Shown one piece after another: positions 1-64,000 of a DNA stretch of 64,000 nt. The DNA is from Hydractinia symbiolongicarpus. Its lineage: Eukaryota > Cnidaria > Hydrozoa > Anthoathecata > Hydractiniidae. Made by a program: the position numbers and the translations under genes. The notes under the pieces are model-generated. The model was not told the origin of the DNA and did no database searches. It saw only the letters and a program-made list of their open reading frames with translations. Location of the stretch: the NCBI RefSeq assembly GCF_029227915.1, contig NC_079876.1, positions 23,932,001 through 23,996,000 on the forward strand, written 5' to 3'. Numbering within the stretch: position 1 is the stretch's first letter; every line of letters starts with the position of its first letter.

Positions 1-82
1 TTTAAACCACATAAATAGTCATTTATTATTTCAGGCTTTCGCTTTTTTCTATACTTTACAAAAAAATAAAATAAACACATAC

Positions 83-128
83 CTGCAGTTACTGCGATGC
101 ACAACAACAATAATAATGTAAACTTCAT
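83..128 (-). CDS. First exon of a secreted-protein paralogue (partial, runs off left edge)
   Basis: Read on the minus strand from ATG at 128-126, this exon encodes a signal-peptide start, MKFTLLLLLCIAVTA, and ends in phase 1 at a GTATGT donor (82-77). It matches exon 1 of the plus-strand gene at 3495 (MKFTLTVLLFCFVVTA) in sequence, length class and intron phase, and its upstream DNA is an inverted copy of that gene's promoter. The two genes therefore look like head-to-head duplicates. The remaining exons lie left of the window, so whether it also carries the basic repeat tail cannot be seen. The role is unknown; it is secreted by inference from the hydrophobic leader. Confidence 0.65.
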
Positions 129-165
129 TTTCGCAAATCTATACTCAACAAATGGTAAATTGTTG

Positions 166-290
166 ATATTATTTGCTGTTTCGGTCCCCTTATTTATGTA
201 TTTCTGTTGTTAAGTACCCAAGTACTAAGAAATTAATTAGTTCCTTAAGCAGGTACTGAACACACGTGTTTTAATTATTGCATGTCACCA
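166..290 (-). promoter_or_regulatory. Inverted copy of the paralogue-pair promoter
   Basis: This stretch, read on the minus strand, is nearly identical to 3335-3450 on the plus strand. Both copies hold an ACACGTGTG E-box-like palindrome, the block TTAAGGAACTAATTAATTTC, and a TATA-like ATAAATAAGGGG just before the transcript start region, then lead into signal-peptide exons with the same start. Conservation over more than 100 bp of non-coding DNA, against unrelated flanking sequence, points to retained promoter function and coordinated expression of the two genes. Confidence 0.6.
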
Positions 291-479
291 TCATTTCCCA
301 TTGTTTTTAGCAGATTTTTAATTTGCTTCTGTTGTAATTAATATTGCTGTTTCGACATTTTAAAGTCATAGGAAATAATGCTTGGGGAAATTTCCGTCTA
401 GAATGCATGATATATTACTAATGATGCTTTTATGATCATTGTAACATATGATATCATCGTCTGCAATAACGCCACCTTT

Positions 480-700
480 AGTAGCTGCCCAGTAAGCACG
501 AGACGTTTTTAAGACGTCTTTTAAAGGCCGGATGAGACGTCTCTGAGACGTCTCTGACCCGTCTAAAAGTGTAATGCCTAAAGACATCTTTGACAAACGG
601 AAAAACGACGCCTTTTTGCAACGTGTTTAGGACGTTTTAGAGACGTTCCTGTAGGTACCAAAACGTCTTAAAGACGTCTTTATTTAGTCTCTTTTAAACG
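480..700. repeat. GACGTCT-rich palindromic repeat cluster
   Basis: About 220 bp contain many overlapping copies of AGACGTCT, itself built on the palindrome GACGTC, with variants such as AAGACGTCTTT. A smaller cluster occurs at 29819-29866. No coding frame with meaning is seen; the short minus-strand frames here are translations of the repeat. Confidence 0.55.
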
Positions 701-2392
701 TTATACTGCCAAGGCAGGCCTGCTTTAGATAATTTAAGCGTAAGCGTAGGATTTTAATAATTTTTATTCTGAAGGAGGTGTGACAAAGCAAAACAAGAAA
801 AGGGTTAAGAAAACCATGACTTAAAAGTATGTATATCGCTAATAAATTTATAAGCACGTTCTTGCTGCTGCACACCGAATTCATTGTTAACATTCAAACA
901 ATGCTAATTCTAGATATTGTTAAAAAACAAAAGAGTACGGACGAAAATTTAAATTATCGCTGAGAATAATTTCTTATATAGTCAGAACAATTAGAAGAAA
1001 ATTTATATAAGAATAACGAGGCTAGGAATTACTGAAAATACGAACAAAGGCTTTATTTTACTTAAAATTCTGAAAGCAAACAAAGAAATTTGAGAAATAC
1101 ATCTTTTAAGAGAATCAATTGTTGCACTTTTGCGAGCCTTGTCCTTGAATTTTGGATCGATTATTTTATGTACTGAAATTTAGTAAAAAAATGCATAAGA
1201 ACAATGGCAAACAATGTTAAATCATGTGGAAATTTTCTTGTTTCATGAAATCTAATAAATTGTCCTAACAGAAACGATCTTAGAGAAAACAAAAATGGTT
1301 CTTAACAATGGTGTACCATTGTTTCTTTTGAAGGTAAGACAGATCTAATTAGACAAAATCTAAATCGATTTTAACATTTCTTCACAACCTTACATCCTTT
1401 TTACAGTTAATGAATTGCGCATATCGGTTGAGAGTGAAATATGAACGTGGAACTGTGGTATGAAAACTAAGAAAAAGTTGTGAGAGATTAGAATAGGGAT
1501 GATTACATTCAAGACAGGCTCGTGGATCGATCTCAGCGCTAATTCTTCAACCTAAGTCGATGTGTAGTCCGGTTAAGAAAATTAGAACTAAAGAGCATTA
1601 ATTGAGTAATTCTTTTTTTAAATGTAGATTTTATGTGGTAATCAGTTGCTATTTCCTAGTGATATCAATTCAATTGGAAATGATTGTAAACCACAATCTC
1701 CTGTGTGGCGCAAGTAAAAACAATAAAAAAATGATCTGAAAAAACGGATGTGAAATATTTTCAGAAATTATTTCCTCTACATTAATTTGGTTCTACTAAA
1801 ATGTTCTAATAATGTAGTTTATATTTTTATTACGGAAATACCAACGAATGAGAATTGTACTATCTATTGATTCTCTCTACAGAAATGCACCAGGTGGCAG
1901 TCATGCTATATACAAATGTCAGTGAACTAGCAGATAGTTATAAGGGTGACTCAAGCGAAAAACTTATTGTGCAAAAAAAAAATCTTGTGTTGCAAAATCC
2001 AACCCCAATAACTGCGTTTATTAACATCTAAAAAAATGCTACTTAGTGGCAGCTGCGTGTAGCTATAGCATGCAATCTTTGCTCTTTCTGCATGAAAACA
2101 CGATACCTTATCGGTGAAAAATCCGCCAGTGAATAATCTTAATCCTAAATTATCATCAACTGCAATACAACCCGCATATTCATTTATCATATTTGATGAT
2201 AGGTCATCATCAGCATTTGTTTCAATTGCAGGGTTTTTTCTTTGAAGTCCACCACTTCGATGGCGAATCTTATCATCGTGGAATGGAACAAAGAAAAGTT
2301 GTCGGTGTTTTTTATTCTATCCCAAACTCATATAAACAGCAGTGGTACCTCAAGTCATCTAGAAAGATTTTAAGTCCTTGATTTTAGGACAC
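701..2392. other. No gene recognised
   Basis: AT-rich intergenic DNA between the two head-to-head secreted-protein genes. Only short chance frames are present, and I see no conserved protein, RNA gene or clear repeat. Confidence 0.5.
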
Positions 2393-2452
2393 GACCGACC
2401 CAACGACCGACCCATCGACCGACCCATCGATCGACCCATCGACCAACCGATA
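2393..2452. repeat. 12-bp tandem repeat, about 5 units
   Basis: Five tandem units close to GACCGACCCATC, with single-base variants in the first, fourth and fifth copies. It lies in the intergenic region between the divergent paralogues. A minus-strand frame through it reads as repeated DGSVDGSV and is not taken as a gene. Confidence 0.75.
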
Positions 2453-3334
2453 CTTGTGCTTTTCTTTGACTACACACGCATACGGATGAGGGGCGATGGA
2501 GTTATCGTTGGTTTCTCTATACATTAGTCTTGCATTCTTGCATTGGAATAAGGCATTGATCTTGTTGAAAGACAAATTAGAGTAGAGATATAAAAAACCT
2601 TTCGCATAACCACATGCCACCTAACATCGTACAAATTCTCATGTAAACAAAAAAGATAAATAACATCATAGTCTTGTAATTTCAAATAACAAGAAGACAT
2701 TTCAAACATTTATAAGCGAGAGAAGAATTCTTTCCAAATGCGTGTTAACCCCTCTTAAAAAAAACTCCTTTCTTGTTCCAATTTTGCAATTCCCAATTTG
2801 TCGGACCATCATAAACTCCTAAGAAAACGCGAAATAGGGTTCTGATACATTAAAAAAATTAAACTGGAAGTCGTAAAGTCCCAAAGAACTAAGAATGTAT
2901 AGTGCACAATCCTCAGACTTCTAATCTTCGCAGATTAGTGGTCAAGGATTTCGCACCGTTCAAAGTGAGTGCGCTAGCTATTGTATCTCAAAAGATTAGT
3001 TTAAATATTACTAGCATTTCCCATATGATAACGATTTTGTTACTAATTTGTTTTTGGTGAGTTGCATTTTATAATTTACTTTGTGTGTTTGATTTAGCTT
3101 AATTTTAATCAAGTACAATGTTAAACTAGTCGAAAGTTTACATACTTTAAATTATATTTAGTGATCAATCATATACTACTGGTATTATGACATTCTGACA
3201 AAAAATATAAGCATGATCTTAATAGGTGTTTTTGGAAGGAAATTTTAATAAGAATGATTTCCTTTGATTTTGCAACGTCAAAACTTTAATATCAATTACA
3301 ACGTAAGAAAATTAAAAGTCTGAAAAACAATGAC
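2453..3334. other. No gene recognised
   Basis: AT-rich intergenic DNA upstream of the conserved promoter block. No coding or RNA signal is seen. Confidence 0.45.
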
Positions 3335-3450
3335 AACTGATGACATGCAGTAATTAAAACACGTGTGTTCAGTACCTGCTTAAGGAACTAATTAATTTCT
3401 TAGTATTTGGGTACTTAACAACAGAAATACATAAATAAGGGGATCGAAAT
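3335..3450 (+). promoter_or_regulatory. Promoter copy upstream of the GYGGRK-repeat gene
   Basis: Plus-strand partner of the inverted block at 166-290. It contains ACACGTGTG, a conserved TTAAGGAACTAATTAATTTC block, and TATA-like ATAAATAAGGGG about 60 bp before the start codon at 3495. The only clear differences between the copies are scattered single bases. Confidence 0.6.
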
Positions 3451-3494
3451 AGCTAATACCATTACATGTTTTGCTTCTGAACAGAGTTGCTAAA

Positions 3495-4965
3495 ATGAAA
3501 TTCACGTTAACAGTATTGTTGTTTTGCTTCGTAGTAACTGCAGGTAAGTGGTCATAGATATAATATGAAGTTTACATTACATTTTACATATCAGCATACA
3601 AAATTAGAAAGTTCTTAGTCGTTAAAGCTAAGTTATATTTTCAAATATATCTGGCCTTTCTATCCTTATAAGTTATTTTCAATTTTAACTTCTTCATTCT
3701 TAATTCTTTATTTAGCAAACAACATCCCAGCAAATGAAGCATCAATAGGTATGTTAAATAAAGTTATTTCTCATCGATGTTATGATATATGCATCTGTTG
3801 CCATATTTTCAGAAAAATATCAACTTTATTGGTAAACATAACAGCCAATACTATAGATCATAAAAGCATTAGGCGCGTTTTAAAAATTTAGGTTAATTAG
3901 CGAAGCTTTTCGTACATTGTCCGACGACATGAACAACTGAAATAAATTTAACATACATATTTATATCCTTTTTTCTCTTTTTGTCTTTTTAGAAGAGACC
4001 AAAGAACAGGATGCTGATACTGTCAAAGGTATACGCCCTTGGATGTTTTTACAATTTTATACACTTTAAACTGACATTTTCATTAGAATAACAATTTCAT
4101 TGCGACAAAAATTGCGACGAAAGTAATGAAGTTCAAAATGATGATGATTGCAATGATAATGATGAGCTAAATAATACCTATATATCAAATGATGGGCGTC
4201 GCCGACGTCGTTTTTACAGTTTTATACACTTTAAACTGACATTTTCATTAGAATAACAATTTCATTGCGACATTTCTGTTCTTTTTCCTCTATGTTTTTT
4301 TTTTTTTACTTTGCTTAGATTCAGCTGTTGAATCATCGCAAGAAAGTGATGATGACGACTGCGACGATGATGACGAAAGTAACGAAGTTCAAAATGATGA
4401 TGATTGCAATGATGATGATGAGCTAAATAATACCTATATATCAAATGATGGGCGTCGCCGACGATGCTACCGAAAGCGAAAATGTGGACGAAAATACAAA
4501 GGATATCTTTCTAAAGGATATGGTTACAAATTACGTGGTGGACGTAAAGGATATGTTGGACGCAAAAGCTATGTTGGACGTAAAAGATATGGTGGACGCA
4601 AAGAATATGGTGGACGTGAAGGACATGTTGGGCGTATAGGATATGGTGGACGCAAGGGATATGGTGGACGTAAAGGATATGTTGGGCGTAAAGGATATGG
4701 TGATGCTGGACGCAAAAGATACGGTGGACGCAGAGGATATGGTGGGCGCAAAGGATATGTTGGACGTAGAGGATATGGTGGACATAGAGGATATGGCGGA
4801 CGCAAAGGATATGGTGGACGCAAAGGATATGTTGGACGTAGAGGATATGGTGGACATAGAGGATATGGCGGACGCAAAGGATATGGTGGACGCAAAGGAT
4901 ATGGTAAACGCAAAGGACATGCTGGACGTAGGGGATATGGTGGACAAAGTTATCGTGTTTATTAG
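3495..4965 (+). CDS. Secreted protein with acidic pro-region and basic GYGGRK hexapeptide repeats
   Basis: Four exons (3495-3543, 3716-3748, 3993-4028, 4319-4965), all introns phase 1, give 254 residues. Residues 1-16 are a signal peptide. Residues about 24-84 are very acidic, with Asp runs around Cys54 and Cys69. A tetra-arginine (85-88) follows, then Cys89 and Cys95 in a basic stretch, then about two dozen copies of GY(G/V)GRK-like hexapeptides to the C-terminus. The layout of acidic pro-piece, polybasic site and cationic tail resembles antimicrobial or matrix-protein precursors. The repeated G-R-K also fits prohormone cleavage with amidation, giving very short peptides. I do not recognise a family. 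The repeat array contains higher-order duplications (about 72 bp around 4789-4900). Its divergent paralogue starts at 128. Confidence 0.8.
4039..4280 (+). pseudogene. Relic exon from tandem duplication inside intron 3
   Basis: Positions about 4108-4206 closely copy the 5' part of exon 4 (about 4360-4460), including the stretch encoding the Asp-rich segment and the GRRR site. The flanking intron segment 4039-4100 is repeated at 4209-4275. A tandem duplication of intron plus exon start has left a decayed second exon, which ends at GCCGACG and runs back into intron sequence, so it has lost the repeat-coding part. Confidence 0.7.
4550..4945 (+). repeat. 18-bp coding minisatellite (GYGGRK units)
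   Basis: Tandem units of 18 bp close to GGATATGGTGGACGCAAA encode the hexapeptide repeats of the secreted protein. Long antisense frames rich in Pro-Leu-Tyr or Ser-Thr arise here only because the repeat keeps all frames open. Confidence 0.85.
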
Positions 4966-7900
4966 AAGCACTGTGTTATTAAAACATTCTCGTACGTAAA
5001 ATTGTATTTCTGAATTATTTTCACTTTTAATATAGTTTTTTCTGATCTGACATCGCATTTGATCAAGGCGGAAATTTTTTTCAACATTCGCCACTAACTT
5101 TGTAAAAAAAAACAGAACCAAAAAATAACAACAAGCATAACAAGAAAGATACAGTAAAATATGCTGTGGTAACATAATCATTCGATGCTCTCGATTCAGA
5201 CGAAGTGTAAGTACCTATCTAGAGGAGTCTGAGTGTGCTGTTACAGTGTAACCTACGGCGTTAACAGGGACGGGATACATTTATGTCCCTCATTGGTACA
5301 TGTGCAATGAGATTTTACTGATTTGTCAATGGTGACTTCAACCTCGTCTCCAGTACTTTTTATATTTTTAAACATTTCTGAACAATGTTCTGGCCTTGAC
5401 TGGTTTAACGTAAAAGTTACTTAGTTGTAAGATTTTGCATACATAATCAGACAGGTGATTTTTGCGCGAGTTATCGTGTTAAGAGTGAGAACGTATATTG
5501 TGTGGTTTTATAATGATGACAATGTGTATGTAGTTAATTGTGGTTTTTGTTTTTGAAAGATCTTTTTGCACGATGCATTCTGTCAGAAAAAATTCGTACA
5601 GAAATCTTGCTAGCTACCGAATTATCACGTTATAAAACACCAGCTTAAAGTGCGAAGTTCGCTGTAATTTTTATGATTTAGTGCACAGGTTTAAACAAAT
5701 TCACGATTAATAAATCCGTATCTTAAGCAAAGAATACAAATTCCTTGATGTAATGTGTATCCCTCCTTGGTAAATCTGCAAGTCTCCTCACAAGTATAAG
5801 CAATTGCGGAAATATGACCTGCGGGCACTTTGACAGTCACACAACAAACAGTTTGTGTTCTGACGGAAGAAGATTTTTATGTTGAAGTCTTTTAATGCAA
5901 TTTATTAGGTCAACAATATACCATATCTTTGCCATCCGTTGTTTGCCGATTGCTTTATCAGATATACAAAAAAAAGAAAAAAGAAAAAGAAGGCATCATC
6001 TGAAATCAAGCAGATATATGATCGTCCCAACCCCCGTCGTATACTATCATATTTTTGACATGTTAGAAAAATTGAGTTTCTTTTTATACCATGGATTATA
6101 CTGGCTTTATTATATTTTTACTAGATATGAGGTTTATCCAACGTAAGATCTTAAGTCGCTTCTAGAAATTTTGTCCTGCAAACGGCGTAATGTAACAACA
6201 TATTGGCTACGTGAATCTTGAAATAGTGTCAAATAATTAATACTAACTAATATGAAAAAAGTCCATGCAGAAAACTAATGCTTTCTGATTAAACGACACG
6301 ATACATGTTCGCCAAATATTTAAAACATATACAGAACATACTTAGCCTCAATTCCCTCGTAGATATAGAAGAAAAAATAATGAGTGACTAAAAATTACTA
6401 AGCAGTAATTATTTTAGAACACATGTATGTTTTCACAAACAAAAAGATAACTTCGACATCATCTATTTCTTCTTTTTTTCGGATAGCTAAAACGTAAACA
6501 ATGAAGGGAGGTTATAAAGTTTTTCCAACACAGTAATAGGAAGATATGCGGTGGACATAGATTTATTTATGCAGCGGCCCCATCTTAAAAGGTCGGGCTA
6601 AACATCTAACGAAGTAATGAATTTAGATTTCCGCGTACTTTAATCTTACAAGGTAAGACTGATTCGGAAATTCAAGAAATGGTAGTAAATTAAAAAAGAC
6701 TTATATTGGCTGAAACAAAATCATTATATATAAAGTTAGAAAGAAAATCTTTCATTTTGTTATACGAATTTATAGCCAAATTCAGCCGGCGTGGATCGCA
6801 CATGCATCTATAAACCGGTGCTTCAAAGAAGTGCTGACCCGATTATTTGTCATGACAGGAAAACAGAAAAGTCTGTCCTCAGTTAAAATGATCATTTTAC
6901 GCGACATCAAAAGAAATACCTTAGCTTAATTTTAACATAGAAAGCGCAAAAAATGCTTGCCTGTTCTCCTTAGAACATCTTATTTGGTTAAAATGTTCTT
7001 GTCTTTTGACACAAAAGCCATAGTGGACAAATCAATGAAGGGTAAACACATTACTATATTGTTGGTTTTAATAAAGGTTTACTGAATTGGAATGAAACTT
7101 TAGTAAATCTTGCTAAAAAATAATGACAACCAATGAAGCTTTTAATAGATAGTTGGAAGAGTTGCAAAGAAGGCTACTTTTAAAGTCATTTGCTTGCACA
7201 CCTTTACTTTTTTATTTAGTTCTTAGTCAATCAAAATTTAAAAAAAAATTGATACAGGATTTGTAGTTCATATCGGTTCAGACCCTTATTTAAGCGGATT
7301 ATATTATATCAAGATTATGTGCGCACTATGACAGGACATATTTTTACAACATACATTTTTTATACAAGAAATAATTTAATAATTTAAATAATAAATCTTT
7401 CGCAGTTTTTGCATTAATCAGAAATGTATTTTTCTTGTCATTTTTGACACTTTTGATTAAGCAGTATTCATTATATGATCACTATTATGTATAATTGTGG
7501 GGTGTGGTTGCAGCGAAACAATTTTCCAACATTGATTGATATGAGGAGACACAGAAGGTAAAGACTTGAATACAGCATTTGCTATGTAAGCCATACAGCT
7601 CTTATATTTTCAGTTTTTTCATACCTAGATCTATTTTAAAATTTGTACTAGCCACGGCTAAAAAGATATATTTTTGTACAGCTTGAGTTAAGACTATGTT
7701 AGTAATCTTACATGCCACATCTTAGCTTTAAGAATCTTTATTTCCCCGTGTTAGACAGGGTCCAATAACAATGCTTTTGTATTTGCGACCAGTTTGGCCC
7801 AATAGGAAACAGCTTGTAAAATATGCCTTGTGTTCTTGTAATAATATCTTTCGCGATATTCTTGTTACAGAAAAGTAATAAAAAAATTGAAGTTTTATGT

Positions 7901-8091
7901 TTTGATTTTTCCATTTATCAGCACAACAACGCTCATGTTCCTCACCCCATCCCACTCCATGCAATTTTACTCAAACCTCATTTTTCTGAAACGCAAATTA
8001 TCCTTCGTTTACTTCAATGTTCTAAGGGAAGAGTCATTTTTCACACTTTTATCACATTTCTGCTACTTATTTTAGACAACAGCAGACTGGT
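4966..8091. other. No gene recognised
   Basis: About 3 kb of AT-rich DNA between the secreted-protein gene and the TMEM272-like gene. Several 60-90 residue frames exist but none resembles a known protein or sits between good splice sites. A T-rich run lies at 8260-8280, inside the first intron of the next gene. Confidence 0.5.
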
Positions 8092-9272
8092 ATGATTACA
8101 GAGACAGGTGAAGAAGAAGCAAGTGAGTCTGGTATGGTTTCTTTTCTTAGATTCCCTAAGTCCAGTACCTTGTCTATCACAGGCACTAAGTTTGAATTAG
8201 TTTTTTTAATGTTAGAAGTGTTGAACTTGTTAGGTAATTTTTTTAACTTTTAACAATTTCTTTTTTTTTTTTTTTTTTTTTACTTTGCTACAAAACGATT
8301 TTAAAACTTGTATTTTAGTTTCATCAAGGTCCCAAAGGTTTCAAAATGAGAGAAGAAGTAGCTTTTCAGATACCATGGTGATCATGTTGGATTACAAACA
8401 AAAAGTATTATCTAGCGGTAGGTAATACTTCGTTGCATTCAGTGATGTAGATAATGTTTTTGAGTTGAGAAATTTAAGTTAGAGAAAGCCAACAATGAAA
8501 TAAACAAAATATAATTCTTTTTGGTGACCTAACGCTGACTTACAAGAATTTAGAAACAAAAATAATAAGACCATAACAAAAGGAGCATCACAACTTACTG
8601 TCTAGCTTTCTGACGTCCTTGGTGTAAAAATCGTCCAACAAATATTCGTTGTTTTTTGTACTGTACTCTGTTATAAATGCGTTTTCATAAGTATTTGTTT
8701 TTTCAATTGCACGTAGGAAACTCATGTCTTTGCTTTTTATGTTTACTTTCCTCTAGTTGGATGTGCAGTGTGTTCAGTAGCGTTCCTTCTCATCGAAGTA
8801 TTCAGCATTGCAATAGGTAACCATAATTACTCTGAGAAGTATTTTTACTTATAAGCTTATAAGAGGCTGTTTCACACTTTACCGAAAACAATATTCAGAA
8901 CCTTTATAAGGATGTGCAATAGGCGTTGCATTTAAAGATGATTGTCCCGCAGAAAACCGTTTGCCAGGATTTTTGGTTATATTTGGAATTGTTAGTGTAA
9001 CTCGTCAATTCTTACCTTTATATGATCCAATCAAAAGACTTTTCGAAGGCTTTATAGTGCTTTGGTTTATACTGGAAAACTCTTGGTTATACCATTCATT
9101 TAAACCATCGTTGACGAACTCCTCACAGACATCACACTGCAATGAAATTCTGTACTTTTTCACATTTTGGGTGATTTGTATGACGTGGTTAGGAATTTTT
9201 GTAGTAATAATTCTCCCAGTTTGTTTACTCTGTGGAATAATAATAAGAAAAGTGAAAAACACGTCAGTTTGA
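8092..9272 (+). CDS. TMEM272-like multi-pass membrane protein
   Basis: Four exons (8092-8122, 8319-8417, 8757-8816, 8923-9272), all introns phase 1, give 179 residues. A short cytoplasmic-type N-terminus precedes a first membrane helix (GCAVCSVAFLLIEVFSIAIG). The family hallmark DDCP follows, then a second helix (PGFLVIFGIVSV), a third near FEGFIVLWFILENSWLY, and a last helix (VICMTWLGIFVVIILPVCLL) before a short basic tail. The DCP motif right after helix 1 and the helix order match the TMEM272-like family, whose biochemical role is not established. The start codon is the first ATG of the exon; an upstream exon is possible. The last exon could also begin at 8911, adding four residues in the same frame. 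Confidence 0.72.
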
Positions 9273-10244
9273 TTAGGCCTGATTATGTAACACATCATAC
9301 TATGTGTAACGTCTTCAAGCTTCAGTCAGTGTTTTAATCTTCTTTGTATCAAAAACCGCAAAATTCCGTGAATTCGCGCCAAAATTGCTTATCTTAAGGT
9401 ATAGCTAGACAGGTATATATTTCACCGTTATTATAAATGTTTCAGGTTAAGTTTTCTTTAAATATATACAAAAATCACCATGCCCGGTTTTTTAAGCAAA
9501 AGATAGAGAGTTGAAATAATATTAAATATAAATATCAAATATAGTAAAGAAATATTCCAACTATATTGATTAAAAATGACTAGTATAATCTACAAAAATC
9601 TATAAGATATATAAGAATGTGTATGTAACAATATTTACAAATGTGTAAGTTTAGTCAGTAATAATTTTGCTTTTACATTTTTCTTAAAGAGTTTTGTTTC
9701 CTTTAATTGCATCAGATAAAAAAGCATTCCAAAGGTATGGTCCCCTATGTTTAATCGAGAATAAGCTAGATTTTATTAAAATTTTTTGGTAATTGAAGTA
9801 AATTGAGTGGTAAACATGTTTGGTGCTACTTTTTGTTTCATTTTATACATAAAAAGTAAATCCTGATGTATATTTATTTGATAGACGTTTAAAATCCCAA
9901 TTTGAAGAAATAACAGTCTAAATTGAAAATTATGCGACAAGCATGATTTTGTTTATTATACATTTTTTGTAAATTTATGTACATTATTACTTGTTCATCA
10001 TAAGTTACAATACGATAAGTAACAGTATATGAAAAAAAAACGTTTTTTCAAGTAATGGAGGTTTAAGTATAGTTTAGCCTTTTATAATATTCCTAAACTT
10101 TAAGTGATTTTATTCTCATATGTATGTGTTTATTTCATGTTAACGATTTATCCACAATTATGCCAAGGAATTTTATTGTTTCCTTCTTTTTATGCTTGCG
10201 TTATTTATTTTAAGCAAAAGTAGTTTGAGTGGAATATCATCAAT
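9273..10244. other. No gene recognised
   Basis: AT-rich sequence downstream of the TMEM272-like gene. No supported coding or RNA feature is seen. Confidence 0.5.
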
Positions 10245-10560
10245 TTAAAAAAGATTAGTATCGTCAGTAAATAGAATAAATTTGACATTTTGAAAGAATT
10301 GTGTAAGTCGTTGATGAAAATCAAAAACAGTAAGGGTCCAAGAATGGATCCTTGTGGAACACCGTTTTATTAGTTGAAAGGGGGTCGTTTTATCGTCGTA
10401 TGCTATGCATTGTTTTCGGTTAGTCAAGTAATTTATAAACCTTTTTAAATTGATGTCTGGAACACTGTAACATTTAGGTTAGATAACAGAATGTTATGAT
10501 GTGCAGTATCGAAAGCCTTTGATAGAACAACAAATACAAGGATAACGATAATTTATTCAC
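10245..10560 (-). mobile_element. Decayed LINE reverse-transcriptase fragment
   Basis: On the minus strand, one frame reads VPQGSILGPLLFLIFINDL and a neighbouring frame FTDDTNLF, where a YADD-type catalytic motif is expected. Upstream, around 10540-10480, it reads LSKAFDTAHHNILLSNL. These are the classic finger/palm motifs of non-LTR retrotransposon reverse transcriptase in the right order, but they lie in different frames with stops between. It is a dead fragment, with the 5' and 3' ends of the element not recognisable. Confidence 0.8.
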
Positions 10561-10640
10561 CAAGATATATCTAAGTCTTTCGGGAAAGTCTTTTACTGCT
10601 CTGAGAGTAAAGAAAATTTCCTCAGTATTGAGACTTAATT

Positions 10641-11462
10641 ACTTCTGAACACTCTGGACCGGTTTTTCTGAAAGTACGCCGAATTTCCCACACAATTGCG
10701 AGGCGACGCAGCCTTGTGAATTACTATTTTTTGAAAAATGTTACCCAATGTTTGAGGGTCGATTTTTGACAACATAAAGTGTTTGTTTAGTCAGTTAGTT
10801 TAAAGCCTCGAAATTCAGTCATAATATTCTGGGAAATAAGAAGAAATCTTTCCATTGCTTGGTGCTTTACTCATCAAAATATGTTATTAGCTACGAAGAA
10901 TAAGTAAAATCCCGCAGTTTCCACGTTGGACTATCCCATGATGTAATTATGTCGTGTGTTTATGATCACATGTTTGTATTTTAATCTGACGAAAGTACAC
11001 GTAGATTGTTTTTACAGCCGGAAGTAGAAACATATTTATACGGTGAGATACTTTCATCCAATTACAAGATTACTAAGAAAAAACGCCACGTGAATTTTGT
11101 TGATCTTGAAAGTCTTAGTGCATTACTCACTTTCGCAATTGAGCTAAAAAAACATCATTTCTTTTATGTTCTCCATTTTATTATTAATTCTAGCTGCGTT
11201 TATTAAATAAAAAGCAGGAAAAAGTACGTTTTGATGTAAACCGTCTTCCATAGAGAGCTTAAAAGATGTTTATCCTTTTTTGTCTTGTTAAAAAAAATGC
11301 GTTTTTACATACTCCTGGTCTATCGAAGAAAGTAATGCTGGCAAGAATGGTACCTGACATAATATATGCTTTCCCATTTCCAATGGTCATCCTATGCTTA
11401 TAAATAATTTCTTTAAAGACACCAGTGAAAGCCTCTACTTTTAGTTTCTTCATTTTTTAACA
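10641..11462. other. No gene recognised
   Basis: AT-rich sequence with short frames at 11006-11206 (plus) and 11259-11453 (minus) that resemble nothing known and lack convincing starts. Confidence 0.4.
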
Positions 11463-11518
11463 ATATTACTGCAGGTTTCTATTTTGGTTATAACCAAAAT
11501 AGAAACCTGCAGTAATAT
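11463..11518. repeat. Perfect 56-bp palindrome (28-bp arms, no loop)
   Basis: The left arm at 11463-11490 is the exact reverse complement of 11491-11518, with no spacer. A second inverted repeat follows at once: arms 11519-11532 and 11541-11554 with an 8-bp loop and one mismatch. A spacerless perfect palindrome this long would extrude as a cruciform and is usually unstable in cloning. Confidence 0.9.
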
Positions 11519-11554
11519 CCAATTTGAGTTTATTTAAAATTAAACTCAGATTGG

Positions 11555-13169
11555 ATTTAGGTAACGTAAAAGCCGTTCTGACATACTATTATTATATACT
11601 ATTACAATTTGAAAAACGTAATATCTTTTCATGTGTAATTTTTTATAATGATTGAAATTTACATCAAATTGTCTCTGCACGTTATTTAATCATACAAGCG
11701 TATATACAGAAAAGTTGGTAAAAAGATATTTCAAACAAAGGATGTTATACAACGCCGAAGGTAAAATAATCTTCCGTAACACAAGCCTGAATGAAACATT
11801 TGTTCCAAACGATTCAGGCGTACAAATTTACAATTTAAATGGGCGAGTTAATAAATGTGTGAAGTCAAAGAAAGAAATTTTTGAAATACTTTTAGTTAAT
11901 CTCTTGTTGAACACTCCCCACTCTTTTTACTTTAAAGGTGTAAAAAACACATGGGAACATGTTGTAGACCATTTGGTACTTTAATACAGACTTTTTTGCC
12001 GCAATAACCTTTTGAACCTATTCAGCGTCTGGTATGTATGTTCTTTTAGAATTCAGCATTAATTATGTCTACAATAATGAAATAAAAATAAGCGCCGAGG
12101 CAATGTCTTTTAATTCTATGGTTAATTTTTGTCTCTATATTTTTCATGACGCTTGAGGGAAAAAGTACAATAAAAAGTACGTAATATTTGTATATAAGCT
12201 GTTTAAAAGTTAAAAGTATTTTGTTAAACAATCTGATTTTCTTTCCGAACACGAACACATCTTAGGATATGGTTATATGTTATCTCGATGAAATAAGCGA
12301 CGATGTAGTATGACTTAACAATAACCCTGACATTTGATACTATACAATATAACATTTGTCAAGTTCTGACAAATTTTTCGATATTTCTACACGACAGTTT
12401 GCTAAAACAAGTTAAACTATAGAAAATAATTAATATTAATAGCTTCAAGATCGCTGTTATTGATATAAACAATTAAAATTTGATATGGTATGAGTACACA
12501 GAAGAACGTAATAGGTAAGAATGCATATATTTATGATTTTATAATCCTTATTCAAATTGCAAATTGAATACATAAAAAGATAACGTTTTAGTTGAAATAA
12601 CACGAAATTTCAATAAATGCTAAAACGAGTAGAACAAGCTGCATGCCAAGTTAAAGTCAATATTTTTTATCGCCAAAAATTAAAATATTTCGACCAAGGG
12701 TTTACTCAGTTTACTACTGTAGTTAATAACTTCAAATTACTCATTTTGTTTTTATTATTTATACGTAATCAGGAACATATCTTGCTACCACGTTTTTTGA
12801 ACAAGACAATTTTTTAGTATTTTGAATCAGAACTATAGATCTTTAATACGTTTTTTGTCAGATCAAATTTCCAACATCACATTGACACAATAATGGCAGA
12901 AAACAACAATTTGTGCACCAATTAAAGCCATTTATTTAAAGAAAACTTAATAATACAAATATTATATAAATATTGTCAACCACAAAAATACTGAATAAAT
13001 ATTTAAACTTTCTAAGATACAAGCAATATACATAGATATCTGTTGATAAATAGATAAAAAATTACAAAATATTTTATATTTTTATTTTATTTTTACTCAA
13101 AAAAATTACAATAAGAAATTTTAAATATATTTTTATTAAATAAAAAAAATATATATACATAAACCAAAC
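11555..13169. other. No gene recognised; extreme AT stretch near 12900-13160
   Basis: A 110-codon plus frame at 11652-11984 begins without ATG and has no recognised homology, so it is not called. The last 300 bp are extremely AT-rich and probably form the 3' flank of the minus-strand ORF that ends at 13170. Confidence 0.4.
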
Positions 13170-13574
13170 TTAATCAAAGCCAGTTTTCCGTTTTTCCAAT
13201 CGTTGAGCATTAGCTAAGAATATACGCCCACACAACAAATCAATATGCTGTTGCATGCTTGTTAAAAATTCTTGGTCCTTTTTTGCCATCATTATCTTTG
13301 TTAGTTTACCACGCTTCTTCGCTTCTACAATATGACTGTGTATTTTATTTAAGGTCTCTGTTAAGTCAGAGTAAAATTCTGCCTTACGTATAAAATGATA
13401 ATCTACTCCACTTAAAGCTTTAACAATCGGCTTTAAAATTGCTGTGAATTTTTGTACATGAGATTTATTTTTCTTTGAACTATCTATCAAACGAAATATA
13501 TTTTCCATTGCTGAATTTAACGTAGGAAAATGTTGTCCCTGACATGGTTTAAATATTCTGTTAATTCTAGCCAT
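13170..13574 (-). CDS. Putative MLKL N-terminal-like helical-bundle protein
   Basis: A single-exon frame of 134 residues. The order of helices and key spacing recall the MLKL_NTD/HeLo-like four-helix bundles. Examples are a helix near NSAMENIFRLIDSSK, then QKFTAILKPIVKAL, then FYSDLTETLNKIHSHIVEAK, followed by the typical KRGKLTKIMMAKKDQEFLTS segment and a last helix MQQHIDLLCGRIFLANAQ. In that family the bundle is a membrane-acting or adaptor module, usually followed by a kinase, TPR or NLR part. Here the frame stops directly after the bundle, so this is either a stand-alone small protein or one exon of a longer gene. The ATG at 13574 follows an AG that could be a splice acceptor. Homology is judged by eye only. 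Confidence 0.45.
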   Translation of the reverse strand: MARINRIFKPCQGQHFPTLNSAMENIFRLIDSSKKNKSHVQKFTAILKPIVKALSGVDYHFIRKAEFYSDLTETLNKIHSHIVEAKKRGKLTKIMMAKKDQEFLTSMQQHIDLLCGRIFLANAQRLEKRKTGFD

Positions 13575-13614
13575 CTTTACTTTGTTTCAACAATGCCAAA
13601 TATTGATGTTGGAT

Positions 13615-13655
13615 TATATATAATATATATATAATATATATAATATTATATGATA
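13615..13655. repeat. TA-rich simple repeat
   Basis: Alternating TATATAATATATA sequence just upstream of the minus-strand helical-bundle ORF. Confidence 0.7.
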
Positions 13656-14188
13656 ATTTTTTTCCTCTCCTTTCACAATACTTTCGCTATGAAGGTTTAA
13701 GGGACTTAACCCATTTGTTATCGCGTGCTAGCTTACTTTTCTTAGAATTTTTTCTGCTAACTTCCTTCGTCGAATACAGTTTTTTCTAAGGACGTAATTG
13801 CAACAAAACATGCATTATAAGTACAGATACCATTAATACATTCTTTGTAATACTTCTGGAAAACCATCAGTGGACATACAAACTTTAAATTCAAGACTTT
13901 GCGCTTATGTGTCACTGTCAAAATTCCCTTCTCAATATCAATTAATTCATTCTACGTGATGATCACGGTCGGTCAAACTTTCTTTTGAACAATCTAATTG
14001 GCTAAAGTTTAAATCTTGCAGAACAGTATTATGCAAAGTGTATTTTCACTAAGATTATAATAGCTGTTTCTTTTGAATTTACACAATAATGATAATAAAT
14101 TGTATAAAGCTGTTCACCTTTTTTAAAATTCTTAACATTTTTAATGTTATTATAAAATACAGAAATGTTTATTGTTGTTAAAATCGAT

Positions 14189-17100
14189 ATGTCTACTTTG
14201 CGACAAAAATCAAGCTTGGCAACCATGATTACTCAGTACATAAACAATATGGCCGCGAAGAAGGATGCAACAAGTATTAACCATGTGCATCAAACAGCTA
14301 TATTATGTGAAACGATAAAGAAAGAGCAAAAAAAACAAAAGCTTTATACAAACTACAGTATTAACCCCTTTAAGAAAAGTGAGTTATTGAATTTATTATA
14401 AAGCTTAGCTACCTCTCACAAAAACAAATTTATTTCATAAAAAAGAGGTTGGAAAGTTGAGTTGTCCAGCTAGCTATTATAGTAAACTTTTTTTTGAGAA
14501 ACCATTATTGGTTCTCAAGACATAATTATCAAAAATGTCTTCATGCAGGATAAGGTGGGCATTGAACACTGACAAACAGAGCACATTTTTACAATGAAGT
14601 TTTGTGTTTTTACTGTGTTTACTAGGCTGTAAAAATCTCTTCACCTGACAGATTTCTTTTACGTCCAGATACACGTGATTGTTCCATTTCTGTGCCAGTG
14701 TTAATTTCTGAAATATCATCTCCTCTTTCGAATTTTTAAGAATGCTGTGACTTTCCAATAAGTGTTTTACATTCTCGTCTTTCCTGAATTTGCCATAAAA
14801 AGAATTTTGAATTGTATTATAAGGGTTACGTTCAGCATAAGTGTGGCTCTTTCCACCTCAACGCTTAGAATAGGTACGAACCTTGCATGTTTTACTTTTG
14901 TCAACGCATTCTGAGTAAAACCATGCAAACGATTTTCTTTATCATATAAACTATTATGAATAATACAGTTTACTGCTTTCCATGTTTCCTTTTTTAATAA
15001 ATGAAAGCGAAAGTCTACCTGATTTGCTTTCCATTTTATTTTCTCTACCAAATTTTAATTTTCTCTCGCAAATGTTGTTTACATACACTTCTCCGCTGAG
15101 CTCAAGTAAAAATCGGGGGTATTTCATAATATACTGAGTTGCAATATTAAACAATTAAAACAAAAAAAAAAAAATTTAAAAGGAATTAAAAAAAAAAAAA
15201 AATTCCTACGCACTATTTCTTTTTTTCATCTCTAAGATTTTCCATGTTTTATTTTAAATTTATCATTCCAAATGATACTTTTAAACGCTCAACCCCCTAA
15301 CGACCGCTTGTTATAAACACAATGATTTTAAAAAGGATTGTAAATATAGAATGAAGTTAAAAAATATGGCGCTTATAATCGTTGTGTTTTGGTCAAGGAA
15401 ATATGTGTTTTATTTTTTGAATAACCTTTGAAGCAAGTAAATTTAAACACTCCAGTAAGAAAAATATTTAATAATTAACATATATTTAAAACAAATTAAT
15501 GTGTTTTTGAAAGGTCCCAAGAAATGCAATGCTATCCTGTTTTTTTGACCATCAGCTCCCTGACTATTGCTGTTATCAATGATAATTGTATTGAATAAAT
15601 ATTACCATTTAGTTTAATATAATATATGTTCTAATTATCAACCTAAATGAGGCTGCTAACATATATACGTCATCATATCTTGGTAAAACCACTGGATATA
15701 ATTGAGGTGTTGTATACACCTCACTTACTTTGTGGCGCCGTAGATTAGTGGTTATAGCTTTCGTACTCTGTGCGGGAGACCGGGGTTCGATTCCTCTTGA
15801 CGGCGATTCAACATGGGCGAGTGAATGTTACCATAGCCCCGGGTTAACCCAAGCCATGTGAGGGAAATTGGGGAGATGGCACACTGTGTGGGCCGTTGGA
15901 TGTTGCCGGGAGTTGTCTAGTAGAGCGTGGGCCCTACTAATTGGGTCTGCGTAGCTCAAAATGAGCATTAAATACTCTAGGACTCTCCATCTACGCCATG
16001 GCCCCTCCTGGAAATAATAGACAGGGTATATCCCTCGATATTTGTGAGGCTAGCCATGTAAAATATGCACATCTATCTATCTATCTTAGATCCAGGGGGA
16101 ATGATGTCACACATAATTAGATAGTTATGCATATTATACATAGCTTGTCTCACAAATTTTGAGTGATATACCCTGTCTATTAAATGGGAAATCCTAGAGT
16201 ATTTAACGCTTATTTTGATTTAGGGTCTGTGCTCTACCAGACAACTCTATGCATCATCCAACGAACCACACAGTGTGGCATCTCCCCAATTTTCCTTACA
16301 AGGCTTGGGTTAACCCAGGGCTATGGTAACATTCATTCACCTTACGAATTCGCTGATAGGGGGAACAAACCTCAGTCTTTCGCACCATGTGCTAGAGTTA
16401 CTCCCAGCAACTGCTAACGAGTCCAACACCTTATTTTGTGAAAACAATAGTATAGCATATATACTGTGCATATGAATGTCTTGATTCTATGATTTAACTT
16501 TTCTCTGTAACTTTCTCTTTCCACTGGCAGCACTGCTTGGCTATGATGTAATATCTTGAGCCTTACGCCTAGGATGTACCATATTACCATTTCCCCCAGT
16601 ACGAAAACTTGTACACTTCACAGAACAGCCAGCCTAAACATTGCTGGGGTAGATCGCAGATAGTAGTCTTATACGGGCGCTTTTTATCCAGACCTTTTGT
16701 GAAATTACAACAAAAAAAACTCAAACCCGTGTTTTATCCATTTTTGTCAGCATGTCATTCATTTTTGCTATTATATTGGGGTTTCTAATCAAAATGTGCA
16801 CACTCAAACCAATCTTTTGTAATTTCCTGATCTTTAACATATTTTCTTTTAATTAATGATACCCCATGTCCTTAACACCAAAAGCCTGTTAATGGTGCTT
16901 GATTGTTTTCTTAGGGGGCCTAAAAGAGACCAGTGGACTGGATAACGCATAATCAAGGGACCCTTCAATTTGTGTAAATTTCACTCAATTGAGGTATACT
17001 TAGTTTTGCAGGAGATTTCACACATCATGAAGAAAACAGTTATACAACTAAATCTGGAGTTCACTATGACATCTGAGTCAAAATTCAGACCTTTAACAAT

Positions 17101-19666
17101 TTAGTTTTTGATTTATGACTTAAGATTTCATAACTAGAAAAATTTATTGTCTTTATAATGATGTATTATTCACTAAATTCTTCTGCATGTTTATTTTGTT
17201 GTTTTAACCCTGAATTTAAAAGAGGAAATGGGACAAAGTGGGACACTAAAAATAACAAACTAACAAAATTTTTAGAATTTACTAAGGTATGTATATAGCT
17301 TTTTAATTGCAAGTTTGAGCCTTCCTTTTTAATACATTTTTTGTGCTTTTAATTAGAATAGGATTTAGTGCTTTTAGGTGGAATAAAATATTTAACAAGC
17401 CATTTTTTAAAATTTTTTTAGGAGACATGACATTGAGAAATAAAAAATAATGATTAATTATCGATAATTAAATAATTAAAAGAATGATGGCTGCAAAAAC
17501 TAATTAACTTGTAGCTACCTCCCAATATTTCATAAGAAAATTTCTTCAAAAATTATAATTCATAATGGTTAGCTTTAAAGAAATTTTCGTATGAGATATT
17601 GGGAGTTACGTAAAGTAAAACTAAATAATAATTTATATATTGAGCATTTTAGATCTGATGAGTCTTGATATCGAACAACACAGAAACTTTAGTTTTTCAA
17701 CACTTTCTGCTATATATAACATGTGAAAGTTGCTCAATCGTAAAAGTTTATTCCTGTGAAATATTATACTCTTTGGAACCACTGGTACCATCACTCTAAA
17801 ACTGTAATTTTAACTTCTTTTTTTCTGTTTTTAATCAATAAAACCACGTGCCTTTTAGAAACTGTTTTTAGCCTTTTTTTAAAAAAATGGAATTTGTGTA
17901 TTATGCCCAGATGGTCTTTGTCATTGATGCGAAACAAAAAATGATATGGGAAAATTGTGTTAAAGCTATAATGCACCATCTAAAAGACAACTTGATACCT
18001 TATTCACAGCTCTTTATTACAAATTTCACATTCAACCTTTGTTGTTCTGTTATCAGCCAAAACCAATAAAAACAGCACGTAAATAAATAAGGGCCACTCA
18101 ATGCACCGAATTCAAGTATAGGTAAGGTAAAGAATTCTTTAACAGTTAACCTTAACAATTATTATAAATAGTATTTATATTCAGTTATTTAAACCATGCT
18201 TTTGTTTTTTTTATTGACCTCACAACAACGTGAAACTAACCATCAGTATGCTGGAATACCCGTAAATATAAAAATAGTTCAACTCTTCATGATTATATTT
18301 TTGCAACACTTTTTTGTTGATTTTATTAAGTTGAGTAAACAAGTTTAACCGTAAGCCTGAATGTTTAAACTTAATTTTGTCTTGATTTGTAGCCTTGAAA
18401 TTCACTTCATTAAACTGTGGCTGATTATACATATTTTCTTTTAATAGTGTATACACTGTCAGGGAAACCAAACTCGACACATGACTCAGCAGATGGAGAG
18501 GAAGATGGTAAGCTAAATAACAGAAATTTTGAAGTTTATTTTTAAAGTGTAATGCTTGAATGAGTATTTTAAGAAGCTGTATAGAATTGAATTTTTCATA
18601 GTAGTGATGAGAATCAGTGCGGACATTATTACAAATTCTCGTCCTTTTTTTCCTTAGAAGGTATTGATTGAAGGGAGAATAGAGCTTTCTAGATTTTTAC
18701 TTTTGCGTTTATCTAAGAAGAACCAAGTGTGACCATTCCATTTTCTACGACAACGCATATATTTCATGTTTTTACTGTAGATGATTTCCTGCAAGTTATA
18801 AAACGTGCACACCAAACTCCAGTCGAGAAATTTGAATATCCGCAAACAGAAGCCCAAGAGATTGGATGGTGCACCAAGCCTCTAGTATGTTCCATATTTT
18901 TTTAGTAACGATCTCTCTGACGAAACTCACCTCAAAATATCTCTTGTCATGCTAAACTTTCTTCTCATCCTATTTGACTTTTTAAATTATTAAATTTCCA
19001 GATTAAGGAATATAAATTTGAATATCGATTTCGGCAGACAAAAGTGGCGTGAACTTTACAGATAGAAAGATTTTTCCGCTACGGTGATTTATTTAATTTT
19101 TTCAAGGACTTACAAGGTCAAATTTTTAGGTTTTTCAGACTTAACTGTTTATTCCGCTGACAAAAATTTATAAAATAAGGTAGTGGATGAAGTAAATAAA
19201 TGGGAAAATACTCAATGCAGGAAATACAGCACTCCTTCCTCATCTAATTTCATTTAAGAGGAAGTTATAAAAATTGGGTTCTAAAATTTTAACAATAATA
19301 AACTTCAGCTCTCGTTTAATCCTGTGTTTGTTATAAAAACCTGCAATTCAAGCGTCAAGAATATCATGTATGTTGTGTGGAGAAAGTGTGGAATATTCTA
19401 AAAGCTAAAAACTGCATTTATTCACATTTGAAAATATTTGTGTTGCCCTCAAAAGTGAAAGTTAATTTTCTAAGAGCGCTTCATCTTTATGTTTTGTGTT
19501 CATATTACCAAAAAGCGTTTATGTTTTGATATTGTGTGTTTGTTTCGATCAGATCGAACACCAGCGAGACGACATGCGATTACACCATCCGAGGAAACAT
19601 TCAGAAATCACCAAATTCATGGATGCGTATTGGAGACAAAGAGAACAATCGGAAAATTTGAATTAG
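14189..19666 (+). CDS. CFAP144: CFAP144 (FAM183) cilia- and flagella-associated protein
   Basis: Four exons (14189-14378, 18448-18507, 18781-18884, 19553-19666) give 155 residues; an in-frame ATG at 14165 would add eight. The family (about 134 residues in human) is a small axonemal protein associated with ciliary microtubules. Diagnostic segments in order are HQTAILCETIKKEQKKQKL, YTNYSINPFKK, KPNSTHDSADGEEDD, then QTEAQEIGWCTKPL joined across the last intron to IEHQRDDMRLHH. The conserved QTE-QEIGW core and the following QRDD motif are intact, and intron phases are 1, 1 and 0. Intron 1 is about 4 kb and holds two SINEs, a foldback MITE and degenerate minus-strand frames; the others are short. 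No sign of damage. Identification is from family memory, not a search. Confidence 0.88.
14477..15154 (-). pseudogene. Possible broken coding remnant in CFAP144 intron 1
   Basis: Three minus-strand frames follow one another (15154-14954, 15051-14767, 14758-14477) with little overlap and protein-like composition, for example YPRFLLELSGEVYVNNIC and KAVNCIIHNSLYDKENRL. They would need two frame changes to be joined. I do not recognise the family. It could be a decayed mobile-element or gene copy inserted antisense into the CFAP144 intron, or chance open frames. Confidence 0.25.
15733..16085 (+). mobile_element. tRNA-derived SINE with (TCTA)n tail
   Basis: The first 72 bp resemble a tRNA gene: an A-box-like TAGATTAGTGGTTATAGC, a canonical B-box GGTTCGATTCC, and a 5' GCGCCGT that nearly pairs with 3' ACGGCGA. 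A tRNA-unrelated body of about 270 bp follows and ends in ATCTATCTATCT. This is the architecture of a Pol III-transcribed SINE. The imperfect acceptor stem and the body argue against a functional tRNA gene. It lies in CFAP144 intron 1. Confidence 0.8.
16090..16432 (-). mobile_element. Second SINE copy, inverted and more diverged
   Basis: Read on the minus strand, this repeats the body of the SINE at 15733-16085: shared blocks include the AGCCCTGGGTTAACCCAAGCC region, the CAATTGGGGAGATG-like segment and TAGACAGGGTATAT near the tail. The tRNA-like head at about 16360-16432 is badly decayed. The two copies lie tail to tail and could fold into a long hairpin in CFAP144 pre-mRNA. A 77-residue plus frame here is only SINE sequence. 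Confidence 0.75.
16433..17510. other. CFAP144 intron 1, no further feature recognised
   Basis: AT-rich intronic sequence between the SINE pair and the small foldback element. Nothing supported on either strand. Confidence 0.4.
17511..17609. mobile_element. Foldback MITE-like inverted repeat, about 99 bp
   Basis: Two arms of about 35 bp, starting GTAGCTACCTCCCAATATTT at 17511 and ending as the imperfect reverse complement at 17609, enclose about 30 bp. It is consistent with a short non-autonomous DNA element or foldback. No target-site duplication was confirmed. It lies in CFAP144 intron 1. Confidence 0.55.
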
Positions 19667-20908
19667 CTATATTTATTTTTCATTCCTTATCTTTATGTTT
19701 ATTTTTATTATCTCTATTTTCTTAATAATTCATAATTTGTCCGTCTGTGCTCGTGTGATAATTTGCATCCATAAGGACTAACTTCTTTCTGAAGAGGGAA
19801 ATGAAATACCCCGTCATATAAGTTTGCATGTAAACTACTACTACTACACTGTCTGATGTCATGTATGTAATTTAATCGTGAAATTTTATATTGTATATAG
19901 TGAACATAGAAAGAATATGTTTTAAAACAAGACAACCACAAATTGTTCTATAATGTCTATGATGTCCACCCTAGCTTCACCCGAAGAGTTCACAAGAGCC
20001 ACAACTTATTTAGTGCTTTGAAAACCAATTTTTTAAAAATGAAATGTAACAGCATTAAAAGCTACATGTTAAAAAGCGATATGAAAGAAGGGTTTTGTTT
20101 AGATTTTTCTTGAATCTCCCCTTTCTGTAAGTTATCGCTATAAACTTTTTTGAAAAGGTGTTTTTCAATCATTTAATATTATTCTGACATATAATTCGAA
20201 AGGCGCATGGTATTAATGTCTTGACGATATTAAAAAGAATAAATATTTTTTTATTTCTTCAAGGACGTAGTTAAACGGTTTTTTGTATATCTAGGATTAA
20301 ATTTTAATTCACGAAAATACATTAACATTATGCATGTATAATTTCCATTTATTGCTCTCAAAGCTGAAAAACAATTATAACCCAAAATCGAACTATTTTA
20401 CATATATTTTTATATGAGAGAAAAAATAATTTGAGTATGGCCGTTGAATGTGTAACAGAAATGATAAGAAAGAAAAAACGCACATAACATGAGACTAACT
20501 TAAGCAGAACTTGTTCGAACACTTGTTAGCTTTTTTCGTTGTTTTTTCTGCACATCTGTGCGAAGCGTTTTCATTCAGGTTTTATGAATGATTTTCGCTA
20601 CATTTGTTTCAAGCATGCAGCAAGTACGCTGTGTTTATCAACAGCTGTCAGTCTCTGTTACTTTTTTAGATGGCAACAATATATGCAAGCGTTGGCTCTG
20701 TTTACACTTAAACACGATCATGAATAGCCCTCATTAACCGATATTGAGTGGATTAAACTCAAATATTTAGGAACAACACCATAAGTTATAATTAAATTTT
20801 AATATGGAGAAAGAAATAGAATATCGAAAGAGAATTATACAGAAAAGTTGTTACTAATAGAATTGAGCATACTTTTTTTTTTCGGGAGCAGTTGGATTGT
20901 ATCGTTTG
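19667..20908. other. No gene recognised between CFAP144 and the carboxypeptidase
   Basis: Presumably the 3' end of CFAP144 and the promoter of the carboxypeptidase gene. No clear TATA box or coding frame is seen. Confidence 0.4.
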
Positions 20909-23900
20909 ATGATAATGGCGGATTCGAAGATTTTGCTACTTGTCGTAATTACGATATGCTGCTCGCATCATGTTGAAACGAAACGTCGCCACCATCGACA
21001 TAAACATCCTGCTACCGTAAATGAAATCGCAAATAACGAAGCGTTAGCGAATTCTTACGAACACGAAGAGAAACCAACGTATAATTACGGCGAAAATTAT
21101 CCAAATGCCAACACTCAGGCATATAACTTTCCTTATAAATCAGTGGAGAGACCATACCCTTTACCAGCCGCTATCGTACCACAACCTACAAACCTACGGG
21201 AGGCTGTGTCAAAAGCAAGTAATAAAATAAAAGACAATAACTCAGATAATTGGGGTAACCATACTATCCCCTACTTGAAAGAATTTAAGAAAGAAATTGA
21301 TCAAGGAAAAATTCGGCATCATGATTATGAAGAATTAACTTGGTACATGAAATTTTTTGCCGAACAGTATCCGGAAATCACTCGTCTGTACAGTATAGGT
21401 GAGTCGGTACGACATCCTCAGATAGCTGACACTAATTGTTTTCGTTGTGCAGCTAGATCCTTCATAATTTATTTCGCTGAAGTAACATTCTCTTCAAGAT
21501 TAGAAAAACTAATCCGCGAGGAGTCTTTGTTTTTTCAAAGGACAGTGTGATTGGCAATGTCCACCAACCTATCGGAAAAAACTTTCGCTGCGTCAGTTCG
21601 TTTGCAACTATATGTGCCCAAGAGTAAACGTCGCCAGAGAGTAAAAGTCGCGCCCCCTGCGTTTACATCCTTCTCCCCAGGGTTTGTTGCCTGATGTCAA
21701 AGCTGCTGGCGCTTACTTTACAGCTAACAAGTTCCTTTGTTGCCGACCTCGATGTCAAAAATGCAAGAACCTCTGGGGACGAGGTTATTGCGTCTACCCC
21801 AGAAGTCACAAATTGTATAATGCTAAAAATAATCACCGCTATTTCTTATGTCATTCTATTTTGTAACGAAGTTACAAATAAATATAACCCTAGGTCTAAT
21901 CTGACATTGGTTGTAATTGAAGAAAATTTGACAATCTATCCAACCATCTATATAATGTTGCTCTTTTTTACTAATACCTTGTTTTATAGATATCAGGGAA
22001 ATATAAACAGCAGATTACAAATTAAGTAAGCGAAGTAAAAATTTACTAATAATAAAATTTTGCGACTACATATATGATGCAACGCAACTAACATTCGTAT
22101 TATGAAAAATACGATTACTTCGTAGTTATATATATGAAATATTTGGATAGGTACGAATTGGAAACGTTATTGAGTGCAATATATACTGTATTTAACATCC
22201 TTGCTTGCTTAGTTGAACCACAGGCAGAAAAAACAGTTAAAAAAATTACTTTAATTCATAGGAAGAATACAGGAAGTTACTTTTCGCAGCAATAGATTTG
22301 GCGAAATAAACAGATTCGAGTTTTGTGTGGAAATTAATTTACGGGATTGCTGGATTTGCAGAAACTATTTTTGCGATCTCATGAAAACCACGAGTCTTGG
22401 GTTTTTAAAACCATATCATACAGTTTTTTTTCGCGAATTAAATGCCCTAAAATATTTCGCGGACGTTGTCTTTCCGAATTTGGCTTTTCGTCAATCTTCC
22501 TGCGAAAAATAGTTCTCTCCAAGGTACCTCAATTCAGCCACTCTTTAATTTGCAGCTATTAGCTATTCCATTTTTTAATCTTAGGTAATACTGTCCAAAA
22601 CCGGAAAATGTGGGTGATGGAGATCTCAGATAATCCAGGCAAGCACGAAGGAGGAGAGCCAGAAATGAAATATATTGGTAATGTGCATGGCAACGAGGTT
22701 GTAGGGCGCGAAATTTTACTGCAATTAATAAAACATCTTTGCGAAAATTATGAAAAAGACGATAAAATTACTGAACTCGTGGATAAAACAAGAATCCACA
22801 TATTGCCATCTATGAACCCAGATGGTTATGAATTAGCAAACACGCATAAAAAGAGCTCGAACCCTGAGCTGACTGAGGATGTGATTGGTCGATTAAATGC
22901 AAACGGAGTTGATTTAAATCGAAATTTCCCAGACCAATTCTTCGACAGCGATGCCGAAAATTTTGAACCTGAAACAAAATCCGTTATTGACTGGATTAAA
23001 AAATACCCTTTCACATTATCTGCAAGTTTTCATAGTGGTGCACTGGTGGTCACGTATCCTTTTGATGACTCTCCATCGGGTATGTTTTTATTGTTCGTTC
23101 TTTCTCCGACCTTACAAGTTTTTTAAAAGCCAGACTTACTACGGTTTAATTAAGTGATTCATCAAGTCTAAACATAAAAATACCTCGTCCTGTTAAATCA
23201 TTTTTAATAACAAGTGTCTATGGACCACTCCTAGAGCAGTCCTAAGAACAAGCTGGTTGGTTTTGTGTTGAAGTTAATGAATTGTTTGAGTCGTAGGAAC
23301 TTATGTCACAATAGCGGTATGTAATAACTGGAGGGTTCTATCTTTACTAGACAATTTTTAAGGTGATATTAAAAAATATAGCTTAGTGCTGCGCTAAACA
23401 AACGTAGAAAACATGTTTGAATATTATAATAACCTGCTTATGAAGGTTAAATAGCAGACACTCTTGCGTATACTTAGAGAGGTTAAGTTTTTTGGACAAA
23501 CTTCTCTTTCTTTCACTAGGACAAGCTCAATACAGTGCAACTCCAGACGATGACCTATTTCGGCAGATTGCGAAGTCTTATTCTGAAAATCATCCTCGAA
23601 TGCATCTTGCCAATCCTAAGAGCAACTGTTCTCATCCAATGAAACGTTTCACTGATGGTATTTCAAATGGAGCTGTTTGGTCGCCATTAGCAGGTGGAAT
23701 GCAGGATTATAATTACGTCAAGTCCAACTGTTACGAAGTGACAATTGAGTTGGGTTGTCATAAATACCCTGATGAAGATCAACTAGCTTCTTATTGGAAA
23801 GAAAATCAGAAACCTTTGTTAAAGTTTATTGAGTTTGTAAGTGTGCTTGTTTCTGTTTAACCCTATTTGGTCCGGGATTTTTCGAACATACTATGACCGG

Positions 23901-26900
23901 GGGGGGGGGGGGCGGGGGCGTAATCCCCCCTTAATAACTTTTCATAGGGTTGTTCAAATTGAATCAAACTTATCACATTTATAGTATAGTTATAAAATGA
24001 ACAAAATGGCAACAGTAATCAGAAGCTTGAAAGTTGTTAAAAATGCCACTATCTGCTTAATATTTAATTACTTTTGTTCCAGAGCGAATTTTTACATCCT
24101 GTTTGAAGTTTCAGAAAGCTAAATAAAAGTTACTTAATATATTCTCCGGTTTTTGCGTGGATCGCATAAAACAGTGCCAAAAATTGCCCAATTTGTTTTT
24201 TCGATTTTCGGGTAAAATCTGACAAAATCAGGATATCGGATTAATCACGTGTCCAAATTATGCAAAATGATTCTTCTTAATAAAAAAGGTTTTGTTGCAA
24301 GTTTCAAGTTCTAAAGATAATCCTAACAGAAGTTATTAAATTTTCCCCATTATAAAGATTTCATAGAGATTTTTAGGGGTAGTTTCGAGTAATGACCAAT
24401 ATCAAGGCCTCTGAAAGGCATGGGGCCTAAAAATTTAGCATGTAGGTATCTAATAAATAAATATTGAAACTCAGTAAGTTTCATAGCCATATAACATACC
24501 AACAAGGAGTTATTAAATAAAACGGAATCCGCCCCCAAGACCGAATAGGGTTAAACTGTATTGTTGCGTTGCAGTTTATCAGGAGGTGTGTTAGCTAAGT
24601 AAGCATTTGTTGAATAGATATTTCTGAAGGAATTTGTTTTCGCCCCAAACCCCATAATGGTGTACGAAATCATTTAATATAAAAAGTTTGTCACTCCCAT
24701 ACATGATGCAATTCTTGGATCATCACTCTCTCTGTTTATAAAGACACAATCCAAGAAAAAAAGAAAAAACCTAGAAAAATAATTATCGGTTTAAATTTTG
24801 ACTATTAAACAACTCCTTATGTCATTGCTGACAATGCGATGGATTTTTCATGGCGGATACTCTCAGGAAGCAAACTTAGCGACCGCCACCGCGGTGACGA
24901 GGTTTTATAATTGTCTATCAATAAAATGGTCGAAAGAGGTAGGAATTCATCAAAAAAACATGGTTTAATGTCTTCGTGTAGCTAACTTCTTAGACTATAG
25001 AGGTAGCTATTGCATAGAGGTGATTGTTATAAGTGGCCTTGTATCTACTTTAGGACATGCGTGATTATATTTCAGAAGAATTTGTTGACCATAGAAAAAA
25101 ACCTCAATGACTTTAAACAATGCCCTCGTAATATTTTATTTTGAGATTTAGTTTAGTTTAAAATTGAAGTGACGTCACAGATTTTGGAAAAGCAAATGTC
25201 GAAAAAACTTTGCCGATTTGTCGCTTCTACCATTCTGATAAAGATTTTTTCTTTTATGAATCTGTGAGAATAAAATAAGCAGCATTTCATGTACCGACTA
25301 CATAACAACTGGTCCAAGAGTACCGTGTGTCAACAAAATAATTGTATGTGAAAACACTTGATTTTAACAGGGCAAAAAAACTAACCCATTTTCGCAGCAT
25401 ATGCTACCATTTTTTTCCACAAATCTATGTCAGAACTCCGCCGTTTTATCTAGGCTAACAAAGGTGTCCGAGGATTCATCAAAGACGAAAGTGGCAATCC
25501 TATCAAAGGAGCTAAGGTTATTATCGGAGATCGACGTCACGATATAAAGTCTGGCGATGACGGTGATTTTTACCGACTGCTGGTACCAGGAACATACGAC
25601 GTCCAGTGTCGTGCTAAAGGTTTCAAAGGAAGTGTTCAGAACGTTGAAGTTACACCTGGAGATGCGACAGTGGTTAATTTTACTATGAGTCCAAAACAAG
25701 TTGATGGTTTGGAAGAAGCTTTAGGTCATGTGAACAAGGTAAAGAGTTCTTCTCTTTACGTTACAACGAATTCTTTCGCCAAACTAACTTCCTCGCATTT
25801 TAAATTGCACATTAAAAATTAAACTTGTTTAAACTTTTAACAGTGTAGTATTTTTTTTAGACATTACACCGAACCTTTTAAGCCGTCTTTAAGGTTTAGC
25901 ATTCAGTAGTTAGTTTTCAAAGATATATTCCCAAACGCATTTCAAATGTTATATCTGAGTGTACCATAGTTTATTGCACATTTTCATTCTCGACATTAAT
26001 AGGCGACGCTATTGACGCACGATTTACTCTATCGATATGACGGACGAGATTCAGGTAACGCTGCTCCAAAAGAAGTCATTGAAAAAGCAGAAGCACAGAC
26101 TGCTGGGTAATTATTGGAACTTCTTTTTGTTATTTCGAGCGATAAATTAAGCCTTCGATGAAACTGTCGACTTTCTAATTAACGGATACTTTTGGATAGT
26201 CTCATTTTCTCTTTCAATTCGACAGGAACCAGATTTCTGGAAGCCTAAGCTTATCAACTATGTAAACCCATGGTCAATCCCTCTGAGTTTAATATTGTTT
26301 TATTGACACCGGAAGACATTAGAGTGAGTGCAAAAAGTAGTTAAGAGCAGTGCTTATGAAATTATCGTGTCTATAGTAAAACATTCGTATTTTCTTTTCC
26401 TGTTTGCTAATTGAAGAGAATTTGTGGTGACAGCATAAATTTCATGCAATAAAAAATGTAATTAGTGCACCTTTTTGCTGTCCGCTGTTCAGGGAGCTTT
26501 TATAAGGTTTTGACCGTGACTTTGTCAGAGTAATCGCTTTTTGTTCGTTAATTGAAAAGTTGTCCGCTGTCCACTAATAAGACAAACGATCGCAATGAAA
26601 AGAATTTGTTGTCGATAAAGCTGCATATGATAAATTACCTAGTGCAAAATCATACCGACGTTTAGTTTTATTTTTTCATATTTAAATTAATACAAAAGTC
26701 GACGAGATCGCTACACAAATCCACCAGGTCTTCTTTATTTGTATATGAGCTATATCCTTTCATAATCAGTTGTGTTCTTTTTCTTTAAAGGCGAGAGGGA
26801 GCATCAGACCAACAGGACAATATTGGAGTTGAATCTGAAGCTGGATCTGGTAGCGGTATGGATGAGACCGTGCAAGCTCAAAAACTTGCTGAAAGTTTAG

Positions 26901-27478
26901 CACTAACCAGCAATGCGCAAGTCATCAAAGGTAAAACTCAGTCAGCTGTGAAGAAAGACCGTCAACCTTCTTTGCTCGAACATACAATCTTTGATAAACG
27001 AGGCAAAATATCGCATCCTGAAAAAAGCAAGAAGAAAAAGTCAGCAAAGAAAAATAAACTGAAGGAAATTTCTGAAAAAAGCGTTTCAAAAAGCACTGTA
27101 AAAAATGTCACTGAAACTTTACCTGTCAACAACAACGCCACAGTCACTCCTTCGTCAACTGAGAGTGCAAAAGAAAATTCAACTGAAATTGACAGTGATG
27201 TTATAGCCGCTGCAGAGGAGAAACTCCACGTTAAACCTACCATCGGCATGCATTTAAGATGCAAGATTCCAGGAAAAGACACCCTTATGAAGGGAACATT
27301 GAAATATTTGGGACATATCTCGAATTTACCGAAACGAAGTAATGTTATTGTGGCTGGAATGGAGTTAGATCATCCGGAGGAGCTGGGAACTGATGGATCT
27401 TTCCTTGGAAAACGCTACTTTATCTCGTCGCCAAAGACAGGATACTTTGTACCTGTTAAAAACTGCTCACCGATATAA
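20909..27478 (+). CDS. Secreted M14B (CPE-like) carboxypeptidase with C-terminal CAP-Gly domain
   Basis: Six exons (20909-21398, 22585-23079, 23520-23836, 25454-25738, 26003-26106, 26791-27478) give 792 residues. A signal peptide (ILLLVVITICC) is followed by a His/Lys-rich pro-segment, then a metallocarboxypeptidase domain (about 120-430). Zinc ligands are His198 and Glu201 (HGNE) and His313; Arg276 lies in DLNRNFPD; the catalytic Glu405 is in EVTIELGC. A transthyretin-like domain (about 435-529, VRGFIKDESGNPIKGA) completes the regular CPE/CPN/CPM layout, which trims C-terminal Arg/Lys from peptides. Unusually, exon 5 and exon 6 continue in frame into a low-complexity Lys-rich tail and a CAP-Gly domain (about 715-790, with GSFLGKRYF and TGYFVPV). 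CAP-Gly normally binds EEY/F tails in the cytosol. Two adjacent genes wrongly joined remains possible, but the intron phases fit. ATG 20915 is an alternative start. Confidence 0.82.
23861..24550. mobile_element. piggyBac-type MITE with TTAA target-site duplication
   Basis: The element begins CCCTATTTGGTC and ends GACCGAATAGGG, imperfect terminal inverted repeats. It is flanked on each side by TTAA (23857-23860 and 24551-24554), the target site specific to piggyBac transposons. It is 690 bp and has no transposase frame, so it is non-autonomous. A G-run of about 13 bases lies near its left end. It sits in intron 3 of the carboxypeptidase gene. Confidence 0.82.
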
Positions 27479-27635
27479 ATTTTGATCAGTAGGACTGGTT
27501 AAAAAGCATTGATATTTTAAGAGAACAATAGACGAAAACACTTTGAATCTGCACGTAATAGATAGAGAAGTATAGTCGACCTTCACTAGCACTTGATGAT
27601 CTAAAAGTGCGAGCAGTTGTTTTCGTCTTCTGAGT

Positions 27636-27641
27636 AATAAA
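27636..27641 (+). terminator. Candidate polyadenylation signal AATAAA
   Basis: First AATAAA after the carboxypeptidase stop codon, about 160 bp downstream. Position and sequence fit a cleavage/polyadenylation signal, but it is not unique in such AT-rich DNA. Confidence 0.35.
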
Positions 27642-27699
27642 GATGTTGAAGAAACAAAATAGATAGAGCCATAATAAAATTGAAAAAGAGGACATTCTG

Positions 27700-30306
27700 C
27701 TATATGCATTCTAACAAACTAGAAGTTATTTTTTTAAACTTTAACTATATTTGTAACGAATTTTTATAAGCCCGTGTTTTGATAATCATTTTCTAGACCG
27801 TATACATTTTTCTTTTCTTCGTATAAGCTTCATACAAAAAGACACATTTCTAAGAGTACATAAACATGTCGTTATTTTATTATTTAAATTATAATTTATT
27901 TTTACAACTTTTTTTTAATCATTACACACAATATATATTACTATTCTACTTTTCTAAAAAAAAAACAATATCTACACATCTTTTCATCTCTTCATCTCCC
28001 ATCAAAACTAACATCTTCCGTTAGATAACCCAGTCTTGTAATGGCCGCCTTTCGTCCGTACATTCCAGACTTTATCACCCCTTTTGCGGCTGAACGCAAT
28101 TGTGTTTATTTTCTGGCTGTTTATATTCTTATTTTGCAACCATTAGCGCAATTTTTAGAACGCTTTTTTTGTTAATCGTATAAGTTCCAGTTCAGCATGC
28201 GTATATTTTTAAGGGAACCTATTTTTCTATCAGCTTGTATGTATCTTTTCGATATTCATCCCTGTAATATCACCTATGTTTTTAAAATGTAGGTTACCTT
28301 TTAAACTCACAACGACTGCCTGATTTGAAGTATTGTTTCCTTCGATAGCTGCTTATAATTCTGTACTGATCTGTGTATAACATTGTAGCAGTTTGTGTTT
28401 TGGTGCTTACTGTCTCAATAGTTTTTCCTTTGTAGATAGCCAACTAGTGGCAGGGATTTCCAAACAAAAATCGGTTACAGAGCACTACTTTTTAACGAAA
28501 ACAGTACAAAATTTCATCAAAGCTACAATGTTAGACAACATAGCTAGGTGAGAGGCGGCTGTTGTAGAAATTCCAATCTTGGACCTTTTGAGACGTTTTC
28601 TTATTTTAATGACTTCTTTTGGCGCCACTGAATGTAAAGAAAAAGAATAAAAACTCCGGACCTGGTTTACTATCTCTTTTAACAGGTAACAGGTGTTAAA
28701 ACAAACTCTGATGATGTCATTTTCTATAACACATATATCTAGACATCTGTTCCTAGCAGGCATATTAAAGTTGCCATATAATTCCTTGGAAGTTTTAAAT
28801 ATCGTTGCATGCATGCGGTGCAACAACAAGCTTCTTTATGCAACAGTATTGCATTACATGCGCATGAAGAATGCGCACCGTAGCCCCAGCGCTTTACGCT
28901 TTATGCACTAATTGCCGATATCTCCCAGTTTAAATACCCATATTTGTTCGTACAACCTTCGTGGGTATAACCTTCATGTTCGGCCAAAATTAACCAAACA
29001 ACGGACAGTACGCCATTTTCAATGAAATGTGAACGTGCAAAAAGAGAGCTTAATCTATAAGTATAATAGTCAAATTTAATTCTTTTTTAGATACATTATA
29101 CTGAAGTGTGTAGAAAACAAAACAGGACACTGCTGTGCCTTCTACAAAAAATTTCTGTATATATAATCTCAGTGAAACTGCAATTTCTTATCAAGTCATA
29201 TTAGTGGCCTCTTGCAGTATTCTCACGCAAACACTCATGCGGTGTTTCAAAACGTTTCAGTAAAGTACATGTTTACAAAGCTCTGTAAAATGTGGAAAAC
29301 AATTTTTGTCGCTATGATTTTTTCTAATTTAACAACAATAACAACAACAAAAACAAAAATGGCGAAATGTAAATGGCGGTTTAGATTCCCAAAAGCCCGA
29401 CTGAATACGATTAGGACCAAATGTCACATTTGTAGAACAAGTTTTGAGTTATAAGAAATAACTTTTATTGTCTGATCTTTTATAGCTTCATTGTGTATTC
29501 TATAGATATATTGACCCCTTTGAGACTCATCTCCACTAATCGAAATATATCAAACCCACGATCTTTCGCATCTGAAGCATTTTTTAGTAATATTTTTTGT
29601 CAAAAATGGAAGTATTTTATTTATCACACGATATGAGGTCAGAAATCGAAAGAAAATAATAGTAAATAGTAATTTAAATTTTGTTGTTAAAATAGTCACC
29701 TAACTTTTACCAAATTAAGGTTATCAGACAACACATATCTATCTTCAGTTAGGAGACAGTCGATCAAAGAAAGAACTTAACTTTAAGTGTTGGTTTGAGT
29801 CTACTTCAGATTAAAGTAGATAAGACGTCTGACGTCACCAACTAATATTTTGACAAGACGTCTGGGAACAAAGTTAGGCTTAGAGAACACTCGAGATTAT
29901 TATCCGAAAGCAAGAAGACCCTTTGATTTTGCGTAGCATACCAATTCCCAAATTTTTAGCAAAGAGGGCGATAAGGTCAGGTTTCCGGACGAACTTTAAG
30001 TCTTTGCGATCGCAAGGAATTCAAAATTTTAAAAGAATACGCCATATTACATTAAGACTCTTTTGTTTACATAAAGGTTCAGTCAGATCACTATTTCTAA
30101 ATATAAAACAAACTTTTTTCCCATACATCCTGTGTTTGTCAAACTTATCACTTAAACCAATCTTCCACGACACACGCAAATAGCACTGACTTATTTCTGA
30201 TATTTACTCTCTTGAGAACATCTTAGCAAGAATAACATTTAACAATGTAAGAATTGCACATACAGTTAGTTCTGCGTTCGTTTATGAGAACATAAACACA
30301 TTCAAC
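27700..30306. other. No gene recognised between carboxypeptidase and GPCR genes
   Basis: About 2.6 kb of AT-rich DNA. It contains a small GACGTCT cluster near 29819-29866 and short unrelated frames. The 3' part should hold the promoter of the receptor gene starting at 30307; no clear core element was identified. Confidence 0.4.
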
Positions 30307-33300
30307 ATGGCGGCTGCGATAAAAATTTTATGCTTGGTTATTTTACAGAATCTTGCAAATGGTAAAATATAATTTGTAGATACTTTTTCTCAGACATTTT
30401 GTTTATTATTGTAAGGTAAAAAAAAAAAAAAAAAATGGTTGAGCTGAATTTGGTAAATTTTAGCATTATGTATGTTTGATTGACCATGAGAAATATTTAC
30501 TTCGTACACACGCGTTTGTTTAGAAGAATCAACAAAATCTGGCCTGAATTGGCTGTTCTAAATTTTGAAGACTTATTCATCCCGAATTGTTCGAATTTTG
30601 TTCTTGATAATAAGAATACAACTTTAAAATTCAGCCTCACTTCGTTTAGATTTATGATTTATTTCTTTTTTGACATTTACTCGAAATTAATGTGTTTATA
30701 TCAAAAATAGTTGCTGATAGGACTTTGTACTTGTGTTCATATACAATGAAGTCAATGTATTGTTTTGTAGTTATGGTAGGTGAGGATGGCAACAATCACA
30801 AGCAAAAACAACTACCAGCAGCTTGAGAAAGTTGCTTGAGAGAAAACTGCAATAGAATTGACATTCTGTTTTGTTCTTATTTTATAGCAAAACTCACACT
30901 CGGGTCGTTCTTAGTTTTAAAAACAATAATTATAGCTTGAAGCTTTTCTTATCTTGTTCTCTTTTTTTCGTGTTCTTTTGGAATAAAAACATGTAAATGA
31001 CCATTAAAAGTAAACTTCTGATTCAAATTATCTCTTTTGGAGATAATTTGAATTGGCAATTTTATATTCAATGTTTACATCAGCAGCGCATGCAAGGTAG
31101 ACAAAAGTGCCAACACCATGAGTAGGTCTATCTCGAACAGAAAATTTTAGAAACAAACGTTTGAAAAGAGTCCAGGGTAAACAAATCTAACTTCATAATA
31201 ATTACAACTCCTGTACGAGTTTGTGTATTTTTTGCATTATGGTGTGAAATTGTGTAGCGAAAATCTTTCTATATGAAGTGTCACTTAACTGGGGTCAAGC
31301 TTCTCCTTATTATTTATCCAACATTAGTAATATGATCTTTGAGCGTGGTTTCCAATTAAGTCTACATTTGTTGTGCAGATAGAAAATTCTATAAAATTTT
31401 TTTTTGTAACATCTCTTGTGTTGCTTTGTTGTACAACATGCTTTCCTATTGAAGGGGTAACGGCAATTCGTTGTGCGACTGTTGTGTGACTACTGTGCGA
31501 CTGTTGTGCGACTACTGTGCGACTACTGTGCGACTACTGTGCGACTACTGTGCGACTGTTGTGCGATTGTTGTGCGATTGGTGTGAATGAAAACCAACTT
31601 TTGTATTTCAAAAAAATTTACTTTTTACGATTTTTTTTAATTTGTCTCATTTTTAAAATGTACACAATTTTTAAAAATATTGCAGTTAGGGCACATAAAA
31701 ATAAAAAAGGGGTGTAATGTAAAGTTATATTTTTAAAAGAACCCTTGAATTAAAATGCCATAATGAAAGGGACACCCAGTTTGGCACCTTCTACATAAGA
31801 AAGGTCACTTAGGCGTCAACCCTCTAAACTAGGCATTCCATGTGCAGGATTCTCCGTCTAACTTCTCAGAATGATAGACATAATTATTTGGAGAGTCACA
31901 ATACCACCGAGGTAACGAAAATATGCTAACCATAATACTGCAGACATATCGAACGCTATAAAATGAATCCTCGTTATCATCTTCTTCGTTCAGGTCAATC
32001 CTTCACGAATAACAACTGCAAACAGCCACATAAATGTTTGTTACTGCATTACAACAGCCCACCGGATCCAAAACTAAAAGGAGCTTTTCTAAAATGTTCG
32101 CACTATGGACTTAATGATAAATTTGATCGGAAGAATGGTAATTGGAATTTACAAAGTAAAAAAAATGATATGTTTTGCTCGTATCGACCTGATTGTAACT
32201 TAGTTTTCGACAATAATGAATCGCAAATGTGCATTGGTTCAGACGTGGTTAATTCGTATGGCTTGATGGAAGCACATATTTTAACTGTTCGCTACCAACC
32301 TTGCAAAGGTAAAATATACATTGTTAATAATTATATGATCTCAGTTGGAGGGAATTACTGCGTCACTTTTAGACATTCTAGACAATTTTCTTGCATCACA
32401 TGACCATCAAAAACAAGTAGAAACGTTAAATAAACACATAAAAACATTCCATGCATTTTCACTGACCGCTCAGCATGCGTTTTATGTCACGTGTTTTTTG
32501 AGTGTTTTTTCACTACTATCTGTAGTTCAAAAAAATAAAATAAAAAAGAAATAAAAAGAAGGTAAAAGTTTAAGATACTTTCGTGAAATTTTAGTTTCGA
32601 GAAGTATGACCGAAGTTTAATGCGAAAACAATAACAACTAACTTTGCAATTCTATGCCAAAACACCGGAAAAGTGAAATATAGAATTTCTTCCAGCAGAG
32701 ATTTCTTGCGTAGTTAAAACAAAATGTTTTTATCAATGGTACATCTCTCATTAGTCTTTACGGAAGTTCATTAAATGCATTTCCCTCTTTCCCATTTGGG
32801 TACAATTTCAATCAACGCCTTTTAGATATTAGCGACTGGAGTGCTTGGACAAAGTGTGAAAAGGATTTACAATATCGATTTACGTTGTGTAACAGCAACA
32901 AAGGACATTTGTATTCGTATCAAGTTAGAATTTGTACAAGTCTTCAAGGTAAGAATTTTTGTATCTATTTCTTTGTTGTTATCTTGTTTTCATAATAGAG
33001 AGGATAGTGCAATTAATATACCCTTATAATTTTTTTGACCTTAGCAAATTTAACATTCCACGGAAATACTTTAATGTAATAATGATTTTCGCTGATATTT
33101 ATGTTCGCGGAATTTGGTCAAATTTGCGAAGTTATGTACCCGCGAAGTATTTTTATATACCATTCACAAGAATTAATACCAAATCAAGAAATGCCAGTAG
33201 TTAAGTTTTTTTTTACCTCAGAGTGAAATGTTGTCGTCCTTATCCTAACAGAGGATCATAAAAAGTGTAGCTACTTGTGTGAATGTTCTATTTTTTTTCA

Positions 33301-36300
33301 ATAATTTTTGATAACATATCTGTAGCGAAAATGAAGACATTCATATTATTTGAATTTGCTATAAATTTATTTTAATATTTTGTCAATGTTTAGTGTTTTC
33401 ATTGTTCTCAGATTAGGGATTTTACGAGACAAGAACGGGAATAATTTGCAACGACGTTGTCAATTACTTTTCATCATATAACGAAAGCGACAGCGTAAAA
33501 TAAAATCAAAACAAATATGACTATTATCAATATGGCAAAAATGGTCCCGTCCTTGTGTTTTAGGGTCACTATTATTAGTCCGCTTACCGAGACCAACCCG
33601 TTTTTCTTTATATAACAACTTAAATTGCATAATGCCTCTGATTTTTAGTAACACCATCTTCTAAAGCGAAATCAACATTCTTAACAACATCTATGGCGAC
33701 TGGTAAGTTTTATTTCTTCATAAGGAAATATGGTGGAAAATCTTCATCTGTTTTTAATAATTCTACTGCAGGTTGATTCAAATATTCAACTTGTGTTTTT
33801 TGTTATTTCAAATGGGAAGATAAGGACAGGCTTCGTTTATGCGATGAAAGAAGAGACGCTGGTGTGCATATTTTCAGTATTGGTATTATATGTTGACTTG
33901 TATTTATGGGACAAAAAGAGTGGCTTTATTCTATGAATGCCATGTTTCTGTTTTGCATTAGTCATTTTCCCTTACAAATGAATGAAGTTTTTGCATAGAA
34001 GAATAGCAGGTAAACTACAGACAAGAAATTCCCATAGCTTTTCATTTCAAAGCTTAAAATTTTAAAATTACCAATTACAAAATTACAAGTGATAATCTTA
34101 CTAGATTAAGTTAGGCTTATTCTCTAATGAATGTCTTGGTTAAAGCAGAATACAGTTGCTGAACGAAGCAATGAAATAAAATAGAAATTAAGTATACATT
34201 GGAAGAAAGAGAAATTTTTTTATACAAAAAAAGCTAAGTTTACGCGTACTCCACAATAACAAAGGATTGTGTGCAAAGGATCCTTAGATATTTTTTTATT
34301 TTCACTTATCCTTATTTTTGATCTTATTTCTCTTTTGATTTTCTTTGTTAGAATTTACAAGAACATCTATTTCCATTACACCTATCTTGACCAAAACGCA
34401 TAGTAAGTAAATAAATTTGTGAAATAAAGTTGAGATTTTAGAATTTTGTGTCTATGTGCACCGTAGTTATTTAAAGATCCGTGAAATTTTAGAATTGGCG
34501 ACATTGCAATCAACTTTCACCCCATCCTCTAGCCAATCAACGCAGGTTCTGCTTACTACAACATCTAGAGGTATTTTTTAAACCGACTTATTTTTGTGAT
34601 CATTTATGGTAGAAGGATGATGAACTATAAAAACCGATGCCGTAAATAATCTAAGTAATATCATTGAAGGTAGAAAACAATGAAAAAGGTGCATATATTA
34701 AATATTTTATCTTTTTTTTAGTTTCCATCACTGCTACCATCACTACAACACCCTCCTCATCTGTGCTAGCATCACCTGTCGTCCCCCCGAAAGGTACTGT
34801 GTGTAGCTCTATCAAGAAAACAAGATTTTACCATGAAAAAATCAATAACAAGAAAGTCTTTCAACAATATCGTAATTTAGATCACTATTAAATAGGACTA
34901 TAATCCTGGTAGAAATTGTTGAGACAAAAGCATATTTTCGGCATTTTAAAAACATCAAATAGTCAATTCCCTCAAATTCGTAAAAAAAAGGGTTATGTTG
35001 ACGTTGCCAAAATGTAAAGTAAGGTTTAGAGCGCTTGATCGAGTTCTTACGGTATGCTCAAACAGAAATGTTTGTAAAGTGGAATGTGCAGCTTTTAGTT
35101 TAATTCAATTAAATTATTTGACTAGCTAGGTCAAGATTATTTTAATTAAGTAACCATTTTTGATTTGCTTTGAGGATTGAGAATCGATTTAATAAAAATG
35201 GACGTCTGATCAACAGTTTTTATGGACAAGACATGTAGATAAAAATTCTGATAATAAACGGAAAAAAAACGATGTAAATTTTGACAATAATAATAACATT
35301 ATTGTTGTTCCTTTCATATGGATGTTTGAACTTTGTAGTTTAATCTTAGAGGAAAGGTTTGATATTATAAAATACTTTTAACGGTTTTTCAAATTTGTTT
35401 TTGTGCTTGTTTACATTTAAAAATACCGTTAACATAGTGTGAACAAGATAGTTAAGAACACTACAGCCTTTGCTTGATAAAAACCCTAAGAACACGTGGT
35501 CTTAAATTTGCTGGCTTTCGAATTCAAATTAGTCCTACTCTGATTTAATTTTTAAAATTTCACAGTTAAACCTTAAAGGGATTCCTGCTGCTTCCATTTT
35601 TAGCATATTGTCCATCCGAAGCAATTGGAGATGTTTCGTACAAAGGAAGATACATCTTTCCAAAGACTGCAGTGAACACCAATGTATTTATATCATGTCA
35701 ATATGGCTACATTGAGGACAAAGTGGAGATGTTTAGGACTTGCTTACTTTCTGCATTTGGAAAAGCATTATGGAGTGAGCTGGATTTGTCCAATTGTGCT
35801 GCTAAATCAGCAATATCCAACAAATTGATAAAGTTATTGAAGGTTTGTACAAATAATCTTTTTGTTCGGTTATTGCATATTTTTAAATAGTTTTATAGAT
35901 GCAGCATTTTTAAACTGAAAAGCTTCTAAAGTAGAATCGGTAAAAACATTTTTCACCAGCAAAAATTAGGCGACCTTATCGTCAAATAATAGAAATCGTC
36001 AAAAAGTTTAGTAAAATAACCACGAATATTTTAATTTTCAATGCTTTTTTTAATAAAAACTTAAACAGGAGGACAATGAAAATTATATAAATCAGTCATT
36101 CTCAATGCCTTTTTTTCAGTTTAACTTTTTTTCTGCTTTGTGACCAAAACTACAGTTCTATTTGTTTTTTCTCGGCTCTCTTTTCCTCCGCTGCTTTCAC
36201 TTGAAACGTCATTCAGACTGATACAAGGCTGTTTCGGTGTTCTCTTTATTACCGTTATGGTTTCATAGATACTGGAGAAATGGCCAAAAAAATGTCCAAT

Positions 36301-39300
36301 AAAAAGAGTAAAAATCGGCAAAAATGGTGATCTGTTGAAAAATAGAGGCAAAATGTTTCGTCAGATAAAGAAAAAACGGCAAATATAGTTATTCGGCAAA
36401 AAATATTAGTCAATTGGCTAGCAGAAATCGGTTTCTTTTTTGCTGACTTTTCACGGGTAAGATAATGATAATAGACGTTCCTAATATTGCTGCCCATCTC
36501 GCACAGTTTACTTCCACAATTTACTTCCTCTTTCTGTGTCCGTTATAACGTTTTTTAAAAGAAGAGTTAGTCATACGAACCCGTTCGTTTAAACGTTTTC
36601 AAATTTTATTTTATAGAAACCCATTACCTCTGAAACAGTACAAAATGTTACAAAGCAACTAAAGAATGTCTTGAAGGTTTCGAAACCAATCGAAGCATAT
36701 CAGGATATTGATAAAATTATCAGCATTATTGAAAAATGCGTTCAAAAGGCTGGTGGTGATGTTACGGTAGGTTGATTCGTAATTAACAAACGTCATACTT
36801 AAATGAAGTCAAAAATCATTGTTTTACAATCTGAAAAAATCCCATCACAAGTCTCCAACATGAGTAAGTTCCAATCAAATTCCAATTAAATCAATATCGT
36901 TCCCAGCAAGCCGCGTTTCTAACGAAATAGCATGTCGTAACATACTTTATCGCCCATACTCTTTATTTAATTCCCAGACATTTACTCAGTGCAAAAATGT
37001 TGAATTTGCTTTTGCCCTCATCGACCGAAATGTCGAACACATCCAATCAGACCAGCTGCTTGTCATATAAGCCATCATAACACCAATATAGCAAATTTAG
37101 GAATATCTGGTTTAAAAAAACTTTTCTTGTGTTTGAGTATGACATGTAACAGTTTAATTTAAGGATTTTTAATGAAATCTTATCTTCAGAGTTAGAATTA
37201 GCTTCAGTAAATTTTTTTTGTTACAGATTACGACCAACATCTTCGACAGTATCGGTTCTATACTGAACGTAGATGACAAGGTGCTATCTAAATCCAAATC
37301 AACTAAGTATATGTTGAAACTGCTAGAAAGTCTTGCTGAGGAGTTGATTAAGAATGGAAAGGAAGTATCGTTTTCAAGTCCAAATATCGCTTTTGGAAAC
37401 GTACAAGTGAAGTCGGATAATAACCTCTGGATACAGGCTGAGAAAAAGAATGATGTTGAAACTTTATCATTTGGCATTGAAGAACCGAAAAAGAATATAA
37501 CTACGTCAATAATGCTACCGAAAAACATTTGGAAGAAAAAAAGCAACCAAGTGTACAGTTTTAGCTTTAATTCGGATAAATTTTTTAAACGAAATGAAGA
37601 TGATAAAGGGTTGATAAACAAGAAGAGGATGAAAGTTGGTAGCAAGGTCATATCAGCTTCAATTTATAAAAGTGTTGTCGAGAATTTAAAAGATGATAAA
37701 ATACAGCTATCATTCGAGGTAACAGATAAAAATGCTACATCATGTGGATACTGGGAAGAGAAATGTGAGTATGCAAGAAGTTGTACATTTACAAAGGCGA
37801 TCTTGCAATTTCCTGATCAGATATGATGACTTTAAGGCATACCATTCGACCCACATACTAAGTCTTTTTTGAGATGAGTTCCCATTACACACCATACCAT
37901 AACTCTGAAAGCTTTACATACCCCGAGTTCTTTTTTAGCTCTGATGTAATATTTTTTACACTATACCTTCCAGCTCGATCTCGAAACAGTGCACCTAAAT
38001 AATAATAAATGGCAAACAAAATAACGTCGAGGAAATCCAGGGTGCGTTGTGTGAAAAAGGGGTTCATATTTAAATATTACGAGTGTAGCAATAGGTAAAA
38101 TGTCAAAAGTTGATATTTTAGGCTTGCTATAGACAGGTTCAATTGTACCTAATAGTTGCAAGAAATAATACGGATAATTGTACAGTATCTTTAAGATGCA
38201 ACCGTTGAACCATGTTAAAGAGATCTGCTCGATAATAACTGGTTCTGTCACACCATTTGCATTGCAGTACTGATTCTTCAAACAAAAAGTTAATCAGAAC
38301 TCTCATCTCCATTTTTTGTTTAAGCAATTTTAATTTTACTCGCAGATTCAAATAAAATTTAATTTTTATTGTGATTTAGCTTCTGTTAATCATTGGTCAA
38401 CAAAAGGTTGCTATAGGAAGAAAATTACCCGTTTTGGCAGCAGAAAGATTGTACACTGTGCATGTAACCATTTAACGAATTTTGCCATTCTATTGGCTGT
38501 TGATGAAAATCGCCAAATATTAAAAGAACTCGACATAATTAGTTTTATTGGTTGTTTGATATCAATTACGGCATTATTGGTTACAGTAGTAATTTACACA
38601 GCATTTCGGTAAGTAAGAAATTTCATTTGAGCGGCTTTGTGTGCTTTAAGATTACGAAATCGTCAGAAATACGTTTATCCTCTTTGTCAATTCCAAAAAC
38701 GAAACTCGTAGAAAGACAGGACATTACGGTTTGGTCCAAATTATTCTGTCGTGACCCATTTCTTTGCAACTGTAAGTTAATACAGTTAGTTAGTTATTTG
38801 ATACCCTGTATTTATCTAATGCAAGGTATCAAATAATTATATCCCTAACCTGGAACTGTTATAAATAAAGACAGTTAAGGATTTGCAATCTGCACTGAAA
38901 ATTAGATTTGTTAATTGTTCTTTCTTGGTTTTTTGTTATTCTTTTAAACTCTTCTGACATTTTTTTTGTCATCATGACGCTTAACTGTTGTGATGTACAA
39001 GTTACTTTGGATGTTTAAAAAGACTTTTGGGTAACAGCCTTAGCCCCTTGTTCAAGATCTTACTTCTTTGTTGTCAAAAACCTAACAGGTAAAAACCACT
39101 TGTTTTCCCGGTCTCAATTTATTCTATCGTTATAATAACCCCTCACTAAATAAAACATTAACTTCATTTAGAGAGTTACGAAGATCTGTTCCACATCGCA
39201 TTCTCATCAATCTCTGTTTATCACTTACTGCATTACTTGCTATCTTCATTGCTGGTGTTGACAAAACCGAGTCAGCAGCGAGTTGTCATTCAGTGTCAGT

Positions 39301-40256
39301 TTTGATTCATTTTTTTACCGTTTCAACATTCCTGTGGATGGCTGTTGAAAGTGTTAGCTTGTACAGAAGTGTTGTGAAGATATTCAAGCGAAGAACAAAC
39401 AAGAAATTATTCTTCTGGTGTTGTTTTGCTGCAGCATGGGGTAAACTTATTTATACTTAAAATTACTCTAATCTAACTGTGTGGGCGAACCTTTTGGGCT
39501 GAGCATTTTCCTCGCCCTGCACTAAATTAACTGTTGTCACTTAAAAGAAAACAAAAACGTATAAAATAACATTATTGTTGCTATTTTAAGCCATATAAAT
39601 ACCATTATTTCAGTTCTTTTTTTTAAGTATCTCCAAATTAGAAACTTTATCACACTTTTATGTTTGTCATGCTTAGGTATACCAGCAGTTCTGTCAGGAA
39701 TTACCAGCTACTTTACTGAAGAACAGTTCAAAGAAGAAAGTAATTTGTAAGTTTACTTGTTAGTCATTTTTTTATCAGAAAATACGTAAAAAAGGCCTGT
39801 GTAAAGTTGCATAGAAAATTACTTTCTTTTTATTTTAGCTGCGTTATTAAGGGCAACCTGTTTATCATCACAACCTTGTTTCCAGTTTCCTGTATACTTA
39901 TCTTAAATACACTTTTATTTGTTCCCATCATAAGACAAATACACGGGCATTTGAAAAAGAAGGAGAAATTTCAAACAAAAAAGAATCCGTGGAGAAGAGT
40001 AAGGGTGACGATCTCCAGCACTGTGATTCTTGGTTTAACGTGGATTTTTGGTGTTATTGCTCTTGGTGACTTAAGGCTATTGTTTCAATGGCTTTTTACA
40101 TTATTAAACTCACTACAAGGGTTGTTCATATTTGTTTTTCATGTTATTCTAAACTATGATGTTCAGCAAACAATTCGCAGGGTAATGGGATACAAATATA
40201 GAAAACAAACAATGTCTCGATCAAAAACAAGCACGATAAGACTGGCCGCATTATGA
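30307..40256 (+). CDS. Adhesion G protein-coupled receptor (class B2), 14 exons
   Basis: Exons: 30307-30361, 31994-32308, 32826-32948, 33649-33702, 34352-34402, 34493-34570, 34722-34793, 35604-35842, 36617-36766, 37227-37764, 38380-38608, 39172-39440, 39677-39746, 39839-40256; all junctions keep frame, 886 residues. Order: signal peptide; an unrecognised Cys-rich domain of about 105 residues; a TSP1-like repeat (WSAWTKC); four small Ser/Thr-rich exons forming a mucin-like stalk; a hormone-receptor-type domain (about 250-320, ending LWSELDLSNC); a GAIN domain; the GPS motif with CGYW, HWSTKGC and CACNHLTNF, where autocleavage is expected between Leu590 and Thr591; seven helices from about 608; then a short tail. 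TM6/7 (LGLTWIFGVIAL, LNSLQGLFIFVFH) are canonical. The ligand and vertebrate subfamily cannot be assigned. Confidence 0.9.
30419..30435 (+). repeat. Poly(A) run in GPCR intron 1
   Basis: A homopolymer of about 16 A. No retroelement body is recognised upstream. Confidence 0.6.
31470..31580. repeat. 11-bp minisatellite in GPCR intron 1
   Basis: About ten tandem copies of an 11-bp unit close to ACTACTGTGCG, with TGTTG variants at both ends. A plus-strand frame reads repeated CDYCATTVRLL and is an artefact of the repeat. Confidence 0.8.
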
Positions 40257-43200
40257 TGAGAGTAATCGAGAAAAAACTCATAACTGAGTCATGGTACACG
40301 ATAGAAAATACATTGTCCCACTCCTTCTTCGAAGAAAAATGATAACTGTAGCACTCCTTCGTTAGAGAAAAACGATAAACTGGTATAAACGCACCTGGAT
40401 AGAGTTTCAACAATATGCGCGCGATATAGATAAACTGAAAGGAACTATACGGTGTATCCTCAACATATGTATCATCTTTTGCTTTTCTGCATTGATATTT
40501 TGACAAGATTATTATATATCTGTTTTGAGAAGTATCATATTGAATAGTTTAACCTACTGGAACATGATTACCGTAAATCCTCGAATAAACGCCCAGGGCG
40601 TTTATTTGATTTTACTAATTTTGAGGGAGGGGGCACTGCTATCAAATAGGTATTCAAACTATAATTGTTTAAAGATTGAGGAGAAGTACAAGTCTATGTA
40701 ATGCTGTGTTTCACACATTTAAGAATATACAAGTTGGTTATAAGGTTAGTAAATGTTATTTTTGACTATATATTCACATTTTTTGTTACGATTTTATAGC
40801 TACAACAATATTATACTATACTATAATTAATTAATTTTGCCTAATATAGTCCCAATGCGTTTTAGTGAAAAACAAAAATATAGATTTATGACTACCTGGA
40901 AAAAAATTCCATATTTATATTATTTTATACACAATTTGATTTGCTTTTATATCTAATAAATAATTCTCGAGAAATAATGAATATACTGGATGTATGAATA
41001 TACTGATTGTATGAATGTAATGGATATGTCCGAAAGACAGTTCCACTTTTTTCTGTCACAGAAGTACTTCAGTTCCATCCTAAATATGTAAGGCAGGTAT
41101 TATTCTTCCACTCTTTTTGCTCCCTTGATTTTCTTTTATAGCATACGTGCTTTAGAACCCCAGAAGATAAAGCCTTTTCCTCAGTTCGCAAAACGATTTC
41201 TGTTACGAAAGTAACTAGGTAGCTAAAAGTATGTTCATAACCCGTTGATAAAACAGGCTATGAAATTTATAGCTATGACACTATGAGGACGTTTATTGTA
41301 GTTACCGAGAAAACTTCTTATGGCCGAAACCGTTCCGCCATTTTTAATCGCATAAATTATCGTATTACTTATAACTCGTTCGCATAATCCAGCCATATAT
41401 TGGCCAAAAACGATATTATAAGGGTATTTTCCGCAATTTTCTCTTATATCAAAAAGGCAAAAATTCCTAAATGATTTAGAGTTGGCTTTTTTGTCTTTGA
41501 GTATAAAGTGCCCGCTGTCCAAAAATTTCGATAGATTTATATTTATCACTATATTTATAACTTCGAATGATTATAGTGTTATGTATTTAATATAACAAAC
41601 GAAGAGAAAAGGAGCACACAGTAGCTCAACATAACAAGAATAATCTTTTTAACATAAAACAAGTCTGTTTTATACTAGAAATATAGAGTGTGCATTTTAC
41701 AGAACAAGACATGTAATATAGTGACATAACGTATAGTATAAGACAAAAGGAAAAAAATCGCATAAATATTATAAACTAGCTGTATGCCCGTGGAAGATTC
41801 CATTGTATTTCTTTAACCATGTCACAGACACACAGACATCAAAGAGTAAACAATACAACAGTGCAAATTTTACAATCTGCCTTATTCAATGATCACAACC
41901 AAAATGTCAAATGCACACGTAATCCTAACCAGCGTCTTCGGTGACCTAGCTATGCATTTGGATGCTTACACGAGTGAGTCGTTTTAACAAATTCTGAAAA
42001 TATCCCTACAAATGCTATTTATATTTTTGCAAAAGCTGTAATTTAAATTTTAATTTGGTTAAAGTAAAATTAAATAACTACATTTGATAACATCATTTTA
42101 AAAAACTGCACGCTACTGTGACAAAGAGGTTTCTATTTTGTGTACAAGGGATTCATGATCCAAAGCTAACTATACAAATGAAACCAACAAGATGCACGAC
42201 AAACAAACCAAAGAAAGTAAGCTAATCTAATTTCATACAACCGCATACGTGACTGGAATGCTTGAGTAAATGAGAATATTAACTTATAGTTTTGGTGATG
42301 CAAAATTTGTTTATTTATAAGTCGATTTAAACGAGTTATAAATAAAAAACGTTTGGTTTCATTTTTGTTTACAAAATTTTGAGATTAGGTCTTTTTTTTG
42401 CTACAGGATGTGAGTTCTTTTTTATTTTTCGAAGACCAAAATAACTAAAATATACTTGCTTGAATTAAAATATATACCTCATTTAATTAACGCATATTTT
42501 TGTGAATATATGTTTCGTTCTTAATTGTTTTGATCAAACAAAAGAAAAAAGCTCCAGTACTGAAATAGTAATGCCAACAAAGTTGAGACCTTGGCGTTTA
42601 CGTAAAATTCACATACCCTATTTTTATGGTAAATAAATGATAAATGATAAGACATCATTTCACAAATAACTAGATTTCATCCGTATTTTTTTTCGCCGTT
42701 AAATAAAACAAAACAAAAAGGAAACCCAAAAAACCCGCGAAACTGCAATACTGCGAAACAAACAACTAAATATGTTGTCATGCGCATAAACATAAAAAGG
42801 TACGAGATAATGCGCTTTATTCGTGTTATTACTAACATCTGAAGTAAATGTCATCCTTTGTCGTGTACTGGCTGTCTGGCTTACTCTTGATCGCAATTTC
42901 ATCCAGTTTGCTATTAAAATTTGTTTTTTTTTTTGAAGACGACATATTGATACCAAATTTACAGCTTCTTTATATTTTTTTATGTTCTTTTTGAATTTGT
43001 TTTCCTATTTCCTTCTTAAATTAAATGCTCTATACTTTCAGCTGGCGGTCACGAACATTGTTTCTGCCTCAAGTACCGTATATTGTCCAATTTAACGTAA
43101 CCTTTAATTTATGCGATTAGACCATTTTTCCTAAAATAGTACTATTTTATTGCTTCTAATTATAAACGCGACATTCACTTAAGGAATTTTGATTTTCGCT

Positions 43201-44657
43201 AAGTTAGCGCGACTAGGGTCAAATTTTCCTGTAACTATAGTGCTAACTGGTTTCGTTCAATAAAAAAATTAACCATTTTACAATTCTCAAATTATTCCTT
43301 CTTTACAATCCAAAATAAAAATATATATACTCGTTAATACAAGCACTTCTTGTGAAGAATTTGTAAAACGCTAATATTGTAAAAAAAGAGTGTGTTTCCT
43401 CGTGCTGTGTTGGAGGTTATCATATAAAAAATTGGAGACTGTTGATTACTAAAGTTGGATCAAAGTTAACTACTAAAAATTATCTCTTTCGTAATTAACA
43501 AATGTATTACACTGTTAATATGTGGTTCATTTTCACAAGTGACAAGCGTCCACCTGTTATGAAAATAGAGTATGGAAAAATTTATGTTTATTAATTTTAT
43601 CCACTATTGGTTTTCATAGACTTGTAGATTATATAGTCTATATGAAAAATTAATGTGACGATGCGTTTTTTCATGTTCTATCAATATAACCTACTTTATA
43701 TGTCAGAAAACAAAAAGAAATTTAGTAGAAAATAATTAAGTTTGACATGTCCTTTATTTATGTATTCAAAAAGAAGACCGACAAACCTCATAAATGCATG
43801 GCATATCCAAAGAATTTCGAAAATTTGTGAACTCGCGAAAGTTGCTCTCTGAAAGTTTCTCCGATTAAAGTTTAAGAATGGAAGGTTAGAGATGAAAAAA
43901 AGTGGAACAGTAACAAATATACAGGCACATATTTTTAGCAAAAATTAATTCTTATTGTTAGAAATATTTTAAATCAAGTGCACCTGTCACCGACCTAGCA
44001 CATTTTTCTCCCTTAATTGTAAAAATTAGATGCCAGTGTTTGACGCAAATTGATCTACGGTGTATTTCTTAAAACAGATTTTATGAGTTTTCATCATTTC
44101 AGGCGAGGAGAAATTTACTTCCGAGTGTTATTTTATATCAGTCAAATTGACGGAAGTAAAACTTTAAACCGTTGTGAAATGTCCATGTAAATTCTTTACA
44201 CCGAAGTGAGATGTGATTTTCTATCAGTACGCACGCAATAAAAATCGCGACCACAAAAAATTTGACCCTTCACGGCTACCCTCACAGTTAAAGTCACCCG
44301 AAAATGAAACATGCAAGCAGTCCCAGCTTTGACTGTGGTGTGGAATTTTATTTTGACTGTATCTTATTTTGACGTTGGTGAAAATGACCTTGACCAGATT
44401 CTGGTATCTTGTTTTCTTGATTACTTTACTATAGGCCAAAGCAATTAAACGTTGTGTTTTAAAATGCCTATTAACTGGAGTCACGTAATAATATTACAAC
44501 AACAATTAAAGAAATAAATGGATAATAATTACCATTCACCAGTTTATGACAAAATTCATACCTCCACATCCCATCAATTTTACTTTCACTGCTGCCTTCT
44601 CCCTTGTGTCCAGGAAATACGTGACTATGTGGAATAACGGGTTTTGCTTCATGTGGC
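40257..44657. other. Intergenic, no gene recognised
   Basis: About 4.4 kb of AT-rich DNA. A short hairpin-forming repeat with AATAAACGCC and its complement lies at about 40585-40615. Sequences with recurring TTTCGC and AATTAATT words at about 43060-43220 look like decayed dispersed repeats. A 104-codon minus frame at 41235-41549 has no recognised homology and is not called. Confidence 0.4.
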
Positions 44658-44665
44658 TATATAAG
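44658..44665 (+). promoter_or_regulatory. TATA box of the astacin-family gene
   Basis: TATATAAG is followed about 30-60 bp later by a short leader that ends at a perfect GTAAGT donor (44730). This leader would splice to the exon with the start codon (acceptor before 45496), giving a two-part 5' UTR. Confidence 0.6.
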
Positions 44666-45509
44666 AAGAATTTGTTGGACCAAAAAGTCACTTGGGCCAA
44701 GAGTTAGAAGTACGAAGTGAAGACTAAAGGTAAGTCACTTGTTTATCTGCTTAGACGAATGAAGTTAGTGTACATGTTTATACATAGGAGAAGGTGTTTA
44801 AAAATCTTCTTATTGGGGAAAGGAAAGCTGATCGAATACTCTTGTGAAGAAGAATAACCAATTCTTTATTATTTGATTACACATATTGTATCTTTGGTTT
44901 ATTGTTTACTGATGCACAGAACTTATAAATATTTATCGCAAATTTTTCCCCTGTTTAAGAACATCTCTATTAAATCGTTTTCATTCATAATTACATAGCG
45001 AAGTGGACCATTTATCAAAATTAACATTTAATTCGTGGTTTATATAAACGAAATATTATCTCGTCTCACGGACTCTAATTCTTTACTTATTTTACTACCA
45101 CTAACAAAACGCTTAATTAAATCAGCCTTTAGAAATTTACAACATCTTTGTCTTTCTCGTTTTCTCTTTTTCGAAAGGCTTTGCATGGTAAAAATAATTA
45201 CTTGGAAATGAAACTTAAATAGCAAATCAGTGGAACTCTTTAATGATCACACAACTCCGCAGAGTCCACGACATCTCAAAACATCTTATTGAAGAGCATC
45301 ATTTTTATGAAGAGTTGAGAAAACAAAGAATAGAGTTCCAAATCACTTACAGATATGTCACATTCGGGAGAGTTGTTTTGAAACCGTAAATGTCATCTCT
45401 GTAGAAGTGGTATTACTTGATAACAATGGGCAAAAAGGAGCTATATAGTTGTATATTTATTTACAGTTAGTAATTGATTAATGTGTTTCTTTTAGATTAT
45501 TATCTCAAA

Positions 45510-48519
<3,010 letters not shown>

Positions 48520-50939
48520 AGAAGTCGCTAATAATTAATGCACTTGTTTGTTACTCACCCGTCAAGGACTTGTTATTTGTAATTCACGAACTTTCTTACC
48601 ATAATGCATCGTTCCACTGGATTGGAACTTCTTTATTGTACTTTTCTTTTAGTAAGAAATATAAACTACGCATTAGAACATGTTTTTTTTCTTTCAATAT
48701 AAACTTACTGTTGGCCTTGTTTACACGTTTGCCTTTCTGTTTTCTTTCGCAATAATTGTGTTCTTCATTTTAATCTCATACTAGTGCGAAAAAGAAACGC
48801 ACGAATCAATCTCTCTTATTGCGTGAGCCCTATTATTTAATAGTTTAACATTGAAAAATAAAATAATTTTACACGTTCGTGTTAGCCCTGTTCTGCTTTG
48901 ATATCTGCCTTAATACATCCATTTACTCGCTATTTTAGCCAATCCTGAGCGCAAAAGGAAATACATCTCTGAAACGTTCTTGTCTTATAAACAACAAACA
49001 CTCTATAAAGGTATATAGGGTTATTTTTACCGCAATTACCTTTATGGAAGTTGGCTTGTAGCAATTACGTTAATAGTTATTCATGAGCGGAATTCCCACG
49101 AAGTGAGTTAAAAATTCAAAAAAAAATTATCTGTGAATGTCTGTCAAATCAAGCATGATTGGATTTTTAAGCTGCCTCCTTTCAATAACTTTTATCTATT
49201 TCAATGTTAAAAACGAAGGGCTGGTGCTTTTAGAGTTTTCACCATTAATCGGCTCACCTTCGCATAGCGGTGAGAGTGAGCTGATTCTCTATCTATGCCT
49301 TGTTTGTTCGTCTTTGATTTTGATAAATTTTAAAGCTGTCTTAATCAAATTATGAATAAGTTCATTATTGGACCATAAATAACACTTTTTCCATATATAC
49401 CGAAGCAAGGAATGTAATGCAAAGCGTTATCCACCCCCTTAGGTTTAAAAATATTTAACGGACTGTTGATTTTTAACTTTAGTGACTTCCACGAAGGTAA
49501 TGCTTGTAAAGTAAGGTTGTTGTAGTATTTTTTATTTTTTGCAATCTTACTTATATTTACGAAAGTCTAGGATAGCAAAAAATTTAATTTGTAGGATAGA
49601 TTCAGTTCTTGAATCTTTTTAAATGCCATAAGATAATAATTTAATATTTTGAATTATCGTTACGACATATCAGGTCAACAAGAATGTGTCTCCTATTACA
49701 TTCTCAAGGTGGTTAATTTTTTTGCAAATCATCAGTAAGCGCTGAAAGTGATTGATTAAAGGCGAAATAAGTTGGTTAGCTAGGAGGTAGTAAGTGCAAG
49801 CTCTTTGTGTTTCACTATGATTTTTTAGAATAGATTTATGAAAAGTCTTTAATCGGTGAATTGGTTTTATTTGGTAGATTTTTTTTAATTAGTTTGTAAA
49901 CAGAAGTGACACTTCAATATATTTAAATCATGCAATAAATTTGAAGCACAATTTAATGGAACTTTAACAATTTCCTGCTTGACGTTTTTTGCCTTAGCTG
50001 CTGTTTTAACCAGGGCTTTCAATAGAAACGCTATCATGCGTGACTAACACAAGTTCCGATATACTTATTTGTCGCCTGACCAAAAATTTATTTTAAATTA
50101 ATATCAAGTTGGTTAATTTACATTCAAACAAATTTTTTTAAGGGGTTCGGAGCGATAAACTTGTCACTAAACGCCCTGGAAGTATTTTGAGAGGAAAAAT
50201 GAAACATTTTAAAGAAATAAAGTGAACTTGTTAGATTTTTTTATATCGTTTGTGCTGTTAGTGGGATAAGAAATTCTTGTGCGTTTGCTATTATTATGTG
50301 TTCAAAAAGAAAAAATATTTAGAAAGTTTTCAAGAAGTGAACAAGACAAGATTTATAGTAAAGAAAGTAGAACTCCGCTTCTCATTTTGTAGGCGTTGAT
50401 TCTACAACGGACACCATTTTTTCCCGTTTTGGACACTTATTCCAAGCAAGCGCGGTTTAAAAACGGCTCAAGCTACAGACTTTATTGAACCCATTTTAGA
50501 AAGACTAATAGCCATATTTTACGGTGGTGCAATGGGTAGCTGGTCATAATGGATAGCTGCTATATGTTATGTATAAAAAACTTTTTTCCAACAGTTGAAA
50601 AACCCAAAAAAGTTTCAAAAATCACTTTTCCCGCCTAACTTTGATCTTGTGAATTATTCACCTTCTTATGATGATTCTGAGACATTGTGTGTAAAATAAT
50701 AATGGACACTAATAATGGACACAACGCATGGTGTACATTGGTGTACATTAGTATTACGTGTATAATGGGGATTGTCCAAAAGCTACATTACCACATGTAT
50801 TGGACAATAAAAGCCATGTGTATTTGAAAAAAGGGTGTCATGTTTAACACACCAATTTTTAGTCGAGTTATGCAGACACCGTTTTAAACAAATACAAAAA
50901 ATGTTGCACTTTGTTGAATCTTTCGAGGAAGATCCTAAT
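48520..50939. other. Intergenic, no gene recognised
   Basis: AT-rich DNA downstream of the astacin gene. Short repeated GTGTACATT and GGACA words occur near 50700-50810. No supported gene. Confidence 0.4.
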
Positions 50940-51657
50940 GATAATTTGCGTAAGTTACCATTATCTTAGAACGACCTAACACAACAGTTTTACACAAACT
51001 TTGTGCCAGAGCAACATGTAGTGAATACTTGTCACTCCAAAAAAGGTCGTCTACATTTTCGCGATTGCATACCAAACAAAAGAGAACGATATGGTGTAAA
51101 GGTTAGTTTTGCGAGAGCAGTACAGGGTATCTTTATCGCTTCACTGTTAATACTAGCGCTGGTACATTTTACCTTCCACCAAATGTGCTGTTTCGGAAAC
51201 CGTTTGATACGTACTCAAATTACTCTAAAGTAGTATTGTCATTGAAGGAGGGATTATACAGAAAAGGTTATTGCGTTATAATCTTTACACGTCACCAGAG
51301 CTGTTGTTAGCGTTGTATCATAATGATACTGACAGCTTCGGGACATTGAGAGAAAAAAAATCTTCCAATTTTTGGTCATGGAAGCCTGCTAAAGGTGTTG
51401 CTGTTCCTCCAATGACAAGATTTTTTGATAGAAAAAAAAAATTCATGTGTTGAAATGATCCTTCTTACTGACGATATAATGCACAACATTGTAAAATACA
51501 CAAACATGCATGCAGAACTGATGAGATATCGTCCAGAAATACAAACGCTGATGAATGAAAAGTCACGTAATGCTTTTAGCTTCTGGACTTTTTTGACGTT
51601 AGATGAGTTGTGGGTGTACGACATATCTGTATATAAGGGATGTGAATATACTTCTTA
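50940..51657 (+). mobile_element. Scrambled piggyBac transposase relic
   Basis: Plus-strand fragments recall piggyBac (PGBD) transposase. KGRLHFRDCIPNKRERYGVK (about 51045-51105) matches the catalytic-core region. ELLLALYHNDTDSFGTLREK (about 51308-51355) matches the following segment. DDIMHNIVKYTNMHAELMRY with LTLDELWVY (about 51468-51620) resembles the N-terminal part, which here lies downstream of the core. Frames are broken between the pieces. It may be two truncated copies side by side or a rearranged one. It cannot encode an active enzyme. Confidence 0.7.
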
Positions 51658-51845
51658 ACTCAAAAGTCATTGGAGAAGAGTGAACTTATATATTTTCAGC
51701 TTTATTGTTTTAAATTAGCTTGCTTTAGCAGGTCAGAGAATACAGTGTTCATAGTATTATGACTACATATATGGACTTCTGTAAAGACACCCTAATTTGT
51801 CATACACCGTCCTAACTTAAACCTGCAAGATCCAACAAGCTTTAG

Positions 51846-52068
51846 CGTGCCCTTAGTTATTCGTGCCCTTAGTTATTTGTGCCCTTAGTTATTCGTGCCC
51901 TTAGTTAGTCGTGTCCTTAGTTATTTGTGCCCTTAGTTATTCGTGTCCTTAGTTATTCGTGCCCTTAGTTATTCGTGCCCTTAGTTAGTCGTGTCCTTAG
52001 TTATTCGTGCCCTTTGTTATTCGTGCCCTTTGTTATTCGTGCCCTTAGTTATTTGTGCCCTTAGTTAT
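51846..52068. repeat. 16-bp minisatellite, about 14 copies
   Basis: Tandem units close to CGTGCCCTTAGTTATT, with point variants (TGTCC, TTTGTT, TAGTC). Starts shortly after the piggyBac debris and has no coding meaning. Confidence 0.9.
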
Positions 52069-53087
52069 ACAACCTTTCTTAATAATCCTGACTTATACCC
52101 TGTCAAAGCTACTAATATATCTAAGAAAGAGAGGGGCTTGTCTCCCCGGAAAATCTCGATTAACCATCGTACGGTAAGTAACCGATTAATATTTTAAATT
52201 TATCTAAAAGTAAATCCAGAAAATCAATTTTTAAAAATAAATAAATAAAAATCAATTAATTTCACAATAGATAGGAGATAACCACTGTCTTGATGATACT
52301 ACTTTTTGCAGTACATATTTTCGCAGATTAATTAAATTTCCCGTGTATTAATTTTTGCGAATGACGTAAAAATGTTGGCGAATGTTTTGAAAGAAAAGCT
52401 TTTGAACTACACTTTTAACGATTATTTTTCTCTTTGTGTGAATATAATTACGCTTTGTTCAACTCCGAGATAAAATTTTACGAATTATAGCTATTTCCTG
52501 ATTTTTTGGCGCGCATTAATTAATTTTTGTGAATAATATTTTAAATAAAATCTGAGAAAAGCGCGAAAATAAACACTTACAAAAATTAATAGTTAAAGTA
52601 AGTTCAACAATAGTTTCAACGTGCCCAGTGAGTAAACTTTTAAATTTATCGACATCACCATTACCATGGCTTGATCAGGCGAAGGTTGTTACAAACACAA
52701 CCCAGAAAGGCGGCGAAGAATCCAGAGGGGCGATAATAAATCCAGAGGAGAGTTAGGGTAATAATGATATTAATCGGATATTCTAACATTTATATATTTC
52801 GAGCCCTCTACAAAAAAACGTAAAACTAAATGTGAGTAACACTAAGTTTATCATGGTTAAGTGATCCCTTCATCATTATTCGAGAATTTGAGGATTTAAA
52901 ACAACAGTTTTAAAAAGTGTTGAAAAAAACCATTAGGCTCTAATCACGTGGTCAATCAATTTGTTATACATTATTGTCTCCAAATAGCGGACATTATTGG
53001 TGCAAAAAAAGTAATTGCCAACTTGGAGCTGTCCGCCTTTTGGAAAGTAAAATTAATTAGTCCTTTTTTCTTCTGTACTCTTCTTTC
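52069..53087. other. Intergenic, decayed repeat sequence, no gene
   Basis: AT-rich DNA with recurring TTTTTGCGAA and GCGCGAAAAT words (about 52310-52580) that look like old dispersed repeats. It includes the 3' flank of the minus-strand fusion gene, which stops at 53088. Confidence 0.4.
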
Positions 53088-56000
53088 TCACTCGTCGTCT
53101 TCAGCTTCCTCTGCCTCGATTTCAGATTTCGATTTCGCGGGATTTACTATCGCATAAGTCCGTCGTAAGTGTTGAAGCTAAAAACAATATATTTTTGTAG
53201 TTTGTCCAAATGTTTTAGGTCTATTTCATTTCGGTTTCTTGATGAAATTTTTATGATTGTTTTACCATGCAAGTTTCATTATATGCGTAAAAAAAAATCA
53301 AAAAGGTATGATGTCACCTTTAATACAGTCAGGACCAATTTTCGGTTGGGGTAAAAAGAAGCATTTTCGTACCGTAAAAACGCTATAGAACATGTCATAA
53401 GTTGATTTAAATTCATGTTTTAAATTGGGCAAGACACGGTTTAACTTAAATAGACCTAGGAGAGTACAATTAGAGACGAGCAAGACGAGCCTATGATTCA
53501 ATTGTTATTACAAACAATACAGAACTTGAATAGATATTAATAGCTACTAAATAAAATGGCTCTCCTTCTCTATTTCTATCCTCCTAAACTAGACAGTCAA
53601 CAGGTAATCAACCTCGCTCTCCGCGGTCAACAACCAAATTATTACCTGATGTGCTGAATAAAATGAAACAAAAAACTCTGTCCAGCCTCCAGTTCGAACA
53701 CGGATAAGATCATATTGTTCTGGATTTATCATGGCTGCTCTATATGTCGACTGATTGGTACATGTTACTAATAAAAAAAACCGGAATTTGAATAAATAGT
53801 TGAAACGCATGGTTATAATTTACTATTCGCTAATTCTTGGAAAAAGGATAATGTTTAACTCGCATGGAGTCCCGGAATAAAACTGTGCGTAGCCATTTTA
53901 AGCATACAAAATACGGATGTTAGCAAAGAAGAAAGAACCGTCGTGATAAACGTGGTGATATTTGTATCATAAATTTAAGGACGAATTTTTTGTATTTTTT
54001 GTGCAAATGACGTTTTAAAGAAAGTTTTGAAACTCACGTGTTATAAGATTTGCACCAATTGCTTTCTTGTTTCCCACTACGTCCGCATTCGCGTAGTTAG
54101 TCAAAAATTCAAGTAAATTGTCTTCTTTAGTGTCTTCATCTATGACCAAATCAACTTCTGCACCATTTGGATATCCTGTTTTGATTGCTTCGATATCCCA
54201 ATATTTCATCAAACTATAAACGCAAAATTTTATGTTTTCGTGAATCATCCTTTAAGTCAACTTTTGACGTCGGATTTAATTCAAATAAAAGAACTAAAAG
54301 CAATTAAGGGAAGATACATTAAGACTGATTTTCACGAAAACAAAAATGATCAAATCAATCATCATCGCTCGTTAGACCAGTTTTGTTGAGAAACCCATTT
54401 TGTAGGATTTTAAAGTTGTAAATTTCTATAACTAAAAATATTCTTTAACAAAAATGTTTAAATTTTGTTATTTATAAGTTCATTAAAACTGTATATACAA
54501 ATACTTACTCATAAATGTCTTGATCGTTTCGTGGAGTGTCAGGAAGATCTTGCGGGATTGGCGCTGGACTCATGTCTGAAGCTATAGGCTGGCCTAATAA
54601 TGCAAATTGTGTTAGACGAAAGTAGAAGTATTGTACAGGAAAGTGAGTTCGGTTTAACTAAACTTTCTTTTTGCGTAACTTACCTTTTCTTCTGCCGTCA
54701 GCTGATGCAGCTAACCCTAAACCCCATCCAATATAACCCTCAAATGTTCCAGATCCGAGCATAAATCTAATAAAATCAGCAGGGTTTTTGGTTCTGCCAT
54801 ACTTTTCATTCAGATTCTTCATGAGATCGTATAAGGGGTATTTATCCGACGTGGTAACATCTTTGAAGGCTTCCACACATTCGTTTGAAAGCCATTCTGC
54901 AATATTCTTCAACTTTTGTGGTCGATAACTGGACAAGTATGTTTTATCAGAAGATTTTTCGTCGTCATTCATTCCAAGTTTTGGTAAATTAAGAACAAAC
55001 TCCCGTGCTAACTTCATATTTTCGGCTTTAATTGAATGACTTAACTCCCCATCCATGGGATCTTGAAGAGGTTCTTGTAAATCATACCCCCAATCTGACT
55101 TTAGTGCTCTCACAAGGGAGTCGAGTGTGATTAATGATTTCTCACCAAAACAGATTTCTTGGATGGCATAAAGCGAATTGACTGTATTGCTAAAAGAAAT
55201 TAACATACAGGCAATGATTTTAATAGCAGCACCGCCATTATAGATATCTTTTCCATCTTCTAAACATCCATCTATCAAACAAGATAGCAATTGAGAAGAA
55301 TACGCCTTGTAGATATTACCATAATTGCTGAGCAAGCCAGTCAACGCATCATGAATTTGCAATCGAAGATGCTTGCCAAATTGGTCCTTGATATCATCCA
55401 GACTCCTAATTTGATCAGATCCTGGTCTCAATTCCCTTGATATAGTGTACCCTCTCATCCCTGCAGGACCAGCGTCGACCATCGTAGCACCACGGTTCAA
55501 AGTCATTTCCAAAACCGCAAGAAGAGGTACATAACAGAATGAAAACTCGGACTTTCCAGGTATGATTGGTTCGTAGCATCCGTCACTAGAATAGCTAATG
55601 GCGTCTTTTAGTGATATGCCAGTAGAAACCAGTGCTGGTATTATTCGGTCATCATGTGGAAGGATAGGATGTGCTCCTCCGCTTAAAATGGTTTTGGTTG
55701 CCTCTTTCAAAACGTCTGTATCCATTCCACTGTGCATTCTTAATGACAAGCAAGGTGCATTTAATGGTAACCGCCGAGCCGCTTTTAAACACAGTTTTGC
55801 TATTTCTATTCTTTTTATAGAAGGTGCTATCTTATTTCCATTCTTATCTGCTGTGTAGCCCCCTACAGTAGCTTGCTGAACCCACTGGTTTCCTCCGTCT
55901 CCTCTCGGAAATCTCCCGTCGCTTCTATAAGGCACAGCAATCGTACCTGCTGTATAGAGATCTAATCTTGTTTCTCTGTTAATCTGCGCCCGTTCTCCAA

Positions 56001-59000
56001 CTTTTATCCAAAATGCATCAATGATATCTTGGTATTTCTCTTTATCTCTTTCATCTTTTAAGTCATAGAATTCTTCAAGCATGACATCTAGTCGTCCTAT
56101 GGACACAGGTTCTGTGCACAAATGTTGACAAGCATGTAGGATGAAGAGAAGTTGGACAGCTTCATGAAAATTAGTTGGTCTTCCTGTTGGATTTTCACTG
56201 TTACCACGGGCCAAATATTTCAGACGAGTAGCCATCTCTGACATATTATTGACGTCACACTTTAGCAACACAAATTGTATATTGCTACTTTGGCCTTCTT
56301 TAGCTAAATGCTCTGCCAAAAGACCATAATTTTCGATGTACTTTTGTACACCAGTAAATGCAATGCTGCAACTTTGAAGGTATTTCTTCTTTTCCACCTG
56401 TCCATCTTGAACAGCTTTTTCTATCATGGATTCAAGTTCCTTTAAAAATCCTGGAACGCCTTTTTGGAGAATCCGTTGATAACCTGGAACAACGTGTCCA
56501 TAACCGGATGCTTCATTTAGCTTTGCTGAATACGCCATGATGTTTTCGGCAGACATTTCTTTTGCAGATATATCCTTTTTAAAGTACGGCATAGCAATTT
56601 GTCCAATTCCTAAACCAAAAGCAGGCATCTTTCCAGCAATCAGTTCCTTTGGATGGATTTGAAACAAGTCATTAACCTGACCATAATGATTCTTTAGTTT
56701 GGACTCCGTGAAATCGCTTGTGGTGAACACATGCTCGAGGGTCAACCTTACCGCCCATGCCCTGCGTAACACCAACGATTCCGAAACGATCCCAGATATA
56801 CCAAGGGTAGAGTCTTTTTCCTTTATGAAATCCTCTAAATGTGGTATTGGCTCACATACTTTTTTCTTGAACCATGTCGTCTCCCATTGTTCAAACATTG
56901 ATTTCACAAGAATCAACACCCTATCTGACAGTGGGTCGGGATAAGGAACGTAATCAGAAGTAATATCTTTCGCTTTTCCCATTCTGTTAAGGTATTCCTT
57001 GTGATTATAAAACAAGTAATTATTGTTCTTTGGTTTCACGTTCCAATGTCTTAGCAGTAACTGATGATCAGGGTACCTTCCAATTGATAAATCGCTGTCA
57101 AATTCTTTCATAGCAGGAATGTAATAAAATGCACCATCCAAAGGATTTATGGTAGATATCAGTAGATCATTAGTGACCGATTCTTTAGGGCCTGATATAT
57201 TTTCCAAAATTTTCTTGATATAAGTAATTGATTTACCAACAGACATATAAAATATACCATCCTCCTTGTTAGCTCCTCCAAATTCCAATGTCTTCTCTTG
57301 CTGTCCTGTATAAGGCATTGATATTCGATGCAACTTGAAACATGAACGAGCATTGAGTGACTTTTCAGTCACATGAGCACACACAATGTGAGCTCGTGCA
57401 GATTTTCCAAGCAAGATTGTGTTATCTCTTTGCCGACCAATCATACGCGCAATATCAGAAGCGTTTTTTTGCCCCAAGATGTCCCAAGTAAATTCGAACT
57501 TCTGCTGCAGCATGTAGCTGCCACCAGGGTAGCCATTTACTCCTCCAATACATGCAGTAGATTCCTGTAATATGTTGGGATCTGTCTTGTTAGCTAGCCC
57601 ATCCACATAAACACCACTAATAACATCTTTTGAATCGCATTTTTGCACACGCAGGGCTAGCTGGTTTCTTGACGTAATATCGGTTAGGGCGTCGTGAAAT
57701 TTTTTGACTTTTCTAGCAAAATTTTTGTCTAATCCGCGGCTTGTGCGAACAACAATGCAGCAAACTCCTATTGAGAAAAATATGTTATACTGTTATATTT
57801 CACAGAAAATACAGTTCTTTTTTATGAACAAATCAGAAGACACAAGAACAGACCAATGGCTTTGCACTTAAAACCTTCTTGAAAAATTCAAAGAAAGTCA
57901 AAGTTTTAGGAGAGCTGTGTAACATGATTACTCACTTTGTTGGTTTCAAAAAGGTTTTATTTTGTTATTACAATGTTTAAAGCCCTTGGACATTGTTAGA
58001 AAAGCTGCATTGAAGGTCTATGACAATGCTTGCCTCGTTCACAGAAATAGTAAAGTTTCTGCAAAATATTCTTTGGGGCCGTTCAACAATTACGTAACAC
58101 GAAAATATAACATCTTTTACATGTACTTAGCGCACAAGATGACATTTTAAATACTTTTGCGTAAGTCCCAGAGGCAAGAAACAAATTCAAGATGTAGATC
58201 ATACACAAAAATAACTAAAATATACGTAACAAAATTGTTTTGAATTTTTTAAGTTCTGTGGTAAAACATTCACCGCAAGATATATTTCAGTGCGAAGAAT
58301 ATAGGAACCCTTTTTGCGTTCCAACATAGATTTCTTATGTAATTCAAATACAGTTAAAATTAGCAATTGAAGCTTAATCCCGCGAAAAAACAAGTTTAAC
58401 TAATATAAAAGACTTTTGAAAATGATCTTTTTTAAAAACTTCTTTCATATAAAAATAACATGTTAATTTTTGCGGGGGGTATACTTTAAATAAAAGAAAA
58501 ACAATTGCACTCTATCCTTAGCACTGGTTAAGTAAAAAACATACCATTTCCATTAATAAATTTTTGACTTTGAGGTAAAATGAAATGCGACTTCTCTCTC
58601 TGCTCTAATTTTCCAACAGATTTTTGCCAGCCAGTAATACCTTTGTTCACTTCTTCCCATACTGCAGGATCAAAACCGACAACAACATTAAACTTTTGCG
58701 TTTCTCCTTTATTGTCCAGCCATGTTTGCTTTATAAGAGTTTTTAACTCTTCAACACCCTAATGGAAAAAAAATTAATTCGTTTAAATTTCCGTTGCAGT
58801 GAAGTTGTTTCATTGTTTATACATAAATAGTCGTTTCGATAAACAAAAAAAAAAATTCTGCAAACGAGTGCAAGAAGAAAATATCTCAAATCAAGCCAGG
58901 CCAAGAAAATGCCTTCACAACGTTTCCATAACAACTGTTACAACTTTTAATTCTGTGTGAGGCTGACTTTTACTTTATTATAGATTTCTTTCTTCACTAC

Positions 59001-60724
59001 AATCTAGTTAAAAGTCTAGTACACGAGGAAAGCAAGCCTAATTGACAAGTAACATACCGTACGCCCTCATACGCCCATCCCACCCAAAATAAACACCTCT
59101 GGGCAGGCCTCCCGAAATACCAGCCCGCCCATTTCCACCTAATTGCGAATACTCATTCTTTCAGAGTATAAGTCTAAAAACCGCCATATAAGACCTAGGT
59201 GTTTTTCAGTTAAGATATGTAAAAAACCGCATTTGGGCTAGTCGAAAATTAATAGTCGGGAAAATTTTGTCACTGATGAATACAGTTTGTCTAAAGATAA
59301 TCTTAGGTATTGAGAAGAATGTATTTTCGTGTATTTGTTTATTTGCTGGTAATTTTCTTCTTTATTATCTTCACTCACTTGTAATCATCAAAGTTTATTA
59401 GTTCAAAAAAATTAAGAGTCGAAAATTACGTTAGTCAGGAAAACTTTTGGCTCGAAAACGACGCTCGCAATTAGCCAATTTTACGATTTTTTTTCGATAC
59501 ATTATGTCTCGGCGGTCAGCCATGTTTGTGCTTCCTTTTTCCTTGTAGGATGTATCAGTTACACACATCAAGTGAACTTGTAAATTAATTACACGAAACT
59601 GAGACAAGGAAATTGCGGTAATAAAAAGTTTACAAAAATGACACAAAAATGTCACAAAAATGACACAAAAATGTTACAAAGTGACACACAACTGTAACAG
59701 GAAAAAAAGGATCATATTTTACTTAAAAGAGGAAGATTTGTTGATCATATTTCAAAAGAAGGTAATTGTATTTTAATTTTTAATTAACCCTTTATGCATC
59801 AATTAAATGTTGTTTATAAAATCATTGGTTTATGTAGCCACAAGAATGATCAGTTAACACAGTGATGTAATCACACAAGTTTATCATAAACCGTATTAAA
59901 AAAAATATATTTGCATCATCTTACACATTATTTTAATTAATGTAATTGCAAACACAGCTGAAAATCCTGGGAACGAAATTGTCCAAACTTAAATTTTCCT
60001 GTGTATACAGTCTAGAGATCCGTGTTGTGTGTAGTTTTATTTTCTATCTAATCAGGAAAATAGTAAAGTTGAGATACTTTGCCATTATATTATTTTAGTT
60101 TCAAGATTGGTATTAGTTTTCTAAAATCTTGCTAAACATGTTTATGGCCACTTACTTTATAAATTCGACACTTTCTCTTTCTGTTTCATAGGTAACGAAG
60201 TCCAAAATGGATGATAATTTTTATCATGGGCTCTTTTTTTGAATAGCGCATCTGGTTCAAGTTTGTTAACTCAAATAAAATTCGTTCCCACTTACAGGAT
60301 TTCCGATCAGAACGGTCAAAGCAATACTTCCTCACCGGGGGAATTAGAAACAATCTAAGTTGGTCCGGGAAAATTTTAGCCACCGATGCATAGAATTAGT
60401 TCCTCCCGAATAAAGTTGGGTGCCAGGCAATGAAAAAAATACCCAATTGTTTTGAAAAAAAAATTCGTTTTGTTATCTTTTCCTCACCGTGCAAATTAGG
60501 GAACAAAATTGGAACGTATTTTAACAAAAAATAGGCCGCCAAAAAGTTCTAAATTTTGGGAGATTAAATTATTCGGGGTAAACTTTGACCTTTCAAAATT
60601 TACTTACATCGATTTTGTTCTTTTCAGTTGTGGTTTCGTCATCAAGTTCTTTCACTAGGAAAACGGTTCCAAATTTTGGTTGAGGGTAAAGAAGACCCTC
60701 CTGCATAAGAAATTCGGCTGCCAT
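53088..60724 (-). CDS. DyP-type peroxidase fused to a glycyl radical enzyme
   Basis: Seven exons in transcript order (60724-60608, 58758-58545, 57767-54684, 54593-54509, 54213-54038, 53767-53646, 53177-53088) give 1295 residues, all junctions in frame. Residues about 1-335 form a dye-decolorizing peroxidase of YfeX type: GVYVDG (162-167) is the GXXDG motif with catalytic Asp166, AHIVCAHV (236-243) holds the candidate proximal heme His, and LHRISMPY contains the distal Arg258. After a 50-residue linker, about 388-1277 is a glycyl radical enzyme: IHPKELIAG, GYGHVVPGYQRIL, the active-site DGCYEP (Cys841, Glu843), SADGRRKG, and RVRTGGWTEFF with the radical Gly near 1253. Cys-x-Glu points to the dehydratase/lyase class rather than pyruvate formate-lyase. 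A Glu/Asp-rich tail ends the protein. No organelle signal is obvious. A radical-SAM activase would be required and is not in the window. Substrate unknown. Confidence 0.9.
58759..60607 (-). other. Intron 1 of the fusion gene
   Basis: Longest intron of the gene. It includes a short imperfect tandem array of ATGACACAAAA-like units (about 59632-59690) and a GC-richer segment (59058-59145) with CGCCC words like those at about 40590. No nested gene is seen. Confidence 0.5.
59632..59690. repeat. 11-bp imperfect tandem repeat
   Basis: Four to five units close to ATGACACAAAA in intron 1 of the fusion gene. Confidence 0.6.
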
Positions 60725-62560
60725 CCTTTTGCACCCTCTACCAAGAGTTAAAGAAAGACATTTCCATTCAGATCTAAATTTATTTCAAGATTTGTAATAC
60801 TGGTTTCCACATGAGATCAACAATTATCATCCTTAGATGAAATGTTGGTTATAAAAACTTTATATCAAACAAAGAATTTACAGTTATGAAAAAACACATA
60901 AAACTATGGATAAGCTATATTTAAAAAATCAACTTCCTATGCTTTATGTGAATTGAAATTGTTATGTTTTTTTCAGTTTTTTATTTGGCGGGAATAAAAA
61001 CCAGGCCTGTTTGTCTAATTACGAAACATTTTTTGGTCTTGTTAAAATCAACTTTGTTATCAATGAGTGTTTGAAGTATCATAAAAATGGTTGTCGCGTT
61101 TTTATTGTCACCAATTATTCCGATAACTATTTTTGAAGGAATGGAATAAAATCATAGTAAAATCCAGTTATCGCGCCCTTTATAACTCACGTGTCAATTT
61201 CTTCGTGTGGTTCTAGCAACAGTTTGAGTTGGCGGGAAATATATCTGGTGAAGACGATGTCGCAAAAAACGTAGAGTAACAAAGACCGATTCGAACAGAA
61301 AACAAAGAAACAGCAGATCTTCCTTCCTTCCAAGAGAAAAACTGAAAAAAAAGCAGTGGGGCTAGAACAATAGTCCTTGAGACATTCCTTTTTCCTAAAT
61401 TTCTTTCATAATTTGTAAGAAGGCAAACGTGAGTAAAACGGAAGTTTAATTTTGGTTGGCGCGTATCCTAATTAAGCAAGCAAAAACACAAAAGTGTGGT
61501 CTTCTCAAGCATATAGATCAATGAACATCAATTAAACAACATTCGAGCCTGTGGAATAAAATTCAAAATTTTTTGTTGCTTATAAAAATAACGCATGAAA
61601 AAGTTAAATACGGTATCCTCTCCACTTAACTGACACTCTAGAAGGCGGGCACTTTGATCATACACCGATGCTGTATATTCAAACTAAACTAATTCATCAG
61701 CTGGCGTAAACGTCTCAAACGGAGTTGGAAGATGGTTTAAAGTTCGAAGGGAATAGAATTTCCCAAGCTTTATATAAATATTACAAATAATTTGAAAATT
61801 CTCAAATAATCAAATTATTTTTCAAAAATATTGCCGGTAAACGTGTTTGAGGTGCGGATCGGGCCCTGGCTCGTACAACACGTTTTTTTATAAGATATCA
61901 AAATTCTAACCAAACTGGTCATATTCTTATTTCTCTTTTGTTCTAAACAAAAGTCCTATTGTTTTGAACCTAAATCCCAGCCTGATATTCTTATAATGCA
62001 TGTTCTTATAAAAGAAAGAGCGTTCACTCTGTCCCGAATCTAAATCAAGATAGAACATTTAAAATTCTGCTAGGTTGATAGACAATTTAAGATAGTCACT
62101 CGGAGAATAAAATTACGAGTGAGTATGGGAGATATTTGCTTTTAAATCTATAAAACAAGTAAAACTATCTCAATGGCTTGGTGCTTCTTTAAAGTTGAAA
62201 ATACATTTGATCTTGTTTTGGTTTAAAATTCGACGAATGATCTCACTAGCACCTTGGGTAAAAAGCAGAAATGCTGTTGCGATGATTTCCTCTCATGTTT
62301 CACTGTTATCTTGATTGGATCTTCTCTTTATTTTATTTTCTACTCGTTGTGATGGTTTTTTGACTGTATCCATATACAATCAATGCTTATTCTTTTGAAA
62401 TTTTTGTTTTCACAATATATCAATTGACACAAAATAAAAGCAAATGTCCTAAATAAAATGCCTACTTTGTGTTCTAGTATCGATCCTTTATATTTATGAT
62501 ACATATACCATTTATCAGCGACTGATTCTACAGAAACCACGTGGTGTATAAGTCGTTTGT
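60725..62560. other. Upstream region of the fusion gene, no gene recognised
   Basis: The frame upstream of the ATG at 60724 stays open for about 25 codons with no earlier ATG before a stop. A further 5' exon joined near 60775 therefore cannot be excluded. Beyond that only AT-rich sequence is seen. Confidence 0.4.
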
Positions 62561-63140
62561 TTACATGTTGTTTTCTCGCAACTGATTTTTTTTTATCTTT
62601 TCTGGAATGTCAAAGTGAAGAGATTTTTGGTAGTCAGACTTTCGGACAAAACGATCTGGCTCAGTTTTCTTGTTGCTCTCATTGCTTCTGCTGTTATTGA
62701 ATGCATTCACAGAGTCCAATAATAGCACTGCTTCCTTCTCGGCATCTTGAAATATCTTGTTCATTCGTAAACAACAGCTTCACACCCAGAAAGCTGTACG
62801 GCGCAAGTTTGTAGAGATCCAACAGCTGAAATAATACCGTCACGAACAGCAGATGTAACGAATTTTCCGGCTATTCTTTTAAAACCTTTACCAAACACCA
62901 AAAGGATGGGATTTTTGTCCAGAGCGATTTGATGGCGGATTTTCTTTAAAAGAAAACAACAAAAATCTTTTCATAAATCGGCAGAGCTTAAATCCTTCTC
63001 TAACCACCAAAGGTGTCTTGGTCACTGTTTTCCTCACTGATTCTACATCAATATTTTCAAATCTAATAGGATGTACGATGGTTGGTTGATCTGTAAGCAA
63101 TACTTCTGTTTCTCCTGTTCTTGCTCCAGGATGTTTCACA
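62561..63140 (-). mobile_element. Decayed reverse-transcriptase fragment
   Basis: On the minus strand, frames broken by shifts recall a retroelement reverse transcriptase common in invertebrate genomes. They read IALDKNP, then RIAGKFVTSAVRDGI and GSLQTCAVQLSGCEAVVYE, then in another frame EAVLLLDSVNAFNNS. The last is the palm-domain segment with the first catalytic Asp. Stops and frame changes show it is dead; element ends were not found. Confidence 0.65.
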
Positions 63141-64000
63141 TGTAGATTAGCTATCGTTCAACCGTAGAATACCATTTTCCATCTTGTCTGCGAATAATTT
63201 TATGTCACCATTGCCATTTCCCTTCATGTATCTCATTTGCAAATTTCTTGGACACTTTCTTCTAAAACTAGTTTTTAAATAGATTACAAATTTTTTTGGA
63301 TGGTTTTGCAATTTAAACATAGTTCAGATAAATTTTCAGCACGTTGAATTTCCAGATAAATTCGGATACAAATGAAACTGACCGAAATCTAAACTAACAT
63401 GTCCGAAAATATAAATACATAATAAGAGCAGCTAGATGACTGGGGAAGATATAAACAAACATGGTAACCACATCCTAAGTTTCAAGCGTCTTTCAATTGT
63501 ATTCAAATATTCCTTAGCTTTACTTTTCTTGGATGATTTCTGAAGTAGAAGTTTGTTCATTACCATTATAGTCTTAAAACTACGTTCTCCTGTAGTAAAT
63601 CATCAACCCCTATGTATTAATAAGTCTTGAAACTTCATGTTGATGTAGTAAGAAAATATTCTCAAACAGACTCAAAGTTATCTGTATCTGCAGGCTCAAA
63701 ATCTATATTCGAAACAATAATCGCGTTTTTCTTCTTGCAGGATGCGATTTGAGTCCTTTTCCAGTTTGCACACAAAGGTATAATCAGCAAGCCATTGCGA
63801 AATCCTCTATTTTTTGTCAACTTGACAAAATAGACGCCAAAAATCAAACATTCTCCGTTACAGGAAAAATACGCTCGCCATTTTTGAACTCATTATTTGC
63901 ATTGGCCGTTAATTTTTTTTTTAATAAAAGTTGATATATATATAATTAATTTTTTAAAAAACACATAAAATAATATATTCGTACCAATGAACCTGAATAA
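63141..64000. other. No gene recognised
   Basis: AT-rich sequence to the right edge, with only short chance frames on both strands. Confidence 0.4.

Follow-up and report, generated by a model that had tools for sequence, protein, structure and literature searches.

The question raised by this locus is how, or whether, a glycyl radical can arise in air. The known glycyl radical enzymes (GREs) depend for activation on radical-SAM enzymes and the absence of oxygen, glycyl radicals are destroyed by O2, and both the GREs and the DyP peroxidases are mainly microbial families. Here the two are joined in one intron-bearing gene of the hydrozoan Hydractinia symbiolongicarpus, and the same fusion is conserved in mostly aerobic bacteria, in fungi and in an animal without tracking activases. 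In what follows, the window is the whole stretch of 64,000 nucleotides that was analyzed, all features of the gene lie on its minus strand, and the encoded protein is almost certainly a DyP-GRE ("DyP-PFL") fusion enzyme, as the preliminary description had proposed.

By splice reconstruction, the gene occupies positions 60724-53088, with its ATG at 60724 and a TGA finishing at 53088 (coordinates exact), and comprises 7 exons encoding 1,295 amino acids; each of the six introns has GT-AG borders, and splicing yields a frame that is open for 1,295 codons. Exon 1 (60608-60724, donor GTAAGT) carries the start codon and the beginning of the DyP N-domain, exon 2 (58545-58758, with AG/GT borders) continues this domain, and exon 3 (54684-57767), 3,084 bp without a stop, encodes the greater part of the DyP C-domain together with the join and the GRE barrel, just as had been claimed for a join inside a single uninterrupted exon. 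Exons 4 (54509-54593) and 5 (54038-54213) follow, then exon 6 (53646-53767), which carries the glycyl loop RVRTGGW, and exon 7 with the stop codon (53088-53177). The splicing is predicted from sequence and from the match to a second copy, which lies on a different contig of the source genome (481 Mb in 76 contigs), is 65% identical and has the same architecture and six identical intron phases. The neighbors in the window are animal too, namely exons of a secretin-family 7TM receptor, a zinc carboxypeptidase and a CAP-Gly protein, and the initial view of an animal-type, intron-bearing gene is upheld.

Both halves give profile matches. In the DyP peroxidase region (57106-60703, two introns inside), Dyp_perox_C (PF20628) matches residues 164-331 over its cut-off (E 5.6e-10), and TIGR01413 (Dyp) matches residues 8-331 with E 8.6e-19 and 68 bits, below the curated cut-off of 100.5; the PFL-like GRE domain (PF02901) matches residues 513-1047 (54958-56562) with E 3.1e-75. 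Of the Pfam families named beforehand, PF02901 is present, PF04261 gives no match up to E 1 in the animal protein, and PF01228 stays below its cut-off in both animal copies (E 0.062 in this gene and E 0.029 in the second), even though in alignment the animal Gly loop falls on the RVxGY loop found in other GREs. Since 31 distinct PDB sequences match the animal protein (29 GREs and 2 DyPs) and the paralogue repeats the architecture, the fusion is not a chance match. An AlphaFold2 model of exon 3 built with ten sequences was poor (pLDDT 50.1, pTM 0.48), and so no conclusion is drawn from it.

The active-site residues were compared across 12 aligned fusions, 2 animal and 10 bacterial. Invariant in all 12 are the proximal His (His237, codon 57388-57390, the heme ligand by alignment), the distal Arg (Arg258, codon 57325-57327, likewise by alignment), the catalytic Cys-Glu and the Gly loop, the latter as Arg-x-Gly-Gly-Trp, and every one of them has the Cys loop DGCYEP. 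The GRE motifs first picked out, DGCYEP and RVRTGGW, were correctly read, with Cys841 (55576-55578) and Gly1253 (53685-53687) aligning with Cys433 and Gly763 of glycerol dehydratase; the peroxidase motifs were only partly so, His237 and Arg258 being sound and the strict GXXDG motif absent (VYVDG in this gene and LFVDG in the second copy), while in the bacterial fusions the distal acid is Glu (RFxEN or RYxEN). Directly after the catalytic Cys stands a Tyr (Tyr842) in all 12 fusions and in a Hymenobacter GRE that adjoins a DyP gene; neither the five PDB GREs compared nor 30 of the 31 conventional-GRE loci (the 31 being all of L024-L052, L062 and L063) have it, those 30 being the loci in which the motif search found a Cys loop, while it found no loop in the 31st. 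This Tyr beside the catalytic Cys appears from the sequences to be specific to the fusion clade, and is new here. The 31 conventional loci were each recognized by the motif R[VI][SAC]GY, so that their Tyr after Gly is no independent evidence, and the Trp found at this place in the fusions (Trp1254) is not exclusive to them, being also present in the archaeal PFL2 2f3o.

A first contig search with the animal protein as query gave no fusion matches, and an alignment-based search with the Asticcacaulis protein gave six loci; altogether the full-length fusion was found in ten bacterial genomes (one frame-broken) and on one plasmid, with fusions labeled as Dyp-type peroxidases in Asticcacaulis, Pseudomonas sp. 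SDI, Anabaena azotica, Amazonocrinis, Actinophytocola and Chromobacterium. The frame-broken Saccharopolyspora fusion (L012, genome G006) was kept outside the alignment, trees and motif counts and inside the activase tally of ten, a fusion fragment in G877 (L061) was likewise kept outside and tallied apart for activases, and G618 was counted as full-length despite one TAG inside the match, as a 1,345-codon open frame holds all the motifs. Separate trees of the two halves, as had been suggested, covered the 12 animal and bacterial fusions and have long branches. The DyP half unites the 12 fusions with support 91/85, the animal sequences sitting on a very long branch, and the GRE half unites them with the Hymenobacter GRE at 100/100, but without it at only 53/29.

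The architecture itself is not new, since DyP-B-PFL fusions were described from fungi and prokaryotes in an earlier study (Zamocky 2016, PMC5041501) and occur in the bacteria found here, and the surprise expressed in the preliminary description is only partly justified. The same study reports that peroxide raises expression of the Chaetomium cochliodes fusion gene 3-fold and peroxyacetic acid 18.5-fold, that the genome holds a putative PFL activase, and, in the legend to Fig. 5, that Deuterostomia and Mollusca are among the DyP taxa, so that DyPs of animals, whether fused or free-standing, may have been seen before (PMC5041501); a literature search at the level of titles and abstract openings found no report of an animal DyP-GRE fusion. 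What is new is the duplicated, intron-bearing animal version, the clade-specific Tyr and the poor association with radical-SAM activases.

This association was assessed genome by genome. Of the ten genomes with a full-length fusion, one, Chromobacterium, has the canonical activase (TIGR02494) over cut-off, adjoining a separate conventional GRE; this activase also occurs in G877; in both control genomes chosen for a conventional GRE, the activase lies close to that GRE. NrdG-type proteins, which are possible activases, occur in four of the ten (the two cyanobacteria have NrdG-like proteins that score under the NrdG cut-off, G847 has NrdG2 and Chromobacterium has NrdG), and no activase-type protein was found in the other six (G001, G004, G006, G515, G618 and G638). 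With the broader Fer4_12 profile there were 51 matches, of which 21 were classified: the best match in each of the ten genomes, plus the remaining 11 matches from the six in which no activase-type protein was found; all 17 matches in those six are other enzymes (PqqE, MoaA or MoaA-like, QueE-like, FxsB, mycofactocin maturase and two unassigned SPASM-type proteins), with no GRE activase or NrdG among them. In the animal genome, an exon-by-exon search gave no TIGR02494 candidate, a weak negative, since the radical-SAM control search returned only two matches, one of them below cut-off (by eye lipoyl synthase and MOCS1), and an intron-split activase could be missed. In these tallies the fusion mostly does not travel with a radical-SAM activase. 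In Pseudomonas sp. SDI and Asticcacaulis, a DUF2278 gene and an FGE-like gene precede the fusion; the pair was not seen in L008-L012, where one or two hand-picked frames were scanned each, and an operon partner acting as activase is for this reason left out of the mechanism.

With the expected activase mostly not traveling with the fusion, the peroxidase itself becomes a possible generator of the radical, and I tentatively favor such a heme-peroxide route. The preliminary description had offered peroxide removal, action in series and hand-over of a product as conjectures for the role of the peroxidase; making the radical is a further possibility beyond these three. The DyP domain would bind heme at His237, peroxide would convert this heme to Compound I, and an aromatic relay, with Tyr842 beside Cys841 as prime candidate and Trp1254 beside Gly1253 as second, could pass the oxidizing equivalent to the GRE domain, where a thiyl/glycyl radical would form without a radical-SAM activase and the barrel would carry out an elimination-type reaction through His535-Cys841-Glu843 on a substrate unlike glycerol. 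The route is supported by the conservation of both active sites in the 12 aligned fusions, by the restriction of the Tyr after Cys, among the GREs compared, to the fusions and the DyP-adjacent Hymenobacter GRE, by the weak link to radical-SAM activases, and by purifying constraint on both halves of both animal copies (pN 0.19-0.26 and pS 0.74-0.91 in the four segments tested). It is weakened by the NrdG-type proteins in four of ten genomes, the canonical activase in Chromobacterium and G877 and the putative Chaetomium activase (PMC5041501), by the weak control of the animal activase search, by the Trp in 2f3o, by Glu as distal acid in the bacterial fusions and by the long animal DyP branch. 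Taken whole, a microbe-derived DyP-GRE fusion whose radical is made by DyP and peroxide and serves an elimination-type reaction is the best explanation, one that is plausible while falling short of probable.

Two other workings are each unlikely. A radical-SAM enzyme, NrdG-type or undiscovered, could activate the GRE while the tethered DyP clears nearby peroxide and lets it survive in air, as one might expect given that known GREs rely on such activases and that four of the ten genomes have NrdG-type proteins, one of these also having a canonical activase; the peroxide induction and putative PFL activase in Chaetomium (PMC5041501) fit as well. However, six of the ten genomes are without a detected activase-type protein, and a peroxidase leaves in place the O2 that destroys glycyl radicals. 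Similarly improbable is that no glycyl radical forms, with the GRE fold serving as a scaffold, the DyP making a Cys/Tyr radical only, or the halves acting serially on one substrate, to which the sub-threshold PF01228, the TGGW loop in place of [SAC]GY, and the loss of the glycerol dehydratase substrate residues Asp447 and His281 in alignment with 1r8w all lend weight; yet an unused Arg-x-Gly-Gly-Trp would be free to drift, and it is invariant. That the gene is a decaying relic, as the long animal branch, most of all in the DyP half, might suggest, is highly improbable with two open copies and each of the four segments under strong constraint. An artefact, whether contamination from bacteria or fungi or an assembly joined wrongly, would fit two mainly microbial families, but is scarcely credible and was rejected on the six GT-AG introns, the paralogue on another contig with the same phases, the animal neighbors and the bacterial fusions with the same domain order.

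In the best explanation, an already-fused gene would have been acquired from a microbe by the animal lineage; the matching intron phases of the two copies show that it had its introns before it was duplicated, and animal metabolism would gain an additional radical enzyme. Compared with this gene, the bacterial fusions are full-length collinear homologues, 31-35% identical with key residues kept, but without introns and with Glu for the Asp of GXXDG. B12-independent glycerol dehydratase (1r8w) shares the GRE barrel, and its His164, Cys433, Glu435 and Gly763 have counterparts in the fusion, whereas the fusion adds a DyP half and the TGGW loop and does not keep Asp447 and His281. The free-standing DyPs among the PDB matches, a good number of which are encapsulin cargo or DypB, share the proximal His and distal Arg, with a DyP-family match by profile that in the animal protein exceeds the cut-off for PF20628, and are unfused. 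The fusion of Chaetomium cochliodes and its relatives likewise has an N-terminal DyP and a C-terminal PFL-like GRE in a single polypeptide, but its table row gives "none" in the presumed intron column (PMC5041501), in contrast to six introns and two copies in the animal. Rather doubtfully, DyP-GRE fusions might then form a class of oxygen-adapted glycyl/thiyl radical enzymes, their radical arising in cis as a heme peroxidase reacts with peroxide, independently of radical-SAM chemistry, of which the animal keeps two; and, with the same reserve, this class might stand to the usual GREs as class I stands to class III ribonucleotide reductases.

The preliminary description placed a DyP heme peroxidase and a PFL-like glycyl radical enzyme (GRE) in one gene, and splice reconstruction bears this out, since seven minus-strand exons at 60724-53088 (117, 214, 3084, 85, 176, 122 and 90 bp, in order 1 to 7), with GT-AG borders at all introns, put both domains in a single spliced open frame of 1,295 amino acids; because the domain join lies within exon 3, no splice guess enters it, as had been claimed. 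Pfam finds Dyp_perox_C at residues 164-331 (5.6e-10) and PFL-like at residues 513-1047 (3.1e-75). In NCBIfam, TIGR01413 spans residues 8-331 (8.6e-19, under its curated cut-off) and the best GRE family, TIGR01774, reaches 189.8 bits against a cut-off of 678.2, so far below it that the C-terminal half is a divergent GRE. Its nearest solved relatives by PDB sequence comparison are the B12-independent glycerol dehydratase and its kin, and solved DyPs match the single protein sequence weakly (6e-4) but a seven-sequence profile well (1.1e-22).

The fusion is an animal gene; the window belongs to contig C2 of a 480.9 Mb genome in 76 contigs and contains, besides the fusion, exons for a CAP-Gly protein, a secretin-family 7TM receptor and a zinc carboxypeptidase. 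At positions 4252-5214 it also codes for short peptide repeats in tandem (RKGYVGRKSY-like), and long open frames run through this stretch on either strand. Whole-genome scans with PF02901 and with PF20628 each give two places, the window gene and a copy on contig C3, whose 1,274-aa protein is 65% identical to the window protein (825 of 1,264 aligned residues) and whose six introns agree with those in the window gene in phase and, judged from the alignment, also in position. Given these shared introns and saturated synonymous sites (pS 0.74-0.91), the introns were already present at a duplication that occurred long ago; pN, on the other hand, is only 0.19-0.26 in all four segments tested, so that both the DyP and the GRE halves are maintained by selection.

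A tblastn search of plasmid records recovered an Asticcacaulis sp. AND118 fusion of full length (31% identity over 88%) and, in Hymenobacter cellulosilyticus, a fusion-clade GRE that spans two overlapping frames and has a stand-alone DyP gene directly downstream (plasmid locus L006:9034-12373), perhaps a split form of the fusion system. A scan of GTDB genomes added six further fusions, in Pseudomonas, two cyanobacteria, two actinomycetes (one of them Saccharopolyspora) and Chromobacterium. Among sampled whole genomes, the order of Anabaena azotica had the fusion in 1 of 291 (A. azotica itself), the order of Actinophytocola in 5 of 348 (two already known), and the order of Chromobacterium gave 5 matches in 349, of which two are fusions of full length (one of them known before), one is a fragment of the fusion and the other two are conventional GREs. 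The full-length total is ten genomes (G001-G006, G515, G618, G638 and G847), which are not independent cases, five being actinomycetes of one order, and the fusion is rare and patchily distributed. The Saccharopolyspora spinosa fusion (locus L012:9725-13850) is split over two overlapping open frames by a frame shift, and in both Pseudomonas sp. SDI (L007:7774-13930) and the Asticcacaulis plasmid (L005:6355-12453) a DUF2278 gene, an FGE/SUMF1-like gene and the fusion follow in that order, closely spaced.

In the DyP tree the twelve aligned fusions (two animal, ten bacterial) form a single group (91/85) that excludes the free-standing DyPs as well as that of Hymenobacter, and in the GRE tree the twelve cluster with the Hymenobacter GRE (100/100), the twelve without it reaching only 53/29. 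The animal pair falls outside the ten bacterial fusions (GRE half 75/93, DyP half 83/87) on a long stem in both trees, whose fusion sequences are all animal or bacterial and which drew program warnings of long branches and of a deviating residue composition in the animal sequences. The picture fits, short of proof, one fusion event, after which the already fused gene would have passed into the animal lineage.

All twelve agree at His237 and Arg258 in the DyP half, and at His535, Cys841-Tyr842-Glu843-Pro844 and Arg1250-x-Gly-Gly1253-Trp1254 in the GRE half (window protein numbering); of the GXXDG motif described earlier, the alignment retains the Asp-Gly pair and not the strict form. Cys841, Glu843, His535 and Gly1253 align with glycerol dehydratase Cys433, Glu435, His164 and Gly763, while Asp447 and His281 of that enzyme are not preserved; the combination points to a GRE of the elimination type acting on another substrate. 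A Tyr directly follows the catalytic Cys in the fusion clade and the Hymenobacter GRE, and in none of the conventional GREs whose Cys loop was found (motif search, loop in 30 of 31 loci), and so far as compared it is peculiar to this clade. The residue after the radical Gly is Trp throughout the clade and Tyr in those 31 conventional GREs, although this is no clade mark, because archaeal PFL2 (2f3o) likewise has Trp. Two C-terminal histidines, His1265 and His1269, occur in each of the twelve fusions and in the Hymenobacter GRE, but in none of four aligned conventional GREs; they sit in a conserved HQxxHxRR stretch encoded at the end of exon 6 and the start of exon 7 of the window gene.

The GRE-activase family TIGR02494 exceeds its cut-off in one of the ten full-length fusion genomes, Chromobacterium, where the activase adjoins another, conventional GRE that lies 5 kb away from the fusion, and in G877, which holds the fusion fragment; in both of two control genomes chosen for a conventional GRE, it lies near that GRE. 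The broader profile Fer4_12 finds NrdG-like proteins in the two fusion-bearing cyanobacteria, NrdG2 in fusion genome G847 and NrdG in Chromobacterium, and its 17 matches in the remaining six fusion genomes, all scanned, are PqqE, MoaA or MoaA-like, QueE-like, FxsB, mycofactocin maturase and two unassigned SPASM-type proteins, none being of GRE-activase or NrdG type. PqqE-type proteins occur in three of these six activase-less genomes (G001, G004 and G006), and an NrdG-like radical-SAM protein (loci L077, L078 and L079) is common to cyanobacteria with and without the fusion, scoring below the cut-off for NrdG in both of those tested. No TIGR02494 candidate was found in the animal genome, a weak negative because the PF04055 control gave two matches only (read as lipoyl synthase and MOCS1), one of them below cut-off.

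The groups carrying the fusion are mostly aerobic. Most likely, the fused protein works alone, and I would tentatively propose, as possible rather than probable, that the heme peroxidase half generates the radical with peroxide as oxidant, on the grounds of this largely aerobic host range, the frequent lack of the usual activase and the redox-active Tyr next to the catalytic Cys of the clade. The main rivals are that the DyP half protects by removing peroxide, and that the glycyl radical has been lost. The Chaetomium fusion gene is reported to be induced by peroxide and peroxyacetic acid (PMC5041501), which is consistent with activation and protection alike. The preliminary description had considered such a coupling in an intron-bearing gene very unexpected, a view that was right in part, as the architecture is already in print: Zamocky and colleagues reported the DyP-GRE fusion in Chaetomium and stated its presence in other prokaryotes and eukaryotes (PMC5041501). 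Set against that published system, it is the duplicated animal version and the mismatch with activases that merit follow-up.
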